A stretch of 64,000 nt of DNA, from assembly GCA_020846875.1 (NCBI GenBank), contig JADLDB010000179.1, positions 1-64,000 on the forward strand. The letters run 5' to 3'. The notes below the pieces were generated by a model that saw only the letters and a list, made by a program, of their open reading frames with translations, had not been told where the DNA came from and searched no databases. A program made the translations under genes and the position numbers. How positions within the stretch are numbered: position 1 is the first letter of the stretch; each line of letters starts with the position of its first letter. Of this stretch, positions 1 through 64,000 are shown in pieces. Origin of the DNA: Myxococcales bacterium. Lineage in GTDB: Bacteria > Myxococcota > Myxococcia > Myxococcales > Myxococcaceae.

Positions 1-54
1 AAGCCCGCCGAGGTGAAGCCGGCCGACGCGAAGCCGGCCGACGCGAAGCCGGCC
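1..54 (+). repeat. 15-bp tandem repeat encoding KPADA units
   Basis: The unit AAGCCGGCCGACGCG occurs at 16-30 and 31-45 and starts again at 46-54; a diverged copy lies at 1-15. It stays in frame and encodes a Lys-Pro-Ala-Asp-Ala linker in the overlapping gene. Such Pro/Ala-rich linkers usually sit between a signal peptide and a mature domain. Confidence 0.8.
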
Positions 55-417
55 ATGCCTCCCGCGGCGGCCGAGGCGGCGGCGACGGCGGCGGACCTGA
101 AGACGGCGTGCAAGGAAGACATCACCAAGAACTGTCCCAAGGTGAAGCCGGGCGCGGGGCGGCTGGCGGCGTGCTTGAGCGGCGCGAAGGACAAGGTGTC
201 GGACGGCTGCAAGGCGGCCATCGAGGCGGGCGTCGCGGCGGTGAAGAAGTTCGACGAGGACTGCAAGGCGGACCAGCAGACGCACTGCAAGAAGGTGCCG
301 GCGGGCAAGGGGCGGCGGCTGGCGTGCCTCAAGGGCGCCAAGGACAAGCTGCAGCCGGCCTGCAAGGCGTACTTCGAGGCGGGCGGCACGCCGGTGGACG
401 CGGACGCGCAGGACTAA
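1..417 (+). CDS. Cysteine-rich (GLG1-type) repeat protein, 5' end missing
   Basis: The frame is open from base 1, so the start codon lies outside the window. After a KPADA-repeat linker come two tandem modules of about 45 residues. Each has the pattern C-x3-9-C-x7-GRxxxCL...C-x-A, matching the cysteine-rich repeat family first seen in Golgi glycoprotein 1 (Pfam PF00839). The modules begin near DLKTACKEDITKNC and FDEDCKADQQTHC. Many bacterial members are exported, and the even number of cysteines suits disulphides outside the cytoplasm, but the signal peptide cannot be seen. The molecular function of bacterial members is not established. The protein ends in an acidic tail. Confidence 0.75.
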   Translation, partial: KPAEVKPADAKPADAKPAMPPAAAEAAATAADLKTACKEDITKNCPKVKPGAGRLAACLSGAKDKVSDGCKAAIEAGVAAVKKFDEDCKADQQTHCKKVPAGKGRRLACLKGAKDKLQPACKAYFEAGGTPVDADAQD

Positions 418-434
418 GGCCGCGCCGCCGGGCG

Positions 435-965
435 TCACGCCTTCCGCTGGCGGGGGCGCGCGCTGGAGCTGGGAGCGACGGCTCTCAGCTTCTCGACGTC
501 GAGCAGATCCTGGGGCCGGGCCACGCGCCGCTTGTTCGCGATGAGGTCTCGGACCGAGAGGAAGGCGACCTCACACCGTCCGAGCCGCCCGGGCGCGCGC
601 CGGGCCCACGCGTCGTCGAAGTCGACGGCGTCCAACTCCGTGAGCACGTCGATGCGGTTCGGCTCGACGCCGATCTGAAAGATGATCCCCGGGGTGTGGA
701 GGTCCTTCACGCGCAGGTTGGCCAGGGGAGCCCCGAAGCGCTTGAGCGCGCGGTGCACCCGGCGGGCGTTGGCCGCGGTCGGCCGCACCCACACGTCGAG
801 GCCCTTCGTGTAGCGCGGGAGCCCTTTCACCTTTCGCAGCTGCGACGCCAGCACCCACGTCTGTTCCACCCGCACCGCAGGGTCCACCTGCTTCCAGAAT
901 TCGCGGTCGAAACTCCCGTCATCCTTCGCCTGACGGACGACCCGGGCCATGACGACGCGCGGCAT
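435..965 (-). pseudogene. Deletion-fused nucleotidyltransferase with a damaged active site
   Basis: This is a 176-aa frame. Residues from about 48 to the end (GLPRYTKGLDVWVRP... DFDDAW ... RDLIANKRRVARPQDLLDVEKL) match the C-terminal part of minimal nucleotidyltransferases of the MNT/DUF6036 kind. That family normally begins with a VGG(Y/H)A strand-helix and carries a T-K-D-h-D catalytic motif. Here the first part is missing, and the first Asp of the motif is Gly (TKGLD). Residues 1-47 (MARVVRQAKDDGSFDREFWKQV...) resemble the separate short protein often encoded just upstream of such nucleotidyltransferases. I infer that a deletion joined the two genes in frame at a shared 'KG/HG-LPRYTK' position. 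The product is probably inactive as a transferase. The start at 965 or the internal Met at 950 are both possible. Confidence 0.6.
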
Positions 966-1187
966 GTTCCCAGCGTAGCAGAGTCAGCTAGACGCAAGGT
1001 CTTCGCGCCAGGCCGGAGGTCGCAGCACCTGCGCGCTGGCGGAGTAGCGCGGACTCGAAGACAGAAGGCCGGCGGTGGAGCTCCATCGCGCCGGCGCCGG
1101 GACTGGAAGCTTCCCGCGCTTTTGGTGGCAGCCCCTCGCCGCGCTCCTTACTCACGGGGCAGTGCTCGTACTGCGAGGGGGGATCCC

Positions 1188-2810
1188 ATGCCGCCGGTGG
1201 GAGAAACCAGACTCGAGGGCACGCAGACGCGCGCCGCGCCGTCGCTCGAGACCTTCGGCCACTACCGGGTCGTCGGCCCCCTGTCGAAGGGCGGCATGGC
1301 GGAGCTGTCCCTCGCGCTTCACACGGGAGTGCAGGGCTTCTCGCGCGTGGTGGCGCTCAAGCGCGTCTTGCCCACGCACGCCACGCGCCCCGACTTCGTG
1401 CAGATGTTCCTCGACGAGGCGCGGCTGGCCGCCCGGCTCAGCCACCCCAACATCGTCCGCATCTACGAGCTGGGCCAGGACGGCGACGCCTACTTCCTCG
1501 CCATGGAGTACCTCCCCGGCGAGGACCTGCGCCAGTTGATGGCCCCGATGGCGGGCGCCGACCTCCCCATCCCCTGCGAGCTGGCCGCGCACGTGGTGGC
1601 CCAGGCCGCCGACGCGCTGCACCACGCGCACGAGCTGACCGACGAGCACGGCGTGCCGCTCAACCTGGTGCACCGCGACGTCAGCCCGTCCAACGTCATC
1701 CTCACCTACGACGGGCACGTGAAGGTGGTGGACTTCGGCATCGCCAAGGCCGCGTCCAACGCCTACGAGACGGCCGTCGGGGTGATGAAGGGCAAGCTGG
1801 GCTACTTCGCCCCCGAACAGTTCTCCGGCGCGCACGTGGACCGCCGCTGCGACGTGTACGCCCTGGGCATCGTGCTGTGGGAGCTGCTCACCGGCACCCG
1901 CCTCTTCGTCCGCGACTCCGCCGCCGCCACCATGGCCGCCGCCAGCCTGGGCGAGGTGCCGCCCCTGGCCACCTTCCGCCGCGACGTGCCGCCGGAGCTC
2001 AAGCTGATTTCCGACGGCGCGCTGGCGCACGAGGTCTCGCTGCGCTTCCAGACGGCCGGCGAACTGCGCGACGCGCTCGAGCTGTACCTGCGCACCACGC
2101 TGCGGCCCACCACGCGCGACGTCGCCGAGTGGGTGGTGGGCGTGGGCGGCACGCGGCGGGCCGAGCTCAAGCTGGCCATCGCGCGGGGCAGCAACGTGGT
2201 GGCCGCCTTCCGCGAGCTATCCACGCTCGAGTGGGATGACGCGCCCGTCTCCGCGCGGCCTCCGTCCAGCTACAGCCGCAAGCGGCGCTCGCGCGGGCCG
2301 GTGCTGGCCTTCGCGCTGGGGGCGGTGGCCCTGGTGGGCGTGGCCGGCGCGGTGGGCGGGATGAGCTTCTTCGAGGAGCCAGCCCCGGAGGCGGCCCCGC
2401 GCGCCGAGCTGAAGCTGGACAGCGAGCCGCCCGGGGCCTTCGTCTTCTTGAACGGCGAGCCGACCGGGCGCCACACGCCGGTCAGCCTGGGCGGGTTGGA
2501 CCCCTCGCACCCGGTGCGCTTCCGCCTGGAGAAGCCGGGCTACGCCAGCGCCACCGGCGAGGTGCCGCTCACCGGCGGACAGGCCGTCACCCGCAGCGTC
2601 ACCCTCGAGGCGGTGGCCGGCGTGGTGCGCTTCGTGGGCGTGCCGAAGAACGGCGCGGTGCGGGTGGACGGGCGGGTGGTGCTGCCCGACATGGCGGTGA
2701 CGCTGGCCCCGGGCCGCTACGACGCCGAGCTCTTGGTGAACGGGCGCGTCCTCTCGACGAGGCGGGTGGCCGTGGTGGCCGGTCCGCAGGAGGTCCCCCT
2801 GGCGCCATGA
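1188..2810 (+). CDS. Membrane Ser/Thr protein kinase with PEGA repeats
   Basis: This is a 540-aa Hanks-type kinase. The kinase domain covers about residues 24-300, with a glycine loop LSKGGMAEL (32-40), Lys58 in VALKR, HRDVSPSN (catalytic Asp164, Asn169), DFG at 182-184 and the APEQ of the activation segment. A juxtamembrane basic stretch (RKRRSRG) leads into one membrane helix (about 371-392). Outside it lie PEGA-like modules (SEPPGAFVFLNGEPTG at about 410, then a weaker second copy), which are thought to bind surface or wall components. The frame stays open far upstream, but the ATG at 1188 is chosen because AGGGGGG sits 6-7 bases before it and the kinase fold begins soon after. The stop overlaps the next gene's ATG (ATGA), so the two are probably co-translated. 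Confidence 0.9.
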   Translation: MPPVGETRLEGTQTRAAPSLETFGHYRVVGPLSKGGMAELSLALHTGVQGFSRVVALKRVLPTHATRPDFVQMFLDEARLAARLSHPNIVRIYELGQDGDAYFLAMEYLPGEDLRQLMAPMAGADLPIPCELAAHVVAQAADALHHAHELTDEHGVPLNLVHRDVSPSNVILTYDGHVKVVDFGIAKAASNAYETAVGVMKGKLGYFAPEQFSGAHVDRRCDVYALGIVLWELLTGTRLFVRDSAAATMAAASLGEVPPLATFRRDVPPELKLISDGALAHEVSLRFQTAGELRDALELYLRTTLRPTTRDVAEWVVGVGGTRRAELKLAIARGSNVVAAFRELSTLEWDDAPVSARPPSSYSRKRRSRGPVLAFALGAVALVGVAGAVGGMSFFEEPAPEAAPRAELKLDSEPPGAFVFLNGEPTGRHTPVSLGGLDPSHPVRFRLEKPGYASATGEVPLTGGQAVTRSVTLEAVAGVVRFVGVPKNGAVRVDGRVVLPDMAVTLAPGRYDAELLVNGRVLSTRRVAVVAGPQEVPLAP

Positions 2811-3631
2811 ACCCCTCGCAGCTCACGCTGAGCCGGCGCGCTCGTCCCCCGGTGGCGGCGGTCGCCGCGGTCCTCGGCATGGTGGCCGCCGCGGCCTGGT
2901 TCGTCGCGGTCCGCCAGGTGGTCCACGCCGCGGCCGTCGAGCAGCAGGAGGCCGCCGTGTACCGCGGCGCCGAGCTCATCTCCCTGCTCCGCCGCCTCGC
3001 CCAGGAGCGCGCCACCCAGCAGGCGCTGCTGCTCTCGGAGGACACGCGCCTCAAGGCGGCGCTGGCGGTGCCCGAGGTGGATCGCCTCACGCTCCTCGAC
3101 CTGCTCCAGGACATCCGCCGCCTCGACGAGAAGCAGGTGCTGGGGGTCCTCTCTCCCACCGGCCGGGTGCGCGCGGTGCTGGGCGCGCCGGCGCTGGAAG
3201 GCATGGACCTGGGCACGTCGGCGGCGGTGAAGAGCGCGCTCGCCTCGGCCGGCGTGGCCTCGGGTGCGTGGCTGCTGGACGAGCGGGTGCTGGAGGTGGG
3301 CGTGGCCGCGGTGCGGGTGGACGAGGTGCCGGTGGGCCTGGTGCTGACGGGCGCGCAGTTGTCCGACGACGAGCTGCACCTCGCGGCGCAGGGGGCCGGC
3401 GTACAGGTGGCCCTCGTCCTCGGCGGCCACCCGGCGTGGAGGAGCGCGCCCCTTCCCGACGAAGCGTGGGCTTCACCGCGGACCCGCCAGGTGGAGGTGA
3501 ACGAGTCTGCCCACTACCTGGTGGCCGCCTCCCCCCGCGCGCCGGAGCACCTGATGGTGTTCGCCTGGGCCGTCCCCATCGGAGTCCTGCTGTTCGCCAC
3601 CCTGGCCTTCTGGAGGGGAGGTGGCTGGTGA
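2807..3631 (+). CDS. Two-TM sensor-like membrane protein coupled to the kinase
   Basis: This is a 274-aa protein. A cytoplasmic N-terminus of about 14 residues is followed by a membrane helix (about 15-36), an extracytoplasmic domain of about 210 residues and a second helix (about 248-269), with almost nothing after it. The periplasmic part (helical RGAELISLLRRLAQERATQQALLL, then LGVLSPTGRVRAVLG and an Ala/Val-rich beta region) looks like the dCache-type sensing domains of receptor kinases and chemoreceptors. That is a fold-level inference. No output domain is present. Its start codon overlaps the kinase stop by 4 nt, so the simplest reading is a dedicated sensory partner of the upstream kinase. 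Confidence 0.75.
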   Translation: MNPSQLTLSRRARPPVAAVAAVLGMVAAAAWFVAVRQVVHAAAVEQQEAAVYRGAELISLLRRLAQERATQQALLLSEDTRLKAALAVPEVDRLTLLDLLQDIRRLDEKQVLGVLSPTGRVRAVLGAPALEGMDLGTSAAVKSALASAGVASGAWLLDERVLEVGVAAVRVDEVPVGLVLTGAQLSDDELHLAAQGAGVQVALVLGGHPAWRSAPLPDEAWASPRTRQVEVNESAHYLVAASPRAPEHLMVFAWAVPIGVLLFATLAFWRGGGW

Positions 3632-3757
3632 GTCACCCGTACGGCAGCTACGACGACTGACTGCCAGCCCGCCTCGCTCCTCGGATTCACGACGGCACCT
3701 CCACCGAGGCTGAGGAACAGATGTGACACCGCGATGGACGCGCGATAACAATCGCCC

Positions 3758-5722
3758 ATGCCTCCCGTGCCTCTCCCGTCGGTGGAAGACGCGCTCCTTC
3801 AGGCCAAAGACGCCATCAGTAAGGGTAGCCGCTGCATCGGCTTTTTCGGCCTGCCGGGGAGCGGCCGCACCACCGTCGCGCAGAAGGCCATTCAAGGCGA
3901 GTACTCGCTCTCTTTGAGGCTCTCAGTGCCGCGAGATGACGATGGCGCCGTGGCTGCCATCGTCTCGCTCGCCGCCCAGCTCCCCGAGGCGGCGAACTCG
4001 ATCGTCAAGAACACGAGCCGCACGTACCTCGAGCGCCTGGCCGACCTGATGGCGCTCGTTCCCAAAGAGGCAGCACTCTTCTTCGATGAGCCGCAGTTGT
4101 CTGGCGAGGACGGGTTCATCGAGACCATCTTCGCAGTGCGCGCGCGACAGTTCGCGAGCCACGTGCTCAAGCACGACTTCAAGCTCAAGGTCTTCACGGC
4201 AAGCCGCCCGGAGCCCACGCACGAGCTCCTCGGTGCCTATCTGGTTGAGGTGAAGCGTGAAGCCTCACCTCAGGTCGTCGCCCAGCTCGCCGGTCTCGAC
4301 GACCCACAGACGGCTGACTTCGTGAGCCGCAATGCCCGGGTGCTCTCGCAACGTTCGCCCATTGAGATTCGGCTTGCAGCGTGGCTCGCGAGCAGGGGCG
4401 TCGCAGATCCACACCTGCGGAATACGGACTTTCGCCTTCGAGACCTCATCAAGCTCGCAGCCCGACGGGTCAGCTCCGGCGCCAAGACGATGCTCGCAAG
4501 GTTGGCGCTGGTGCGTGACCCAACTGTCTCGGCGTGGCTCGACTGGGCGGCCAGCGGCGTGAAGCCCGACGATCGCTCGCTCGTCGAGCAGGTCTTCCTC
4601 TTCGGCGACGACGCGAGCTCGCTGAGGTTGCACGAGTCGATCGCGGAACTCTCGCGGGTGGAGAGGTGGTTGAGCCAACCGAAATCGGCCGAGGCGCATC
4701 GGGAGTTGGCCGACCAGTACAGGACGCGGTTCTCCTCCGGCCTGACTGCTCAGCGGCTAGGGGCGGCGCTGCAGGCCGAGATCGAGGTCGTGCACCACCG
4801 CACTATCGCTGGCGATGCTCAAGTCCTGAACGACACGCTCTACTTCGCAGAGCAGTACGACGCGCTGGGGCGGGCCTTCGGCCAACGGGGTGAGCGGCTG
4901 ATGAAGCGCGGCGCCGGGGGGGCGGTGAGCCATCTCAGGTCGGCCATCGCCTGCTACGAGCGCGCGCTCGAGAACGATCCAAGAGATTGGTACGCGGCGC
5001 ACTACCTCGCGTTCAACCACGACGTGCTTGGCGGAGACGTGGTGCAGATCGAGGAGCAGTACCGACGGGCGCTCAACCTCCGACCCACCTTCGTGTGGGG
5101 CCGCAGCCGGTGGATTCGGTTTCTGGTGACGTGTGGGCGGTACAACGAGGCGATGGCGGCCTTCGAGGCGGCGCTCGAGGTGTGCGCCTCGGACAACCCG
5201 CTCTTCTTCCGCGAGCTTCACCTCGACGTGGCCCGGCAGTTCCTTCAGGCAGGCGGGTACCGTCAGGCACAGCTGGTGCTCGAGCGCGTGCCCGAAGGTG
5301 TGCGCGCTCAACTCGACCGGTTCGAGCCGCTCTGCCGTTATGCCAAGTGGCAGGAGGAGCCGGACCTCAATCAGCTGGTGTTCCCGCCCTCGAGGCCGAT
5401 GTCGGCCCGCGACACTCCGGCGTTCCTTCAGCCCGGCGAGTCCTGCGAGACCTTCGTTCCCGCGCGTCTTGCTGCGATTGAAGGCAACATCTTCCGGTTC
5501 CGCGTGAAGCTCCCGACGGGCGAATACGGTTGGCGTGACGAGACGAAGGCACGACTGCGAGCGCTGGGGCTTGGGCCCTACATGCCCCTTCGGGTTGGCG
5601 CCTTCATTGAGTTCCTCAAGGTAAAGGGCGCCAAGGAGCGCGCTTCGATGCACCCGTTTGCCGATCCGTTCTGGGACCTCGAGGTGCGCTACCCGCCGCC
5701 TGATCGTTTCGCCGACGCGTGA
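3758..5722 (+). CDS. P-loop NTPase with C-terminal TPR region (candidate defence sensor)
   Basis: This is a 654-aa protein. The Walker A-like loop GLPGSGRTT is at residues 31-39 and a Walker B ALFFDE at 106-111, followed by TASRP, which could act as sensor 1. The layout fits the STAND/AAA+ group: NTPase core, helical middle (about 210-380), then TPR-like helices (about 390-480, e.g. AIACYERALENDPRDWYAA) and a C-terminal beta-rich domain of about 85 residues. The P-loop has Arg at position 37 where Lys is nearly invariant. Its stop overlaps the GTG of the next gene (GTGA), so the pair forms an operon. A sampled line of this gene is about 63% GC, against about 80% in the kinase gene, which suggests horizontal transfer. 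Function is unknown. A sensor NTPase controlling the adjacent hydrolase is inferred. Confidence 0.75.
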   Translation: MPPVPLPSVEDALLQAKDAISKGSRCIGFFGLPGSGRTTVAQKAIQGEYSLSLRLSVPRDDDGAVAAIVSLAAQLPEAANSIVKNTSRTYLERLADLMALVPKEAALFFDEPQLSGEDGFIETIFAVRARQFASHVLKHDFKLKVFTASRPEPTHELLGAYLVEVKREASPQVVAQLAGLDDPQTADFVSRNARVLSQRSPIEIRLAAWLASRGVADPHLRNTDFRLRDLIKLAARRVSSGAKTMLARLALVRDPTVSAWLDWAASGVKPDDRSLVEQVFLFGDDASSLRLHESIAELSRVERWLSQPKSAEAHRELADQYRTRFSSGLTAQRLGAALQAEIEVVHHRTIAGDAQVLNDTLYFAEQYDALGRAFGQRGERLMKRGAGGAVSHLRSAIACYERALENDPRDWYAAHYLAFNHDVLGGDVVQIEEQYRRALNLRPTFVWGRSRWIRFLVTCGRYNEAMAAFEAALEVCASDNPLFFRELHLDVARQFLQAGGYRQAQLVLERVPEGVRAQLDRFEPLCRYAKWQEEPDLNQLVFPPSRPMSARDTPAFLQPGESCETFVPARLAAIEGNIFRFRVKLPTGEYGWRDETKARLRALGLGPYMPLRVGAFIEFLKVKGAKERASMHPFADPFWDLEVRYPPPDRFADA

Positions 5723-6738
5723 AGCTCGAGGCAGGCAGGCTCAACCTGTGGGTCTTCGGACCTGGCATTGGCGAGTTCGTCGTCGTGCACGTTCCTCCGG
5801 ACGGGTGGCTGTCAATCGACGGCTGCTCGGCCGACGCGCAGGAGTGGCCGCTCAAGTTCTTTCGCGACCAGGTCGGGGTTGCGCCCACTCACATTCTGAT
5901 GACGCACCCGCACGCCGACCACGCCCGCGGCATTCGGGCGCTGGTCGAGCACTTCACACCCCATGGGCGCGTCACGTGGCCGCGCCTCGGAGTCGTCGCC
6001 CCGCCTCGACGGAAAGGCGACTCGGGCGCGAGCCAGGACGCCTTTGACAGCAGGCTGGCTAACGGAGTGCTGACCGCGGTGAAGACCCGTTGGCGACGTC
6101 AACCGGCCTCGAAGTGGACGCCTCGGGCTGGTCAGCGTGAGCCACTTGGGAGCGGAGAAGTGCTGACGCTTTCGCCGGCGAAGGAGGCGCTCAATCAGGC
6201 TGGTGAACAGAGCTTCGACTGGAATCGAGTGGCCACAGCGCTCGCGGTCGAGTGGTCGGGCCATCGGGTCGTGCTCGGCGCCGACCTCGTCGAGAAGCCG
6301 GGGAAGGGGTGGTCCGCGGTTCTCGGGCGTGCCCCCGTGGTGCGGAAGCACGTCATTCTGAAGGTGGCCCATCATGGCTCGCTCGAGGCTCAGCACGAGG
6401 CGCTGCTCAAGCGGCTCGCGGGTGAGGACGCGGTCACGCTCGTCACCACGCCATTCGCCAGCCAGGACCTTCCGCGCTTCGGGAGGTCGGACGGCGCCGA
6501 CCTGCTGTTGAAGCACAGCGACAAGCTGCTGCTCAGCGGACTTCCACAGGCCTTCGAAACGCAGAACCGAAGGCCTCGGCAGTGGCGGCGATCACGGCTG
6601 GCGCTCCAGAGGAAGCCCATCGCGCCAGATGAGCCGGTAGGCGACTTCCCTTCGAACTACGTCCACCTGGTGCTCTCGGCTGCCGGCAAGGTGAAGGCCA
6701 ACTACGGGCCGGGGAGCGTGATCGTACACCGTGGTTGA
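5719..6738 (+). CDS. ComEC-like metallo-beta-lactamase-fold hydrolase
   Basis: This is a 339-aa soluble protein starting at a GTG inside the stop of the upstream NTPase gene. It has the metal-binding signature THPHADH (62-68), a central GADL (about 187-190) and AHHGS (about 217-221). This combination is typical of the MBL domain of ComEC/Rec2 competence proteins and of related stand-alone hydrolases that act on nucleic acids or phosphoesters. No signal peptide or membrane helix is seen, so it should act in the cytoplasm. Like its partner it has lower GC than the flanks. Its tight coupling to an NTPase/TPR protein suggests it is the effector of a two-component defence or stress module. The substrate is unknown. 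Confidence 0.8.
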   Translation: MKLEAGRLNLWVFGPGIGEFVVVHVPPDGWLSIDGCSADAQEWPLKFFRDQVGVAPTHILMTHPHADHARGIRALVEHFTPHGRVTWPRLGVVAPPRRKGDSGASQDAFDSRLANGVLTAVKTRWRRQPASKWTPRAGQREPLGSGEVLTLSPAKEALNQAGEQSFDWNRVATALAVEWSGHRVVLGADLVEKPGKGWSAVLGRAPVVRKHVILKVAHHGSLEAQHEALLKRLAGEDAVTLVTTPFASQDLPRFGRSDGADLLLKHSDKLLLSGLPQAFETQNRRPRQWRRSRLALQRKPIAPDEPVGDFPSNYVHLVLSAAGKVKANYGPGSVIVHRG

Positions 6739-6855
6739 CGGCTCACTACCTGTTGGGCCGCTTGCGACGAAGCCGGCCGCGCCGCGCGCGCGATTGGCGT
6801 TCCCCCGGCGCGCTGCGCTATGTGAGAGGCCTCACTCGAGGAAGGGGAGCCTCTC

Positions 6856-8859
6856 ATGTCGTCGTCCATCCGCACCCTGGCGCGCAACGCCGCCGCCGAC
6901 CGCACCATCACCCGCGAGGAAGCGCAGTCCCTCGTCAACAAGGCGAAGGCCGACGGCAAGATCACCAGCTACGAGAAGTCCCAGCTGCGCGAGGCCCTCA
7001 CCCAGTACAAGGACCTCTTCGCCGCCGGCGCCGCCGACCTGGTGAAGCCGCTGCTCGAGCCGGCCCGCCCGCCCGCGCCCGGGCAGGTGGTGAACCTGGA
7101 CCCCACCCCCAGCCAGCGCCCGGTGTACCTCGCCGCCGACGGCAGCTTCACCGTCCACTCCAACGGCGCCGCGCCGCGCACCTCGCTGGAGAAGGGCGAC
7201 GCGCTGTACCGCGCCGGCGAGTTGGTGGACAACGCGAAGGAGAACCTCTTCGCCGGCCTGCCGAGGGAGCTGCGCCAGAAGGCCTTCGACAAGCTGGGGC
7301 CCACCCTGTCCACCTCCAACCCGTCCGGCTTCGACGACAAGCAGGCGCTGCAGGCCCGCGCCTCCTCCGGCACCGTGCTGCTGGCCCTGCTCGAGGCCTC
7401 GAAGGAGCCTGAGCTGGCCACCCCCATGCTCAAGGCCTACGAGGCGCTGGTGAAGGCCGAGCCCAACCAGCGGCTCAAAGAGAACCTCATCTTCCACCTC
7501 TCCAACTCTCCGGCCGCGCAGACCGGCGAAGCGAAGAAGACGGCCGACGCGCTGATGACGCAGCTGGCGCCGCTGACGCCCCCGTACGCCAGGTGGTTCG
7601 CCAACGGGAACAAGACGGTGAAGCTGGACTGGCAGGTGGGCGACGAATTCCTGTCCGGCTTCCGCAATAACCTCACCCGGTCCGGCTGGAAGGAGACCAG
7701 CGCGGGCAGCGGCGTGTACCAGAAGACCTTCAACGACCCCCAGCACGGCGAGACGAAGTTCGAAATCCGCACCCGCCTGGGCAGCTCCAACCTGCTGGAG
7801 AAGGTGGGCGACAAGTCCGTCCACATCATGGGCTACGACGGCCACTCCAACTGGGGGAAGAACCAGACCGGCAGCATCAAGCGCGCGCCTTCCCAGCCGG
7901 ACGGCGGCGACGGGCAGCTCTTCCTGTCCAACCTCTGCGTGGGCAAGTCGCAAGTCGACGCGATGAAGGAGAAGTTCCCCAACCTCCAGTTCACCACCAC
8001 CTACGGCAGCTCCTCGGTGGACACGGACATCGACGCGCTGGCGAAGTTCATCAGCCAGCGCAAGGGCTGGGACGAAATCACCCCCTACCTCGACCGCGTC
8101 GACGGCCACTGGGACAGGAACAACTTCGTCACCCCCACCAGCACCTTGACGCGCGAGAAGATGCTGGACCGGGACAACGACGGCCAGGCCGACTACCTGG
8201 ACAAGCACTTCAACGTGTCCACCTTCGCGGTGGCCGAGGACACCCGCCGCGAGTTCCGCCCGGTGAAGCAGGACCGGCCCAGCGAGCTGCTCGACGGCAC
8301 GAAGGTGGGCATCTCCGCGCAGGTGCTGAACACGGTGAGCGAGTTCAACGGCGTCTTGAAGGACGTCAACGAGCACTCCCGCGTCATCGCCGGCGGCTGG
8401 TTCGAGCCCAAGGCCGGCGAGGCGGACGTGGTGAAGTTCGAGAAGGTGAAGGGCAAGGACGGCCAGCCGGAGTACCGGATGACGGTGAACGCCCGCTACT
8501 CGCACATGTCCGAAGAGGCGATGCGCGCCACCTGCGTGTACGAGCTCAACCGCTTCCTCCAGTCGTCGGGCGAGCAGAAGCTGGACGCGGTGGACCGCAA
8601 GCTGCTGGCCGTCATCGGCTTCGCTCAGTCGCTGGACATCGACGACTCCTGGCGCGACGACGAGGTCTTCACGGAGTTCCTCGGCCGCTACAACCTGCCC
8701 GCCATCTCCCGCGACGACATTCAGCCGCTGCTGGACGCCGAGCACCACGACTACGCCGGCAGCCAGCAGATGGTGGACGCGCTCAAGGCGAAGCTGCCCG
8801 CCGGCGTGCTGGCCGAGCTGAAGAAGCCGGAAGTGGGCGAGCCGGTCCGCTTCCTGTAG
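6856..8859 (+). CDS. Large protein of unknown function with an EF-hand-like loop
   Basis: This is a 667-aa protein with a good ribosome site (GAAGGGGAG) 7-8 bases before the ATG. The N-terminal 50 residues (TITREEAQSLVNKAKADGKI) resemble a helical EF-hand-like pair found at the start of several myxobacterial proteins. A Pro-rich linker follows at about 65-95. Around residues 438-443 is DRDNDG, a calcium-loop-like DxDxDG motif. Between them, a region with HIMGYDGHSNWG, LFLSNLCVGK and TTYGSSSVDTD looks like a folded catalytic or binding core, but I cannot place it in a family. No classical signal peptide is seen. It stands alone between the NTPase/MBL pair and a minus-strand remnant. Confidence 0.75.
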   Translation: MSSSIRTLARNAAADRTITREEAQSLVNKAKADGKITSYEKSQLREALTQYKDLFAAGAADLVKPLLEPARPPAPGQVVNLDPTPSQRPVYLAADGSFTVHSNGAAPRTSLEKGDALYRAGELVDNAKENLFAGLPRELRQKAFDKLGPTLSTSNPSGFDDKQALQARASSGTVLLALLEASKEPELATPMLKAYEALVKAEPNQRLKENLIFHLSNSPAAQTGEAKKTADALMTQLAPLTPPYARWFANGNKTVKLDWQVGDEFLSGFRNNLTRSGWKETSAGSGVYQKTFNDPQHGETKFEIRTRLGSSNLLEKVGDKSVHIMGYDGHSNWGKNQTGSIKRAPSQPDGGDGQLFLSNLCVGKSQVDAMKEKFPNLQFTTTYGSSSVDTDIDALAKFISQRKGWDEITPYLDRVDGHWDRNNFVTPTSTLTREKMLDRDNDGQADYLDKHFNVSTFAVAEDTRREFRPVKQDRPSELLDGTKVGISAQVLNTVSEFNGVLKDVNEHSRVIAGGWFEPKAGEADVVKFEKVKGKDGQPEYRMTVNARYSHMSEEAMRATCVYELNRFLQSSGEQKLDAVDRKLLAVIGFAQSLDIDDSWRDDEVFTEFLGRYNLPAISRDDIQPLLDAEHHDYAGSQQMVDALKAKLPAGVLAELKKPEVGEPVRFL

Positions 8860-8875
8860 CCGGCCTGGAAGTCAG

Positions 8876-9222
8876 TCAGAACTCCCAGGTGTCGGCGGAG
8901 TCGCCGCTCGTCGTGTAGCCGCCGAAGAGCACCAGCTTCTGGCGGGCCGAGTCGTACGCCATCGCCGCCCAGCCCCAGGCCGTGGGGCTGGAGGACAGCG
9001 CCGTCCAGGTCCCCCCGCTGTACTGGTAGGAACCCGACTGCATGTTGGCGCCGTTGCTGCCACAGGCGACGATGAAGCGACCCAGCGCGACGTGAAACGC
9101 GCCCGCCATGGCGTACCGCGCGGGGAGGCCGGTCGCCGCGGTGTTCTGTGCCCAGGAGTGCCCACGCTGCGCTGGGCCCAGGTGGTGCCATTCCACTCCC
9201 AGGTGTCTTCAGAAGCGGACAC
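8876..9222 (-). pseudogene. Kelch-repeat protein remnant with a frameshift
   Basis: Reading the minus strand, SEDTWEWNGTTWAQRS appears in one frame. The next blade (GLPARYAMAGAFHVALGRF ... YSGGTWTAL ... AMAYDSARQKLVLFGGYTT ... DTWEF, then stop at 8876) is in another frame. D-TWEWNGTTW and MAYDSARxxLVLFGG are the hallmarks of kelch/galactose-oxidase-like beta-propeller blades common in myxobacterial surface proteins. Only about one and a half blades remain and no start region is visible. This is a decayed 3' fragment whose upstream part was replaced by the neighbouring beta-barrel gene, whose stop it overlaps. Confidence 0.6.
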
Positions 9223-9865
9223 CCAGCGCCACCTGCGTGCGCAAGCCCACCGTGCCCGACGCCGAGCCGAGACCCGGCAGCTCGTTGCGCCGCGCCATCG
9301 CCGTCGGGCCCGCCGCTACCGACACCAACAGGCCGTTGTCCCAGCCGAAGCACCAGCCGACCAGCAACGCGCCTCCTGCCACCCACGCGGTGGACGAGAG
9401 AGTCGACGTGGTGCCGTCGGCCGTGCTGAAGCTGACGCTGGACCTCGCCCAGCTCACCGGGAGCTGCAGCGCGAGGAAGGGCCCGTCGAAGGCCGCGCGC
9501 GCGTACCAGCGTACCCCCGGGCTGGCGGTGAGCTGCAACTGCTGCAGCGAGGCACCGAAGCCGCTCGCCCCGTACGACGCCTCGACGCCCAGCTCGAAGG
9601 ACCAGCGCTCCGTCAGGCGGACCTCCGCGAAGAGGCCACCGCGCGGCGCAGCGCTCTCACCCACCCCGGCGACGCCTCCCAGTCCTCCCAGCCCGACGAC
9701 GCCGAACGTCGGCGTGGACAGCGGCACCGACGCCAACGACACGGTGAAGGCGAACCGGCCGTGGCTGGACGACGGCGACGCGCCGGACTGCACAACGGAC
9801 GCGGGCGGCGAGGCGGCGGACTCCGGCGAAGCGGCGAGGACGGCGGCACACAGCGCGAGCAGCAT
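9209..9865 (-). CDS. Secreted beta-barrel-like protein, probably outer membrane
   Basis: This is a 218-aa protein. The ATG at 9865 is chosen because GGAG lies five bases upstream and it gives a clean signal peptide (MLLALCAAVLAAS). The mature part starts with a Ser/Pro-rich stretch, then alternates hydrophobic and polar residues (GGLFAEVRLTERWSFELGVEASYG, WYARAAFDGPFLALQLPVSW) and ends in VALGVRF. A terminal Phe after an amphipathic strand is typical of outer-membrane beta-barrels. Six to eight strands seem likely. No family was recognised. The frame is open for another 170 codons upstream, but those have non-coding composition (Arg/Pro-rich). Confidence 0.65.
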   Translation of the reverse strand: MLLALCAAVLAASPESAASPPASVVQSGASPSSSHGRFAFTVSLASVPLSTPTFGVVGLGGLGGVAGVGESAAPRGGLFAEVRLTERWSFELGVEASYGASGFGASLQQLQLTASPGVRWYARAAFDGPFLALQLPVSWARSSVSFSTADGTTSTLSSTAWVAGGALLVGWCFGWDNGLLVSVAAGPTAMARRNELPGLGSASGTVGLRTQVALGVRF

Positions 9866-10191
9866 GAGGGCTCCGAAGGTGTTGCGGGTGGAGTCCTCTC
9901 GGAGAGCAGCGCTCGTGCCAGCACCTCCCGCCTCGCGGCTCTCTCGAAGAGGAATGCTCGCGTTGCTTCCGAGCTGCCAGCCCGTCAGGGGCCCCGCGCG
10001 CCCTACCGACTTCGTGTCAAAGCGAAGGGCCCGCTGAATACGCCCACGGCCTCCTTCGTCGCGCGCCGCCTCTCGCGTTGCGGGCCTCGCGCAGGCCCGC
10101 CCTTCCGCCGCCGGGCAAGGCGTCGCTTCCACGCGCACCACCTGCGTGAGCCGACGCTGCCCAGCGGCTTCGGGCACCTCGCGCGGCGGGC
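9866..10191. other. 326-bp gene-free stretch between two minus-strand genes
   Basis: No convincing gene is seen. It carries a perfect 8-bp inverted repeat (listed separately) and should contain the promoter of the beta-barrel gene that starts at 9865. Open frames crossing it have no family resemblance and arise from high GC. Confidence 0.5.
10080..10100 (-). terminator. Hairpin downstream of the Rnk-like gene
   Basis: GCGGGCCT (10080-10087) and AGGCCCGC (10093-10100) pair perfectly across a 5-nt loop. It lies about 90 bp after the stop of the minus-strand Rnk-like gene and before the next minus-strand gene. There is no clear U-tract, so termination is only a suggestion. Confidence 0.3.
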
Positions 10192-10563
10192 TCAGCCGTG
10201 GTCCACCGCCACCACGCGCAAGCGCCAGTGGCGCGCGCCGTCCGTCCAGGTGAAGACGTCGCCGGCGCGCAGGCCGATGAGCGCGCAGCCGATCGGCGTC
10301 AGCACCGACACCTCCCCAGGCCCCTTGACCTGGTCGGGCAGCACCAGGCGAGCCGTCCGGTGCTGGCCCGTCTCGTGGTTCTCCCACGTCACCGTGCTGC
10401 CGATCTGCACGAACTCCGCGCCCTCGCCAGCCGGGATGACAGAGGCGCGGCGCAGCTCCTCCTCAAACGCCTCGAGCAGCGGCGCGAAACGAGGGGCGCT
10501 GTCATTGAGCAGGCGGGTGAGCAGCGCGTGGTCGCGGCCAGTGAGGTGAATGGACGGCTGCAT
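10192..10563 (-). CDS. rnk: GreA/GreB-family factor, Rnk-like
   Basis: This is a 123-aa protein. The ATG at 10563 is preceded by a near-ideal ribosome site (AAAGGAG, 8-base spacing); a longer in-frame start 21 codons upstream lacks one. The C-terminal half (about residues 50-120) has the GreA/GreB C-terminal signature: VLPDQVKGPGEVSVLTPIGC followed by ALIGLRAGD. The N-terminal 45 residues form a short helical region instead of the long coiled coil of GreA. That matches Rnk, the regulator of nucleoside diphosphate kinase, which binds RNA polymerase but does not stimulate cleavage. The assignment rests on motifs and length. It appears to be transcribed alone. Confidence 0.75.
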   Translation of the reverse strand: MQPSIHLTGRDHALLTRLLNDSAPRFAPLLEAFEEELRRASVIPAGEGAEFVQIGSTVTWENHETGQHRTARLVLPDQVKGPGEVSVLTPIGCALIGLRAGDVFTWTDGARHWRLRVVAVDHG

Positions 10564-10832
10564 GGGACGAGCTCCTTTGGTGAAGGTGAAGGTGAAGGGT
10601 GAAAGGTGAGGGCGCCCGGATGGCAACCATCAGGAAAGCGGACCCAGGCGTTGGGGGGCCACCGTGCGCTGTTGCTCACGGTGGCTCAGCGCGGGCAGAT
10701 GGACGCGCGGCTGAGCAGCACGCAGACCTCTACCAGCGACGAGCCGAAGCGGGCAGTCGTGGCGGCGGCGGCAAGCACGAGACAGCTTATAAACACTCGC
10801 CTCGAGTTCTGCAAGGCGCCCCGTCCTGGCCT

Positions 10833-11309
10833 TCAGTTCCTCCGCGGAGGCGACGCGGTGGGTATGGCGCGGGGCGGCGTGGGGCGCCGGCTGTCTTCCG
10901 TGGTGCTGGCTGGCACCTGGCCGCTCCGGCGGGCCTTGCGCTCCACCGCTTCCCGCAGCGAGTCGGCGAGGTCCTGGCCGGAACGGAACGGCTTGGGCAG
11001 GTAGCCGTCGAGGTCGAGGTCCCGCAGGCTGACCAATTCGGGCCACGCCGTCATCAACACCACCGCGGCCTGTGGCTGCAGTCGTCGCGCGTGCTCCAGC
11101 ACCTGCAGGCCGTGGATGTCCGGCAGGTTCTTGTCGCACAGCACCACGTCGTACTTGAGGGCGGCCATGGCCGAGAGGGCGTCCCTCCCCGAGTCGACCG
11201 TGTCCACCACGAAGCCGTGGTACCAGAGGAAGTGGTCGATGAGCTTGAGCAGCTCGGGCTCGTCGTCGACTACCAGCACGGACAGCTTGGAGACGGTGGG
11301 GGGGCTCAT
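10833..11309 (-). CDS. Single-domain response regulator
   Basis: This is a 158-aa protein made of one CheY-like receiver. It has acidic residues Asp15/Asp16 (VVDDE), phospho-acceptor Asp59 (VVLCDKNLPD), Thr87 (LMTAW) and Lys106 (YLPKPF). A basic, Pro/Ser-rich tail of about 40 residues follows instead of a DNA-binding domain, so output is probably by protein contact. Its ATG overlaps the stop of the upstream lipoprotein gene by 4 nt (ATGA), an unusual pairing of a surface protein with a cytoplasmic regulator. No kinase gene is adjacent. The first three codons of the real start (MSPP) are supported by the overlap. Confidence 0.85.
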   Translation of the reverse strand: MSPPTVSKLSVLVVDDEPELLKLIDHFLWYHGFVVDTVDSGRDALSAMAALKYDVVLCDKNLPDIHGLQVLEHARRLQPQAAVVLMTAWPELVSLRDLDLDGYLPKPFRSGQDLADSLREAVERKARRSGQVPASTTEDSRRPTPPRAIPTASPPRRN

Positions 11310-13906
11310 GTTCGAGGTCCCCCAGAGCCTGTCTGAGACGAGGACTTTCTTCCAGTCCGGTCTCGGCGACGCAGCAGCACCAGCACCCCCAGCGCCAGCG
11401 CCTCGAGGCCACCGCCCGTGGCGCATCCCGTGGTGACGCCGCACTTCATCGGCGACGCGCTCTCGGTGTCGGGGTGGTCGGCGGTGGTGGGGGCCAGGTA
11501 CCTCGCCTGCGCCACGTGGCCCGCTTCGTCTTCCACGAAGACGGTGGCGCCGCCCGCCGCGTCCAGCGTGGCGAGGTCCAACACCTGCGTCGGCTCGAAG
11601 CGCACCTTCGGCCCGCTGCCCACCTGCACCTGCCAGCGCAGCTGCTCCTGCTTCGTCACCAGGTCCCGCGCCCACACGGAGAGCCGGCCCGCCGCGAAGT
11701 CGGGGCGCACCGCCAGCTTCGGCGGCTGGAAGTCCACCGTCACCTCCACCGCCTGCGGCGCCGACACGGCGTGCGGCTCGTCCACCGGCCGGGTGCGCAC
11801 CTCCACGCGGTGCAGGCCCTGCAGCAAGAGCGCCGGGTGCGTCACCCGCAGCTCACCCTGCGCGGGGCGGAAGGTGCTCCACAGCCCGTCGTCCACCCGG
11901 AAGGCCCACTCCACCGGCCCCGCAGCGTCCAGCGCCCGCACGTCCAGCACCGCGGTCGGCCAGGGCACCCCGTGGCCCGTCGCCACCAGCTTCTCCGCCG
12001 GCGGCACCTCGAGGCCCTTCAGCACCGCCCGCGCCTGCGGCCGATTCATCGGGCAGGCGCCCGCCTCCAGCTCGGCGAAGAGCGCCAGGTGCTCGAAGGA
12101 CGACGTCCCGGTGATGGGCGTCACCCCCGTCGCCTCGTTCACCTTGAGCCGGAAGGCGCCCAACGACGGCAGCGTCTGCGCGCCCAGCCCGTCGGCCAGC
12201 GCGGACTCCGCCAGCGTCAACAGGGATGGAATCAGGTCGGCCAGCACCTGTGGGTCCTCCGCCAGCACCTCGCTGTCCGCCGCGCGCACGTTGGTGAGCA
12301 ACTGCTTCACGTCGCCGATGGCCGGCGTCACCTGGTCGCAGTCCGAGAAGACGAGGGACAGGGGCAGGGCGACGTCGGTGGTGAGCGAGAAGAGGCGAAA
12401 GTAGCGCTCCTCCAGCATCGCGTAGACCTCGATGCGCAGGTCCGTCCATTCCAGGCGCACCAGCGGGTCGACCGGCAGCTTCGTCACCGGGTCGAAGGTG
12501 CCCTTGCCCACCGAGAGGCGCGGCGGCTCCTTCGGGCGCAGGGCGATGAGCATCGGCGCGTCCTTCCCGTCCACCGTGGCCAGCTTGCCCAGCGACGGCA
12601 GGAAGGCCTCGAACAGCCCGGTGGTGAGCACCCCCACCTGCGCGGTGGTGAGGTCGAGGCACATCACCCCCGCCTGGTGCGCGGCCCAGGTGGTGCGCTT
12701 CAAGAAGCGGGCGCTGACGGCGAGCCCCACGTGGTACCCCGCGTCGGTGGCGTTCCAATCCGGCGCGGGCGCCGCGAGGTCCACAGGCTCGGCCGCCGCC
12801 GGCACACAGGGCGCCGGGCCGCGCAGGACGAGGGTGCCGCCGTCCGGGACGGGGGCGGTGCCGGTGAAGGGCTCGGCGCCGCCCAGCACGCCCAGGGTGA
12901 GGTGGCTGTTCGCCGCCGAGGACACGCTGCCGCCGGCCACCGCGTACACGTCCAGCCCGCCCGACAGGGACAGCCCGGAGAGGTCTACCTGCGAGAGGTC
13001 CACCCGGCCTTCCATGCCCAGCGTGGTGGGCACGCAGCCCATCGAGTCGCGGCACTTGCCGGACTGGCAGGTGGAGGCGCCTGGGCAGGCGGAATCCCCC
13101 TGGCCTCCGCAGCTTCGGCAGCGCGCGTCGTCCACCGCCTCCGTCACCTGGTCGATGAGCGCCGGCTTGACGAACTGGTCCATCACGAAGTTCCGGATGA
13201 AGCCGATGTCCAGCACCGAGCAGGCCAGCGCGCTGCACAGCCCCGAGGTGTTGACGTCGAGGTCGCCGCCCTCCAACGAGTTGATGCCCCCTACCTGCGG
13301 CACGTCGAAGGCCAGCACGCGGCCGTAGCGCGCGTCGATGGTGAAGCGCACCTCGGCGGTGAGTTCGTCGTGCTGCCGGCCGCTGCGGGTGGACTGGAAG
13401 TTGGCCGAGCAGGTGAGGCGGCAGAGGCACGCCCCGAAGACCTCCGCGGCGCAGGTGCGCATCCACATGTCACCGGTGTTGATGCGCACTCGCACCGTGG
13501 CGTTCAGAATGCCCTGGTCGTTGGCGGTGGGGTTGGCCGGCGCCAGCGTCAACGAGAGGATGTCCACCGTGACGGTGCAGGCCTCGCCGGTGTCGCAGGC
13601 GTTGTTGCGGTTCTGGTCGCAGAGGTGGCCGTCGCTGCCGAAGCTGACCGCCGAGCACGGCACCGGAACCGACAGCGGCGTGGAGAGGCCGGCCTCCATC
13701 AACAGCTGCGCGTAGTTCGCGCTGATGAAGTCGAAGCCGCTCTGGGTGACGCGGGCGGACACTGCGTTGTCCAGCTTCTTCCCGTCGTAGCCGCCCGGAA
13801 TCGGCCGCAGGCACGAGCACCCGCCGCAGCCGCCGCTGCAGGCCATCCACGCGAAGGGGAGCAGCCACAGCCACGCACGGGGCGTGACGCGGTGTCGGTA
13901 CGTCAT
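11306..13906 (-). CDS. Large cell-surface lipoprotein with MYXO-CTERM-like tail
   Basis: This is an 866-aa protein. It has an N-terminal signal (WLWLLPFAWMAC) followed by a Cys/Gly cluster with a candidate lipidated cysteine at 23 or 27. The body is mostly beta-rich, with cysteine-rich patches around residues 110-125 (DQNRNNACDTGEACTV) and 255-290 (CRSCGG...CPGASTCQSGKC). Later segments look like Ig/bacterial surface repeats (VEVTVDFQPPKLAVRPD). The C-terminus (about 822-856) has paired cysteines, GGG, a short hydrophobic helix and RRR: CGVTTGCATGGG then LEALALGVLVLLRRR. This resembles the MYXO-CTERM sorting signal. No enzymatic motif was seen. A structural or surface role is inferred. It is followed by an overlapping response regulator gene. 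Confidence 0.75.
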   Translation of the reverse strand: MTYRHRVTPRAWLWLLPFAWMACSGGCGGCSCLRPIPGGYDGKKLDNAVSARVTQSGFDFISANYAQLLMEAGLSTPLSVPVPCSAVSFGSDGHLCDQNRNNACDTGEACTVTVDILSLTLAPANPTANDQGILNATVRVRINTGDMWMRTCAAEVFGACLCRLTCSANFQSTRSGRQHDELTAEVRFTIDARYGRVLAFDVPQVGGINSLEGGDLDVNTSGLCSALACSVLDIGFIRNFVMDQFVKPALIDQVTEAVDDARCRSCGGQGDSACPGASTCQSGKCRDSMGCVPTTLGMEGRVDLSQVDLSGLSLSGGLDVYAVAGGSVSSAANSHLTLGVLGGAEPFTGTAPVPDGGTLVLRGPAPCVPAAAEPVDLAAPAPDWNATDAGYHVGLAVSARFLKRTTWAAHQAGVMCLDLTTAQVGVLTTGLFEAFLPSLGKLATVDGKDAPMLIALRPKEPPRLSVGKGTFDPVTKLPVDPLVRLEWTDLRIEVYAMLEERYFRLFSLTTDVALPLSLVFSDCDQVTPAIGDVKQLLTNVRAADSEVLAEDPQVLADLIPSLLTLAESALADGLGAQTLPSLGAFRLKVNEATGVTPITGTSSFEHLALFAELEAGACPMNRPQARAVLKGLEVPPAEKLVATGHGVPWPTAVLDVRALDAAGPVEWAFRVDDGLWSTFRPAQGELRVTHPALLLQGLHRVEVRTRPVDEPHAVSAPQAVEVTVDFQPPKLAVRPDFAAGRLSVWARDLVTKQEQLRWQVQVGSGPKVRFEPTQVLDLATLDAAGGATVFVEDEAGHVAQARYLAPTTADHPDTESASPMKCGVTTGCATGGGLEALALGVLVLLRRRDRTGRKSSSQTGSGGPRT

Positions 13907-14063
13907 GGAGGAGACCTCCGAAGGCCGTTGGGGAACCGCCCCACTGTACCGTGAGGCCGCCCTGGAGGCGATTCACTCCGTCAGGCACCCACAGCCCGTC
14001 GTCGAGGGCCCGTCCACTCCCTGCGGTCTCGGGCGCCGCGTGAACCCCAACATGATGCAGAGC

Positions 14064-15962
14064 TCACCCGAGCCGCGACGCGCCCTGGTACACCAGCACC
14101 GCCAGCAGGTACGCGGCGCCGTAGGTGTAGGCCAGCAGGAAGCCCGCCCACCTCCACGAGCGCGTCTCCCGCCGCACCGCCGCCACGGTGGACATGCACT
14201 GACAGGCGATGACGAAGAAGGCCATCAACGCCAGGGCGGTGGGCACGCCATAGGCCTTCCGGCCGTCGGGGGCCTGCGCCTCGCGCAGCTTCTCGGCGAG
14301 GGGGGCCGGGTCCTCCTCGTCGCCCTCGAGGCCGAAGATGATGCCCAGGGTGCCCACCATCAGCTCGCGCGCGCCGAAGCTGGCGATGAGGCCGATGTTC
14401 ATCCGCCAGTCGAAGCCGGCGGGCCGGGTGAGGGGCTCCAGCGCCCGGCCCACGAAGGCGGCCACGCTGCCGTGCAGGGCCACCACCTTCTCCGACGCTC
14501 CCGGGGGGGCGGCGGCCTTCGCCTCGGCGTGGCCGGGGCCGGGCACGGTGAGGAGCGCCCAGAGGATGACGGCCACCACCAGGATGACGCTGCCCACGTC
14601 CTTCACGAAGCGCGTCGCCGCCCGCCAGCCCAGCCGCGCCATCACCCGCGCCTGGGGACGCCGGTAGGGCGGCAGCTCCAGCACCAGCGGCAGGGCGTGC
14701 GCGGTCCGCTTCACCGTGCGCCCCAGCACCAGCGACGCCACCAGGCCCGAGGCGATGCCCGCGAAGTACAGGCCCACGAAGAGCGCTCCCCGCGCCAGCG
14801 CCGAGGAGCCCGAGAAGAAGGCGGCGATGAGCAGCCCGAAGGTGGGGATGCGCGCGCTGCACGTCATCAGCGGCAACACCAGGATGGTGCGCAGCCGCTG
14901 GCCGGGGTCGCGGATGATGCGCGCCGAGGTGATGGCCGGCACCGCGCAGGCGTGGGCGGTGAGCAACGGGACGAAGCTCCTCCCCCCCAGGCCGGCCACC
15001 GAGAGCAGCCGGTCGACGAGGAAGCTGCCGCGCGCCAGGTAGCCGGACGCGTCGATGAGCTCCATCACCACCGTCAGCACCACAATCTGCGGGAGGAAGA
15101 TGAGCACCGTGCCCGCCCCGCCCAGCACGCCGTCTACCAGCAGCGAGGTGAAGAGGCCCGGCCCCAGGGCGGCCTCGAGGCTCTTCCCCAGCGCGCCGAG
15201 GGCGCCGTCGATGGCCCACGTCACCGGGTCGGCCACCAGGAAGACAGCGCCGAAGAGCAGCACCATCAACCCCAGGAAGAGGACCGGCCCCAGCACCGGG
15301 TGCAGCAGCACCGCGTCGAGCCGCTCGGTGCGCCGGCGGGCAGCGTGGGCCGCCGCCTTCCCTTCCGCGCGGGTCACCAGCGCCTTCGTGGCCACCGCCT
15401 GCGCGTCCAGCGCGTCGGTGGGAGGGGCCTTCGCGTGGCGCGCCGCCTCACCGAGGAACTCGAGCACCTTGGGCGCGGCGCCCTTGTCCCGCGCGCTGGT
15501 GGTGAGGACGGGCACGCCCAGCTTCGCCGACAGCACCGCCGCGTCCACCGCCTGGCCCTGGCGCTCCAGCACGTCGTGCTGCGTCACCACCACCGCCAGC
15601 GGCACGCCCCGGCCGCGCAGCTCCAGCGTCAGCTTGAGCCCCAGCGCCAGGTGGGTCGCGTCCAGCACCTGCGCCACCAGGTGCGGCGCGCCCTTCGCCT
15701 GCAGGTCGTCGAGGAAGCGCCGGGCGTAGCCTTCGTCGCTCTCGGGGTCCGGCGCGCCCACCACCGTGTACACGCCGGGGAGGTCGACGCAGCGCAGCCG
15801 CTCACCGCCGGGGAGGCCGACGTCGGCCTGCAGCACGTCCACCGTGACGCCGGGGAAGTTCCCCACCTTCGCGTGCCCGCCGGTGAGCAGGTTGTAGAGC
15901 GAGGACTTGCCCGCGTTGGGGCGACCCACCAGCGCCACGACAGGGGGAGGCGCGGCGCTCAC
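14064..15962 (-). CDS. feoB: Ferrous iron transporter FeoB
   Basis: This is a 632-aa inner-membrane protein. The N-terminal GTPase has G1 GRPNAGKSS (13-21), G2 GNFPGVT (34-40) and G3 DLPG (60-63). The G4 position reads TQHD instead of the usual NxxD. A helical spacer follows, then a membrane core with about eight helices including two Gate-type repeats (GSFLVDRLLSVAGLGGRSFV ... CSARIPTFGLLIAAFF). The CxxR(I/L)P element (CSARIP) is a known FeoB pore motif. It imports Fe2+ under low oxygen or iron limitation. It is somewhat shorter than enterobacterial FeoB (about 770 aa). Its start overlaps the feoA stop by 4 nt, so the two form an operon. Confidence 0.93.
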   Translation of the reverse strand: MSAAPPPVVALVGRPNAGKSSLYNLLTGGHAKVGNFPGVTVDVLQADVGLPGGERLRCVDLPGVYTVVGAPDPESDEGYARRFLDDLQAKGAPHLVAQVLDATHLALGLKLTLELRGRGVPLAVVVTQHDVLERQGQAVDAAVLSAKLGVPVLTTSARDKGAAPKVLEFLGEAARHAKAPPTDALDAQAVATKALVTRAEGKAAAHAARRRTERLDAVLLHPVLGPVLFLGLMVLLFGAVFLVADPVTWAIDGALGALGKSLEAALGPGLFTSLLVDGVLGGAGTVLIFLPQIVVLTVVMELIDASGYLARGSFLVDRLLSVAGLGGRSFVPLLTAHACAVPAITSARIIRDPGQRLRTILVLPLMTCSARIPTFGLLIAAFFSGSSALARGALFVGLYFAGIASGLVASLVLGRTVKRTAHALPLVLELPPYRRPQARVMARLGWRAATRFVKDVGSVILVVAVILWALLTVPGPGHAEAKAAAPPGASEKVVALHGSVAAFVGRALEPLTRPAGFDWRMNIGLIASFGARELMVGTLGIIFGLEGDEEDPAPLAEKLREAQAPDGRKAYGVPTALALMAFFVIACQCMSTVAAVRRETRSWRWAGFLLAYTYGAAYLLAVLVYQGASRLG

Positions 15963-16216
15963 GACGCCACCGTGAGGTGACAGGCCAGCTTGCGGTCCAC
16001 CGCCAACTCCGCGCCGCCTCCCGTCCGCACGTGCAGCGGGCCCCCGAAGGGCGCGCGGCGCAGCACCGTGACGCCCACCCCTTCCCCCAGGCCCACCGCG
16101 CGCAGCCAGCCGGCCTCACGCTCGCTGAGCGCGAGCGCGGTGATGGTGGCGCTCTGCCCCGGGGACAGCGCGGCGAGCGACGATGGCGGCAGCCTGCTCA
16201 TGCGACTCATTTTCAT
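15959..16216 (-). CDS. feoA: FeoA, SH3-like partner of FeoB
   Basis: This is an 85-aa protein with the FeoA pattern: L(S/T)PGQSATI, a helix REAGWLRAVGLGEGV, then VTVLRRAPFGGPLHVRTGGGAELAVDRKLA. FeoA proteins are small SH3-like domains that act with FeoB. Three in-frame Met codons lie close together (positions 1, 3 and 6). The first start overlaps a Fur-box-like sequence and none has a clear ribosome site, so the N-terminus is uncertain by a few residues. Confidence 0.9.
   Translation of the reverse strand: MKMSRMSRLPPSSLAALSPGQSATITALALSEREAGWLRAVGLGEGVGVTVLRRAPFGGPLHVRTGGGAELAVDRKLACHLTVAS
16201..16215 (-). promoter_or_regulatory. Fur-box-like site at the start of feoA
   Basis: On the minus strand TGAAAATGAGTCGCA matches 10 of 14 defined positions of the 7-1-7 Fur consensus TGATAATnATTATCA. 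It is an A/T-rich island at the start of an iron-uptake operon. It overlaps the upstream-most possible feoA start codon, so it could instead be chance coding sequence. Confidence 0.3.
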
Positions 16217-16311
16217 CTACACCGAAACGAGGGCCGGCGGCAGGTGCCCGCGCGCGCCGCCCTGGCCGAGCCATCAGCGGCGTTCAGCGGTGCGAGAAGT
16301 GGCCCCCGGCG

Positions 16312-17385
16312 TCAGCGGGGCAGCGCCGCCAGGGCCTCCACCACCCGCCGGTTGTCCTCCTCGCGGCCGACGGAGAGGCGCAGCCCTTCGAGCGGAGGGA
16401 GGGGGCGCGCGATGACGCCGTGCTTCTTGAGCAGCTCGTCGGCCAGCTTCCAGCGGCCGGGGAAGCGGGCCAGCACGAAGTTGCCGCCCGAGGGCAGCAC
16501 CTCGTGGCCCTGGGCGCGCAGCTCGTTGGTGAGGAAGGGCAGCCAGCGGGCGTTGTGGGCCACCGAGGCGCGCACGTGCGCCACGTCGTCCAGCGCGGCG
16601 ACGGCGGCGGCCTGGGACGGCGAGGCCACCGGGAAGATGAGGCGGGCGCGCAACAGGAAGTCGATGGTGCGCGGGTCCGCGTGCATCCACCCCACCCGCA
16701 GCCCGGCCAGCGCGTACAGCTTGGAGAAGGTGCGCAGCACCACCACCCGCCCTGGACACGCGGTGACGAAGCGCAGCCCCGCGTCGTAGCGCGGCTCGCC
16801 CACCAGGTACTCGGCGTAGGCGCTGTCCAGCGCCAGGAGCACGTGCTCGGGCAGCGCGTCCACCAGGCGCTTCACCGCGTCCTTGTCCACCCAGGTGCCG
16901 GTGGGGTTGTTGGGGTTGGCGAGGAAGACGAGGGCCGTCTTCGGCGTCACCGCACAGGCCAGCGCGTCCACGTCGGCGGTGAAGCCAGGGGCGGGCACCG
17001 TCACCACCGTGGCGCCCACCGCGTTGGCGTAGATGGCGAACATGGGGAAGCTGAACTGCGGCACCACCACCTCCGCGCCCGGGCCGGCGAAGGCGCGGCA
17101 GAGGACCTCGATGAGGGACTCGGAGCCGGTGCCGCACATCACCCACGCGGGGTCGAGGCCGTGGCGCTTCGCCAGGGCCTCGTTGAGCGCCCGGGTGTGC
17201 GCGTCCGGGTAGAGGTGCGCGGACTCCAGCGCTGCGCGCGCGGCGGCGACGGCGGTGGGGCTGGGGCCCAGCGGCGACTCGTTGGCGGAGAGGAGCGCGG
17301 GCCGGGGGAAGCCGGGCAGCGTCGTCTCTCCCGCGCTGTAGGGGGTGATGCGCTCGATGCCTGGATGGGGCCTGGGCTGGGGCAC
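16312..17385 (-). CDS. hisC: Histidinol-phosphate aminotransferase
   Basis: This is a 357-aa fold-type I PLP enzyme. It has NPNNPTG (157-163), Asp187 in LDSAYAEY, the Schiff-base Lys222 in TFSKLYALAGLRVGW and Arg230, as in HisC. It would convert imidazole-acetol phosphate and glutamate to histidinol phosphate in histidine synthesis. The related phenylalanine/tyrosine aminotransferases of this subgroup cannot be excluded. The GTG start at 17385 is chosen because AGGAGG sits 6 bases upstream; a longer frame upstream is Arg-rich and unlike HisC. No other his genes are near. A perfect palindrome overlaps the ribosome site region (listed separately). Confidence 0.85.
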   Translation of the reverse strand: MPQPRPHPGIERITPYSAGETTLPGFPRPALLSANESPLGPSPTAVAAARAALESAHLYPDAHTRALNEALAKRHGLDPAWVMCGTGSESLIEVLCRAFAGPGAEVVVPQFSFPMFAIYANAVGATVVTVPAPGFTADVDALACAVTPKTALVFLANPNNPTGTWVDKDAVKRLVDALPEHVLLALDSAYAEYLVGEPRYDAGLRFVTACPGRVVVLRTFSKLYALAGLRVGWMHADPRTIDFLLRARLIFPVASPSQAAAVAALDDVAHVRASVAHNARWLPFLTNELRAQGHEVLPSGGNFVLARFPGRWKLADELLKKHGVIARPLPPLEGLRLSVGREEDNRRVVEALAALPR

Positions 17386-17395
17386 GTGCGTCCTC

Positions 17396-17417
17396 CTATG
17401 TGGTGCGCACCACATAG
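17396..17417. promoter_or_regulatory. Perfect 22-bp palindrome just upstream of hisC
   Basis: The half-site CTATGTGGTGC is followed directly by its exact reverse complement. It ends 10 bases before the hisC GTG and touches the AGGAGG ribosome site (17392-17397). It could be an operator for a dimeric regulator. In RNA it could fold into a 9-bp stem with a GCGC loop that partly hides the ribosome site. On the minus strand it also contains the TAG stop of a possible 68-codon ORF. Confidence 0.65.
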
Positions 17418-17602
17418 CCGAGCGCGGCGGGCGCGTCCCGGCGCTCCTCGGGCCGGGCGCGGCGCTGGCTGCTGCGCCGGCCTCGCGGAGGGCGGCTCGC
17501 CGAGGGCCGCTCGAAGCTCGCCTGGCGCCGCTCATCGGCAGAAGACGCGAGGCAGGCCCGGCAGCGCCACGTCGCCCTTTCTTTCTCCTGCGTGGCCGTC
17601 AC
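17396..17602 (-). CDS. Possible small Arg-rich protein coupled to the hydrolase gene
   Basis: This is a 68-codon frame starting at a GTG that overlaps the preceding stop codon (GTGA) and ending with TAG inside the palindrome before hisC. The product is basic (roughly a quarter Arg), with one CRAC pair (WRCRACLASS) and no recognised family. The coupling is suggestive, but Arg-rich composition is also what non-coding high-GC frames give, so this is a weak call. Confidence 0.25.
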   Translation of the reverse strand: MTATQEKERATWRCRACLASSADERRQASFERPSASRPPRGRRSSQRRARPEERRDAPAALGYVVRTT

Positions 17603-19698
17603 GGCGTGCCGGGCGCCCTTGGCGCGGCGGCGGGAGGCGGAGGACGCGCGGCAGGCGTCGCTGCGCCAGGAGCCGCGTGCATGGGCCCCGCGAGCCGCGC
17701 CGCCCGCAGCGCCTCGGCCGACGGCAGCAGCAGCTTCGCCTGCGCCAGGAGTCCGTCGAGGACGCGCGCGGCCGCGGGCGTGGCGTGGACGGCCAGGGCC
17801 TCGGCGCGTCCCTTCACCGACTCCCGCGTCAGCGCACCCGCCCCCCGCCCCAGCGCCGCCGCTTCCTCGAGCCTCACGGTGGCTGTCAGCACGTCGCCGT
17901 CCAGCGCCGCGCCAAAGGCCAGGGCGAGGGCGGCCCTGGGTGAGGCCGGGTGCAGCCGGGCGGATTGCCGCAGCGTGGCCCGGCTGTCCTCCAGCCGTCC
18001 GGCGGCGCGCTGGGCCCAGGCCAGGCGGGTGAGGTCCTCCACCAGGTCGACGTGCGAGGGCCGCGCCTCCAGCGCCGCCAGCAGCGCGCCCAGCCCCGTC
18101 GCCGCCGGGAGAGACTCACGGCGCAGGCGCAGCAGCTCGGGGGGCGTCCCCCGCCACTCGGCGTCGAGGCGACGGGCGTAGGCGGCCACGTCCTCCGACA
18201 GAGGGTACGGACACGGCGCCTCGGCGCAGGCGCGCGCGTAGTCGGCGAACAACTGCGCCGGCCCTCCCAGGCGGTAGCCGGCCGGAGAGAGCCCGCGCGC
18301 GGCCAGAAGGCGGGCCATCTCGGCCCCGGCCACGGCGCTCACCCGGCCGGCGCGCGGGTGGTAGGCGTCGCGCAGCGCGGCCAGGGCGTGCTCAGGGGCG
18401 CCGGCCAGCCACCAGGGCGCGAAGAGGTGGTCGACCGCGGTGAAGGCGGCCTCCACCTCGGCCCCCGCGGGCGGCGCGACGTCGGCGTAGCGCACCAACC
18501 CGTGGCTCACCACCCGCCTCATGCCGTCGAAGGCCACCTCATCGGCGCGCGAGGCAGAGTACCAGCCGCGCTGTGGGAGGCCGCCGTCCAGCACCACCTC
18601 GCTCAAGTCCACCGCCAGCTCCATCAGCCCCGTCTGCCCCTGCAGGTTGGAGAGCAGCACCACCGCGAAGTCCTCGTCCGGCATCAGCAGCAGCAGCGCC
18701 GAGGCCCCCGGCACGCCGCCGGAGTGGGCCAGCACCTTCCGCCCCCGCACCGGGTACACCGCCAGCCCCAGCCCGTAGTCCGTCACCTCCCCCCAGGAGG
18801 TGACGCCCGGTGTCGTCATCTCCCGCCACGTCGCCTCGCGCACCACCCGCCGCGCCAGCAGCGCGTGGGCCCAGCGGGCGAGGTCCTCCGCGGTGCTGCG
18901 CAGGCCGCCGCTGGAGAAGCGGCTGGAGAGGTCGAGCAGCCGGGCTGGCTCCAGGCGCCCCTTCTCCAGCCGGTAGCCGGTGGCGCGAGAGGCCTGCGTC
19001 TTCTCGTCAGCCTCGAGGCCGGTATGGGAGAGGCCCAGCGGCCCCCACAGGGTGCGCTCCAGGTGTGCCGCGAAGGGCTCGCCCGCGGCCTTCTCCACCG
19101 CCGCGCCCAGCAGCACGTAGCCGAAGCTGGAGTAGAGGAACTGAGTGCCGGGCTGAAAGACGAGGGGCCGGTTCCGGAAGAGGTCCAGCGCCTGCGCGGT
19201 GGTGGTGGGCGCCGTCGTCCACGCGTCCTTCGGGCTTCTGTACCAGCCGACGCCGCCGGTGTGGCCCAGCAGTTGGCGGGGGGTGACGGGCCACGCCCTG
19301 GGCGGGAAGCGGGGCACCAGGGTGCGCACGTCCGCGTCCAGCGGCAGCCGGCCTTCCTCGGCGAGGCGAAGCGCAGCCACCGCGGTGAACGTCTTGGTGA
19401 GGCTGCCGATGCGGTACGAGGTGGTGGGCGTGGCGTCCTGCGGGGGAGTGACGGTCGCCAGGCCAAAGCCCTCGAGCCACGCCTGGCCTCCGTGCAGCAC
19501 CGCCACCGACAGCCCTTCGCCCGCGCCGCCGGCGCGCGCTTCCACCACCGCGGCCTCCAGCGCGGTGCGCGTCTGGGGAGGAAAGGGCGCGGCGTCGGCG
19601 GGGCGCCACGCAGGCGCAGCCCCTCCGTCGCTCTGCGCGGCGGCCGTCCCCGCCCCGCAGGCCAGGCCCAGCACCGCCCAGCAGGTGAGGCGGCTCAT
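17599..19698 (-). CDS. Exported beta-lactamase-like serine hydrolase with C-terminal helical domain
   Basis: This is a 699-aa protein. A signal peptide (MSRLTCWAVLGLACGAGTAA|AQ) precedes a class C beta-lactamase/DD-peptidase-type domain with SLTK (Ser99-Lys102), the second motif as YSS (189-191, usually YxN) and HSGG as third motif. Family members hydrolyse peptides, esters or beta-lactams, so the substrate is open. After about residue 420 the sequence becomes a separate region of about 280 residues rich in Ala/Leu helices, with a TPR-like feel near the end (RLEDSRATLRQSARLHPASP). The ATG overlaps the stop of the SGNH-hydrolase gene by 4 nt, so the two are co-translated and probably act on the same envelope material. 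Confidence 0.8.
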   Translation of the reverse strand: MSRLTCWAVLGLACGAGTAAAQSDGGAAPAWRPADAAPFPPQTRTALEAAVVEARAGGAGEGLSVAVLHGGQAWLEGFGLATVTPPQDATPTTSYRIGSLTKTFTAVAALRLAEEGRLPLDADVRTLVPRFPPRAWPVTPRQLLGHTGGVGWYRSPKDAWTTAPTTTAQALDLFRNRPLVFQPGTQFLYSSFGYVLLGAAVEKAAGEPFAAHLERTLWGPLGLSHTGLEADEKTQASRATGYRLEKGRLEPARLLDLSSRFSSGGLRSTAEDLARWAHALLARRVVREATWREMTTPGVTSWGEVTDYGLGLAVYPVRGRKVLAHSGGVPGASALLLLMPDEDFAVVLLSNLQGQTGLMELAVDLSEVVLDGGLPQRGWYSASRADEVAFDGMRRVVSHGLVRYADVAPPAGAEVEAAFTAVDHLFAPWWLAGAPEHALAALRDAYHPRAGRVSAVAGAEMARLLAARGLSPAGYRLGGPAQLFADYARACAEAPCPYPLSEDVAAYARRLDAEWRGTPPELLRLRRESLPAATGLGALLAALEARPSHVDLVEDLTRLAWAQRAAGRLEDSRATLRQSARLHPASPRAALALAFGAALDGDVLTATVRLEEAAALGRGAGALTRESVKGRAEALAVHATPAAARVLDGLLAQAKLLLPSAEALRAARLAGPMHAAPGAATPAARPPPPAAAPRAPGTP

Positions 19699-21128
19699 GG
19701 AGGCAGGGTGGCCATCTCTTCCTGCGCCCGTGGGGCCGGCGCCAGGGCCGCCTCGGCCGGCGTGGCGGCCCAGCCGTCGAAGAGCGCGTCGGCCACCAGT
19801 TGGCCCAGCACGTCCAGGCCCTTCTGCCGCGGGTGGGTGAGGTCTTCGTGCAGGTAGCCGGCCTCGTGGAGGCGCTCGAGCGAGCCCTTCCCGCCCATGG
19901 CCGCGTAGAGGTCGAGGAAGGCGCACCCTTCCGCGAGGGCCACCTTCCGCTCGATGGAGATGACGGCCTGAAGCTGCGGGCGCTCGCGGAAGGGCTCTTC
20001 CGGCGGCTCGACGCCCGGCGGCGCGGCGCCCCCCACCACGCTGTCGATGGGCCCCACCACCAGGCAGGAGGCCTGCGGCGCGGCGGCGCGGGCGCGGACG
20101 AGGAAGGCGCGCAGGTCCTCCTCGGTGGTGTCACGGGTGGCGCTGCCCCAGGCGAGGCGCTTGGCCTCGTTGCCCCCCAGCATCACCATCACCAGGTCGG
20201 GCGCCCGCGCCGCGAGCTGCTCGGAGAAGAGGGCCTCGTCCGTCTCGAGCCAGAGGTTGGCGTCGGCCGACGGCACCCCGAAGACGTCCACCACCACGCC
20301 CGGCGAGGCGCCCTCGAGGACGACGCCCTGCACCACCGCGTCCGCGTCGTCGGCGCGGAGCTCCAGGGTGCGCGCGCCGGCAGGCAGCTCGAGCGTCGTC
20401 GCCTGCGGACCGGCGCCGCTGGCGGCAAGCTTCGCCCAGCGGCCGCGGTCCACGCGCCAGAAGAGAGGAGGCATGCGGGACGCGGCGAGCCAGAAGACGG
20501 TGGCCTGCGCGGCGCCGTCCAGCGCAAAGCGACTCGACGCCGGCCCTTCGCTGACGTGCTGCACGCCGGCCAGGCCCAGCGGCGCAAAGGGGCGCTCCAG
20601 GTCCGCGGTCGTCTCCACCCGCCAGCCATGGGCGCGCTGGGCGGTGCGGGCGCGCGGGCCGTAGCTGGCCAGGCGATCCGCGAGGAGGAAGCCTCGCCCC
20701 GCGTCGCCGAACCGGCCGGCCAGCCGCGCGCGCACCACCTGGGTGACGCCGTCGGAGGCGATGAGGGAGTTGCCGAACACCACCACCCGCACCTGGCCTT
20801 CCTTCCGCGCGGCGGCGTCCAGCGCGTCGGCGAAGTGCGTCAGCGCCGGGCGGGCACACGCGCAGGCACGCTGGGCGTCCGCGGCGCCCTCCAGGCAACC
20901 CCACTCCAGCGGCGCGCCGCCCGCGCCGAGGCGCCGCATCAGCTGGCGCAGCGGGTGGTAGTAGTGAGGCGCGGCGCCTCCCCGGCGGTCGACGGACGGC
21001 GTGGGCGGCGCGCCGGCGCGAGGGAAGCAGGCCTCTTCCTCGTCGGGCCGCGGCGGCTCCACCCCCAGCGGGGCAGCGACGGCGACGGCGGCGACGAAGA
21101 GGAGAGCGCGGGAGGAGGACGAGCGCAT
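19695..21128 (-). CDS. Exported SGNH/GDSL-family hydrolase
   Basis: This is a 477-aa protein with a signal peptide (ALLFVAAVAVAAPLG). Block I is VVFGNSLIASDG (Ser121), block III is VMLGGNEAK and block V is DLTHPRQKG with the Asp/His pair. These are the catalytic elements of SGNH esterases, which often remove acetyl groups from glycans. A beta-rich insertion (about 190-290) between blocks I and III resembles a carbohydrate-binding-like module; that is inference. It heads a two-gene operon with a beta-lactamase-like hydrolase. Confidence 0.8.
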   Translation of the reverse strand: MRSSSSRALLFVAAVAVAAPLGVEPPRPDEEEACFPRAGAPPTPSVDRRGGAAPHYYHPLRQLMRRLGAGGAPLEWGCLEGAADAQRACACARPALTHFADALDAAARKEGQVRVVVFGNSLIASDGVTQVVRARLAGRFGDAGRGFLLADRLASYGPRARTAQRAHGWRVETTADLERPFAPLGLAGVQHVSEGPASSRFALDGAAQATVFWLAASRMPPLFWRVDRGRWAKLAASGAGPQATTLELPAGARTLELRADDADAVVQGVVLEGASPGVVVDVFGVPSADANLWLETDEALFSEQLAARAPDLVMVMLGGNEAKRLAWGSATRDTTEEDLRAFLVRARAAAPQASCLVVGPIDSVVGGAAPPGVEPPEEPFRERPQLQAVISIERKVALAEGCAFLDLYAAMGGKGSLERLHEAGYLHEDLTHPRQKGLDVLGQLVADALFDGWAATPAEAALAPAPRAQEEMATLPP

Positions 21129-21180
21129 CTTCGGTGAGGGCGCGACTGTACCGGGTCGCGATGTAGGTGATCACGCGCCT

Positions 21181-22947
21181 TCAGGGCAGCTCGAGCCAGG
21201 CGAACCACACCGGGTGGTGCTGCTTGTACCAGTGCAGCACGTCGCGGATGACGGCCTGCTGGGGCTTGGGCAGCACCTTCTCGTCGATGCGCGCAAAGTG
21301 CACGCGAATGCGGTCGCCGTCGAACTCCAGCGCCTGGGAGATGAGCGTCTGCAATTCGTTGCGGATGCGGCCGGAGTCGGAAATCTTCACCGGGCGGGTC
21401 CGGTAGTCCTCGCCGGACATGAAGCGCACCAGCAGCGGGCTGAAGACCAGCTTGGACTCCTCCAGCGAGTCCTTCACCTTCAGGGTGAAGGTGATGCGGC
21501 TGGAGGCGGCGTGGGTGGCGAGCTGCGTGGTGACGCGGAAGCGGCCGCCGCCCAAGTCCTCCACGCCCTTCATCCCGGTGTAGGGGTCGTCACAGATGGC
21601 GCCGGTGCAGGCCAGCACCGCCCAGTGCTTGCCGGGCACGAAGTCGGTGGCCTTGAGGGCGCGCCGCTGGGTGGGCACGTTGCTGGCCAGGGCCTCCTCG
21701 ATGGCCTCGCGGTAGTGCTTCACCAGCGCGTCGGTGGCGGCGTCCTGGCCCACCACCTTCGCCACCTGCGCCGCGAAGTCCTGCGCCTTGGCGTCGAGGC
21801 GCATCAGCGCGTACTCCTGGTGGTGGGGGAGGTCGAAGGTGGGGGACAGCACCGTCATGGTGGAGTCCACGTCCAGCACCTCGGAGAGGCTGGCGGACTG
21901 CATGGCCTCGGCGGTGGCCGCGTAGCCGTCGCAGAGGAAGACGTGGGGCGCGCCGGCCGCGTCCTTCCAGCACTTCACCAGGAAGGTGGGCGCGTAGGTG
22001 CCGGAGTCGGTGAAGACGGGCACGCCGGTGGGCGACACCCAGCCGTCCTCCACCAGGTGCGCGCCCAGGGCCTTCCACTCGTCCCACAGGCGCGAGAGGC
22101 GGTTGACGCGGCTCTTTCCGGCCAGCGTCCAGACGTGGACGTTCTTCGCCAAAAGGCCGGGGTAGGTGGCCTGCGCCAGGTCCAGCACCAGCTTGCGGGG
22201 AGTCACCCAGTCCAGCACGACGCTCTGGGCCTCGGCCTTCTCGGCCATCGCGCGCGGCACGGTGAGGGTGCCGAAGTACGCCTCGTAGGGGCGCGTCACG
22301 GTGAGGGGTTGGTCGAAGAGGTGGATGACGGTCATCGGGCCGGTGGGCTTGCCTTCCGCGAAGCGCGAGGTGTTCTCCAGGGTGTCCACCGCGGCGCCCC
22401 ACAGGGTGATGCCGTGGTGCTTCAGGGTGCCGAGGAAGTCCTCGAAGCGGTGCTGGGGATCGTTGAGCAGCCTGCGGGTGGCGTCGTCGACGAGGCGGGC
22501 CACGCCGGGCCGCGCGTACACCCGGCCGAAGCCCAGCAGCGGGTTGGCGCCCATCTCGGGCGTCTCGCCCGCCTTGGGCATGAGGCCTTCGCCCAGGCAC
22601 ACCATCAAGGCGTGGTTCTCTGGCAGGGAGCGGGTGAGGTGCCAGAGGCCCTCGCTCATCATGTACGCGCTGATGGCGTCGGCGGCCTTCTTCACCTGGT
22701 TGTAGGCCTGCTTGTCCTTGCCCTGGCCTTCGCCGTACTGGCCGAACAGCCGCGTGCCCAGGGCGGTGGCGGCGGCGGTCATCGCCAGGCAGCGGGCGAT
22801 GCCGCGGGGGGTGAAGGCGTGGGCGGAGACGGGCTCGGCCTGGGCGCGCTCGACCTCCACGTCCTCCAGCCAGAGGTGGAAGCGGAGCAGCACGGGCCGG
22901 GTGTCGAAGGCCCACTGGGCGATGAGGTTGCGCTTGTCGGCGTCCAT
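21181..22947 (-). CDS. Conserved-looking protein of unknown function (588 aa)
   Basis: This is a soluble, full-length frame with balanced composition and no signal peptide or membrane helix. I recognise no domain. The N-terminal half is helical (RGIARCLAMTAAATALGTRLFG). The middle has alternating strands (KLVLDLAQATYPGLLAKNVH, FLVKCWKDAAGAPHVFLCDG). The C-terminal 150 residues contain a beta segment GGGRFRVTTQLATHAASSRI and end with an aromatic stretch (VLHWYKQHHPVWFAWLELP). The codon pattern is that of a real gene. It lies 52 bp upstream of the SGNH gene and could share its transcript. Confidence 0.75.
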   Translation of the reverse strand: MDADKRNLIAQWAFDTRPVLLRFHLWLEDVEVERAQAEPVSAHAFTPRGIARCLAMTAAATALGTRLFGQYGEGQGKDKQAYNQVKKAADAISAYMMSEGLWHLTRSLPENHALMVCLGEGLMPKAGETPEMGANPLLGFGRVYARPGVARLVDDATRRLLNDPQHRFEDFLGTLKHHGITLWGAAVDTLENTSRFAEGKPTGPMTVIHLFDQPLTVTRPYEAYFGTLTVPRAMAEKAEAQSVVLDWVTPRKLVLDLAQATYPGLLAKNVHVWTLAGKSRVNRLSRLWDEWKALGAHLVEDGWVSPTGVPVFTDSGTYAPTFLVKCWKDAAGAPHVFLCDGYAATAEAMQSASLSEVLDVDSTMTVLSPTFDLPHHQEYALMRLDAKAQDFAAQVAKVVGQDAATDALVKHYREAIEEALASNVPTQRRALKATDFVPGKHWAVLACTGAICDDPYTGMKGVEDLGGGRFRVTTQLATHAASSRITFTLKVKDSLEESKLVFSPLLVRFMSGEDYRTRPVKISDSGRIRNELQTLISQALEFDGDRIRVHFARIDEKVLPKPQQAVIRDVLHWYKQHHPVWFAWLELP

Positions 22948-23037
22948 GGGGAGCGGCCAGGCAGCATACAGGCGCGGGAGAAATGTCTCCCGTTTCCCGC
23001 AAGGCCGACGGCGGCCGGCTGATGCGAGGGAGGAGCG

Positions 23038-23529
23038 TCAGCCCCTGCGTGTCCCCGGCGGAGCGTCACTCTCGGGCGGCGGGGGCTTTGGCAGCGCGCG
23101 CTCCACCGCCACGCGCCGGGCGATGGGCCACAGGCCGAACAGCAGCACCAGGAAGCCGGCCAGCGTCGTCCCCAGCACGCGCGTCCGCGCCGGCCGGGCG
23201 CCCACCGTCAGCAGGTAGCCGTCGCCGTCCACCGAGACGAGCCCGGTGAGGTCCGCGCCCGGCGCCACCTCACCCTCCACCCGCAGGCCAGGGCTCGCGC
23301 CCTTCACCGCGCCGCCCTCCACCGCGCAGTCCTCGAGCGTCACCCAGCGCACCTCGCGCGGGCCGGCCAGCCACGCCACGCACGCCATCACCCGCGGCTC
23401 CGGCTGCAGCACGCCCCGCAGCCGCGGCGCCTCGGCCACCACCAGCGCCACGCCCAGCGCGAGGATGAGCAGCGTGCCCACGAAGTTGCCCCACCCCTCG
23501 CCGACGAGGACGCGCCTGAGGACGCTCAT
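23038..23529 (-). CDS. Small two-TM membrane protein, unknown function
   Basis: This is a 163-aa protein with a membrane helix at about 13-34 (NFVGTLLILALGVALVVAEA), an extracytoplasmic beta-type domain of about 85 residues with two cysteines, and a second helix at about 118-138, then a short Pro-rich cytoplasmic tail. It starts 7 bp after the metallophosphoesterase stop, so the two are one transcript. No family was recognised. The layout resembles other two-TM proteins with a small extracytoplasmic domain. Confidence 0.65.
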   Translation of the reverse strand: MSVLRRVLVGEGWGNFVGTLLILALGVALVVAEAPRLRGVLQPEPRVMACVAWLAGPREVRWVTLEDCAVEGGAVKGASPGLRVEGEVAPGADLTGLVSVDGDGYLLTVGARPARTRVLGTTLAGFLVLLFGLWPIARRVAVERALPKPPPPESDAPPGTRRG

Positions 23530-23536
23530 GGGTACC

Positions 23537-25117
23537 TCACCGCTCCAGCGGCCAGTAGAGCCGCAGCAGGCGCCGGGCGGGGCACTGCCGCGCCACCACG
23601 GTGACGACGTCGCCTTCGCGGGTGAAGGGCACCGGCCACTCCTTGCCGGTGGTGAGGTCCGTCACCGAGGCAAACGGCGGCGTCTTCACGGGGCCCAGGT
23701 GCACCTCGAGGCGGGCCTCCGCGGCGCGGCTGCGGTTGACCAGCCCCACCCACTCGAAGGGCGCGTGCTCGCCCGCACCTTCCGCGGCCGTCTCCACCGA
23801 GGCCAGCGCGCCGCCCGCCACGCGCCAGGAGGCCGGTCGCCCGTCCAGCGGCACGCGCACGGTGTGAGGCACCTTCGCCGACGGCCGCGCCTCGCCCGCG
23901 TAGCGCACGTCGGTGACGCAGGCGCCGGGCGGCCCGTGCACCAGCTCGCCGTACAGCTCCATGTACGCCGAAGGCAGCGCCTCCACAGTGCGCACCACCT
24001 CCACGTCGAGGCGGTCCAGCCGGTCGCTGGAGGTGGACAGCGCGTAGCGGGCGACGTTGCGGGCCAGCACCGGCGGCAATTCCTCGCGCTCCCACTCCGC
24101 GTGGCGAGGTACCCAGCGCAGCCCCTCGCGGCGCGCCGAGGCCAGCACGCGCGGGCGGTTCCTTCGACCCAGCTCGAAGGGCGACCAGGCCTGCGTCTTC
24201 ACCCGCACCTCGTCCGCGCCCACCTCCAGCAGGTTGATGGACGGCCACAGCCTGGGCGCCTCGTCGTAGTCGCCGCCCGTCCAGTCCTGGGCCAGCCCGC
24301 AGCTCCCGGCGCTGGTGATGAGCAGGTCCGCGTCGGTGGCGAAGCCGCCGAGGAGGCGCGCGGTGGGGTAGTGCTTGTGGCCGTGCAGCACCAGCGTCGC
24401 CCGCCCCAGCGTCTGCAGGGTGGACAGGGCGGTGCCCGCGCCCAGGGCCGTCATCGTCAGCTCCTCGCGGTTGCCCAGGCCCACCACCCGCGGCAGCACG
24501 TTGTCCACCAGCCAGCGCTGCCACACCGGCCGGCCCGCGGTGTGGATGACGGAGGTGTCCGTCACCGGGGTGGGGATGAGGTGGTGGTGCAACAGGAAGA
24601 GGAGCGGCCGCGAGGGCGTGCCCTCCAGCTCGGCCCACACCTGGAGCAGCTCTTCCTGGCGCACCACGCCGCCGGCGCTGACGAAGCCTTCGGGCAGGTA
24701 GCTGGAGTCGTAGGCGATGAGGTCGAAGGGCGCGCCCGGCAAGTCGACGCGCTCCACGAGGAAGGGCGAGCGCGTCCCCAGCACGGTGACGCCGCCGTCC
24801 GCGGCGAGGCGCTCCTTCAGGGTGTGGAAGAGGCCGCCGCTCCACGGGGCGAAGACGCCGGCGTCGCGCCGGTCGTGGTTGCCGGGCAGCACCAGGGTTT
24901 TCAGCGCGCGCGGCCCGCGCAGGTGGCCCAGCAGGGTGAGGAAGCCCTCGAGGAGGCCCGAGGCCGGGGCGCAGGAGTCGAAGACGTCGCCCGTCAGCAC
25001 CAGCAGGTCGAGCCGCTCCTCGGCGGCCAGCGTCTTCACCAGCCCTTCGTGGATGCGGGCCTGCGCGGCCTCGCCGGCGCCGAAGTGGAGGTCCGAGAGG
25101 TGTGCGATGCGCCACAT
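23537..25117 (-). CDS. Calcineurin-like metallophosphoesterase
   Basis: This is a 526-aa protein. The dimetal site motifs are all present in order: DLHFG (9-13), GDVFD (43-47), GNHDRR (79-84), LLHHHL (about 177) and LHGHKH (about 247). The first motif with HFG resembles SbcD/Mre11 and cyclic-nucleotide phosphodiesterases. After about residue 330 comes a long beta-rich extension with no nuclease partner, and no SbcC-like gene is adjacent, so an SbcD role is unlikely. It has no signal peptide, so it should be cytoplasmic. It is co-transcribed with a small membrane protein. Confidence 0.85.
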   Translation of the reverse strand: MWRIAHLSDLHFGAGEAAQARIHEGLVKTLAAEERLDLLVLTGDVFDSCAPASGLLEGFLTLLGHLRGPRALKTLVLPGNHDRRDAGVFAPWSGGLFHTLKERLAADGGVTVLGTRSPFLVERVDLPGAPFDLIAYDSSYLPEGFVSAGGVVRQEELLQVWAELEGTPSRPLLFLLHHHLIPTPVTDTSVIHTAGRPVWQRWLVDNVLPRVVGLGNREELTMTALGAGTALSTLQTLGRATLVLHGHKHYPTARLLGGFATDADLLITSAGSCGLAQDWTGGDYDEAPRLWPSINLLEVGADEVRVKTQAWSPFELGRRNRPRVLASARREGLRWVPRHAEWEREELPPVLARNVARYALSTSSDRLDRLDVEVVRTVEALPSAYMELYGELVHGPPGACVTDVRYAGEARPSAKVPHTVRVPLDGRPASWRVAGGALASVETAAEGAGEHAPFEWVGLVNRSRAAEARLEVHLGPVKTPPFASVTDLTTGKEWPVPFTREGDVVTVVARQCPARRLLRLYWPLER

Positions 25118-25191
25118 GGGGCGCGCACCTTAAGCCTCTTCCTCCGTTACCGCGGCGCTGAAATGACCTCGACAGGCGGGGCCCGAAGCTG

Positions 25192-25758
25192 GTGCGATGC
25201 GACGTCGTGTCCGAGGCCGTCGACTACGAGGTGAGCGCTCACTACGTGTCTTCGCTCGCGAAGGTGATGGAGGCGCAGCGCCTGTTGCACGTGTGCCCGT
25301 GCGACGCGCTGGCCTTGCTGGAGAATCCCTGGGCGAGCCGCTGGTGGCCGGGCAGCGTGGTGGAGTCAGCCTTCGTGGCGGTGCGGCGCGACTTCGGGGA
25401 CGAGGCGCTGCGCGCGGTGGCCAGCGCGCTGCTGCAGCAGCACATGACGCCGGGGCTGGCGCCGGCGATTTCCTGGCTGGTGGCGCTGGCGGGGGTGCGG
25501 CCTTCGGCGCTCTTCTCGCGCCTGGACCTGCTGGCGATGACGCTGCTGCGCGGGGTGCGCTTCGAGTGGAAGGCGGACGGCCACCGCGGGGGCGTGGTGC
25601 GCGTCTGCTACCCGGAGGCCGGGCCGGACCCGCAGGTGCGCGTCGAGGTGTGGCGGGGCATCTTCGAGCAGGTGTTCGCCGTCACCCATCACCAGGGCTC
25701 GGTGACGGACCTCCACGTGGAGCGCGGGGTGGTGATGGCGCGCCTGGCGTGGGAATGA
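25192..25758 (+). CDS. Protein of unknown function (188 aa)
   Basis: It starts at GTG 25192, or at the in-frame GTG six codons in; neither has a strong ribosome site. It is a soluble mixed alpha/beta protein with a helical N-terminal two-thirds and a beta C-terminus (VVRVCYPEAG, GSVTDLHVERGVVMARLAWE). It may belong to the short myxobacterial-specific regulator-like families, but I cannot name one from motifs. It is divergent from the metallophosphoesterase gene. Confidence 0.6.
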   Translation: MRCDVVSEAVDYEVSAHYVSSLAKVMEAQRLLHVCPCDALALLENPWASRWWPGSVVESAFVAVRRDFGDEALRAVASALLQQHMTPGLAPAISWLVALAGVRPSALFSRLDLLAMTLLRGVRFEWKADGHRGGVVRVCYPEAGPDPQVRVEVWRGIFEQVFAVTHHQGSVTDLHVERGVVMARLAWE

Positions 25759-25798
25759 GGCCGCTGCCGCACGCGGGCGGGGAGGTAGAACCAACACG

Positions 25799-26000
25799 AT
25801 GCTGACCGCGGCCGTGACGCACCTCCTCAGCGCGCTGTTGCCCGCGACGGTGGGGGCGGTTTTCGCTGGGCGTGGGCATTGGCCTGCAGGTGCAGGCGCG
25901 CGCCGTCGCGGTGCAGGACGGGCGGTTGATGGTCGGGGGCTACCATCCGCTGGGTGACGGGGGCGTCGAAGGCGCCCTCGCGCGCTACCGCACTCAGTGA
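25799..26000 (+). pseudogene. Small membrane protein with apparent frameshift
   Basis: The ATG at 25799 begins MLTAAVTHLLSALLPATVGAVFA, a plausible membrane segment. The downstream sequence that looks like protein (LGVGIGLQVQARAVAVQDGR, then LMVGGYHPLGDGGVEGALAR and stop at 25998) is in another frame. The shift falls near a G5/T4 run around 25852-25863. GGGGAGG lies upstream at somewhat long spacing. It is either a decayed gene or a sequencing error. The intact product would be about 65 aa. Confidence 0.4.
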
Positions 26001-26785
26001 GGCAGGCGCAGCGCCTCGAGGCGAAGGCGGACCAGCGCCTGCTCGAGCGCGGCCTCGTTGGGAGGCGCCTCGGGCAGCACGCTCTGCTCCTCCGCCGCGC
26101 GCAACGACGCGAAGAGGCCGTCCAGCCGCGCCGCCCACGACTCGGCCAGGGCTACCGGCAGCTCGGCCTTCTCGCCCCGCCGCTTCTGCTCCACCAGCGC
26201 CGAGGCGTCGGCGAGCCCGTAGCGGGGCAACAGCGCCGTCACGTCCGTCACCACCTCGCCGGTCAACAGCAGGTGCGTGCCGGTGAGGCAGGTGCGCAGC
26301 ACGTAGAGCAGCTTCTTCGCGCTGGTGCGTCCTCCGCGCTCCCACTCCTGCCGCTGCTGGGTGGCGAACCCGGCGTAGTGGCGGGCGACGCGCCGCGAGA
26401 GCGCAGCCTGCACGAGAGGCCTCAGCGCGTCGAAGCGCGGCGACGACGCCAGGACGTGGCCGGAGAGGAAGCGCTCCAGGTAGTTGCCGTTGCCCCTGAG
26501 GACGCCCTGCAGCACCGCGCCCAGCTCGTTGGAGGAGTAGTCCACCTCCACGCCGTCCAGCACCTCGAGGCGCTCTGCGGAGGGCAGCGCACGGGGAAAG
26601 CCCAGCACCTCGGCGGTGGGCGCCAGGTGCACCGCCTTCACGTCCACGTCCGAGTCGGGCGAAGGGAAGCCGTAGGCGTGCGCGCCGGACAAGGACACCA
26701 CCACGTGCGCGCGCTGCGCGGCCTCGCGCGCGAGCAGCTTCTCCACGGCGGCGCGCTGGGCTGGGGTGAGGAGAGCGTCAGTCAT
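25994..26785 (-). CDS. RlaP-like nucleotidyltransferase
   Basis: This is a 263-aa protein. The nucleotidyltransferase motif is SGAHAYGFPSPDSDVDVKAV (33-52): a small-residue loop followed by DSDVD (Asp46/Asp48). This matches the 'predicted nucleotidyltransferase' family seen beside RNA ligases (RlaP, Pfam PF10127, COG3541), which also has the conserved YLERF and a helical C-terminal part with KKLLYVLR as found here. No RNA ligase gene is adjacent in this window. It overlaps its paralog by 8 nt, so the two form an operon. The natural substrate is unknown. Confidence 0.8.
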   Translation of the reverse strand: MTDALLTPAQRAAVEKLLAREAAQRAHVVVSLSGAHAYGFPSPDSDVDVKAVHLAPTAEVLGFPRALPSAERLEVLDGVEVDYSSNELGAVLQGVLRGNGNYLERFLSGHVLASSPRFDALRPLVQAALSRRVARHYAGFATQQRQEWERGGRTSAKKLLYVLRTCLTGTHLLLTGEVVTDVTALLPRYGLADASALVEQKRRGEKAELPVALAESWAARLDGLFASLRAAEEQSVLPEAPPNEAALEQALVRLRLEALRLPH

Positions 26786-28058
26786 GGTGAGCGCTCAAGA
26801 CTGCCTCTCGCCTCGGCGGGGGAGAAGGGAAGGGTGGCGCGTCGGCCCCCCACGGCCCGGGCAGGCGCTGGACGTGACGGCGCGCGAGCTCCTCGCCCAA
26901 GCGCCTGAGCAGCGCATCCGCGGCGGCGAAGTCGGGCTGCTCCGGCAGGCGGCTCTCGTCGCGCGCCGCCTCCAGCGCGGGGCTCATCGCCTCCGCCTCG
27001 CGCAGCACCTCGGCCAGCGGCACCTCGCCCTTCTTGATGGAGAGGAGCCGCTCCTTGAGCGCGCCGGTGGCCTCGAAGACGGGCGCGCCGGTGCGCAGCC
27101 AGGTGGTGGCGAGCGCGATGAGGCGCAGCAGGTTGTACGCATTCTTGGGGCGCAGCTCCCGCGCGTCCTCGGGCCGGCGTCCCCCGGCGCGCGCGTACGC
27201 GGTGAGGCCCGCGAAGTCGTTGCTGGCCAGCCGCCCCTGGTCCCACAGCGAGCGGTAGAGCTGCTTCAGGTACGTCTTCGCCTGATGCACCGCGTCCGCC
27301 TCGGAGGCCGAGGTGCGCGGAGACACCGCCGCCAGCCGGCGCGCCACCTCGTCGAGGCCGGGGGCGGGCTGCTCCTCCAGCCAGGAGAGGACGCGGTCGC
27401 GGTGCTCGGCCAGGGCCTGGGAGGCGGACAGCTTGGACAGCTGCGAGAGGGCGTAGCGCCCGAAGCTGCCGAAGAGGAGCTTCGAGACGAACGCGTCCCG
27501 CGCGGCCAGCACCCACGCCCCCGCCTCGTCCAGCGCGCGCACCCCGGGCACGAAGAGGAGCTCCAGCGTGTTGGGGTCGGCCCGCAGCGCCTGCTCCACC
27601 AGCTTGCGCACCTCCCAGTACGTCTGGCTGCCGTCGGCGCTCACCAGGTCCGTCGGCGGGGCGACGAGGCCCTGCGTCCAGAGGAAGGGGAGCGCGAAGG
27701 CGCCGCGCACGTCGGTGTCGCTGGAGGCATCCGACAGGCCCCAGGCGCGGCTGCCCACGGTGGCCTCCAGCACGCGGCACGGGAGGAGCGCCTTCCAGGC
27801 GGCGTCGCGGCGCAGCGCGAACTCCAGCTGACCGGCACGGCGGGGCGCGAGCTCCTGGCGCTCGTACCAGACCTCGCCCACGCCGGTGACGAGCACGTCG
27901 AAGCCGCCGGCGCGCTCGCGGACGATGCGCCCCACGTGGCCCTGGGGCACCCGCCGGCCGTTGACGAGGCGCTCGACGCGCAACGTCACCTCCGTGCCGT
28001 GCGGCAGCGCGACGGCCTGCGGGTCGACCTCGGCGAAGACGGGGAGTCGAGTCGTCAT
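26778..28058 (-). CDS. Second RlaP-like nucleotidyltransferase with N-terminal extension
   Basis: This is a 426-aa protein. Residues 1-80 form a beta-rich module (VTLRVERLVNGRRVPQGHVG, ...VTGVGEVWYERQEL), perhaps a small barrel. The nucleotidyltransferase core starts at about 95 with VGSRAWGLSDASSDTDVRGA (101-120), with catalytic Asp114/Asp116. It shares with its neighbour the later helical motifs (AKTYLKQLYRSLWD / KNAYNLLRLI). It is the upstream gene of a two-gene operon. A sensor- or substrate-recognition role for the extra module is inference. Confidence 0.8.
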   Translation of the reverse strand: MTTRLPVFAEVDPQAVALPHGTEVTLRVERLVNGRRVPQGHVGRIVRERAGGFDVLVTGVGEVWYERQELAPRRAGQLEFALRRDAAWKALLPCRVLEATVGSRAWGLSDASSDTDVRGAFALPFLWTQGLVAPPTDLVSADGSQTYWEVRKLVEQALRADPNTLELLFVPGVRALDEAGAWVLAARDAFVSKLLFGSFGRYALSQLSKLSASQALAEHRDRVLSWLEEQPAPGLDEVARRLAAVSPRTSASEADAVHQAKTYLKQLYRSLWDQGRLASNDFAGLTAYARAGGRRPEDARELRPKNAYNLLRLIALATTWLRTGAPVFEATGALKERLLSIKKGEVPLAEVLREAEAMSPALEAARDESRLPEQPDFAAADALLRRLGEELARRHVQRLPGPWGADAPPFPSPPPRREAVLSAHHD

Positions 28059-28129
28059 GGGGAGGAGGTCGAAGGGCGGCGCAGCGCCTGACTGTAACGA
28101 AGCCGCGGGACTCCGGAAGCGGCAGAGCC

Positions 28130-28438
28130 GTGGAGACCGCCAGCCCGCCGCGCGCCGAGAGTTGCGGTGGCCTGGCGAAAGTCGAGTCCGGCCGATGGAT
28201 TGCGTCGCGGCGCGGCGCCGACGTGGTGGACGTGCGGAGCGCGGATTCCTCCACCATCGTCCTCACTGCCCGCCTGGAGGTGCTGCCCGGCGCGGTGCGC
28301 TTGCACGTCGTCGGCCTGCGCGGAGCGGAGCGCGCGCTGCTCGGGACCATCTCCACCCGGGCGAGCGGCTCGAGCCGCGCCGCGCAGCTTCGCGCGGTGG
28401 TGAAGCAGGTGTGCCTGGAGGCGAGCCGCTTCGAGTAG
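28130..28438 (+). CDS. Small protein of unknown function (102 aa)
   Basis: It has a GTG start. From about residue 20 it reads as a compact beta-rich domain (WIASRRGADVVDVRSADSST, IVLTARLEVLPGAVRLHVVG) with a C-terminal helix (RAAQLRAVVKQVCLEASRF). Internal starts are possible. No family was recognised. It is divergent from the nucleotidyltransferase operon and convergent with the M49-like gene. Confidence 0.5.
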   Translation: METASPPRAESCGGLAKVESGRWIASRRGADVVDVRSADSSTIVLTARLEVLPGAVRLHVVGLRGAERALLGTISTRASGSSRAAQLRAVVKQVCLEASRFE

Positions 28439-28522
28439 GTGGACCCAACCGAAGTGGCCTGCACTCCCCGGCCGGGAGAGCGCTGCCGAGCGAGCTTCAG
28501 GCGGCGCGCTCCTGGGGCCGGG

Positions 28523-30550
28523 CTACTGCTTCACGGAGTAGACGAAGGTGGCCTTGGGCGCGCGCAGCCAGCGCTCGGCGATGACGTCGCGCAGGGAAGC
28601 CCACTCGTCCTTCGCGTCCACGAAGTCGGCCTTCATCTGCTCCGCGTCCTTCTTGTCGCCCTTGCCCTTGGCCATCAGCACCCGCTTCGCCAGGCCGTCC
28701 ACCGCGCCCTTCCACTTCGCCAGGTCGAGCTCGAAGCAGCCCACGTCCTTCCCGTTGGCGGCCTTCTCGTCCTTCTTCCAGGAGAGCGCGCCGGCCTTGA
28801 AGGCGTTGCCCAGTTGAATGGAGGCCAGTTGGCTGTAGTTCCGCGGCTGCCCGTTGGCGGCGTACATGCCGCGGCTGACGTGGCCGAAGCCCCAGGCCAC
28901 GTCGCGCACCGCGGCCTGGGTGGCGTCGTCCTTCGTGATGACGCCCTTCTCCGCCAGCCACCAGGCGAAGTAGAGGGCGCTGGTCTGGGCCTTGAGCTCC
29001 TCCATGGTGGCGGCGAGCGGCCCGCCGAAGACGTCGTCGTCCTTCTTCCCCTTCACCGCGTAGTCGTGGGACGGCCCCAGGTTGTGCGCCGCCTCGTGCA
29101 GCACCACGCTCATCAGCGCCGGCTTGGGGTCCGTCGTGCCCATCGCGAAGGTGGCCGGGCAGTACAGCGCCTTCATCTGCTCGGCGAGCGCCTCGCGGCT
29201 GTCGGCGTCGGTGTAGAGGTTGGTCATCACCACCGTGCGCCCGCCCTTCTCGGACACCTTGCCCCAGTTGGGCAGCGACTGGCCGATGGTGGCCCCGTGG
29301 GGGTTGCGCTGGTCGCCGGCGTTCAAGACGACGTCGATGAAGTCCGGCAGCTTGAACTTCACCTCGCGCGCCTTGTACGGAGGCCCGGCCAGCGCGGCCA
29401 GCGCCTTCTCCAGGTCCTGCTTCACCGGCTCCAGCTTCTCTTGCCAGGCCAGCGACTCGGGGTTGATGCGCGCCAGTTGCAGGGCGAAGCCGGCCTTCCA
29501 CGCGCAGGGCTCGTAGTACACCTCGTCGGGCGCGACGCGCGCGTACCACTTCGAGTTGGTGGCATCCATCGCCACCCAGGCCTCGTTGGCGGGCTCCCAG
29601 TCGTTGGTGCGGAAGCCGGCGGCCGCCGCGGCCAGGTACTTCTTGAAGGCCGCCTCCCCGGGGCTCTGGAGTGCCTCCGCCGCCGCGTCCAGCTCCTTCG
29701 CCACCGCCTCCATGTCGTCCTTCCAGGCCTGCGCGAAGGCCACCGCCTTGAAGCCGGCGCCGTCCTCCTGCACCACCGAGAAGTGGCTCATCAGCTCTTT
29801 CTTGTTCTTCTCCTTCTCCAGGGCGGCGCAGAACTTCGGGTCCGCCTGCAGCTTCTCGGGGTACAGGCCCACCACGCGCGGGGGCCGGGGCACCAGCGCG
29901 GTGCAGGCGTCGTCCTTCTCCGTCTTCGGCGCGGCGCAGTACGGCGACTGGTTGCGGTGGAAGACGGCTTTGGACACCACGTCGTCGGCAGGAATCTTCC
30001 CGCCCATCCCGAAGGTGCCCTTCTCGCGCGCGTACAGCACCTCGATGCGGTCCGCTGCCAGCTTGAGGTGGGCGAAGACGGCGCGGTCCTCGTCGGGGCC
30101 CTTCGAGAGGTCCGTCTCCACCAGCGTGGGCTTGCCCTGCGCCAGCTCCTGCACCAGCAGCGCGCGCCGCGCCTTCTCGGCCGCGTCCAGCTTCGAGTCG
30201 TCCAGCGGCTTGTCCAGCGCCGCGTACGTCTCCACAAACTTCTTCGTGAAGCCCTTGCCGTCCACGAAGTCCGCGCGGGTGGCGTCCCACGGGCCCACCA
30301 GCACCACCAGCTCGTCCGCGTCCAGCGCGCCGTTGCCGTTGGCGTCCTGCCTCCAGAAGAGGGGCACGAAGCGCTCCTGCGCCCGCTGGTTGAAGTCGAG
30401 CCGCGACAGCGCCTTGAACTCGCGGGGCTTTGGCGCGGCCTCCACCGCCTGCGGCTTGTCCGCCGTCACCGGCACCGCCTCGTGCGGCTTGTCCTTGCAC
30501 CCCAGCACGCCCACCACCACCACCAGACACACCCGGCAGAGAGTCGTCAT
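28523..30550 (-). CDS. M49-like metallopeptidase lipoprotein with an EF-hand loop
   Basis: This is a 675-aa protein. The signal peptide ends in the lipobox VLGC (Cys18). An EF-hand-like calcium loop DANGNGALDADE lies at 69-80. The zinc site is HEAAHNLG (His485, Glu486, His489), followed 28 residues later by EELKAQ (Glu517/518) in TMEELKAQTSALYFAWWL. This is the layout of gluzincins related to dipeptidyl peptidase III (M49), although classical DPP III has HExxxH. It should be anchored on the periplasmic side. Possible substrates are short peptides. It is transcribed alone, divergent from the metzincin gene. Confidence 0.75.
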   Translation of the reverse strand: MTTLCRVCLVVVVGVLGCKDKPHEAVPVTADKPQAVEAAPKPREFKALSRLDFNQRAQERFVPLFWRQDANGNGALDADELVVLVGPWDATRADFVDGKGFTKKFVETYAALDKPLDDSKLDAAEKARRALLVQELAQGKPTLVETDLSKGPDEDRAVFAHLKLAADRIEVLYAREKGTFGMGGKIPADDVVSKAVFHRNQSPYCAAPKTEKDDACTALVPRPPRVVGLYPEKLQADPKFCAALEKEKNKKELMSHFSVVQEDGAGFKAVAFAQAWKDDMEAVAKELDAAAEALQSPGEAAFKKYLAAAAAGFRTNDWEPANEAWVAMDATNSKWYARVAPDEVYYEPCAWKAGFALQLARINPESLAWQEKLEPVKQDLEKALAALAGPPYKAREVKFKLPDFIDVVLNAGDQRNPHGATIGQSLPNWGKVSEKGGRTVVMTNLYTDADSREALAEQMKALYCPATFAMGTTDPKPALMSVVLHEAAHNLGPSHDYAVKGKKDDDVFGGPLAATMEELKAQTSALYFAWWLAEKGVITKDDATQAAVRDVAWGFGHVSRGMYAANGQPRNYSQLASIQLGNAFKAGALSWKKDEKAANGKDVGCFELDLAKWKGAVDGLAKRVLMAKGKGDKKDAEQMKADFVDAKDEWASLRDVIAERWLRAPKATFVYSVKQ

Positions 30551-30888
30551 AGGAAGGTGCCCCTACCACACGCAGGTTGATCCACGAGTGTCGTCATCAA
30601 CGACAGCCGACATGTCGCCTGTTTGCATTTCAGACGGATTCTCAACCCATGCGACTGGGCTTCGGTCACTGCCGACATCAAGCACATAATCGCATGAATT
30701 CACATAGGAAATGGGTCCACAGGGCGCCGGACCGTGTCAAAGGCAGATACACGCACATGGAGCCGCCTCATGTTCGCCCACATCTGAATTCCTCCCATGA
30801 ATCAGCCAGTTAGAGCTGGCACCGCGAGTGCTCTAGGGGGACGCGCCGACGGACGTGGGGACGCTCGTTGGCCCGGAAGAGGTTGTCC
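30551..30888. other. 338-bp divergent promoter region, A/T-richer than its flanks
   Basis: It separates the start of the M49-like gene (minus strand, 30550) from the start of the metzincin gene (plus strand, 30889). It contains a 10-bp palindrome CGACATGTCG (30608-30617) and the sigma-54-like site at 30817-30832. A 78-codon plus-strand frame inside it has no protein-like composition. Confidence 0.6.
30817..30832 (+). promoter_or_regulatory. Sigma-54 (-24/-12) promoter candidate
   Basis: TGGCACCGCGAGTGCT matches the consensus TGGCACG-N4-TTGCW, with GG and GC exactly 10 bases apart. Start of transcription would be near 30843, giving a leader of about 45 bases before the ATG at 30889. Sigma-54 promoters need an enhancer-binding activator, and no such gene is in this window. 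Confidence 0.5.
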
Positions 30889-32445
30889 ATGAAGCGGTCG
30901 ATGCTTGGCGCAGTGCTGGTGGTGGTGGCGGGCTGCGGGGTGGGTGAAGGCTCGGTTTCGGACACGCCAGACACCCTGCAGGTGGGCACGCGGATTACCT
31001 GGGAGCAGTTCAAGGCGAACTACGCCTACCAGGAGCCGGAGACGGGCATCTGGATCGCCGACGGGGACACGCCCTTCACCAGCGAGAAGAAGCTGCGCGA
31101 GTTCTACGAGATGAACGTCGCGGACGGGCAGCTCGCCGTGGACCGCATCGGCAACACGGACAACAAGTGGAGCGCCTCGCAGAAGCTGAACCTCACCTAC
31201 TGCGTGTCCAACACCTTCGGCAGCCGCAAGGCGGAGATGGTGCAGGCGATGGCCCAGGCCACGGGCGCCTGGCAGGCGGTGGCCAACGTGAAGTTCGTCT
31301 ACCAGTCCGCGCAGGACGGCAGCTGCACCGCGTCCAACAACAACGTGCTGTTCGACGTGCGGCCGGTGAACGTCAACGGGCAGTACCTGGCCCGCGCCTT
31401 CTTCCCCGACGAGTCCCGCGCCAACCGCAACGTGCTGGTGGACAACTCGGCCTTCGGCGACTCGTCGGTGTCGCTGGTGGGCGTCCTCCGCCACGAGCTG
31501 GGCCACACCCTGGGCTTCCGCCACGAGCACACCCGCCCCGAGGCCGGCACCTGCTTCGAGGACAACAGCTGGCGCGCGCTGACGCCGTACGACTCGGCGT
31601 CGGTGATGCACTACCCGCAGTGCAACGGCACCGGCGACTTCGCGGACCTCACCCTCACCTCGCTCGACGGCCAGGGCGCTTCGGCGCTGTACGGCGCGCC
31701 CTCGGGCAGCGGCGGCGGTGGCGGCACCGGTGGCGGGACGGGTGGCGGCACCGGTGGCGGGACGGGCGGCGGCACCGGCGGCGGCACCGGCGGCGGGACG
31801 GGCGGTGGCAGCGCCGGCCCCAACGTGGAGAACTTCTCCGGCTCGGTGGCCCAGGGCGCGAGCAAGGCCTACGGCCCCTTCAGCGTGGCCGCGGGCACCA
31901 CCTTCCGTGCCGTCCTCAGCGGCTCCGGCGACGCGGACCTCTACGTGCGCTTCGGCGCCTCGCCCACCCTGTCCGCCTTCGACTGCCGGCCCTACCTCGA
32001 CGGCAGCGCCGAGGAGTGCAGCCTCACCGTGCCCGCGGGCCAGGCGGCCGCCTACGTCACCATCAACGGCTACGCCGCCTCCAGCTACTCGCTGCGCGTG
32101 GAGTACACCAAGGGCTCCTCCACCCCGCCGCCCACCGGGGGCACTCCGCAGACGGGCACCGCGTCCGGCAACGTCGGCAAGAATGAGCAGAAGCAGTTCC
32201 AGCCCATCACCGTGGTGCCCGGCACCAGCTTCACGGTGAAGATGACGGGCTCGGGTGACCCGGACCTCTACCTGCGCTTCGGCGCCGCACCCACGCTGAC
32301 CCTCTTCGACTGCCGGCCGTACAAGAACGGCGCGTCAGAGACCTGCTCCGTCACCGTGCCCGCCACGCAAGACAAGGTGTACCTGATGGTGCACGGCTAC
32401 GCGGCCGGCACCTACAACCTCACCATCAACTACACCGCCCCCTGA
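30889..32445 (+). CDS. Secreted metzincin metalloprotease with two PPC domains
   Basis: This is a 518-aa protein. The ATG at 30889 has GGAAGAGG upstream and gives a lipoprotein-type signal (VVVAGC, Cys16). The zinc motif HELGHTLGFRHEH begins at His202 (His202/206/212, Glu203), with the metzincin Met-turn SVMHYP (Met240). The extended GFRHEHTRPE is astacin-like. A (GGGT)n linker (about 274-308) leads to two pre-peptidase C-terminal (PPC) beta domains (about 313-395 and 425-518), each with DxDLYxRFG and FDCRPY. PPC domains usually aid secretion or binding and may be cleaved. A role in predation or nutrient digestion is inferred. Confidence 0.88.
   Translation: MKRSMLGAVLVVVAGCGVGEGSVSDTPDTLQVGTRITWEQFKANYAYQEPETGIWIADGDTPFTSEKKLREFYEMNVADGQLAVDRIGNTDNKWSASQKLNLTYCVSNTFGSRKAEMVQAMAQATGAWQAVANVKFVYQSAQDGSCTASNNNVLFDVRPVNVNGQYLARAFFPDESRANRNVLVDNSAFGDSSVSLVGVLRHELGHTLGFRHEHTRPEAGTCFEDNSWRALTPYDSASVMHYPQCNGTGDFADLTLTSLDGQGASALYGAPSGSGGGGGTGGGTGGGTGGGTGGGTGGGTGGGTGGGSAGPNVENFSGSVAQGASKAYGPFSVAAGTTFRAVLSGSGDADLYVRFGASPTLSAFDCRPYLDGSAEECSLTVPAGQAAAYVTINGYAASSYSLRVEYTKGSSTPPPTGGTPQTGTASGNVGKNEQKQFQPITVVPGTSFTVKMTGSGDPDLYLRFGAAPTLTLFDCRPYKNGASETCSVTVPATQDKVYLMVHGYAAGTYNLTINYTAP
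31711..31809 (+). repeat. 12-bp tandem repeat encoding (GGGT)n linker
   Basis: About eight in-frame copies of a GGTGGCGGGACG-like unit occur, with third-base variation. It forms a flexible Gly/Thr linker between the protease and its PPC domains. It is a likely site of length variation between strains. Confidence 0.85.
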
Positions 32446-32472
32446 TTCACTTCCCCCGGGGGGTACTTCACG

Positions 32473-32503
32473 CGGCCCCGTCCTCATGGTGAGGGCGGGG
32501 CCG
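32473..32503 (+). terminator. Strong hairpin between convergent genes
   Basis: CGGCCCCGTCCTCA pairs with TGAGGGCGGGGCCG across a 3-nt loop (14 bp with one G-U pair) and is followed by a pyrimidine-rich TCGTCTTCTTCCCC. It lies 28 bases after the metzincin stop and may serve the convergent minus-strand gene too. Confidence 0.7.
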
Positions 32504-32521
32504 TCGTCTTCTTCCCCGCCG

Positions 32522-33250
32522 TCAGAAGCTGAAGCCCCAGCGTACCCCCGCGCCCCCGGGAGCGAGGCCCGGCCCGAGGAAGAAGCGCACCGCGGTCCGC
32601 TTCGCGCCCCGGTACTCGTCCCACGCGTCGACGAGGCCGGTGGGGGCGGTGAAGAGGGTGGCCTCGATGAGCCCCACCCCCAGCGCGAAGTTGACGACGC
32701 CCGGTACCCAGCGGTCGTGCGCCAGCCCCAGCACCAGGCCCAGCCCCACGTTGGCCGCCACGTTGAGGACGTGCAGGTACCAGGCGCGGGCCCGCGTCTG
32801 ACTCGCCGCGCCTTCGCGCAGCAGCCGCTCGCCTTCCGCCACCAGCAGGCAGGTGTCCGCCTCGGTGGCCCGCGACGCCTTCTGCGCGAAGCCGGGCGCC
32901 GCGGGCTGCGCCTCTGGGGGACTCACCAGCGTGAAGGCCAGGCCCAGGGCCGAGGTGAGGGCGCCCACGTACCAGTCCGGGTCCGCCGCGTTGTCGGTGA
33001 AGCCCACCGCGCTCAGTTGCCCCACCGTCAGCAGCCCGTACGTCGCGCCCCACGCCCCAAGCCACCGCCTCGACTTCGGCGCCTCGGCCGAGAGCGCCTG
33101 CGAGAGCCACGCGAGCCGCTCCTTCGCGCCCTGCCCCGACACGGCGCCCGTCGTCGCCGGGCCCTGCGGACGCGGACAGTCCTGGGCCCACGCCGCCGGC
33201 GCGAGCGACGACGACAGCACCAGCCAGAGCCATCGCGGAATGCGAAACAT
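32522..33250 (-). CDS. Exported membrane protein, tandem paralog 2
   Basis: This is a 242-aa protein with a signal peptide ending AWA|QDCPRP. It shares with the upstream 237-aa neighbour the block order: QDCPRP, RRWxxxWGATYGLLTVxQL, DWYVGAxxSAxGxAF, DTCxLxxEGERxxxEGA, WxxHVxNVAxNxxxGLxLGL, TGLVxAWxEYRGA and a final GVRxGFxF. Several hydrophobic segments could cross the inner membrane. The terminal aromatic also fits a beta-barrel, so the location is open. Family function is unknown. Confidence 0.7.
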   Translation of the reverse strand: MFRIPRWLWLVLSSSLAPAAWAQDCPRPQGPATTGAVSGQGAKERLAWLSQALSAEAPKSRRWLGAWGATYGLLTVGQLSAVGFTDNAADPDWYVGALTSALGLAFTLVSPPEAQPAAPGFAQKASRATEADTCLLVAEGERLLREGAASQTRARAWYLHVLNVAANVGLGLVLGLAHDRWVPGVVNFALGVGLIEATLFTAPTGLVDAWDEYRGAKRTAVRFFLGPGLAPGGAGVRWGFSF

Positions 33251-33271
33251 GCGGCCCTCGAGTGATTGGCT

Positions 33272-33985
33272 TCAGAAGGTGAAGCCCGCGCGCACGCCCA
33301 CGCCCGCGAGCCCCACGGCCGGCGCGAAGAAGAAGTGCAGGGAGGACGGCCGGGCGCCGCGGTACTCCTCCCAGGCGGAGACGAGGCCCGTCGACCGGGT
33401 GAAGATGGTGCCTTCCCCCAGGCCGGCGCCCACCACGATGTTGACGATGCCCGCCGTCCAGTGCGCGAAGAAGAGCCCCAGGAAGAGGCCCACCGCGGTG
33501 TTGAAGGCGACGTTGGCGACGTGCATGAACCAGGCGGTGCCGAAGGTCTGCTGGCCGGCGCCTTCCTTCACCATGCGCTCGCCTTCCACCAACAGCGCGC
33601 AGGTGTCCTCCGGCGTGGCCTTCGCGGCGCGGTTGACGTAGCCCGGGCCGGCGTCGCGCACCTCCAGGGGGTCGAAGAGGGCGAAGGCCACGCCCACCGC
33701 CGAGGAGAAGGCGCCCACGTACCAGTCCACGTCGTCGGCGTCGCTGCTTGCGCCCGTCAGCGCCAGCTGCAGCACGGTGAGCAGCCCGTAGGTGGCGCCC
33801 CAGCCCAGCGTCCAGCGCCTCGCCTTCGCCGACTCCACGGCGACGACGCGCGAGAGGAAGGAGAGCCGCTGCTGCGCGCTCTGGGCGGACACGCCGCCGC
33901 CGGCGCCTTCGGGCCTGGGGCAGTCCTGCGCGCGCGCGAGGCCCGCCGAGAGGAGCAGCACCACCGCCAGCGTCCGGCCCGTCAC
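33272..33985 (-). CDS. Exported membrane protein, tandem paralog 1
   Basis: This is a 237-aa protein with the signal peptide AVVLLLSAGLARA|QDCPRP and the same conserved blocks as the downstream copy (for example RRWTLGWGATYGLLTVLQL and TGLVSAWEEYRGA). It lies 21 bp upstream of the second copy and 46 bp after the porin-like gene, so the three probably form one transcript. No known family was recognised. Confidence 0.7.
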   Translation of the reverse strand: MTGRTLAVVLLLSAGLARAQDCPRPEGAGGGVSAQSAQQRLSFLSRVVAVESAKARRWTLGWGATYGLLTVLQLALTGASSDADDVDWYVGAFSSAVGVAFALFDPLEVRDAGPGYVNRAAKATPEDTCALLVEGERMVKEGAGQQTFGTAWFMHVANVAFNTAVGLFLGLFFAHWTAGIVNIVVGAGLGEGTIFTRSTGLVSAWEEYRGARPSSLHFFFAPAVGLAGVGVRAGFTF

Positions 33986-34031
33986 CCGCGGGAGTGTACG
34001 CCAGCCGCGCCGCCGGTCGATTCCCGCGCTC

Positions 34032-35354
34032 TCAGGGCAGCATCACCCGCATCGCCCCCTGCAGCCGCACCGCGTGGGCCTGCGTCGGCGCGCCGCCGGC
34101 GAGGTAGCCGTAGTGCTGGCCGAAGAGGACCTCGAAGCCCGCCATCACCCGCTTCACGGGGAACCACTGCAGGTTGAGGGATGCGTAGAGCTGCGCGCGG
34201 CCGTGCTCTTCGGAGGTGGCGGCCTGAAAGGGTGCGCCGCCCACGCTGAAGGTGCCGGTGCTGCGCAGGTTGTCGAGCCAGTTGAAGGTGGCGCCCACGA
34301 AGCCGCCGAGGATGGGCACCGCCGTCAGCGCGCCGGCGCGGTCCACCGACAAGTCCGCCACGCCCCGGTAGCCGCCAATGCCCTGCCCGCCGATGGCTTC
34401 CCCCCACAGGGTGAGGCGCGCGTGGGGCCGCAGGCGCAGCTCCAGCACCCCGCCCACGCCCGGGGCTTCGGTCAGCGCGCCGGACGTCTCGCGGAAGCGC
34501 AGGTACCTCCCCACCCCGGCCAGCGACAGGTGCACGGGGCCGCGGTCGAGGATGAGGCGCAGGATGAGGTCCGGCGCGCGCACCTCGAACCCGCCGCTCG
34601 CCTGGGTGGCAGCGCCGGGGTCGAGGACGAAGTTGGGGTACTCGGCGGCCACCGACAGCTTCGTGTCCTCACCGAAGGGGTGCGTGTAGCGGACCTGCGG
34701 CTGGCGCCGCACGATGAAGCTGGACGGCATCTCGAAGTCGAGGGTGGGCGGCAGGCAGTCGCTGTCGGTGAGCGTGGTCCACGTCTGGCCGGCCAGCACC
34801 CGCCCCAGCTCGGCGTACGCGTGGCGGATGCGGGGGGCGCCGGAGGAGGTGAAGAAGTCGAACTCCAGGCTGGCCTGGGCGCGCCCCAGCGGCGTCAGGT
34901 GCGCGACGTCGAAGCGCAGGCGCGAGGTGTTGACCTGGAAGTACAGCGTCTCTTCCGGCGGCGCCTCGAAGGGAATGCTGCCCACCGCGAAGGTGCCGCG
35001 CGCGCCGATGGGGTTCAGGTCGTAGATGACGTCGAGGTGGGCGAAGCCGCCCAGGTGGAACCACGCGTCGGTGCCGGGGACGCGGAAGGCGTTGGGCAGG
35101 CCCTTCCACTCGTCGACTGGAGGTGAGGGAGGGACGGCGGAGGTGACGCCGGCGTCGAGGGCTTCTGGCCCGGCGGACGCGAAGGAGAGCGTCACCCCCG
35201 CGTCGAGCCCCGACTCTCCCAGCGGGCGCGTCAGCTTGCCGCCGGCGTCGTCGGGTAACCCTGCGTCGGCGGTGGAAGGGACGTCGGCCGCGGCGCTCAC
35301 CGCCAATAGGAGCGCCGCGAGGACCCCCAGGCGGCCGACGCCCGGGGCTGCCAC
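34032..35354 (-). CDS. DcaP-like outer-membrane porin
   Basis: This is a 440-aa protein from the GTG at 35354, chosen because it gives a clean signal peptide (MAAPGVGRLGVLAALLLAVSAAA). ATG starts further up (35423 or 35498) give implausibly long leaders, and none has a strong ribosome site. After a Pro/Asp-rich stretch the sequence is beta-barrel-like with the DcaP-type pattern: FGGFAHLDVIYD, FQVNTSRLRFDV, GQTWTTLTD, RQPQVRYTHPF, then many amphipathic strands ending LQGAMRVML. DcaP porins carry small organic acids. It heads a likely operon with the two tandem membrane proteins. Confidence 0.7.
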   Translation of the reverse strand: MAAPGVGRLGVLAALLLAVSAAADVPSTADAGLPDDAGGKLTRPLGESGLDAGVTLSFASAGPEALDAGVTSAVPPSPPVDEWKGLPNAFRVPGTDAWFHLGGFAHLDVIYDLNPIGARGTFAVGSIPFEAPPEETLYFQVNTSRLRFDVAHLTPLGRAQASLEFDFFTSSGAPRIRHAYAELGRVLAGQTWTTLTDSDCLPPTLDFEMPSSFIVRRQPQVRYTHPFGEDTKLSVAAEYPNFVLDPGAATQASGGFEVRAPDLILRLILDRGPVHLSLAGVGRYLRFRETSGALTEAPGVGGVLELRLRPHARLTLWGEAIGGQGIGGYRGVADLSVDRAGALTAVPILGGFVGATFNWLDNLRSTGTFSVGGAPFQAATSEEHGRAQLYASLNLQWFPVKRVMAGFEVLFGQHYGYLAGGAPTQAHAVRLQGAMRVMLP

Positions 35355-35695
35355 GAGTTCGCCAGCGACGGGCGCCAACACTCCCGGGCTGGGCCGCACA
35401 CACGGGACACCCCGAGCGGGCATCGTCGAGGCCGGCTCGCCCCAGGGCGCCCTGTCGTTGCGGGGTGCAGACCCTGCCGGTGTGGATGCAGGCGGCACGG
35501 CCCGGGACGCTACTCGCCTGGCTTCACACGCATCGCCTCTTTTTCACGCCAGCCGGGGCGCCTCCCTTTACGGCCACGAAGCGCCTCGCGTGACCGCGAC
35601 TCGCGCTGACGGGCGACGTGCGGCCCGTGAGCGTTCTGCGCTTGTCACCGGGCGCGGGCACGGGCAGGAAGCGCCTGTCTTTCTTCTCCCCGAAG

Positions 35696-36754
35696 ATGCG
35701 CGCGCCGCTGACCGACGCCGAGCTGGACTTTCGCCTCTCCGCGCTGGGGCTGGTGCGCGACCTCACCTTCGACTCGCCGCCGCCGTCCAAGAATCGCACC
35801 GTCGTCTGCAAGGCGGGCAAGAAGCGGGTGCTGGTGAAGATCGCCGACGGCCCGGGGAACGTGGGCGTGCTGCGCGAGGGCAGCGTGCTGGAGCGCGTGG
35901 GGCCCCTGTCGCAGTCCTCGAAGTCGCCGCTGCACCTGCCCCACGTCTTCGCCTTCGACCCCGCGCACGGGCTGCTGGCGCTGGAGTGGATCCACCACGG
36001 CGAGACGCTGCACCACTTCCACCGCCGCACCCAGGAGTACCCGGCGCCGCTGGCCCGGCAGGTGGGGCACGCGCTGGGCTACCTGCACCGGATGAGCCGC
36101 GAGGGCCGCAGCCGCTACGTCCTGGCAGACGCCTTCCGCGACGAGTCGGACCTGCTGGAGTGCTTCCTGCGCATGCGCCCAGACTTCTACGCGCGCCTGT
36201 CCAACGTGGGCATCGACTTCTTCGCCTCGGTGCAGGCGGACCACCCGGCCATCCTCGGGCTGCAGGCGCTGTCCGAGGCGCAGGCCAAAGACAGCCACGC
36301 GGCGCTGCTTCACGGCGACCTGCGCCAGGCGAACCTGCTGCGCGTGGCGAAGGGCAGCAAGGCGGCGGCGCACATCGTCTTCCTCGACTGGGAGCTGTCC
36401 TTCTGGGGCGACCCGGCGCGGGACTTCGGCAGCCTGCTGTCGGACTACGTGCTGGGCTGGCTGGCGCCGGAGCACAAGTCCGAGGTGCTGGGCCGCCCCA
36501 CGCTGGAGGCCTTCGCCCGCGCGATGCTGGAGGGCTACCAGTCGGGCCGCGAGGAAGGCTTCCACCTGGACGCCGCCTTCGAGGAGCGGGTGGTGCGCTG
36601 GGTGGGCGCGGCGCTGCTCATCTACGTGTACGGCATCTCCCACTACGAGCAGGTGCTGGACGCGCGGGCGCTGGCGATTTCCCGCCACGCGCTGGACATG
36701 CTGGGCCGGCCGGCCGACTGGCCGCACGTGCTGTGGGGCGAGGTGCAGCCGTGA
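35696..36754 (+). CDS. APH-fold kinase partnered with HopA1-like protein
   Basis: This is a 352-aa protein from the ATG at 35696 (a GTG at 35618 is possible). The kinase motifs are HGDLRQANLL (catalytic Asp208) and FLDWELSFWGDPARDFG (metal-binding Asp231), followed by SLLSDYVLGWL. The phrase DWExxxxGDPxxDxGSxxxxYxxxWL is what I recall for the APH-like kinases encoded next to HopA1-family genes, as in the split class V lanthipeptide synthetases (LxmK type). It overlaps the next start by GTGA, so the pair is translationally coupled. An aminoglycoside or choline kinase role is less likely given the partner. Confidence 0.75.
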   Translation: MRAPLTDAELDFRLSALGLVRDLTFDSPPPSKNRTVVCKAGKKRVLVKIADGPGNVGVLREGSVLERVGPLSQSSKSPLHLPHVFAFDPAHGLLALEWIHHGETLHHFHRRTQEYPAPLARQVGHALGYLHRMSREGRSRYVLADAFRDESDLLECFLRMRPDFYARLSNVGIDFFASVQADHPAILGLQALSEAQAKDSHAALLHGDLRQANLLRVAKGSKAAAHIVFLDWELSFWGDPARDFGSLLSDYVLGWLAPEHKSEVLGRPTLEAFARAMLEGYQSGREEGFHLDAAFEERVVRWVGAALLIYVYGISHYEQVLDARALAISRHALDMLGRPADWPHVLWGEVQP

Positions 36755-37479
36755 CGCCCGCCGTCGACCTCCGGGTGAAGTGGTTCCACGCCCGCCGCTT
36801 CTGCCTGAAGGAGACGGACGGGCCGGAGCAGCCGCGCGCCTCGGGTGACTCGGGCTTCGTGGCGCACCTCACCGCGTCCACTCACGGGGCCACCGGCTGG
36901 GACTGGAGCTTCCGCCTGGTGAAGCCGGGGCACGGCTGGGCCTTCGCCAGCGACGGGCGCCTGTCCTTGTTCCTCGACGAGCCCGGGCAGTACGTGCCGG
37001 ACGACGCGAAGGTGGGGGACCTGGTGGCGGTGCGGCTGCCGCGCGCGCGGGAAAACCTGCACCCGCACCGCTTCACCCTCTTCGGGGGGCAGGGCGGGCC
37101 GACGGTGGGCCACGGCTTCAAGAAGTACTTCCTGCCCATCGCCTGGGAAGGGGCGGCAGGGCTGGTGGAGACGTTCGCCGGCCGCGCGGGCGACGGCCTG
37201 CGCTTCGGGCTGTACGTGGCCAACGCGTCGACGGACTACGGGCGCGCGGACGCGGCCGTCCTCGACGTGGGCGGCTCCGACGAGGCGTCCGTGCTGAAGG
37301 TGGTGGAGTCCTTCGCCAACGCCAACCCCACGGCCTTGAGCCGGCGCGGGCTGCCCTACGGCACCCAGTCCGGACCCCTGGGCCTGCCCGTGGCCGAGGC
37401 CTTCAGCAAAGCGGACCTCTGCGACGGCTACGGGTGGCGGCGCAGCCGTGAGGCGGTGCAGGCCGGCGGCGCGGGCTGA
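36751..37479 (+). CDS. HopA1-family protein (LxmY-like lyase or cyclase candidate)
   Basis: This is a 242-aa protein starting at GTG within the stop of the kinase gene. The order of features fits my memory of the HopA1 family (PF17914): GRLSLFLDEPGQYV, a central GDLVAVRLPRA, an aromatic turn (HRFTLFGG), a strand-helix (KYFLPIAWEGAAGLVETFAG), then YGRADAAVLDV (from Tyr163), PTALSRRGLPYGTQSGPLGL and a final CDGYGWRRSREAV. Related proteins act as phosphothreonine/serine lyases or lanthipeptide cyclases beside an APH-type kinase. No precursor peptide or LxmX-like gene is apparent here. Family assignment is by motif only. Confidence 0.6.
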   Translation: MTPAVDLRVKWFHARRFCLKETDGPEQPRASGDSGFVAHLTASTHGATGWDWSFRLVKPGHGWAFASDGRLSLFLDEPGQYVPDDAKVGDLVAVRLPRARENLHPHRFTLFGGQGGPTVGHGFKKYFLPIAWEGAAGLVETFAGRAGDGLRFGLYVANASTDYGRADAAVLDVGGSDEASVLKVVESFANANPTALSRRGLPYGTQSGPLGLPVAEAFSKADLCDGYGWRRSREAVQAGGAG

Positions 37480-37573
37480 GCTGTCGGGCCTGGACTCGAA
37501 TCGCCCTGGAGCGCGCTGCCCGCCCGGCGGGGAAGCGTAGTCTTGGTGGCGTGCGCCGAGTACCTTCGCGGCC

Positions 37574-38110
37574 GTGACGCTGCGCCCCTTCGGAGCCATC
37601 TCGCGCCGTGGAGTGCTGAAGCTCGCGCTGGGCGCGGGCGGCGTCGTCCTCGGCGGCGCCGGCGGCGTGTTGGCGCTCCGGGGCTCCGCGCCGCCGGTGG
37701 AGGGCCTCGCCGTCCTCTCGGCGCACGAGTACCGCACGATGGCCGCGCTGGCGGCCGCCGCCTTCCCCGACGGCACCCTGCCCCAAGGAAGCCCCTCGCT
37801 GGACCTGGCGCGCGCCTTCGACACCTACCTGGCGGACGAGCCTGAGTGGGCGCAGGAGGAGGCGAAGCAGGCGTTGCTGCTGCTCGAGCTCGGGCCGCTC
37901 GTCTTCGAGCGCCGCCTCGTCACCTTCAGCCACCTCTCACCGGCCGAGCGCATCGCGCACTTCGAGGCCTGGGCGAGGTCCGGCTCGGAGCTGCGCCGCC
38001 AGGTGGCGACGGGCTTCCGGAAGTTCCTCTGCCTGCTCTTCTACGATCAACCCGCGGCGTGGACGCTCCTGGGCTACCCGGGCCCGATGATCAGCGGGGG
38101 CGCGCCGTGA
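37574..38110 (+). CDS. Tat-exported small subunit of a GMC-type dehydrogenase
   Basis: This is a 178-aa protein with a GTG start. The twin-arginine signal SRRGVLK (10-16) is followed by a Gly/Ala hydrophobic stretch. The mature part (AAFPDGTL...DTYLADEPEWAQEEAKQALLLLE, FRKFLCLLFYDQPAAWTLLGYPGP) fits the gluconate 2-dehydrogenase subunit 3 family. Such subunits carry the Tat signal for the complex, so the FAD subunit can be carried across with it. Its stop overlaps the next gene by GTGA. Confidence 0.8.
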   Translation: MTLRPFGAISRRGVLKLALGAGGVVLGGAGGVLALRGSAPPVEGLAVLSAHEYRTMAALAAAAFPDGTLPQGSPSLDLARAFDTYLADEPEWAQEEAKQALLLLELGPLVFERRLVTFSHLSPAERIAHFEAWARSGSELRRQVATGFRKFLCLLFYDQPAAWTLLGYPGPMISGGAP

Positions 38111-39633
38111 GCGGCTCCATCGTCTCCTGCGCGGAGGTGGCCCCCCCCACCGAGCTGACGGTGGACTGCGCCGTCATCGGCTCCGGCTGCGGCGGCGCGA
38201 CGGCGGCGTGGGAGCTGGCGAAGGCGGGCCGCGAGGTGCTGGTGCTGGAGGAGGGCGGCGACTTCACCGGGCCGAAGCTGACCGGCCGCGACGGCGCCAT
38301 GTACGACCAGCTCTACATGGACCGCGGCGGACGCGCGACGACGGACCTCTCCATCTCCGTGCTGCAGGGCCGCGTGCTGGGCGGCGGCGGCGTCATCAAC
38401 GCGTGCGACGTGGTGCCCATCTCCGACGCGGTGGCGCGCCACTGGCAGCAGAAGCACGGCCTCACCGACTTCGGGCCCGGGCAGCTCGCCCCGTTCCGCG
38501 CGCGGGCGCTCGAGGACCTCTCGGCCAACACGCCCGACGAGGCGCAGCTCAACCGGAACAACCGGCTCCTCCGGCAGGGCGCGCAGGCGCTGGGCTGGAA
38601 GGGCGAGGTCATGCAGCACAACCGCGTGGGCTGCGTGGGCGCCGCCACCTGCCTCATCGGCTGCGGCTTCGACGCCAAGCGGAACCCGCGCTTCGTGGCC
38701 ATCCCCGGGGCGCTGGCGGCGGGCGCGCGCTTCTTCACCCGGGCGCGGGTGACGCGCATCGACGGCGCCGGGCAACAGCTCAAGCGCCTCACCGTTCGGC
38801 GGCTCGACGCGAAGGGCTACCACGAGGGCGACGCCTTCACCGTCAAGGCGCGCACCGTCATCCTCGCCGCCAACGCGATCGCCTCGGCCCAGTTGCTGCT
38901 CCGCTCCGGCGTGGGCAACGAGCACGTGGGTCGGCACCTCTCGCTGCAGCCGCAACTGCCCGTCACCGTCCGCTTCGACGATGAGGTGCGCTTCTTCCGC
39001 GGCATCCCCCAGGCGTACGCGGTGACGGAGTTCGAGCAGCACGAGCACCCGAAGCACGGCTGGTGGGGCTTCCGCATCGAGGCCATCTCCGGCACGCCGG
39101 GCGTCGTCGGCTCGCTGCTGCCTGAGCTGGGCGCGCCCGGGCTGGCGCGCATGCGCGACTACGGGAAGCTGGCGGCGGCGCTGCTGCTGCTCCCCGACGC
39201 ACCGCAGGGGCGGGTGCGGGTGGAGGCCGGCGGGCGCCTGCGCCTCGACTACGCGCTGGACGAAGAGCAGAAGGGGCGCTTCCGCGACGCGGTGAGGGCC
39301 GCGGCCCGCGCCTACTTCGCGGCCGGCGCGAAGGAGGTGTACGTGCCGACAGTGCCGCCCTTGCGGCTGGCCTCCGAGGCGGAGCTTCCCAAAGTGGATG
39401 CGCTCACCTTCGCGCCCGCCACCGCGCCATTCCTCTCGGCGCACCAGCAGGGCACGGTGCGCTTCTCGCCCAACGAGAAGGACGGCGGCGCCGCGCCCGA
39501 CGGCCGGGTGTACGGCACGAACGGCGTGTACGTCTTCGACTCCAGCGGCTTCCCGTCCAGCGCGTCGAGCCACACCATGGCGCCCATCATCACCGTCTCG
39601 CGCATGCTGACCCAGCGGCTGCTCGCCGGCTGA
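38107..39633 (+). CDS. GMC-family FAD oxidoreductase (dehydrogenase large subunit)
   Basis: This is a 508-aa protein. The Rossmann FAD motif GSGCGG (25-30) is followed by E at the end of the second strand (LVLEEGGDF), GRVLGGGGVINACD, and the C-terminal GMC active-site region with HQQGTVRF...DSSGFPSSASSHTMAPIITVSRM, where the His pair is expected. It has no signal peptide of its own. It probably leaves the cell with the Tat-signal partner just upstream. A third cytochrome c subunit, usual in gluconate and alcohol dehydrogenases, is not next to it. The substrate is unknown (an alcohol, sugar or sterol). Confidence 0.85.
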   Translation: MSGSIVSCAEVAPPTELTVDCAVIGSGCGGATAAWELAKAGREVLVLEEGGDFTGPKLTGRDGAMYDQLYMDRGGRATTDLSISVLQGRVLGGGGVINACDVVPISDAVARHWQQKHGLTDFGPGQLAPFRARALEDLSANTPDEAQLNRNNRLLRQGAQALGWKGEVMQHNRVGCVGAATCLIGCGFDAKRNPRFVAIPGALAAGARFFTRARVTRIDGAGQQLKRLTVRRLDAKGYHEGDAFTVKARTVILAANAIASAQLLLRSGVGNEHVGRHLSLQPQLPVTVRFDDEVRFFRGIPQAYAVTEFEQHEHPKHGWWGFRIEAISGTPGVVGSLLPELGAPGLARMRDYGKLAAALLLLPDAPQGRVRVEAGGRLRLDYALDEEQKGRFRDAVRAAARAYFAAGAKEVYVPTVPPLRLASEAELPKVDALTFAPATAPFLSAHQQGTVRFSPNEKDGGAAPDGRVYGTNGVYVFDSSGFPSSASSHTMAPIITVSRMLTQRLLAG

Positions 39634-39906
39634 GGCGCGCCGGTGCGGCACCTGGCCCCTCGGCGCCGGCCTGCTGGCGTCGGTGGTGTACCGCTGGTGG
39701 ACCCAGCCGGCGAACCCGTCCTCGCAGACCCCGGCCTTCGGCTCTGGCGCGAGTGCGAAGGCCGTCTGGGCCGCCGGGGGCGGCGGCCACGTCCTCCACC
39801 ACGTGCCTTGACCCGTGCGCCACTCGCACCCAGCCCGCCGGCGAGCGTCACCGGCGACTCGCCCTTGGTGACGCCTCGTCTCCAACCCGTTAAGAGCTGA
39901 AGGCGG

Positions 39907-40599
39907 ATGACCTCCCTCCTCCTCCCCGCGCTGGTGGGCCTCGCGCTCGGCGTGCGCCATGCCTTCGAGCCCGACCACCTCGCGGCCGTGTCCACGCTGG
40001 CCACGGAGCAGAAGAGCGCCCGCGCCGGGTTGCTGCTGGGCGCCTGGTGGGGCCTGGGGCACACCGCGGCGCTGCTGCTGGTGGGCGGCTCGCTGGCGCT
40101 CCTCGAGGCGCAGATGCCGGACCGGGCAGCCCTCACCCTCGAAGCCCTGGTGGGCGTGATGGTGGTGGCGCTGGGGCTGCGCGCGCTGAAGCGGGCCTTC
40201 GAGGAAGGCCGGACGGGCGCCGTCACCTCGCACCAGCACGCGGGCGTCCCGCACACCCACGCCGCGACGGGCGACCACCTGCACCTGCGCGGCTGGACGC
40301 TGGCGACGCGCCCCCTCCTCATCGGCCTCGTCCATGGGCTGGCCGGCAGCGGCGCGTTGACGGCGCTGGTGCTGGCGGAGCAGCCGTCGGCGGCCGCGCG
40401 CCTCTCGTACATCGCCCTCTTCGGGCTGGGCAGCGTGGCCGGCATGGCGCTCCTCACCGGGCTGGCCGGCGTCCCGCTGATGCGGGTGGCGCGGGCGCCC
40501 AGGGCCGCGGCGGCGCTGCTGGGCGTGGCGGGCGCGCTGTCCGTGGGCGTGGGGGCCTTCTGGGCCTTCGCGTCCGCGCGCGAGCTGGCTGGCCTCTGA
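39907..40599 (+). CDS. NiCoT/UreH-like nickel-cobalt transporter
   Basis: This is a 230-aa membrane protein with about six helices. The N-terminal helix carries RHAFEPDHLAAV (17-28), the RHA-x4-DH signature of HoxN/NixA/UreH-type transporters. A cytoplasmic loop is His-rich (SHQHAGVPHTHAATGDHLHL), as in metal-loading loops. It is shorter than classical NiCoT proteins, closer to the UreH group. Metal specificity (Ni or Co) is not visible. It is alone between the dehydrogenase pair and the patatin gene. The 273 bp before it hold no gene I can support. Confidence 0.75.
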   Translation: MTSLLLPALVGLALGVRHAFEPDHLAAVSTLATEQKSARAGLLLGAWWGLGHTAALLLVGGSLALLEAQMPDRAALTLEALVGVMVVALGLRALKRAFEEGRTGAVTSHQHAGVPHTHAATGDHLHLRGWTLATRPLLIGLVHGLAGSGALTALVLAEQPSAAARLSYIALFGLGSVAGMALLTGLAGVPLMRVARAPRAAAALLGVAGALSVGVGAFWAFASARELAGL

Positions 40600-40648
40600 C
40601 GGCTGGAGAATTGTTGTGGATTGGCCGCCTTCGCGCACACTGCGAAGG

Positions 40649-42544
40649 ATGAGTCTTCGACTGCTGGGCGCCCTCGTTGGCCTGACGCTGCTGAGCGGCT
40701 GCAGCGCCTTCCTCAAGTGCATCCCCAGCACCGCCGTGCTCGAGGCCTTCAACCGGCCGCCCCAGAAGGCGCTGCCGGCCTTCACGCCCTGCACCGACGA
40801 GGTGGAGGGCGTGCTGCAGGAGACGCTGGCGGACGTCTACGAGACGCCGGGGGCGCTCACGCCGCTCGCCGCCTCGGCCCCTGGCGCGCTGGCCGACGCC
40901 ACCCTCTGCGTCCGGGACGCGCTGCGGACGACGGTGGCGGACACCGCGTGCTTCAACACCCTCTTCGGCGCCCTGCCCTTCCCGCCGGTGCCAACCTTCA
41001 CGCCCGCGCCCGCGCCCGCCGACTGGGCCACCGAGCGCGACGTGCACCGGGTGCAGCACAACCTGCAGCGGGCCGTCCGCGCCGTGGCCAGCGCGTGCAC
41101 GGTGCGCCAGGGGACGGGCTTCCCGCTCAACTCACCTCAGGAGAGGCAGGCGCTGGCCACCGCGTGGGACGGCGGCCTCTTGGCGCTCAAGGCCTACCAG
41201 GCCGCGCGCCCCCGCGCCGTCCGCAACGGCAGGCCCGTGACGGCCCTCGTCTTCGCGGGCGGCGCGGCCAACGGCGCCTTCTCGGCGGGCGCGGTGTGGT
41301 GGCTGCTCAAGAGCCGCGAGGCGTGCGGCGCCGCGTGCGCCAATGACACCGTGGACATGGTGGCGGGCGCCAGCACCGGCACCGTCATCGCGTCCCTCGC
41401 CAAGCGCTACTTCTCCCCCCTCTCCACGCCCGCGGACCGCGCCGCGATGCTCGAGCTCCTCGCGAAGGGCTACACCTGCTCGGGGAATCGCGACCTCTAC
41501 TGCACCCAGGACATGTCGCTGTACGACGTGCTGGAGGCGAAGCAGGCCGGCAAGCGCGGCCTGGTGCGGTTCGACGGCCTGAAGAGCCTCATCGCCACCA
41601 ACGCGGGCTCGCTGAGCGTCATCCAGCGGGCCCCGGAGCAGTTCGCGTCCGCGGTGGACTTCGAGAGCGCGCGCGTCCACCACGTCTGCTCGACGGTGCA
41701 GACGTCGCTGCCCGACTGGCACGCGGCGCTCGAGGCGTCCCTCGTCGAGCCCTTGCTGGCGCAGCCGGTGGCGAAGGTGGGCGGCAGGACTGGGACGTGG
41801 ATTGACGGCGGCGTCCGCTCCGGGCTGCCGCTCAACGCCGTCCTCCGGCGCGGGGCGGACCGCGCGGTGATGTTCGTCAACACCGCGGTGGAAGGCGTTC
41901 CCCGCCCGGCCCAGGACAACGCCGCCGCCGTGGGCTTCCGCGCGCTCGACCTCTTCACCCTGTCGCCCATCACCGGAGAGTTGGTCGCCGCCGAGCACGA
42001 GCGCGTGCTGCGCACCGCGGGAGAGAAGGAGCGCTGCCTGGCGCGGCTCGGCTTCGACGCGACGGGCAACGGCACCGGGCCCATCAACCCGGCGGTGAAT
42101 GTCGAGCGGCTGTGTTCCGGGCTGCCGCTGCTGGCGACGGTGCCGGTGCCCTTCGCGCTGCCCGTCACCCTGCCGGGGACTCCGCAGTTGGACCGGCTCC
42201 CCAGCACCTACCACGGCGCGTGGCTCTTCATGCCGCAGGAGCTCCCCCCTCACTTCCAGCAGGTGGCGCGCCTGCCCGACGAGGCGCCCGCCGCGGTGAC
42301 GTGGGCGGACATCGGGGCCGTCGGCTACCAGTTCGACCCGCGCGAGATGTGGCGCCTCTTCGCGCTGGGCGCGGTGACGGCGCAGCAGCGGTGCGAAGAG
42401 GTGGCGAAGACGCTGGGCTGGGCTGGCCTCACCGCCGACTGCACCGACGGCACCAAAGTCATTCAGGCCCTGCAGTCGCTGCGCGCGAAGTGGGTGACGG
42501 ACCAGTGCGCCCAACGGCCGCTCGAGCCTCAGCCCTGCCCCTGA
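40649..42544 (+). CDS. Patatin-like phospholipase lipoprotein
   Basis: This is a 631-aa protein. The ATG at 40649 gives a lipoprotein signal MSLRLLGALVGLTLLSGC (Cys18). The patatin elements are present: oxyanion loop GGAANGAF (from Gly204), nucleophile GASTG (Ser242) and catalytic Asp386 in IDGGVRSGLP. It should be an exported lipid acyl hydrolase attached to the envelope. The 200-residue N-terminal region and the Cys-rich C-terminus are not part of the core family. It ends 21 bp from the convergent MBL-fold gene. Confidence 0.88.
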   Translation: MSLRLLGALVGLTLLSGCSAFLKCIPSTAVLEAFNRPPQKALPAFTPCTDEVEGVLQETLADVYETPGALTPLAASAPGALADATLCVRDALRTTVADTACFNTLFGALPFPPVPTFTPAPAPADWATERDVHRVQHNLQRAVRAVASACTVRQGTGFPLNSPQERQALATAWDGGLLALKAYQAARPRAVRNGRPVTALVFAGGAANGAFSAGAVWWLLKSREACGAACANDTVDMVAGASTGTVIASLAKRYFSPLSTPADRAAMLELLAKGYTCSGNRDLYCTQDMSLYDVLEAKQAGKRGLVRFDGLKSLIATNAGSLSVIQRAPEQFASAVDFESARVHHVCSTVQTSLPDWHAALEASLVEPLLAQPVAKVGGRTGTWIDGGVRSGLPLNAVLRRGADRAVMFVNTAVEGVPRPAQDNAAAVGFRALDLFTLSPITGELVAAEHERVLRTAGEKERCLARLGFDATGNGTGPINPAVNVERLCSGLPLLATVPVPFALPVTLPGTPQLDRLPSTYHGAWLFMPQELPPHFQQVARLPDEAPAAVTWADIGAVGYQFDPREMWRLFALGAVTAQQRCEEVAKTLGWAGLTADCTDGTKVIQALQSLRAKWVTDQCAQRPLEPQPCP

Positions 42545-42565
42545 GGCGCCTGGCAGCGGGGCCCG

Positions 42566-43519
42566 TCAGCGAGCCTCGCCGCAGGTAGGCAGCTTCGACA
42601 GCGCGCCGGCGTCGTGGGCCGGCAGCACCACCAGCTCGCCCGCCCTCGCCTCGGCCATGGCGTGCACGCGCGCCAGCGTCGTCGTCAGGGCGGCCTGGTC
42701 GAGGTCCATCGGCAGCGTCTTGTGGGCAGGCAGCTCCACGCCCTTCGCCGTCCACGTCGTGTCGCCGATGAAGAAGTACGTCACGCCGCCCGGCCCGCGG
42801 ACGAGGTAGCCGGTGCTGCCCGGCGTGTGGCCCGGCAGCGGCACCGCGACGATGGCGCCGTCGCCGAAGACGTCGAAGGACTGCTGGAAACCGTCCACCG
42901 GCGGGCCGTTGAAGGGGAAGGCGTAGAGGCGGGACTTGGCGCGCTTGAGGTGGTGCGGCATGGCGCCGTTCTCCACGAAGCGGGTGAAGGGCTGGGCCCA
43001 CTTGAGTTCGCCCAGCGACGCCAGCACGCGCGCGCGGGGGAGGTCCGCCAGCGCGCCGACGTGGTCCCAGTGCACGTGCGTCACCACCGCGTAGTCGACG
43101 TCCTCGGGCGACAGGCCGGCTTCCTCCATCACCTCCACCAGGGGGCGCTTGCCCCGCGGGCCGCCGAGCGCGAGCTGGAAGAGCGGCCCCGCGCGCCAGA
43201 GGTCATCGGCGACGGACCGCCCGAAGGCCGGGTCCACCATCACCAGCCCTGCGGGGTGGCGGAGGAGGACGGACGCGATGGTGTAGTCCCAGGCCTCGCC
43301 GGTGGCCCGCACGCCGTTCCACAGAGGCCGGGTGAAGCGCTCCTGGTACAGCACGCACAGGGTGACTTCCGTGGCTTCGCGCGGGGTGCGCGCCACCTCC
43401 GAGGGAGGCACCCGCGGGAAGGTGGAGCCGCAGCCCAGCGCGAAGAAAAGGCTGCACGCGAGCGCGCGCCGGGGTGTCTTCCTCCCGCCGTTCCACCTCT
43501 CCAAAGGAGTCACGTCCAT
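42566..43519 (-). CDS. MBL-fold hydrolase lipoprotein
   Basis: This is a 317-aa protein from the ATG at 43519. The lipobox SLFFALGC ends at Cys30. The metal motif THVHWDH gives His148, His150, Asp152 and His153, then GHTPGSTG, a bridging GDTT and a late PAHD. This order is that of lactonase/AttM-type or arylsulfatase-like MBL hydrolases. Its start codon overlaps on the opposite strand with that of the 90-aa secreted protein (CATG). If it instead begins at a nearby GTG or TTG, the overlap vanishes. The substrate is unknown; an N-acyl homoserine lactone is one option. Confidence 0.78.
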   Translation of the reverse strand: MDVTPLERWNGGRKTPRRALACSLFFALGCGSTFPRVPPSEVARTPREATEVTLCVLYQERFTRPLWNGVRATGEAWDYTIASVLLRHPAGLVMVDPAFGRSVADDLWRAGPLFQLALGGPRGKRPLVEVMEEAGLSPEDVDYAVVTHVHWDHVGALADLPRARVLASLGELKWAQPFTRFVENGAMPHHLKRAKSRLYAFPFNGPPVDGFQQSFDVFGDGAIVAVPLPGHTPGSTGYLVRGPGGVTYFFIGDTTWTAKGVELPAHKTLPMDLDQAALTTTLARVHAMAEARAGELVVLPAHDAGALSKLPTCGEAR

Positions 43520-43790
43520 GAAGCGCGTCCTCGTCCTCGCAGCCCTCGTCACCTCGGCCAGCGCCTTCGCGGCCGTCACCGTCCGCTACCACAACGGTGA
43601 CTCGAAGAAGCACACCTTCGACGCGGTGTGCTCGGGCTCGAAGTCGCAGTTGGTCACCGACGGCAACACCACCGGCTCGGCCACCATTCAGGGCTCGGGC
43701 CCGTGCAAGGTGACCCACGCGGGCGGCGAGGTCAGCTTGAAGGGCGGGGAGAACATCGACATCAAGGACGGGAAAATCTCGGTGAAGTGA
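43518..43790 (+). CDS. Small secreted protein of unknown function (90 aa)
   Basis: The ATG at 43518 follows an ideal AAAGGAG at 7-8 bases. The signal peptide is MKRVLVLAALVTSASAFA, leaving about 71 residues of a beta-rich, Gly/Lys/Thr-rich mature protein with two cysteines (DAVCSGS...GSGPCKVTH). That suggests one disulphide. No family was recognised. Similar short secreted proteins are common in myxobacterial genomes. Confidence 0.75.
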   Translation: MKRVLVLAALVTSASAFAAVTVRYHNGDSKKHTFDAVCSGSKSQLVTDGNTTGSATIQGSGPCKVTHAGGEVSLKGGENIDIKDGKISVK

Positions 43791-43791
43791 G

Positions 43792-44385
43792 TCACGGCGG
43801 GCGCGGCGACAGCACCTGTGTCCACCCCTCGGCCACGGGGAAGGCCAGCACCCCCCTGGGCGGTGGCTCGGTGGAGGACTGCGTCCACACGGTGACGTGG
43901 AGGGCGGTACCGTCGGGCAGCGTGTGGTGCTCTTCGTCGACGGGTGGCGCCGCCTCGCCGGGCGTCTTGAGGGCCTTGGGGTCCGGCTCGATGAAGAGGA
44001 TGAGCCAGCGCTGGCCGTCCCCTTCCCCCAGGTAATTCACGTACGGCCCCTGGCGCGCGGTGCGCCAGGTGAGGCTGGGCGACAGGCCGTCCGGGGCGAA
44101 GGGCGGCACGCCCTCGTCGGCCAGGCGCGCAGCCTCGGGCCACACCTTCGTCTCGGCGCGCACGTTCTCCGCGTCGTAGATGCCTTCGCGGATGGCGCGG
44201 TAGAGGCGCTGCTGCGCCTCCGGCAGCTCCAGGTAGGACTTCTGCCACCCAGCGAGCGCCGCGCCGGGCGCAGCCCCCCGCCACCGCGCCGCGCCGACGC
44301 CGGCGACCCACACCAACAGCGCCAGGGCCAGGAAGGGCGCCGCGTGGCGCACCTCGCGTCGCAGCGATGACGAGGTGACCTGCAT
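43792..44385 (-). CDS. Single-TM anchored protein of unknown function (197 aa)
   Basis: From Met at 44385: a basic N-terminus (SSSLRREVRHA), a membrane helix at about 16-34 (FLALALLVWVAGVGAA), then a periplasmic domain of about 160 residues with helical start (LPEAQQRLYRAIREGIYDAE) and a beta end (ALHVTVWTQSS, GVLAFPVAEGWTQVL). No known family or active-site motif was seen. An upstream Met (44421) gives a 209-aa version. Confidence 0.6.
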   Translation of the reverse strand: MQVTSSSLRREVRHAAPFLALALLVWVAGVGAARWRGAAPGAALAGWQKSYLELPEAQQRLYRAIREGIYDAENVRAETKVWPEAARLADEGVPPFAPDGLSPSLTWRTARQGPYVNYLGEGDGQRWLILFIEPDPKALKTPGEAAPPVDEEHHTLPDGTALHVTVWTQSSTEPPPRGVLAFPVAEGWTQVLSPRPP

Positions 44386-44631
44386 CGACTCAAAGCGTAC
44401 CGCGCAACCTGCGACGGCCAACGACTCAGCGAATGCGGAGCCGCCGGGAAGGTCAAGCCGGGCAGGCGGCGCGGGTGAGAGGACGACAGCCGCCCACTCT
44501 GGGTGATGACCAGCGGCCGGTGGTGGCGCCCATCCCCCTGAGGAGCGAGGCGGCGTGCGGCTTGAATTCGCCGCTGGGCACGAGGCCTTCCGCGCCGTCG
44601 ACCTTGCGCATGGTGGCCTGCGCGGCGCAAG

Positions 44632-45564
44632 TCACCCCAGCGCGAGCGCCTGCGCCACGTACACCTCGACGAAGCGCGGCGAGTGCGCCCTCGTCCACAC
44701 CAGCCCGTCCGCGCGCGAGGTGACGCGCAGCCCGGCCTGCTTCGCCAGCCGCGCCAGCGCGCCGTCGTCGCCGGTGCCCAGCGAGGGCTCGGGCGTGGTG
44801 AGCAGCACCCGGCCGCCGGGCTTCTTCAGCACCCGCTTGGCCGAGGCGAGGAAGTCCCGCGGCGCCTCGAGGAGGTCCACCACGTTCTCGGCCACCACCG
44901 CGTCCACGCGGCGCGGCCGCAGGGGCAAGGCCTCCGCGTCCAGCACCACGCCTTCCACGTCGCCACCGGAGGCGCGCACCCGCGCCCGGGCCTTGAGCGC
45001 CGCCCGCAGCGAGAGGTCCGCGACGATGAGGCGCCTGCCTCGCTTCGAGAGCGCCGCGCTGGTGTGCCCGGCGCCGCAGCCGACCTCGAGCACCGTGCCC
45101 AGGCGCGGCGCGTGAGCCACGAGCCAGGAGGCCGGGCCGCGGGCGCGCGACGCCTTCAACACGGCGGACAGAGAGGCCGGCGGGTTCTTCCCTCCCCGGC
45201 GAGGCTCTCCTGCGACGGGGGAGCGGGCAGCTTCCTCGTCAGTCCAGTCGTCCCCGAAGCGGCGGGCTTCCGCGTGCGGCGCCCCGGCGGCGAAGGCGTC
45301 CACCACCTCGAGGGCGGCCGGCGTCGCTGCGCCCACCTCCGCCAGGCTGGCCAGCACCGCCTCCCGGAAGGACGCGCACCACTCCGCCGGATTCGGCACC
45401 AGCACCGGCACGCCGGCCAGCCGCGGGTACGGCCCACACGAGGCGCAGCGGTGCACGCCGTGGGCCGCGCCCGAGTCGCGCGCCAGGCCTCCTCCGCACG
45501 AAGGACACGCCAGCAGGCCGTCCAGCCAGAGCTTCGGCGCCTCGCGCCGTCCGGCCCGCGTCAT
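44632..45564 (-). CDS. SAM-dependent methyltransferase with zinc ribbon
   Basis: This is a 310-aa protein from Met at 45564. An N-terminal zinc-ribbon (CPSCGG at 20-25 and CASCG at 40-44) is followed by a linker and a class I methyltransferase domain. Motif I is TVLEVGCGAGHTS (about residues 155-167), with IVADLS as the acidic strand and VDAVVAENVVDLLEAP near motif IV. This matches the layout of 23S rRNA m1G (RlmA-like) and other Trm112-ribbon methyltransferases. The target is unknown. The neighbouring upstream gene ends or begins within a few bases, so it may be part of the minus-strand operon from 47 kb. Confidence 0.8.
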   Translation of the reverse strand: MTRAGRREAPKLWLDGLLACPSCGGGLARDSGAAHGVHRCASCGPYPRLAGVPVLVPNPAEWCASFREAVLASLAEVGAATPAALEVVDAFAAGAPHAEARRFGDDWTDEEAARSPVAGEPRRGGKNPPASLSAVLKASRARGPASWLVAHAPRLGTVLEVGCGAGHTSAALSKRGRRLIVADLSLRAALKARARVRASGGDVEGVVLDAEALPLRPRRVDAVVAENVVDLLEAPRDFLASAKRVLKKPGGRVLLTTPEPSLGTGDDGALARLAKQAGLRVTSRADGLVWTRAHSPRFVEVYVAQALALG

Positions 45565-45568
45565 CTGC

Positions 45569-45871
45569 CTACTCGAGAACGCAGCCGACCTGGTCATCGA
45601 CGTAGTGCGCGGTGGCGGCGAAGCTGATGAACACCGACGCCTCCACGCGCTTGCGGGCGCTGTCGAAGCGCAGCTTGGCCACGTTGGGCGAGGCCTTCAC
45701 CCACGCGCGGCAGTACTCCTCGTCGCGCTCCATGACGAAGAGGCAGGAGCAGCCCATGCGCGCGCCATTGGCCGCCGCCAGCTCCATGTCGTTCTGGTCA
45801 TACAGGCGCGGAGGCCCTTCCGACGCGCACCCCGCCAGGCCCAGCGCCGCGACGACGAAGAGGGCCCTCAT
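45569..45871 (-). CDS. Small lipoprotein (100 aa)
   Basis: The ATG at 45871 overlaps the stop of the serine-hydrolase gene (ATGA). The signal peptide MRALFVVAALGLAGC ends at a lipobox cysteine (Cys15). The mature part has four more cysteines (GCSCLF, EEYCRAW, QVGCVLE). No family was recognised. Coupling suggests it works with the exported hydrolase. Confidence 0.7.
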   Translation of the reverse strand: MRALFVVAALGLAGCASEGPPRLYDQNDMELAAANGARMGCSCLFVMERDEEYCRAWVKASPNVAKLRFDSARKRVEASVFISFAATAHYVDDQVGCVLE

Positions 45872-47004
45872 CGCGCCACCTCCAGGCACAGGTGCGTCAG
45901 CTCGTTGATGGGAAGGCTGCCTTCCCGGTCATCGCCCGTGCGGACGATGACGACGTCCTCCGAGGGGACGACGACAATCCGCTGCCCCCAGTGCCCCAGC
46001 GCCGCGTAGGTGTCCACGGGCGCGTCCGGCCAGGGGCTGGGCGCGTCGTGCTCCGGCACCGGCCGGTTGAGCCACCAGGCGTACCCGCTGGGCTCCTCGT
46101 CGGCCTTGGTCGCGTGCTGCACGAAGGCCTCGGACGGCGTGGTGCTGTCCGCCACCCAGCCCTCGGGGAGGACGCGCTGGCCGTCCCAGCAGCCGTCATT
46201 CAGGAACAGCCAGCCGAACTTCGCGTAGTCGCGCGGCGTGGCGTACACCATCGAGCCGCCCAGCGGCGTGCCCTTCGCGTCTTCCTCGAAGACGACCCGC
46301 TTCATGCCGACCTTCTCGAAGAGCAGCTTCCAGAAGGCGCCCTTGCCCACCTTGCGGTCCAGCGCGCCCTTGGCCACCGCCGCCGCCACGTGCGCGTCCC
46401 CGGTGGAGTACAACCACTGGCCCCCCGGCGCCGTCGCGGCGCGGTGAGAGAGGACGAAGCGCAGTTGGTCGCGGCGCCCTTCGCCGTACAGCATCGCGAT
46501 GACGCTGGACACCTGGTAGCCCTGCGGCGCGCCCTCGTACTCCTCCTGCCAGGCGAAGCCGGTGGCGAAGGTGATGACGTGCTTCACGGTGATGCCGCAC
46601 ACCGAGGTGCCGGAGAAGCCGCGCAGGTAGTCGCAGATGGAGTCGTCGAGCTTCAAGGCCCCCTGCTGCACCGCCACGCCGATGAGCGCGCTGGAGACGC
46701 TCTTCGCCATCGACCAGGACAGGTGCCGGTTGGAGGCGGTGAAGCCGCGCCCGTAGCGCTCGTAGATGACGTTGCCGCCCTTGATGATGACGAGGCCGTC
46801 GGTGCGGTAGCCCTTCCGCGCGCTGTCCTCGCCTTCCAGGGTGAAGGCGAAGTCCTCCAGCGCCTTGAGTTGGGCCGCCTTCGCCACCGGGTCGACCAAC
46901 TGCACCGGCCAGTCGTCGGTGGGCCAGGAGGGCCGCGTGGGGCAATTCTGCGCCAGCGCGGGCGCGGACAGCGACAGCACCAAGCCGCAGAGGAGCGCGC
47001 GCAT
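45868..47004 (-). CDS. Exported class C beta-lactamase-like serine hydrolase
   Basis: This is a 378-aa protein from Met at 47004 with the signal peptide MRALLCGLVLSLSAPALAQ. The serine motif is SMAKS (Ser98-Lys101). The second motif reads YST in LYSTGD, and the last is GHWGQ, as in esterase/peptidase relatives of AmpC and the 6-aminohexanoate-dimer hydrolase NylB. Five cysteines in the mature part fit a periplasmic protein with disulphides. The substrate is not visible. It is second in an operon after a membrane protein and is coupled to a small lipoprotein gene. Confidence 0.82.
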   Translation of the reverse strand: MRALLCGLVLSLSAPALAQNCPTRPSWPTDDWPVQLVDPVAKAAQLKALEDFAFTLEGEDSARKGYRTDGLVIIKGGNVIYERYGRGFTASNRHLSWSMAKSVSSALIGVAVQQGALKLDDSICDYLRGFSGTSVCGITVKHVITFATGFAWQEEYEGAPQGYQVSSVIAMLYGEGRRDQLRFVLSHRAATAPGGQWLYSTGDAHVAAAVAKGALDRKVGKGAFWKLLFEKVGMKRVVFEEDAKGTPLGGSMVYATPRDYAKFGWLFLNDGCWDGQRVLPEGWVADSTTPSEAFVQHATKADEEPSGYAWWLNRPVPEHDAPSPWPDAPVDTYAALGHWGQRIVVVPSEDVVIVRTGDDREGSLPINELTHLCLEVAR

Positions 47005-47005
47005 G

Positions 47006-47629
47006 TCAGAAGGCCACCGTGGACGCGGGGACGAAGACGGTGTCACTCACCCCCGGCACGAAGCTGGTCACCGTCGCCGGCGCCTTCTTCTCGTTGGGGA
47101 AGAGGTGCATGAAGCCCACCGAGGTGCCGCTCATCAGCAGCCCGTCCACCAGGGTGTAGAGGAGCAGCGCCACCGGGTTGGTCCACGGCACCGTCAGGGC
47201 CAGGCTGGCCACCACGAAGGCCGCCGCGTGCACCGCGAAGGCAGCCCCGAAGGCGCCCCAGAAGCCGTAGCGCCCAGGCGCGCTCACCTTGCCGATGAGC
47301 CAGGCCGCCAGCACCGTCAGCCCCGGCGGGATGAAGAGGTGCGAGATGAGGACGGGCAGCGCCGTCCACACCAGCTCGTTGGACAGCATGCCCAACGGCA
47401 CCGCGATGAGGACGCCCGCGGTGCTGGCCAGCACGCCCACGCCGGCCGTCTTGGCGAAGTGCTCCCCGAAGCCGAGGTCGTCGGCGGTGGCGGTGAGCGA
47501 GTCGGGGCGCAGCGTCGCGTCGGTGAGGGGCTGGGGGACGGACGCCGGCACGAGGCGGGACTCCTCGTCGAGGAGGTGGGCCGCCTGGGCCGGCACCGCG
47601 AGGAGGACGACGAGGAGGGTGAGGCGCAT
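47006..47629 (-). CDS. Membrane protein of unknown function (207 aa)
   Basis: A signal peptide (MRLTLLVVLLAVPAQAAH) is followed by a short polar stretch and about four hydrophobic helices (for example VGVLASTAGVLIAVPLG, FVVASLALTVPW). The family was not recognised. It begins 61 bp after the actF stop and its stop almost touches the hydrolase start, so it may be read through from the respiratory operon. Confidence 0.6.
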   Translation of the reverse strand: MRLTLLVVLLAVPAQAAHLLDEESRLVPASVPQPLTDATLRPDSLTATADDLGFGEHFAKTAGVGVLASTAGVLIAVPLGMLSNELVWTALPVLISHLFIPPGLTVLAAWLIGKVSAPGRYGFWGAFGAAFAVHAAAFVVASLALTVPWTNPVALLLYTLVDGLLMSGTSVGFMHLFPNEKKAPATVTSFVPGVSDTVFVPASTVAF

Positions 47630-47690
47630 GCGCTTCCCTTAGTGCGCAGCGGCGCCCGCGACAACGGACTTCCCTTCACCCTGCGCTGGT

Positions 47691-48926
47691 TCAGTAGTTC
47701 TCGTGCGCGAGCGAGTCGGCCAGCCGGGGGTCGTTGATGGCGATGACCTTGTTCTTCTTCAAGAGGAAGCCGAACACCGCGAGGAAGGCGCCCACCATGC
47801 CGAGGAGGGCCGCGAAGTCCAGCCAGCTGACGGCCAGGTGCGCGTGGTGCTCGCCCCCTCCGTGCGCCCCGTAGGCAGGGAGGATGAGCCAGTACATGTC
47901 CAGCAGGTGCATCAGCACCAACCACACGCAGCCCAACGCCAGGGGCCAGCGGGCCCGCTTCACCTGCCGGCTGACGAGGTACAGGAAGGGCAGCGCGAAG
48001 TGCAGCACGGGCAGGGCGTACGACACCCACTGCCAGCCGCCCTCCATCCGCAGCATGTAGAACTCCGTCTCTTCCGGGATGTTCGCGTACCAGATGAGGA
48101 TGAACTGGCTGAAGGCGATGTACGCCCAGAAGATGACGAAGCCGAAGGTGAACTTGCCCAGGTCGTGAAAGTGCTCGGGGGTGATGGCCGTCTTCAGCAC
48201 CCCGGCCCGCTGCAGCGCCATCGACACCAGGGTGGTGACGGCGAAGAACACCAGGATGGACGACGAGAAGTAGTACACGCCGTAGATGGTCGAGTACCAG
48301 TGCGGCTGCAGCGACATCATCCAGTCCACGGCCGCGAAGGACTGCGTCAAGGCGTAGATGAGGATGCCCGGCGCCGCCACCGCCCAGGTGCGCTTGATGA
48401 TCTTGTCCTTCTCCGCCTGGTTGTCCCCCAGGCCGTCCAGCTTCACCGACGAGGTGTAGAGGAAGCGGGAAATCACCGTCCACAACACGAAGTAGACGAT
48501 GGCCCGGCCCCACCAGAAGCCGGTCGAGAGGAACCAGCGCTTGCGCTCGAGGATCGCGTCCGTCTCGTGCGTCCAGGGGTAGAGCTCGTGCATCCCGATG
48601 AGGGCGATGGGCAGCCACAGCACGAAGAAGAAGGGCAGCGTGGCCTGCATGGTCTCGGCGATGCGCCGCACCACGATGCTCCACTGCGAGCGCACGGTGA
48701 TGTCGATGACCAGAAAGCCGAAGGCCCCCAGCACCAGCGCCAGCACCGACTCGAAGGCCCACAGGTAGCTGAACATGGCCCGGGCCTTGTCCGCGCCCAT
48801 CGCGCTTCCCAGCGTGGCCCCCAGGCCCACCACCGCCAGCACCCCGCCGATGACGGGCAGCTTGGCGAAGAGGCTCGTGTCCGGAATGGTGATGTCCGTC
48901 GGCTTCTGAATCTCGTGGTGGCTCAC
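47691..48926 (-). CDS. actF: Alternative complex III subunit ActF
   Basis: This is a 411-aa integral membrane protein with about ten helices. Its signatures match the NrfD-like ActF group: MFSYLWAFESVLALVLGAFG, SQWSIVVRRIAETMQATLPF, the HEW-like ELYPWTHE, and the quinol-oxidase-like FSQFILIWYANIPEETEFY. It is the last gene of the act operon, 13 bp after actE. ACIII takes electrons from quinol and is thought to pass them to cytochrome c. ActF and ActC are the membrane-embedded subunits related to PsrC/NrfD. Confidence 0.9.
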   Translation of the reverse strand: MSHHEIQKPTDITIPDTSLFAKLPVIGGVLAVVGLGATLGSAMGADKARAMFSYLWAFESVLALVLGAFGFLVIDITVRSQWSIVVRRIAETMQATLPFFFVLWLPIALIGMHELYPWTHETDAILERKRWFLSTGFWWGRAIVYFVLWTVISRFLYTSSVKLDGLGDNQAEKDKIIKRTWAVAAPGILIYALTQSFAAVDWMMSLQPHWYSTIYGVYYFSSSILVFFAVTTLVSMALQRAGVLKTAITPEHFHDLGKFTFGFVIFWAYIAFSQFILIWYANIPEETEFYMLRMEGGWQWVSYALPVLHFALPFLYLVSRQVKRARWPLALGCVWLVLMHLLDMYWLILPAYGAHGGGEHHAHLAVSWLDFAALLGMVGAFLAVFGFLLKKNKVIAINDPRLADSLAHENY

Positions 48927-48939
48927 GGTCGGCTCCGCC

Positions 48940-49899
48940 TCACTTCAGGGTCTGCACGTAGAGCGCGAGGCTCTGGATCTCGATGTCCGTCAACACCTGC
49001 GGCGGCATCGCCGGCGGGTAGCCGTTCACCGTCTTGGCCATCGGCTGGAGGATGGACTCCTTGAAGTACGCGTCGTCCACCTTCACGTCGCCCGCGCTGG
49101 TCGGCTCCAGCTTGCCCCACAGGCCCTTGAAGGACGGGCCCACCAGCCTCGAGCCGTCGATGGAGTGACAGGCGTTGCAGCCCTTGGACTTGTACAGGGC
49201 CGCGCCCGTCTCGGCGGTCGCGTTCGGGCCCACCGCCACCACCGTCGGCGCCTCGCCCGACTCACAGTCCTGCTTCTGAATGTCCCGGCGGATGTGCGCG
49301 ATGATCGCCCAGCGGTCCTCGGTGGGGATCTGCGCGGCGTAGCTGGCCATGTTGCCGTTGTTCACCCCGTGCTTGATGGCCGCGTACAGCTGCCCGGCCA
49401 GCAGGCCCTTGCGGCGCTCGTCGGTGAAGGAGGGAGGCGGCACGGTGAGGCGTGGGCCTCCGTCCGCCGACAGGCCAGCCACCGGGCCCTTCCCGTCGCC
49501 CAGCTTGCCGTGGCACGGGGCGCAGAAGACCTGGTACCGCCCGGCGCCGCGGTCGGCCAGCGAGTCGGGGCACTTCCCGTCCACCTTGAGCGACTCGGGG
49601 AACAGCTTCGCCGGCTCGAGCGCCCCGCCGTCCAGCGGGTCCGAGAGGCCTTCGTAGAGCAGGTCGTCGTCGTTGAGGTGGCCCACCGCCACCGTGCCGT
49701 CCACCGGCAGCCGCCACTGGCGCCCATCGGGGAAGACGCCGGACCAGTCCTTCCGGTACGCCTTGCCCTTCTCCTGGGTGTCCATGTTGCGGATGAGGTG
49801 CACCGGCGGCCTGTCCGACTCGCAGCCCCGGCACCCGGCCAACGACGCAGCGGTCAGCGCCGCCGCGCACAACAGAGAGGAGGTACGCATGACGGTCAC
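48940..49899 (-). CDS. actE: ActE with an extra cytochrome c domain
   Basis: This is a 319-aa lipoprotein (lipobox cysteine at 23, LAGC). Heme c site 1 is CAPCH (126-130), followed by SYAAQIPTEDRWAIIAHIR, typical of ActE. Site 2 is CNACH (241-245) in a second domain: LYKSKGCNACHSIDGSRLVG, DAYFKESILQPMAKTVNGYP, MPPQVLTDIEIQSLALYV. Domain 2 strongly resembles the C-terminal heme c domain of caa3-oxidase subunit II, and the CoxB in this window lacks that domain. ActE is usually described as monoheme. Its start overlaps actD by ATGA. Confidence 0.88.
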   Translation of the reverse strand: MTVMRTSSLLCAAALTAASLAGCRGCESDRPPVHLIRNMDTQEKGKAYRKDWSGVFPDGRQWRLPVDGTVAVGHLNDDDLLYEGLSDPLDGGALEPAKLFPESLKVDGKCPDSLADRGAGRYQVFCAPCHGKLGDGKGPVAGLSADGGPRLTVPPPSFTDERRKGLLAGQLYAAIKHGVNNGNMASYAAQIPTEDRWAIIAHIRRDIQKQDCESGEAPTVVAVGPNATAETGAALYKSKGCNACHSIDGSRLVGPSFKGLWGKLEPTSAGDVKVDDAYFKESILQPMAKTVNGYPPAMPPQVLTDIEIQSLALYVQTLK

Positions 49900-50435
49900 G
49901 GCTCCAGCACCTCGACGTGGGTGGCGCCCGTCGACTTGAGCAGCGCTTCCGTCTGCGCGAGGTCGAACTTCGGGTCGGCCGCTTCAATCATGATGAAGAA
50001 CTTGTCGTCGGTGGCCCGCTCGAAGGCCCTGGACGCGAAGGCCGGGTGGTGCAGGCGGGGCAGGCCGTTGAGGATCCAGTTGCCGAAGAACGCCGCCAGG
50101 CAGCTCGCCAGCACCGTCATCTCGTACCAGACGGGCACGAAGGCCGGCAGCGAGAAGAGCGGCTTGCCGCCGGTGATGAAGGGGTAGGCGCTGCCGCTGG
50201 TCCACGCCTGCAGCCACAGGCCCAGCGCGCTGCCCACCAGGCCCACGACGAGGACGATCCACGGCAGCCGCGAAGGCTTCACGCCCATCGCCCTGTCCAG
50301 CCCGTGCACCGGGAAGGGCGCGCAGGCGTCCCACTGCTGGTAGCCCGCGTCGCGCACCTGCTCGCAGGCCTGGTAGATGGAGTGCGGATCTTCGTACTGG
50401 GCCAACAGGCCCCAGGTGGGGATGTTCTCGCTCAT
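49896..50435 (-). CDS. actD: Alternative complex III subunit ActD
   Basis: This is a 179-aa protein. The N-terminal cytoplasmic part, GLLAQYEDPHSIYQACEQVR, with DACAPFPVHGLDRAMG, is the ActD signature. Two membrane helices follow (about 59-78 and 98-120). The C-terminal soluble tail contains DDKFFIMIEAADPKFD. Its role is structural within the ACIII membrane domain. It lies 3 bp after actC. Confidence 0.9.
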   Translation of the reverse strand: MSENIPTWGLLAQYEDPHSIYQACEQVRDAGYQQWDACAPFPVHGLDRAMGVKPSRLPWIVLVVGLVGSALGLWLQAWTSGSAYPFITGGKPLFSLPAFVPVWYEMTVLASCLAAFFGNWILNGLPRLHHPAFASRAFERATDDKFFIMIEAADPKFDLAQTEALLKSTGATHVEVLEP

Positions 50436-50438
50436 GTC

Positions 50439-51938
50439 TTAGAGATCCTTCTGGGCGACCGCGCCCGCCGGAACCGCGCCCGAGGCCCCGTGGCCGTGCT
50501 GGCCGTGCTGGTAGCCTTCCCAGTGCGGGTTGGCCTGCGGCATCACGCCCTTCACCTCGCTCATCGCCATCACCGGGAAGAAGCGGATGAAGAGGAGGAA
50601 GAGGAAGAAGAACAGGCCGAAGGTGCCGGTCAGGAAGAGCACCTCCGTCACCGGCACGAAGTAGTCCCAGCTCGACACCAGCGCGTCGCGGTGCAGGCTC
50701 GTCACGGTGATGACGAAGCGCTCGAACCACATGCCGATGTTCACGAAGATGGACAGGACGAAGGTCAGCTTCACGTTGGTGCGGAACTTCTTGAACCAGA
50801 ACAACTGCGGGGTGATGACGTTGCACGTCATCATGATCCAGTAGGCCCACCAGTACGGCCCGCCGGCGCGGTTGATGAACGTGAAGCCTTCGTACTGGTT
50901 GCCCGAGTAGGCAGCCACGAAGAACTCCATCCCGTAGGCGTACCCGACCATCGAGCCCGTCACGAGGATGATCTTGTTCATGTTCTCGATGTGCTTGACG
51001 GTGACCAGGTCCTTGAGCCCCAGCCACTCGCGCGCGGGGATCATCAGCGTCAGCACCATCGCGAAGCCCGAGAAGATGGCGCCGGCGACGAAGTAGGGCG
51101 GGAAGATGGTGGTGTGCCAGCCGGGCAGCTGGCTGACGGCGAAGTCGAAGGACACGATGGTGTGCACCGAGAGCACCAGCGGGGCCGAGAAGCCCGCCAG
51201 AATCTGGTACGCCTTCTCGTACGTCACCCAGTGGCGCATCGAGCCGCGCCAGCCCAGCGAGAGGATGCCGTAGAACAGCCGGCGCCACTTCACCGTCGCG
51301 CGGTCGCGCAAGGTGGCGAAGTCGGGCACCAGCCCGGTGAACCAGAAGAGCAGCGACACCGTGAGGTACGTGTTGACCGCGAACACGTCCCACTCCAGCG
51401 GGCTGCGGAAGTTCGGCCACAGGCCCATCTGGTTGGGGATGGGGAAGAGGTAGTAGTCCATCCACACGCGGCCGGTGTGCAGCACCACGCAGCTGCCCGC
51501 GGCGAGCACCGCGAAGATGGTCATCGCCTCGGCGTACCGGTTGATGGAGGTGCGCCACTTCTGCCGGAACAGGTAGAGGATGGCGGAGATGAGCGTGCCG
51601 GCGTGGCCGATGCCGACCCAGAAGACGAAGTTGACGATGTCCCACGCCCAGGCCACCGGGGTGTTATTGCCCCAGATGCCCGGCCCTTCCCAGATGAGGT
51701 AGCCGACGTAGCCGCCGAACATCGCGAAGCCGGCGGCGGCCAGGGCGATGCCGAACTTGAAGGGCGACGGCGTCTGGGCGATGGGCTTCTCGTTGACGGC
51801 CAGCACCCGCTCGGTGATGTCGTGGAAGGTGTAGTCGCCGCGCACGAGGGGCTCGCGGCCACCCGTCTGCTCGTCGAGGACGACGTCGCCGCGGAGCTTC
51901 GGATCGTCAGGAAGCGTGGTGGGGTTCGCGGTCGCCAT
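50439..51938 (-). CDS. actC: Alternative complex III subunit ActC (NrfD-like)
   Basis: This is a 499-aa protein with about ten membrane helices. Family blocks include [13 protein letters not shown] near the N-terminus, [53 protein letters not shown] and the later [20 protein letters not shown]. ActC is the NrfD/PsrC-type quinol-binding membrane subunit of ACIII. It lies 1 bp after actB. The C-terminus ends in a His/Gly-rich tail ([11 protein letters not shown]). Confidence 0.92.
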
Positions 51939-51939
51939 G

Positions 51940-54900
51940 TCAGGCCAGCTCCTCGTTGACGTTCTTGATGCGCGCCAGGAAGGTGGTGCGCGGGCGCACG
52001 TTGAGCTCCTGCAGCAGCTCGTAGTTGCGCTCGGACACCTTCAGCTTCGCCACGCGGGACGTGGGATCGTTGATGTTCCCGAAGGTGATGGCCTTCGTCG
52101 GGCACGCCTGGGCGCAGGCCGGCGTCACCGCGCCGTCGGGCAGCGCCTTGCGGTCCTTCCCCGCGCGCTTGGCCGCCACCTTCGCCTCCTCGATGCGCTG
52201 GGTGCAGAACGAGCACTTCTCCATCACGCCGCGGTAGCGCACGGTGACGTCGGGGTTGCGCTGCCACTTCAGCACCTGCCAGCGCTTGTCCTGCGCCTCG
52301 TCGCGGTGCACGTCGCCGGTGACGGTGAAGTCCAGGTAGTTGAAGCGGCGCACCTTGTACGGGCAGTTGTTGGAGCAGTACCGGGTGCCGATGCACCGGT
52401 TGTACGCCATGGAGTTGACGCCTTCCTCGTCGTGCACGGTGGCCGACACCGGGCACACCGGCTCGCAGGGCGCGTTCTCGCAGTGCATGCAGGGCAGCGG
52501 CTGGTGCAGCGCCTCGGGCGCGTCCACGTCCCCCGAGAAGTAGCGGTCCACGCGGATCCAGTGCAGCTCGCGGCCCAGCAGCACCTGCTCGCGCCCCACC
52601 GTGGCGATGTTGTTCTCCGCCTGGCAGGCGATGGTGCACACGTTGCAGCCGATGCACGCGGACAGGTCGATGACCATGCCCCACTGCTGGCCCTCGTAGA
52701 CGATCTCGTCGTGCGGCTGAATCGGCTTCGACGGCCGGTTCTTCGGCGTGCCCAACTGCACCAGGTTCTCCGGCATCTGGGCCGGCTTCACCAGGGCCTC
52801 GGCGTCCTGCGCGTACTGCTTCGCGGTGCCCTCCATGAAGTCCGGCCGGTCGCGCAGCGCCAGCCTGCGCCCGTCCTCGCCCGCCGGCAGCGCCGCCATC
52901 TGCGCGAAGGTGAGCTCCTTGAAGGGGTTGCCGGGCACGCTGAAGTGGTCCTGCGTGGAGGCCAGGACCTGGGTGGCGCCCGTCTTCGCCACCTTCACGC
53001 CCTGCAGCACGCTGGCGCCGTCGGCCAACAGGCCGGTGACGTCCGCGCCCACGCCCTTGGCCACGTCCCCCCAGCGGCGGCCGTAGCCCACGTTGACGGC
53101 CACCGTGTACGGGGCCAGCCCGGGCAGCACGAAGGTGGGCGTCTTCACGCTGCGGCCGTCCACCGTCACCTCCACCACGTCGGAGGTGTAGGCGTTCTTC
53201 CGCACCGCGCTCTCGAGGCCCAGCTCCTTCGCCAGCGCCGGAGAGACGAACAGCGCGTTGTCCCAGCACAGCTTGGACATGGAGTCGGGCAGCTCCTGCA
53301 GCCACGCCACGTTGCCCAGGCGGCCGTCCTTGACGTGGCCCTGCAGGGCCACCAACTCCAGCGCGTCCTTCGACGGCGCTGCGGCCTTCACCGCGGCCAG
53401 CGCCGAGGCGACGAGGGCCAGCTTCGGCGCCGGGGCGCTCGTGGCCAGGGCCGTCTGGGGCACCACGCCGTCGTGCAGCGCCTTGCGCCAGGCCTTCTCC
53501 GCGGCCAGCGCACCGCCGGCGCCGCGCCAGGTCTCCTCGAGCAGCTTCTTGTCGCTCGTCTCCGCCGCGCCCGTCAGTTGGGCCAGCAGCGTGGTGGCCG
53601 CGCGCGCCCCGAAGAGCGGGAGGATGAGGGGCTGCACCAGCGACACGGTGCCGTCCCACGCCTGCGCGTCGCCCCAGCTCTCCAGGAAGTGGGCCAGCGG
53701 CACGTGCCACGCCGCCTGCTCGCCCGTCTCCTCGGGCAGCACGCCGCAGTGCACCACCGTCTTCGCCTTCGCGAAGGCCTCGGCGAACTTGAGCGCGCCC
53801 GGGGCGGTGTACAGCGGGTTTCCGTCGAAGAGGACCAGCGTCTCGACCTCGCCCGCCAAGAGCGCCTTCGTCAGCGCGCCCAGGCCCTCGCCGGCCGGGG
53901 CGTCGGGCGCCACGGTGACGGAGAAGGCGGTCGAGCCAAGCGCCACGTTGAGCGCCGCCGCGGCCGCGTGCACCGCTGCCGGCTGCTGCTCGCCCACCAG
54001 GATGACGGCGCTGGCCTTGTTCGCCAGGAGGTCCTTGGCCAGCGCGGCGACGAACTTCTGGCTGGCCGCGTCCAGGGCCCCGCCTTCCAGCGCCGGCGCC
54101 AGCGCGCCCACGTCCACGCCGCCCGCCGCCAGCGCCTTGCCCAGGGCCCTCAAGACGTCCACAGCCTGGCTGGAGGAGAGCCGCAGCCGGTGGTCGGCGT
54201 TGGCGCCGGTGGTGGAGAAGACGCCTTCGGCCGCGTAGAGCCGCTGCATCTTCGCCACGTCTTCCTTCGTGTGCACCGCGCGCGATTGGCCGAACTGCCG
54301 CGCCAGCTTGAGGTGGTCCGGGCCGGTGCCGAGGAAGTCGGAGTCGAGCGCGAACACCACCTTCGCCTTCGAGAGGTCCACCTGGCCGCGCGCGCCGGGC
54401 CCGAAGGCCAGCGCCGCGCCGGCAAGGGCCTGGGCAGGGGCGAGCGGGTCGAAGCGGTACACCTTGGCCTGGGGGAACTTCGCCTGGGCGGCCTTGAGGA
54501 GGCGCTCGAAGGTGGGGCCGGTGAGCGTCTCCACCAGGAAGGCGAGGCCCTTGCCCTGGTTGGCGGCGGCGCCGGTGGCCACCGACTTCGCGAAGGTGTC
54601 CCACGCGGCCCAGTCCGCGTCCGCGCCGGCCTTCTTCGGCTTGCGCGCGCGCTGCGGATCGTACAGCTTGAGCACCTCGGCCTGGGCCCAGACGTCGGAC
54701 GCGCCCAGCGAGGAGGGGTGCAGCGGGTTGCCCTCAATCTTGGTGGGGCGGCCCTCGTGGGCTTCGACGAGGAGGCCCAGGGCGCCCTCGCTGCGCTGCA
54801 TGGCGGTGGCGTAGGTGAGGCGGACGCCGGGGATGACCTGCTCCGGCATCTTCACGAAGGGGACGATTTCCTCCACCGGGCGGCGGGTGATGTCGCAGCC

Positions 54901-55107
54901 CGTCATCGCGCCCAGGGCCAGGGACGCGCCGGCCAGCTTGAGCGCGTCGCGGCGGTTGAAGCCGTCGGGCAGGGTGATGCCGGCGGGGAACTCGGCTTGC
55001 TGCGCCTCGGCCAGGGCGGCGTCGCCGGCCTTGTGGTCCAGGGAGCGCCAGTGCTTCGGGGGCGCGTCCGGCTGGGGGCGCAGCGCTGCGTAGGGGTCCT
55101 TCTTCAT
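51940..55107 (-). CDS. actB: Alternative complex III subunit ActB (molybdopterin-like/FeS fusion)
   Basis: This is a 1055-aa protein. It starts KHWRSLDH, then a Tat-type stretch [21 protein letters not shown]. The first 750 residues form the molybdopterin-oxidoreductase-like domain (no cofactor in ActB proteins). After it come cysteine clusters: [11 protein letters not shown] (about 817), [14 protein letters not shown] (about 872), [12 protein letters not shown] (about 902) and CSFC...CAQACP (about 964-1000). Together these bind several FeS clusters. ActB carries electrons from ActC/F quinol oxidation toward the hemes. It is a fused B1-B2 form, as usual in ACIII. Confidence 0.93.
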
Positions 55108-55146
55108 GGCGCTCCTCGTCGTGGTGCCGAAGTCAAAGAAAGTGCG

Positions 55147-55878
55147 TTACCGGTGGCAGCCGTTGCAGCCGGCGGTGGAGTAGGTGGCCAGCTTGCCGTC
55201 GGGCAGCACCTTCTGGGCCGCGGACAGGCTGCCGGGGGGATTCAAGGTGCCGGCGATGTGCTGGGCCTTGTCCCGCCAGGCGAGGTCGCCCGTCCAGCCC
55301 ATGGCGGTGACCTGCTCGACGGGCCTGAGGTTGGGGGCGGGGTTGGAGTGGCATTCCAGGCACCAGCTCATCGACAGGGGCTGGACCTGCTTCACCACGT
55401 CCATGGTGTCGATGCGGCCGTGGCAGGTCTCGCAGCCGACGGCGGCGCGGTTCTCCCCCACGCCCACGCCCAGGTGCGCGGAGTGGTTGAAGAAGGCGAA
55501 GTCAGGCAGCTTGTGGATGCGGACCCACTCGATGGGCTTGTCGCCCTTCCCATCGGCCCAGGACTCGCGCAGCTTCTTGAGCTTCTGCGAGTCCTTCTTC
55601 ACCTGGGTGTGGCAGTTCATGCAGGTGGCGGTGGGGGGCACGCCGGCGAAGGCGCTGCGCTCGGCGTAGGAGTGGCAGTACCGGCAGTCGACGCCCAGCT
55701 CGCCCGCGTGCAGCTTGTGGCTGTACTCGATGGGCTGGACGGGCTTGTAGCCCACGTCGGTGTTGTACGGGGACGCCCACCAGTACATCCCGAAGGTGCC
55801 GCCCCCCCCCAGCACCAGGGTGCCGACGAGGATGAGCGTGGGGGCCTGGTTGGTCCACCGCGGAAAAATCTGAGCCAT
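55147..55878 (-). CDS. actA: Alternative complex III subunit ActA (pentaheme cytochrome c)
   Basis: This is a 243-aa protein with an N-terminal membrane helix (about 13-32) and five CxxCH sites: CRYCH (65-69), CMNCH, CETCH, CLECH and CNGCH at the very C-terminus. That is the pentaheme pattern of ActA, with the expected spaced His ligands (FNHSAHL). It is the first gene of act. A 168-bp gap separates it from the SCO-like gene upstream, where an act promoter could lie. Confidence 0.93.
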   Translation of the reverse strand: MAQIFPRWTNQAPTLILVGTLVLGGGGTFGMYWWASPYNTDVGYKPVQPIEYSHKLHAGELGVDCRYCHSYAERSAFAGVPPTATCMNCHTQVKKDSQKLKKLRESWADGKGDKPIEWVRIHKLPDFAFFNHSAHLGVGVGENRAAVGCETCHGRIDTMDVVKQVQPLSMSWCLECHSNPAPNLRPVEQVTAMGWTGDLAWRDKAQHIAGTLNPPGSLSAAQKVLPDGKLATYSTAGCNGCHR

Positions 55879-56046
55879 GTCGGAGACCTCGCTGGGACGG
55901 CGCGCGTACTGAATCTTCCTTTGGCGAACAACCTTTTTATGGGCGCGGGCCGGTGCGGGCGCAGGCGCGGCGATGAGCCGATGCGATGTGGGGCATCGGA
56001 TTTGCGCGCGGAGGGCGGGACGCGCCGACCCTTGTCTGGACCTCCC

Positions 56047-56676
56047 TCAGGGGTTGGGGCCGTACTTCGCCAGCAGCCGCGCCGCGTTGATGGCGTTGCC
56101 GCGGCCCGTGTCCGTGTCCATCCAGAAGCCGCGCACGGCGCCGTGCTGGTCGACCAGCGCGTAGCCGGGCACGCTCGAGAATTCCGCCGCCGTGGCCCCG
56201 CCGTCGCGCCCGCCGAAGGCAGTGAAGGCCCCCCGCAGGGACGAGAGCGCCGCGTCCAGCTCCGCCGCCGTCGCGCGCGTCACGTACCACCGCCCCGGCA
56301 AGAGGCCCGAGGGCGCCTCGAGGACGGTGGTGTCGAAGGCGAAGGACACCAGCGCGATGCCCCCGTCCAGGTCGTCGATGTGGTTGAGCGCCCGGGCGAA
56401 GAACTGCTGCTTGTCCCGGCACTCGCCCTCACAGGAGGGCCCCGGGAAGGACGCCAGCCACACCGTCCCTTGAAGTTCGACGCTGCCGACGACGCCGCCG
56501 TCGGTGGTGGAAAGCCTCCACGGCGCCAGCGTGGCGATGGGCGGCGGCGCCTTGAGGAAGCGCCGCTGGAGGAAGGGCATCACCGTGAGGAAGGCGATGC
56601 CGATGAAGAAGCCGAGGACGAAGGGGTTCTTGTAGAACGGCCCCTTCTTCTCGGGCGGGTGGCTACTTCCGCTCAT
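56047..56676 (-). CDS. SCO1/SenC-family copper chaperone, divergent
   Basis: This is a 209-aa protein with a membrane helix at about 19-36 and a thioredoxin-like domain. The copper motif is CEGEC (Cys82, Cys86), the CxxxC of SCO. In canonical SCO proteins a copper-ligand His precedes the YLxD strand. Here the same place reads SVPGYALVD, so that His appears absent. It may have lost copper binding or act as a thiol reductant for CuA. It is last in the cox operon and overlaps the 73-aa gene by 14 nt. Confidence 0.75.
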   Translation of the reverse strand: MSGSSHPPEKKGPFYKNPFVLGFFIGIAFLTVMPFLQRRFLKAPPPIATLAPWRLSTTDGGVVGSVELQGTVWLASFPGPSCEGECRDKQQFFARALNHIDDLDGGIALVSFAFDTTVLEAPSGLLPGRWYVTRATAAELDAALSSLRGAFTAFGGRDGGATAAEFSSVPGYALVDQHGAVRGFWMDTDTGRGNAINAARLLAKYGPNP

Positions 56677-56884
56677 CCGGCGACTCGGCGTCCGCGCGCT
56701 TCACCCGCAGCACCACCCACGTCACCACCCCGCCCAACAGCGCCAGCGGCAACAGCGACATGATGCCCGTCATGAAGAGGTACGCGCCCTGCCCCTGCTC
56801 CGACGGCAGCCCGCACACCGGGCACGCCCACGCCGCGCCCGCGAAGAGCACCACACTCAGCAGCGCGAGTCGCCAGCGCGTCAT
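56663..56884 (-). CDS. Small exported membrane protein (73 aa) in the cox operon
   Basis: From the ATG at 56884: a signal-like segment (LALLSVVLFAGAAWA), then CPVCGLPSEQGQGAYLF, a second helix (MSLLPLALLGGVVTWVVL) and a short charged tail. The CPVCG motif near the periplasmic face could bind copper or heme. No named family. It lies between the second subunit III gene and the SCO-like gene, both of which support an assembly role by context only. Confidence 0.7.
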   Translation of the reverse strand: MTRWRLALLSVVLFAGAAWACPVCGLPSEQGQGAYLFMTGIMSLLPLALLGGVVTWVVLRVKRADAESPDERK

Positions 56885-56892
56885 GGCGTTCT

Positions 56893-57489
56893 CTAGAAAT
56901 ACACCCGGGCGTAGATGACTGGCCACATCAACACCACGAAGTACCAGAAGGTCTGCACCCCGAAGAAGAGCCCCGGGCTGAGCTTCCCGGTGAGCTGCCG
57001 CGCGCACGCCCACGCCAGCACCAGCAGCGCCCCCACCGCGTGCAGCGCGTGCCCGCCGACGATGAGGTAGAAGAAGCTGCCCAGCGAGCTGGACGTCAGC
57101 GTGAGGCCCTTCCCCAGAAGCGCCCACCACTCCCGCCCCTGCAGCAAGACGAAGGCCAGGCCCAGCAGCCACGCGCCCAGCAGCGGCGCCGTGGCCCTCG
57201 CCGGCGCCCTGCGCCAGACGAGGTACGCCCCCAAGAGCGCCGCGCCCGACAGCAGCAACAGGCCGGTGCTCACCGCCCCCGCGCCCACCGGCAGCGCCGG
57301 CTGCCCCGGCGGCGGCCACATGCCCGGCAACTGGTTCGCCCGGGAAATGGTGTACGCCGAGATGAGGCCGGCGAAGAACATCACCTCCGCCACCACGAAG
57401 AAGAGCGTCCCCAGCACCGCGCTCGGCACCGCGGCCCTGCGCGCCGGGCGGAGGTTCGCTGGGTCGGCTTGGGTCAACGTCGCCTCCAT
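56893..57489 (-). CDS. Second cytochrome c oxidase subunit III-like protein
   Basis: This is a 198-aa protein with five to six helices. It has VLGTLFFVVAEVMFFAGLIS at the start and GHALHAVGALLVLAWACAR plus FWYFVVLMWPVIYARVYF at the end, the subunit III signature. It differs from the nearer CoxC (57929-58507). Two subunit III-like genes in one operon also occur in other ACIII-cox clusters. Confidence 0.85.
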   Translation of the reverse strand: MEATLTQADPANLRPARRAAVPSAVLGTLFFVVAEVMFFAGLISAYTISRANQLPGMWPPPGQPALPVGAGAVSTGLLLLSGAALLGAYLVWRRAPARATAPLLGAWLLGLAFVLLQGREWWALLGKGLTLTSSSLGSFFYLIVGGHALHAVGALLVLAWACARQLTGKLSPGLFFGVQTFWYFVVLMWPVIYARVYF

Positions 57490-57502
57490 GGGCCCGCCTC
57501 CG

Positions 57503-57922
57503 TCAGTGGTGCTCGCCCGCAGGCGCCGCGCCGGGCGCTCCGTGGCCTGCCTTCTCCGCCGCCTCGCCGGCCGCGTTGCCCTGCTCCACCGACTGCTTGG
57601 CCGCCCGGTTCTCCCAGCCCAGCCCGTCGTGCTTGAGCACGTCCGGCGCCACCCCGCCCACCATCACCAGCATCAGCGCCAGCATGGTGAACACCAGGTA
57701 GCCAATCCACTTCCGCTCGAGGCTGAGGTGCATGAAGTGCTTGCCCACCAGGTACGCCTTCACCAGCGCGATGCCGAAGGCGGTGAAGAGCGTGACGACG
57801 GGGTGGCCCAGGAAGGGGCCCAGCACCGAGATGACCAAGAGCACCACCAGGATGCCCCAGATCTTCACGTAGTTGGTGTGGTGGCCCTCGCCGTGCGGGG
57901 CCTGCGCTGCGGGGTCAGACAT
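57503..57922 (-). CDS. Cytochrome c oxidase subunit IV (prokaryotic type)
   Basis: This is a 139-aa protein with three membrane helices (about 21-39, 45-60 and 72-90). The KAYLVGKHFMHLSLERKW segment is the hallmark of the prokaryotic COX4/CyoD-like subunit. A periplasmic or cytoplasmic Ala/Glu/His-rich tail of about 45 residues follows and ends GEHH. It lies 6 bp after CoxC. Confidence 0.88.
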   Translation of the reverse strand: MSDPAAQAPHGEGHHTNYVKIWGILVVLLVISVLGPFLGHPVVTLFTAFGIALVKAYLVGKHFMHLSLERKWIGYLVFTMLALMLVMVGGVAPDVLKHDGLGWENRAAKQSVEQGNAAGEAAEKAGHGAPGAAPAGEHH

Positions 57923-57928
57923 GGCGCC

Positions 57929-58507
57929 TCACTTCGCGATGTAGAGGAGGGGGAAGAGGAAGATCCACACGACGTCGACGAAGTGCCAGTAGATGCCGAT
58001 GTTCTCGACCCGCTGCAGCTCGCGGTTGTGCCGCGCGTCCGCCGCGACGAAGAGCATGATCACCATGCCCGCCAGCACGTGGAAGCCGTGGAGCCCCGCC
58101 GCCGTGTAATAGAAGGACCAGAAGGTGTTCGAGGTCAGCGTGTAGCCGTGCTGGATTTCGCTGGCCCACTCGAAGCCCTTCACGATGAGGAACGTCAGCC
58201 CGCCCAGCACGGTGAACACCAGGAAGCGGGCCGCCTTCTTCCCGTCCTTCTGCTGCGCCGCCTGGTGGGCCAGCACCGCGAACAGGCTGGAGGTGAGCAG
58301 CACCAGCGTGTTGAAGGCGCCCGCCGCGGTGTTGGTGTGGGCCGACTGGTAGTGCCAGTCGGGGTGTCCCAGCCGGTGCATGATGTAGCTGCCCAGCACC
58401 CCGCCAAAGATGACGATTTCCGACGCGATCACCCACCACACGGCCAGCCTGCCGGTGGGGATGCCGGTCGCACTCCGCGTCGTCGCAATGGGTCGTGGAA
58501 AGGCCAT
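57929..58507 (-). CDS. coxC: Cytochrome c oxidase subunit III
   Basis: This is a 192-aa protein from the ATG at 58507. It has five helices and the subunit III motifs VWWVIASEIVIFGGVLGSYI, FLIVKGFEWASEI and YYTAAGLHGFHVLAGMVIML, with final YWHFVDVVWIFLFPLLY. It lacks the N-terminal two helices of mitochondrial subunit III, as usual in bacterial five-helix forms. It lies 11 bp after coxA. Confidence 0.93.
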   Translation of the reverse strand: MAFPRPIATTRSATGIPTGRLAVWWVIASEIVIFGGVLGSYIMHRLGHPDWHYQSAHTNTAAGAFNTLVLLTSSLFAVLAHQAAQQKDGKKAARFLVFTVLGGLTFLIVKGFEWASEIQHGYTLTSNTFWSFYYTAAGLHGFHVLAGMVIMLFVAADARHNRELQRVENIGIYWHFVDVVWIFLFPLLYIAK

Positions 58508-58518
58508 GGGTGTCCTCG

Positions 58519-60219
58519 TCAGGCCGTCTGCGGCGGCTGGTTCTGCGGCCAGTAGTCGTCCTTGGCCTCGGGGTGGCTGTACTCGTACGGCCCGCGGTAC
58601 ACGGTGGGCAGTTCGGGGAAGTTGCCGTGCGGAGGAGGCGAGGCGGCCACCCACTCCAGCGTGTTCGCCTTCCACGGGTTCTGCTCGGCCTTCTTCCCCT
58701 TCACCAGGCTGTAGAAGAAGTTCACCAGGAAGACCACCTGGAAGGCCAGCAGCACCACGAGCGCCAGCGTGGCCAGCACCCGCATCTCCTGCATCCCCGC
58801 CTTCATCAGGTCCGGGAAGTGCGTGTAGTCGTAGATGCGGCGGTGGTCGCCCCGCGCCCCGGTGAGGAAGAGCGGGATGAAGATGAAGTTGAAGGCGATG
58901 ATGGTGCCCCAGAAGTGCACCTTCCCCCACGTCTCGTTCAGCATCTTCCCGAACATCTTCGGGAACCAGTAGGTGATGGCCGCGAAGCTGCCGATGAAGG
59001 CGATGGGGAAGAAGGTGTAGTGGAAGTGGGCCACCACGAAGTACGTGTCGTGGAAGTAGATGTCCGAGCCCGACGCGCCCAGGAAGATGCCCGTCACCCC
59101 GCCGATGAGGAACTCGCCGATGAAGGCCAGCGCCCACAGCATGGGGGTGGTGAGCCGAATCGAGCCGCCGTACAGCGTAGCGATGTAGACAAACACCATC
59201 TCGGCCACCGGGATGGAGATGAGCAGCGTCGTCACGCTGAAGATGTTCGCCATGCGCGGGTCGATGCCGGCGACGAACTGGTGGTGCGCCCACACGAAGA
59301 AGGACAGCACCCCCGTGCCGATGGCGGTGTACAGCACCGTCTTGTAGGCGAAGAGCTTCTTGCGGCTGAAGACGGTGATGATTTCCGCCACGATGCCCAT
59401 CGCCGGCAGCAGCACCACGTACACCTCGGGGTGCCCGAAGAACCAGAACAGGTGCTGCCAGAGCACCGGGTCCCCGCCTCGCGAAGGGTCGAAGAAGCCC
59501 GTCCCCACCGTCTGGTCGAACAAGAGCATCACCGCGCCGGCCACCAGCGGGCCTACCGACGCCATGAAGACGATGGAGGCGATGACGATCATCCACACCA
59601 CGATGGGCACGTCGAACATCTTCATGCCCGGGGCGCGGCTGTTCATCACCGTGGTGATGAAGTTGATGCCGCCCAGGAGGAAGGCTACGAACTCCAGCGC
59701 CACCGCGACGAGCCACAGCGGCGCGCCGTGGGGGGTCAGGTTGTAGGCGGCCTTGGCGGACAGCGGCGGGTACGCGGTCCACGCGCCGCCGAAGGCCCCG
59801 CCGTCCACGAAGAAGCTGGTGATGAGGACGAGGCTGCTCACCAGGAAGAGCTGGTAGCTGAGCCGGTTGATCCGCGGGAACACCATGTCGTCGCAGCCGA
59901 TCATCAGGGGGATGAGGTAGTTCCCCAGCGCGGCGATCAGCACCGGCATGGCCACCCAGAAGATCATCACCGAGCCGTGGGTGGTGACGAGCGAGTTGTA
60001 GTCGTGCGCGGTGACGCGGCCGAAGCCGGGCACGCTCATCCCCGGGAAGGCCAGCTGCATGCGGAAGACGTAGACGGTGAAGCCGCCGATCAACGCCATG
60101 AACATGCCGGTGAAGAGGTACTGGAAGCCGATGACCTTGTGGTCGGTCGACCAGAGGTACTTCTTGATGAAGCCCTGGTCATGGTGGCCGTGGCCGGCGT
60201 CGGCGGTGGCGCTGCTCAT
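58519..60219 (-). CDS. coxA: Cytochrome c oxidase subunit I
   Basis: This is a 566-aa protein with twelve helices. It has heme and CuB ligands in the standard places: THGSVMIFWVAMP, WFFGHPEVYVVLLPAMG (the CuB His and cross-linked Tyr, with Glu giving an A1-type D channel), FVWAHHQFVAGIDPR and FVVAHFHYTFFP. It reduces oxygen to water and pumps protons. Its start overlaps coxB by 4 nt. It ends in a Pro/Gln-rich tail. Confidence 0.95.
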   Translation of the reverse strand: MSSATADAGHGHHDQGFIKKYLWSTDHKVIGFQYLFTGMFMALIGGFTVYVFRMQLAFPGMSVPGFGRVTAHDYNSLVTTHGSVMIFWVAMPVLIAALGNYLIPLMIGCDDMVFPRINRLSYQLFLVSSLVLITSFFVDGGAFGGAWTAYPPLSAKAAYNLTPHGAPLWLVAVALEFVAFLLGGINFITTVMNSRAPGMKMFDVPIVVWMIVIASIVFMASVGPLVAGAVMLLFDQTVGTGFFDPSRGGDPVLWQHLFWFFGHPEVYVVLLPAMGIVAEIITVFSRKKLFAYKTVLYTAIGTGVLSFFVWAHHQFVAGIDPRMANIFSVTTLLISIPVAEMVFVYIATLYGGSIRLTTPMLWALAFIGEFLIGGVTGIFLGASGSDIYFHDTYFVVAHFHYTFFPIAFIGSFAAITYWFPKMFGKMLNETWGKVHFWGTIIAFNFIFIPLFLTGARGDHRRIYDYTHFPDLMKAGMQEMRVLATLALVVLLAFQVVFLVNFFYSLVKGKKAEQNPWKANTLEWVAASPPPHGNFPELPTVYRGPYEYSHPEAKDDYWPQNQPPQTA

Positions 60220-60932
60220 CGGGAGCCTCCGGTGGGGACGTTGTCAGCGGGGGTGGCGGCGGCCACCTGCGGGGCGTTGGCCTTGACCCAGGCGGCGTGG
60301 TCGGCGGCGTTCTCGATGAGGACGCGCGCGGCCATGATGCCGTGGCCGATGCCGCAGATCTCGGTGCACTGAACGTCGAAGCCGCCGGTCATGGTGGGCT
60401 TGAACCAGCCCTTGATGGTGCGGCCGGGGATCACGTCCTGCTTCAGGCGGAAGACGGGCACCGAGAAGCTGTGCAGCACGTCCCGCGACTGGAGCTCGAA
60501 GTGGTACGTCTTGTTCACCTCGACGTGCAGCTCGTCGACGGTGCGAATGTCGTCGGCGGTGTCCAGCTTGTTGTCCGGCCCGGGGTGCACGAAGGTCCAC
60601 GCCCACTGCTGCGCGATGACCCGCACGGTGCTGTCGGCCTGGGGCAGGGTCATCTTCACGTCCTGCCACACGCGGATGGCGGCGATGATGATGAGCACGT
60701 CGAAGAAGAGCGTCGCGTAGTGGGGCAGCGACACCCAGCGCTTCTCCCACTTGTTCTCGCCCGAGATGTACTGGGCCTTCTTCCCGTCCTGGGCGCGGAA
60801 CTTCAGGATGAAGCCGAAGAAGAGGAACTGCGCGAGGAGGAACCAGAAGCCCACCGTCAGCGTGATGAGCAGGATGAGGTTGTCGATGTCGCGCGCGAAG
60901 GTGGACGCCTGCTCGAGGTAGTGGCTGATCAT
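60216..60932 (-). CDS. coxB: Cytochrome c oxidase subunit II, without heme c domain
   Basis: This is a 238-aa protein with two N-terminal helices (about 18-42 and 72-90) and a CuA domain. The ligands are His154, Cys189, Glu191, Cys193, His197 and Met200 in CTEICGIGHGIM. It has the aromatic electron-entry segment QQWAWTFVHP. After the CuA site only about 35 residues remain, so there is no fused cytochrome c domain (not caa3 type). It would take electrons from a separate heme c protein such as ActE or the upstream diheme cytochrome. Confidence 0.95.
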   Translation of the reverse strand: MISHYLEQASTFARDIDNLILLITLTVGFWFLLAQFLFFGFILKFRAQDGKKAQYISGENKWEKRWVSLPHYATLFFDVLIIIAAIRVWQDVKMTLPQADSTVRVIAQQWAWTFVHPGPDNKLDTADDIRTVDELHVEVNKTYHFELQSRDVLHSFSVPVFRLKQDVIPGRTIKGWFKPTMTGGFDVQCTEICGIGHGIMAARVLIENAADHAAWVKANAPQVAAATPADNVPTGGSR

Positions 60933-60942
60933 ACGTGCGTCC

Positions 60943-61065
60943 TCACATCACGAAGATGAAGACCGCGGCGACGAAGGCGAGGGCGCCCGCGCCGATGAGG
61001 AGGAAGAGCGTGCGCGACAGCTCGTCGTCGGCCGTCTTCCGCTGGGAGTTGGAGTGGTCCGCCAT
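60943..61065 (-). CDS. 40-aa single-TM peptide in the cox operon
   Basis: A hydrophilic N-terminus (MADHSNSQRKTADDELSR) is followed by one membrane helix (TLFLLIGAGALAFVAAVFIF) and VM at the end. It fits between the diheme cytochrome (12 bp before it) and coxB (10 bp after it). It could be a small structural oxidase subunit. No family was assigned from sequence. Confidence 0.7.
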   Translation of the reverse strand: MADHSNSQRKTADDELSRTLFLLIGAGALAFVAAVFIFVM

Positions 61066-61077
61066 GTCGGTCCTCGT

Positions 61078-61734
61078 TCAGCGGGAGAAGGTGGCGATGT
61101 GGGCGACGACGTTCTTCATCGCCTTCTCGTCGGCCAGGGTCATCGCCATGGGGCGCATCTGAGCGCCGGTGACGTCCTTGGGGTTGGTGCCGCGCACGCC
61201 GTCCTTGAACTTCTTGAGCTGGGCCAGCAGGTACCAGTCCGACTGGCCGGCGATGGGCGGGGCCTTGAGCGCTTCGTTGCCGAGGCCGGCGGGCCCGTGG
61301 CAGGCGAGGCAGGTGGCGTAGGCGGAAGCGCCCGCGGTGGCGTCGCCGTCGGCGAGCGTCTTCACCGCCTTCGGCGCGGGCAGCGAGGCGACGTACTCGG
61401 ACACGCGCTTCACCTCGGCCTCGTCCTTCATCTGCCGGGACATGGGGCGCATGCGCAGGCCCTCGAGGTCGTCGGGGTGCGCGCCGCGGATGCCGGTGCG
61501 GAACTTCACCAACTGGGACTCGACGTACCAGGCGGGCAGGCCGGCGATGGACGGCGCGGCGAGCGTCGGGTTGCCTTCGCCCCCGACGCCGTGGCAGCTG
61601 CTGCAGGAGGCAAACAGCTCCTTGCCGGAGAGCGGCGGCGCGGCGCCGTCGGGCTTGATGCAGCCGCCGAACAGGCCGGCGGTCACCGCAGCGCCGAGGA
61701 GCGCGAGGAGACGGCGAGTCGTGGTCTGGTGCAT
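61078..61734 (-). CDS. Diheme c4-like cytochrome lipoprotein
   Basis: This is a 218-aa protein with the lipobox LFGGC (Cys25). Two similar cytochrome c domains are visible, CSSCH (44-48) and CLACH (142-146). Each is followed by PSIAG/PPIAG, a repeated WYxxxQLxKF and RxxP-type Met ligand segments (MRPMSRQM, MRPMAMTL). This is the cytochrome c4 pattern. It is the first gene of the cox operon, so it may be the electron carrier from ACIII to the oxidase. Confidence 0.9.
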   Translation of the reverse strand: MHQTTTRRLLALLGAAVTAGLFGGCIKPDGAAPPLSGKELFASCSSCHGVGGEGNPTLAAPSIAGLPAWYVESQLVKFRTGIRGAHPDDLEGLRMRPMSRQMKDEAEVKRVSEYVASLPAPKAVKTLADGDATAGASAYATCLACHGPAGLGNEALKAPPIAGQSDWYLLAQLKKFKDGVRGTNPKDVTGAQMRPMAMTLADEKAMKNVVAHIATFSR

Positions 61735-61953
61735 GTGGGTTTTCGCTCCCGCGCGCTCAGGGCCATGTCACCTGGCGGCGGCGGGTATGTGGCACACGAG
61801 GTGCGGGGTGCCAAGAGTTTTGGAGTGGACGGTGTAATGAAATCTGATGGGCGCGTCCTCGGTCACGCCGCGGCGCTGCCCGCCGGCGCGTGATTTTTCC
61901 CTGCCGAAGATCAAGCGCGCGTCGGAGCTCGAGGTCGGGTACATGGCCGCGTC

Positions 61954-62571
61954 ATGGTGAGGCTCGCGAGCGGACTGATGGCGGCGGTGTTGCTCGGCTG
62001 CGGCGGTGGCGGTGGCGGCCCGGGGAGCGACGGCGGGACGGACGCCGGCTGCACCGAGGCGGGGAAGAGCCCGGCCAACCTGGTGCAGAACCATGCGTTC
62101 GAGTGTGGCGGGGCGTCGGTGGCCGAGTGGGCCGCGGTGTACGGCACGCTGGAGTTTCCGGCGGGTGAAGGGCGGAGCGGGACGCGCGCGGCGAAGTTGA
62201 CCTGCGACTCGGGCGGGGCGCGCTTCACCTACGTGCCGGCGCTGGTGGCCGACGGAGGACAGAAGACGTACTGCGTCACCGCCTGGGCGAAGGGGACGGC
62301 GCCGTACATGCGGATTCGGGTGCTGCGGGACGAGGGCGGCGGGGGCTTCACCAACTTCGAGTTCAACTCGCCGGTGCCGGGGAGTTGGGAGCGGGTACCG
62401 CCGAGCATCACGCTGCAGGTGCCCAACGCGGGGAGCGCGAAGCTGCAGTTGGTGTTCGAGCTGCAGACGACCCGGGGTGACGGGCAGAACGCCAGGCCAG
62501 GGGACGTGCTGTACGTGGATGACGTGGATGCGTGGGAGTCTGCGTCGGGCCGGTGTGACGAAGTGAGGTGA
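61954..62571 (+). CDS. Lipoprotein with carbohydrate-binding-like domain
   Basis: This is a 205-aa protein. The signal MVRLASGLMAAVLLGC (Cys16) is followed by a Gly/Asp linker. The mature domain (NLVQNHAFECGGASVAEWAA, GRSGTRAAKLTCDSGGARFT, YCVTAWAKGTAPYMRIRVL, VPGSWERVPPSITLQVPNAG, DVLYVDDVDAW) is the jelly-roll pattern of CBM4/22-type or discoidin-like binding modules seen in many myxobacterial lipoproteins. It has no catalytic part. Divergent from the cytochrome gene with 219 bp between. Confidence 0.75.
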   Translation: MVRLASGLMAAVLLGCGGGGGGPGSDGGTDAGCTEAGKSPANLVQNHAFECGGASVAEWAAVYGTLEFPAGEGRSGTRAAKLTCDSGGARFTYVPALVADGGQKTYCVTAWAKGTAPYMRIRVLRDEGGGGFTNFEFNSPVPGSWERVPPSITLQVPNAGSAKLQLVFELQTTRGDGQNARPGDVLYVDDVDAWESASGRCDEVR

Positions 62572-62669
62572 CGGCGGCCTCGAGGGAGCGGTGCGGGCGA
62601 TGGGGTCGCTCACCCTGCCGAAAAGCCGCCAGCCCCTCGCCCCATCGGCGGGTCCTCAGGGCGCGAAGT

Positions 62670-62733
62670 GGAGCACCAAAGTTGCTGCCTCCAGGGGGGG
62701 ACGGGGGTCTCCCAGCAGAGCACCAAAGTTGCT
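62670..62733 (+). repeat. Left arm of the 64-bp inverted repeat
   Basis: It begins GGAGCACCAAAGTTG and ends GAGCACCAAAGTTGCT, so the arm itself carries a direct repeat of GAGCACCAAAGTTG. Between lie two poly-G runs and GTCTCCCAGC. Confidence 0.85.
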
Positions 62734-62893
62734 GACTCGCGCCTCAGTGGACACTCCTGACGCTCCACCACCTTCATCCTCCGAGCACTCCGTCGCCCCG
62801 GACGTCCTCCACCGGCGCCGCAAACCCAGCCGTTCCGCCCGCCCCGCGGCCCGACCTTTCCGACGGCCGCGGCGCGGACCATCTGCTCTTCCC

Positions 62894-63091
62894 TCAAGGT
62901 GTCGCCAGGCCCTGGGCTGTGATTTCCAACGGCAGCTCCTCGTCCTTCGTCACGTTGACGAGGTGCTCCCGGAAGCGCTCGAGCGACGGGCCCACCGAGC
63001 GCGCCTGACGGGAGCCTTGGGGTCTGGACCGAGAGGGGGAGCCGGCTTCGGGGTGGCACGTGGTGGTCAGTTCAGCGGCGGAAGCAGTGGG
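62894..63091 (-). pseudogene. 3' fragment of an unidentified gene inside the repeat element
   Basis: Reading the minus strand, the frame from about 63008 ends at a stop at 62894 and has protein-like sequence: RSVGPSLERFREHLVNVTKD, then EELPLEITAQGLATP. It has no start and cannot extend past the right arm. I cannot name the family. Confidence 0.35.
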
Positions 63092-63732
63092 AGCAACTTT
63101 GGTGCTCCGCTGGGAGACCCCCGGCCCCCCCCGGAGTTGTCAACTTTGGTGCTCCCCTCGACGCCTGCCCCTGGGAACCTGGCGTGCGAGTCGAGGGGCT
63201 GGTCGAGCTGGGCAGCGCCGTCAGCCCCTTCCGTGGCCAGCTCCTTCAAGGAAGGCCTCCCATCCATCCGCACCTCGGCGTGCCGTACCGAATACGGCAC
63301 CGTCACGCCATTTACCCACGCGCCGTCCTGCGGACGATTCACCAGCACCGCGACGACGCGCATCAGGTCGGCCTCGAGCCGCGGGACGTCGACTCGCCGC
63401 CCCATCATGCTCACCCACTCATCGAACACGGCGCGCAAGCGCTGCCCGCGCTGGTGTCCTTGCTGGGTGAGCGACCACCGCAGCGCGTTCGTCCCGTGGC
63501 CCACGCCCTCGACCAGCCCACGCGCCTCCAACCCCTGGAGCGCCCGATGCAACTGCTGCCGCGCCCGGCCCGACTGCACGCCGAGCCAGCTCGCGCCCAC
63601 CGGCTCGTTCGCCTCGACCATCAACATGAACGCCCACAGCTCCTGCTGTGACAGCTCCCACGCGCGGGCGACCCGCGCAAGCACGGCGTCCATGGCGGTG
63701 AGCGACTGCCTCGCTGAGATGAAGAGGTGCAT
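63067..63732 (-). CDS. MarR-like winged-helix regulator with repeat-derived tail
   Basis: This is a 221-aa protein. Residues about 12-115 fit a MarR-type winged helix: AWELSQQELWAFMLMVEANE, ASWLGVQSGRARQQLHRALQ as recognition region, GLVEGVGHGTNALRWSLTQQGH as wing. A helical segment follows (QRLRAVFDEWVSMMGRR). The last 30 or so residues (GSTKVDNSGGGRGSPSGAPK to the stop) are encoded by the right repeat arm and adjacent spacer, so the native C-terminus was probably replaced. DNA-binding parts look intact. It could be any MarR-class repressor; the ligand is unknown. Confidence 0.6.
   Translation of the reverse strand: MHLFISARQSLTAMDAVLARVARAWELSQQELWAFMLMVEANEPVGASWLGVQSGRARQQLHRALQGLEARGLVEGVGHGTNALRWSLTQQGHQRGQRLRAVFDEWVSMMGRRVDVPRLEADLMRVVAVLVNRPQDGAWVNGVTVPYSVRHAEVRMDGRPSLKELATEGADGAAQLDQPLDSHARFPGAGVEGSTKVDNSGGGRGSPSGAPKLLPLLPPLN
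63092..63155 (-). repeat. Right arm of the 64-bp inverted repeat
   Basis: This is the reverse complement of the left arm with seven substitutions and no gaps. It lies inside the 3' end of the MarR-like gene and encodes part of its C-terminus. Confidence 0.85.
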
Positions 63733-63793
63733 TCCCCCTCATCTCATACGGGTCTGACATCCAACGGCCGCACGGCCGCGGAGCGGCTACCGC

Positions 63794-64000
63794 CTACAGG
63801 TACGCCTGCACGCCGGCGTGGAACTCGACGCGGCCGCTGGGCGCGATGCCCCGCCAGTAGTCGGTGAAGTAATACGTGTAGTCCGCGCCCACCACGAGCG
63901 CGACCCGCGAGGCGATGGGCTGCACGTAGGCCGCGCCGGCCAGAATGCCCACGCCCGCCTGCGGCACCAGAGGAATCGGCACCCCGAAGCGCAGCTGGAG
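63794..64000 (-). CDS. Outer-membrane beta-barrel protein, start outside the window
   Basis: Only the last 68 residues are visible. They show alternating hydrophobic and polar positions (AAYVQPIASRVALVVGADY, YYFTDYWRGIAPSGRVEFHA) and end GVQAYL after an amphipathic strand, as in small OmpA/OmpW-type barrels. The frame is open at the window edge. Confidence 0.6.
   Translation of the reverse strand, partial: LQLRFGVPIPLVPQAGVGILAGAAYVQPIASRVALVVGADYTYYFTDYWRGIAPSGRVEFHAGVQAYL

What the first reader, a model, noticed from the sequence alone, without database searches (positions are those of the whole stretch)
35696..37479. APH kinase plus HopA1-like pair resembling a split class V lanthipeptide synthetase
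The kinase has the HGDLRQAN and DWExxxxGDPxxDxG motifs, and the coupled partner shows HopA1-like blocks (GDLVAVRLP, YGRADAAVLDV). In lexapeptide-type pathways these two activities phosphorylate and eliminate Ser/Thr to make lanthionine. No precursor or LxmX-like gene was found, so either the substrate is encoded elsewhere or the pair modifies a protein target.
Basis: partly seen in the sequence, partly recalled or inferred. Interest (0 to 1): 0.6.

Follow-up and report, generated by a model that had tools for sequence, protein, structure and literature searches.

The report
Kinase paired with a dead lyase
Two overlapping myxobacterial genes encode a relative of the kinase-plus-lyase enzyme that makes class V lanthipeptide antibiotics, but the lyase half has lost its catalytic residues in every known relative, so the pair probably adds phosphates and leaves them in place instead of making lanthionine rings.

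Summary
The two genes are real, correctly placed and translationally coupled (GTGA overlap). The kinase (K, 352 aa) is best matched by LxmK, and the partner (Y, 242 aa) has the HopA1/LanY fold. Models of both hit the LxmKY crystal structure first.

The proposed chemistry is not supported. Against CaoY/LxmY, the essential lyase lysine (CaoY K219) is Tyr155 and the catalytic tyrosine (Y236) is Asp172. In 19 orthologues, almost all from Myxococcaceae, the lysine position is never Lys (H, Y, A, C, S, F, M) and the tyrosine position is always Asp. All 15 sequences outside this clade that were compared, including LxmY, keep Lys and Tyr. The 19 form one clade in both gene trees. The kinase active site is intact, and Y is under purifying selection. 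No LanC gene exists in the genome, and the locus has no LanX-like, LanD-like or precursor gene.

Best reading: a LanKY dehydratase turned into a kinase with a pseudo-lyase subunit. Its product would be a phospho-Ser/Thr peptide or protein (inferred); the substrate is unknown.

A second pair in the same genome keeps the lyase residues. It sits directly downstream of a Cys-free "PLKS"-repeat peptide, a likely substrate, and this arrangement recurs in related genomes.

The parts
35696..36754 (+). K: LanK/LxmK-type APH-fold kinase, 352 aa, catalytic residues intact (K48, E61, H206, D208, N213, D231)
   Evidence: model md50d63cb4b76 best PDB hit LxmK 9dk3_A E 1e-12
36152..36235 (+). K residues 153-180 (start LLECFLRMRPDFYARLSNVGIDFF): near-invariant helical segment, inferred to match the LxmK/CaoK helices that dock the lyase
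   Evidence: conservation; interface in PMC9486802 and PMC12141560; position inferred, not modelled as a complex
36311..36334 (+). HGDLRQAN catalytic loop (K residues 206-213)
36751..36754 (+). GTGA overlap: start of Y overlaps stop of K (translational coupling; mostly ATGA in relatives)
36751..37479 (+). Y: HopA1/LanY-fold pseudo-lyase, 242 aa, catalytic Lys and Tyr replaced
36892..37014 (+). Y residues 48-88: conserved beta-rich segment, inferred kinase-docking sub-domain (CaoY P102-L141, LxmY 104-160)
   Evidence: strands E48-59/E64-67/E72-75; conservation 0.77-0.83; assignment inferred
37069..37071 (+). Y R107: invariant Arg (19/19) where lyases that keep Lys/Tyr have the active-site guard Phe/Tyr (15/15; LxmY F169)
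37123..37125 (+). Y K125: position of CaoY R187, basic residue retained
37213..37215 (+). Y Y155: position of the essential lyase Lys (CaoY K219); not Lys in any of 19 orthologues
   Evidence: PMC9486802
37243..37245 (+). Y R165: position of CaoY R229 (phosphate contact), retained
37264..37266 (+). Y D172: position of catalytic Tyr (CaoY Y236); Asp in 19/19 orthologues
37574..38110 (+). neighbour: small secreted-type protein (TAT-like start) preceding the GMC oxidoreductase; relative next to the L073 pair (59% identity)
38107..39633 (+). neighbour: GMC oxidoreductase; not shown to belong to the system
39907..40599 (+). neighbour: NicO-family transporter; directly downstream of the pair in L060, L068, L070, L071 and near it in L069

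Best explanation
The two genes are a kinase/pseudo-lyase module that evolved from a class V (LanK-LanY) peptide dehydratase. K is an ATP-dependent kinase that most likely phosphorylates Ser/Thr of a peptide or protein substrate. Y keeps the HopA1/LanY fold and most likely docks onto K as in LxmKY, stabilising it and holding or reading the substrate, but it cannot carry out the lysine/tyrosine-dependent beta-elimination. The end product would therefore be a stable phosphoryl group, not dehydroalanine or lanthionine. Shown here: homology, fold, intact kinase motifs, once-only loss of both lyase residues, purifying selection, conserved gene overlap. Inferred: heterodimer formation, kinase activity, Ser/Thr of a protein or peptide as acceptor, reader/stabiliser role of Y. 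Substrate unknown.
For: Best NCBIfam match of all 16 aligned kinases is LxmK. Models of K and Y hit LxmK and LxmY first in the PDB. The residue map anchored on LxmY and CaoY gives K219->Y155 and Y236->D172, with R187->K125 and R229->R165 retained. Pattern over 34 sequences: lyase Lys 15/15 versus 0/19, Tyr 15/15 versus Asp 19/19, guard Phe/Tyr 15/15 versus Arg 19/19. Both gene trees place the 19 in one clade (Y 100/100, K 97/97), with pairs that keep the lyase residues as its nearest relatives. dN/dS is 0.12-0.46 for Y and 0.09-0.28 for K, so both are maintained genes. K is better conserved (67-81%) than Y (43-66%). Every pseudo-lyase found is adjacent to its kinase. LanK alone is poorly soluble and needs LanY for stability (PMC9486802, PMC12141560), which is a reason to keep a catalytically dead Y.
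Against: No biochemistry exists for any member. The invariant D172, R107 and K125 could form a new active site, so Y may still be an enzyme. The fold also fits small-molecule kinases for K (5-methylthioribose kinase is the next PDB hit). No substrate gene was found. The K-Y interface was not modelled as a complex.
Confidence: 0.6

Rival explanations
1. A working split class V dehydratase: K phosphorylates and Y eliminates by a changed mechanism, for instance with Asp172 or a residue supplied by K as base, acting on a precursor encoded elsewhere.
For: LanKY ancestry; two basic pocket residues retained (K125, R165); invariant D172 and R107 show that the pocket is still under selection.
Against: K219A in CaoY abolishes elimination and R187A nearly does (PMC9486802). 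Position 155 takes seven different residues within an otherwise conserved strand, so nothing replaces the base there. No LanC in the genome; no precursor, LanX or LanD at the locus in any of the 18 loci viewed.
Confidence: 0.12
2. A small-molecule kinase: K phosphorylates a metabolite, as APH, methylthioribose and choline kinases do, and Y is a ligand-binding or regulatory subunit.
For: APH fold; next best PDB fold matches are 5-methylthioribose kinases; no peptide substrate gene nearby; recurrent NicO transporter neighbour.
Against: Best sequence and fold match is the peptide kinase LxmK by a wide margin (E 5e-21 against 4e-4 for the next NCBIfam family); the nearest relatives with intact lyase residues act, as far as can be inferred, on peptides.
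Confidence: 0.2
3. Y has been repurposed as a different enzyme: the R107/D172/K125 pocket catalyses another reaction on the phosphorylated product, much as the kinase fold of LanX was repurposed as a cyclase.
For: Several new residues are fixed together in or near the old active site (R98, R107, D172, D225-G226). Precedent for such repurposing: LanX cyclases with a kinase fold (PMC12291118).
Against: No cofactor motif or partner gene points to a reaction; fixation of a binding site explains the same data.
Confidence: 0.08

Closest known systems
LxmK/LxmY, lexapeptide dehydratase (Streptomyces rochei; PDB 9DK1-9DK3)
   Same: both subunits' folds (best PDB matches), kinase catalytic motifs, kinase and lyase encoded as separate partner genes
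   Different: lyase Lys and Tyr replaced by Tyr155 and Asp172; guard Phe replaced by Arg107; no LxmA, LxmX or LxmD gene at the locus
CaoK/CaoY, cacaoidin dehydratase (PMC9486802)
   Same: kinase plus HopA1-like partner; positions of R187 and R229 stay basic
   Different: K219 and Y236 absent; CaoY K219A phosphorylates without eliminating, which is the natural state predicted here
TsaC/TsaD and TvaC/TvaD, thioamitide dehydratases (PMC8153245)
   Same: APH/HopA1 pair; 96% of HopA1-like genes surveyed lie beside such a kinase
   Different: those act on thioamitide precursors in clusters with YcaO/TfuA; nothing of the kind here
Second pair of the same genome (contig C118) with the PLKS-repeat peptide
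   Same: same two gene families, same gene order
   Different: lyase residues intact; about 29% identical in Y and 33% in K; a Cys-free repeat peptide gene lies 36 bp upstream
HopA1 type III effectors of Pseudomonas syringae (PF17914; PDB 4RSW, 4RSX)
   Same: fold (E 2e-4)
   Different: here always paired with a kinase gene, no secretion context seen, only 15-16% identity

Membership tests
Class V lanthipeptide synthetase (LanK/LanY) | LanK-type APH-fold kinase with intact catalytic residues | tested here: met
   LxmK model 75 bits (below its equivalog cut-off of 315), all 16 relatives hit it; LxmK top PDB fold hit; motifs intact
Class V lanthipeptide synthetase (LanK/LanY) | adjacent HopA1/LanY-fold partner | tested here: met
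   PF17914 24.5 bits over cut-off 22.7; LxmY top fold hit; GTGA gene overlap
Class V lanthipeptide synthetase (LanK/LanY) | lyase catalytic Lys (CaoY K219) and Tyr (Y236) | tested here: not met
   Y155 and D172; 0 of 19 orthologues have Lys, 19 of 19 have Asp
Class V lanthipeptide synthetase (LanK/LanY) | Ser/Thr- and Cys-bearing precursor peptide gene in the cluster | tested here: not met
   no shared short or repetitive ORF near the pair in the window or 17 orthologous loci; rest of genome not searched for unknown precursors
Class V lanthipeptide synthetase (LanK/LanY) | cyclase: LanC (class Vb) or LanX with LanD (class Va) | tested here: not met
   no LanC-like gene in a genome rated 100% complete; no LanX or LanD gene seen at the locus; only two LxmK-like genes plus one weak hit genome-wide; LanD genome-wide was not searched
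Class V lanthipeptide synthetase (LanK/LanY) | dehydration of a peptide by the purified pair | not testable with these tools
   needs in vitro assay
HopA1 effector family (PF17914) | profile score over the curated cut-off and HopA1 fold | tested here: met
   24.5 bits against 22.7; fold hits 4rsx and 4rsw
HopA1 effector family (PF17914) | secreted effector acting in a host cell | not tested
   always encoded with a kinase; no sign sought of a secretion signal
Aminoglycoside/choline kinases | closest match to a resistance or metabolite kinase family | tested here: not met
   LxmK outranks every such family by sequence and fold

The most novel reading that the evidence does not exclude
A peptide dehydratase has become a dedicated protein kinase holoenzyme. 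Loss of the lyase lysine and tyrosine, with a new Arg/Asp pair fixed in the pocket, turned LanY into a phospho-Ser/Thr-binding or positioning subunit. Members of one myxobacterial family would then use a LanKY scaffold for regulatory or structural phosphorylation, while sister pairs with intact lyase residues in the same family dehydrate Cys-free repeat peptides.
Probability: 0.4. Interest if true: 0.75.

Novelty: new variant of a known kind. Interest (0 to 1): 0.55.

Why it matters
[quoted passage not shown] This clade would be a systematic false positive unless the Lys/Tyr pair is checked. If the pseudo-lyase reading is right, it is a natural single-event switch from making dehydroamino acids to leaving a phosphate in place, which gives a testable example of a RiPP enzyme recruited as a kinase subunit. 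The comparison also exposed a likely new kind of LanKY substrate in the same genome: Cys-free Pro/Ser/Lys repeat peptides.

Tried and rejected
Frameshift or pseudogene: rejected; both frames are intact in 19 orthologues, with dN/dS well below 1. Misalignment of the catalytic Lys: rejected; the spacing R187/K219/R229/Y236 (+32, +42, +49) is reproduced exactly in LxmY, and the relatives with intact residues align without ambiguity. Viral origin: no viral structure match. Conserved third gene: the c5-c4-c6 genes (TPR protein, Cys-rich lipoprotein-like protein, Pkinase protein) lie upstream in three genera, but in this genome c4 and c6 lie elsewhere (contig C139) and the tail Ser/Thr of c6 is not conserved, so they were dropped as substrate. 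PLKS peptide as substrate of the window pair: not supported; it is absent from genomes that have only the window-type pair. Tandem repeats near the pair: none coding a Ser/Thr repeat peptide substrate. Literature searches for a pseudo-lyase LanY or myxobacterial class V systems found nothing in the open library.

Full report
OBSERVATION. The window carries K (35696-36754, +, 352 aa) and Y (36751-37479, +, 242 aa), joined by a GTGA overlap; relatives show the same overlap, mostly as ATGA. K: Pfam APH 38.5 bits, NCBIfam best LxmK 75 bits (below the equivalog cut-off of 315). Y: Pfam HopA1 24.5 bits, just above the cut-off of 22.7. Profile and fold searches remove the doubt. A 23-row profile of Y finds the LxmY chain at E 6e-13. 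The Y model (pLDDT 92.8) has LxmY as best PDB match (E 4e-9), then the HopA1 effectors and OspF. The K model (pLDDT 81) has LxmK as best match (E 1e-12), ahead of methylthioribose and choline kinases.

THE LYASE RESIDUES ARE GONE. In CaoY, K219A abolishes elimination, R187A nearly does and R229Q impairs it; K219 and Y236 are shared with the OspF and LanKC/LanL lyases (PMC9486802). LxmY shows the same spacing, at 189/221/231/238 in the PDB chain numbering. On that map the window protein reads K125, Y155, R165, D172. Across 34 sequences, all 15 outside the window clade (including LxmY and the second pair of this genome) have Lys and Tyr. The 19 window-type sequences have H (7), Y (6), A (2), C, S, F or M in place of Lys, and Asp in all 19 in place of Tyr. 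A position that is Phe or Tyr in all 15 others (LxmY F169, said to guard the active site) is Arg in all 19. Position 155 takes seven residue types although residues 152, 156 and 158 of the same stretch are invariant.

HISTORY AND CONSTRAINT. The 19 form one clade in the Y tree (100/100) and in the K tree (97/97), with pairs that keep the lyase residues (L072, L073 and G155) as nearest relatives. The loss therefore looks like one event. K keeps K48, E61, H206, D208, N213 and D231 in all 19. dN/dS is 0.09-0.28 for K and 0.12-0.46 for Y. In the named-genome scan all kinase relatives but one come from Myxococcales/Myxococcaceae/Archangium metagenome assemblies; the exception is one assembly labelled Actinomycetota. 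In the family search the window-type pair occurs in about a fifth of 96 genomes, with blank results throughout the largest genera.

CONTEXT. No gene other than K and Y is shared by all window-type loci. A NicO-family transporter follows directly in L060, L068, L070 and L071 and lies near the pair in L069 and the window. A small secreted-type protein plus a GMC oxidoreductase lie beside the pair in the window and in L073, with weaker relatives near L075. There is no precursor-like or repeat peptide near any window-type pair, no LanC in the genome and no LanX-like or LanD-like gene at the locus.

MECHANISM. LanK needs LanY for solubility and forms a tight heterodimer with it. The parts of Y inferred to dock the kinase and the parts of K inferred to receive them are conserved, while the elimination chemistry is lost. 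The most economical model is a kinase with an obligate pseudo-lyase subunit that leaves its product phosphorylated, which is what CaoK-CaoY(K219A) does in vitro. Kinase activity, the acceptor, and the heterodimer are inferred.

SISTER SYSTEM IN THE SAME GENOME. The second pair (contig C118) keeps Lys and Tyr. Thirty-six bases upstream of its kinase lies a 188-aa, Cys-free peptide with 12 PLKS motifs. The same peptide family precedes the kinase in seven genomes, the same seven that have this pair type with complete flanks; an eighth contig is truncated. It is absent from genomes with only the window-type pair; one weak unrelated hit (E 3e-4) was seen elsewhere. Two more distant pairs with intact residues have their own Cys-free repeat peptides in the same place: RPEMRPPTSIRP-type in L074 and PTPTATRPVK-type in a genome of another family, L152. 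These are probably the peptides that these myxobacterial LanKY enzymes dehydrate. Without Cys they cannot give lanthionine; free dehydroamino acids or lysine adducts are possible (inference).

VERDICT. Observation confirmed; family ancestry confirmed; lanthionine-synthetase function not supported. New variant of a known kind. Interest 0.55.

Noticed in passing
L003 14057-14623 (genome contig C118, outside the window); also L075-L080: Cys-free Pro/Ser/Lys repeat peptide (MPRI..KPLTSANP..PLKS x6-12) directly upstream of a kinase-HopA1 pair with intact lyase residues; co-occurs with that pair type in 7 genomes. Likely dehydratase substrate, no Pfam match.
   Followed up: partly
L152 10166-10447 (-); L074 12-335 (+): Two unrelated Cys-free repeat peptides (PTPTATRPVK repeats; RPEMRPPTSIRP repeats) occupy the same place upstream of other kinase-HopA1 pairs with intact lyase residues.
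   Followed up: partly
window 39907-40599; L060, L068, L069, L070, L071: NicO-family transporter gene recurs just downstream of the window-type pair across deep branches of the clade.
   Followed up: partly
window 37574-39633; L073 from 11781: Small secreted-type protein plus GMC oxidoreductase beside the pair in the window and beside the L073 pair that keeps the lyase residues (59% identity of the small protein).
   Followed up: partly
L061 3430-8462, L055, L063, L069, L070; G000 contig C139 (L153 4446-9159): TPR protein, Cys-rich lipoprotein-like protein and a Pkinase protein with conserved tail (FLE..ELKRP) lie upstream of the pair in three genera; in this genome the last two lie on another contig.
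   Followed up: partly
L093: A window-type pair sits in a groundwater assembly labelled Actinomycetota, 78% identical in the kinase: mis-binned contig or horizontal transfer.
   Followed up: no
window 31705-31818: Gly/Thr-coding tandem repeat (36-base unit, 3.2 copies) inside a matrixin-like peptidase gene.
   Followed up: no
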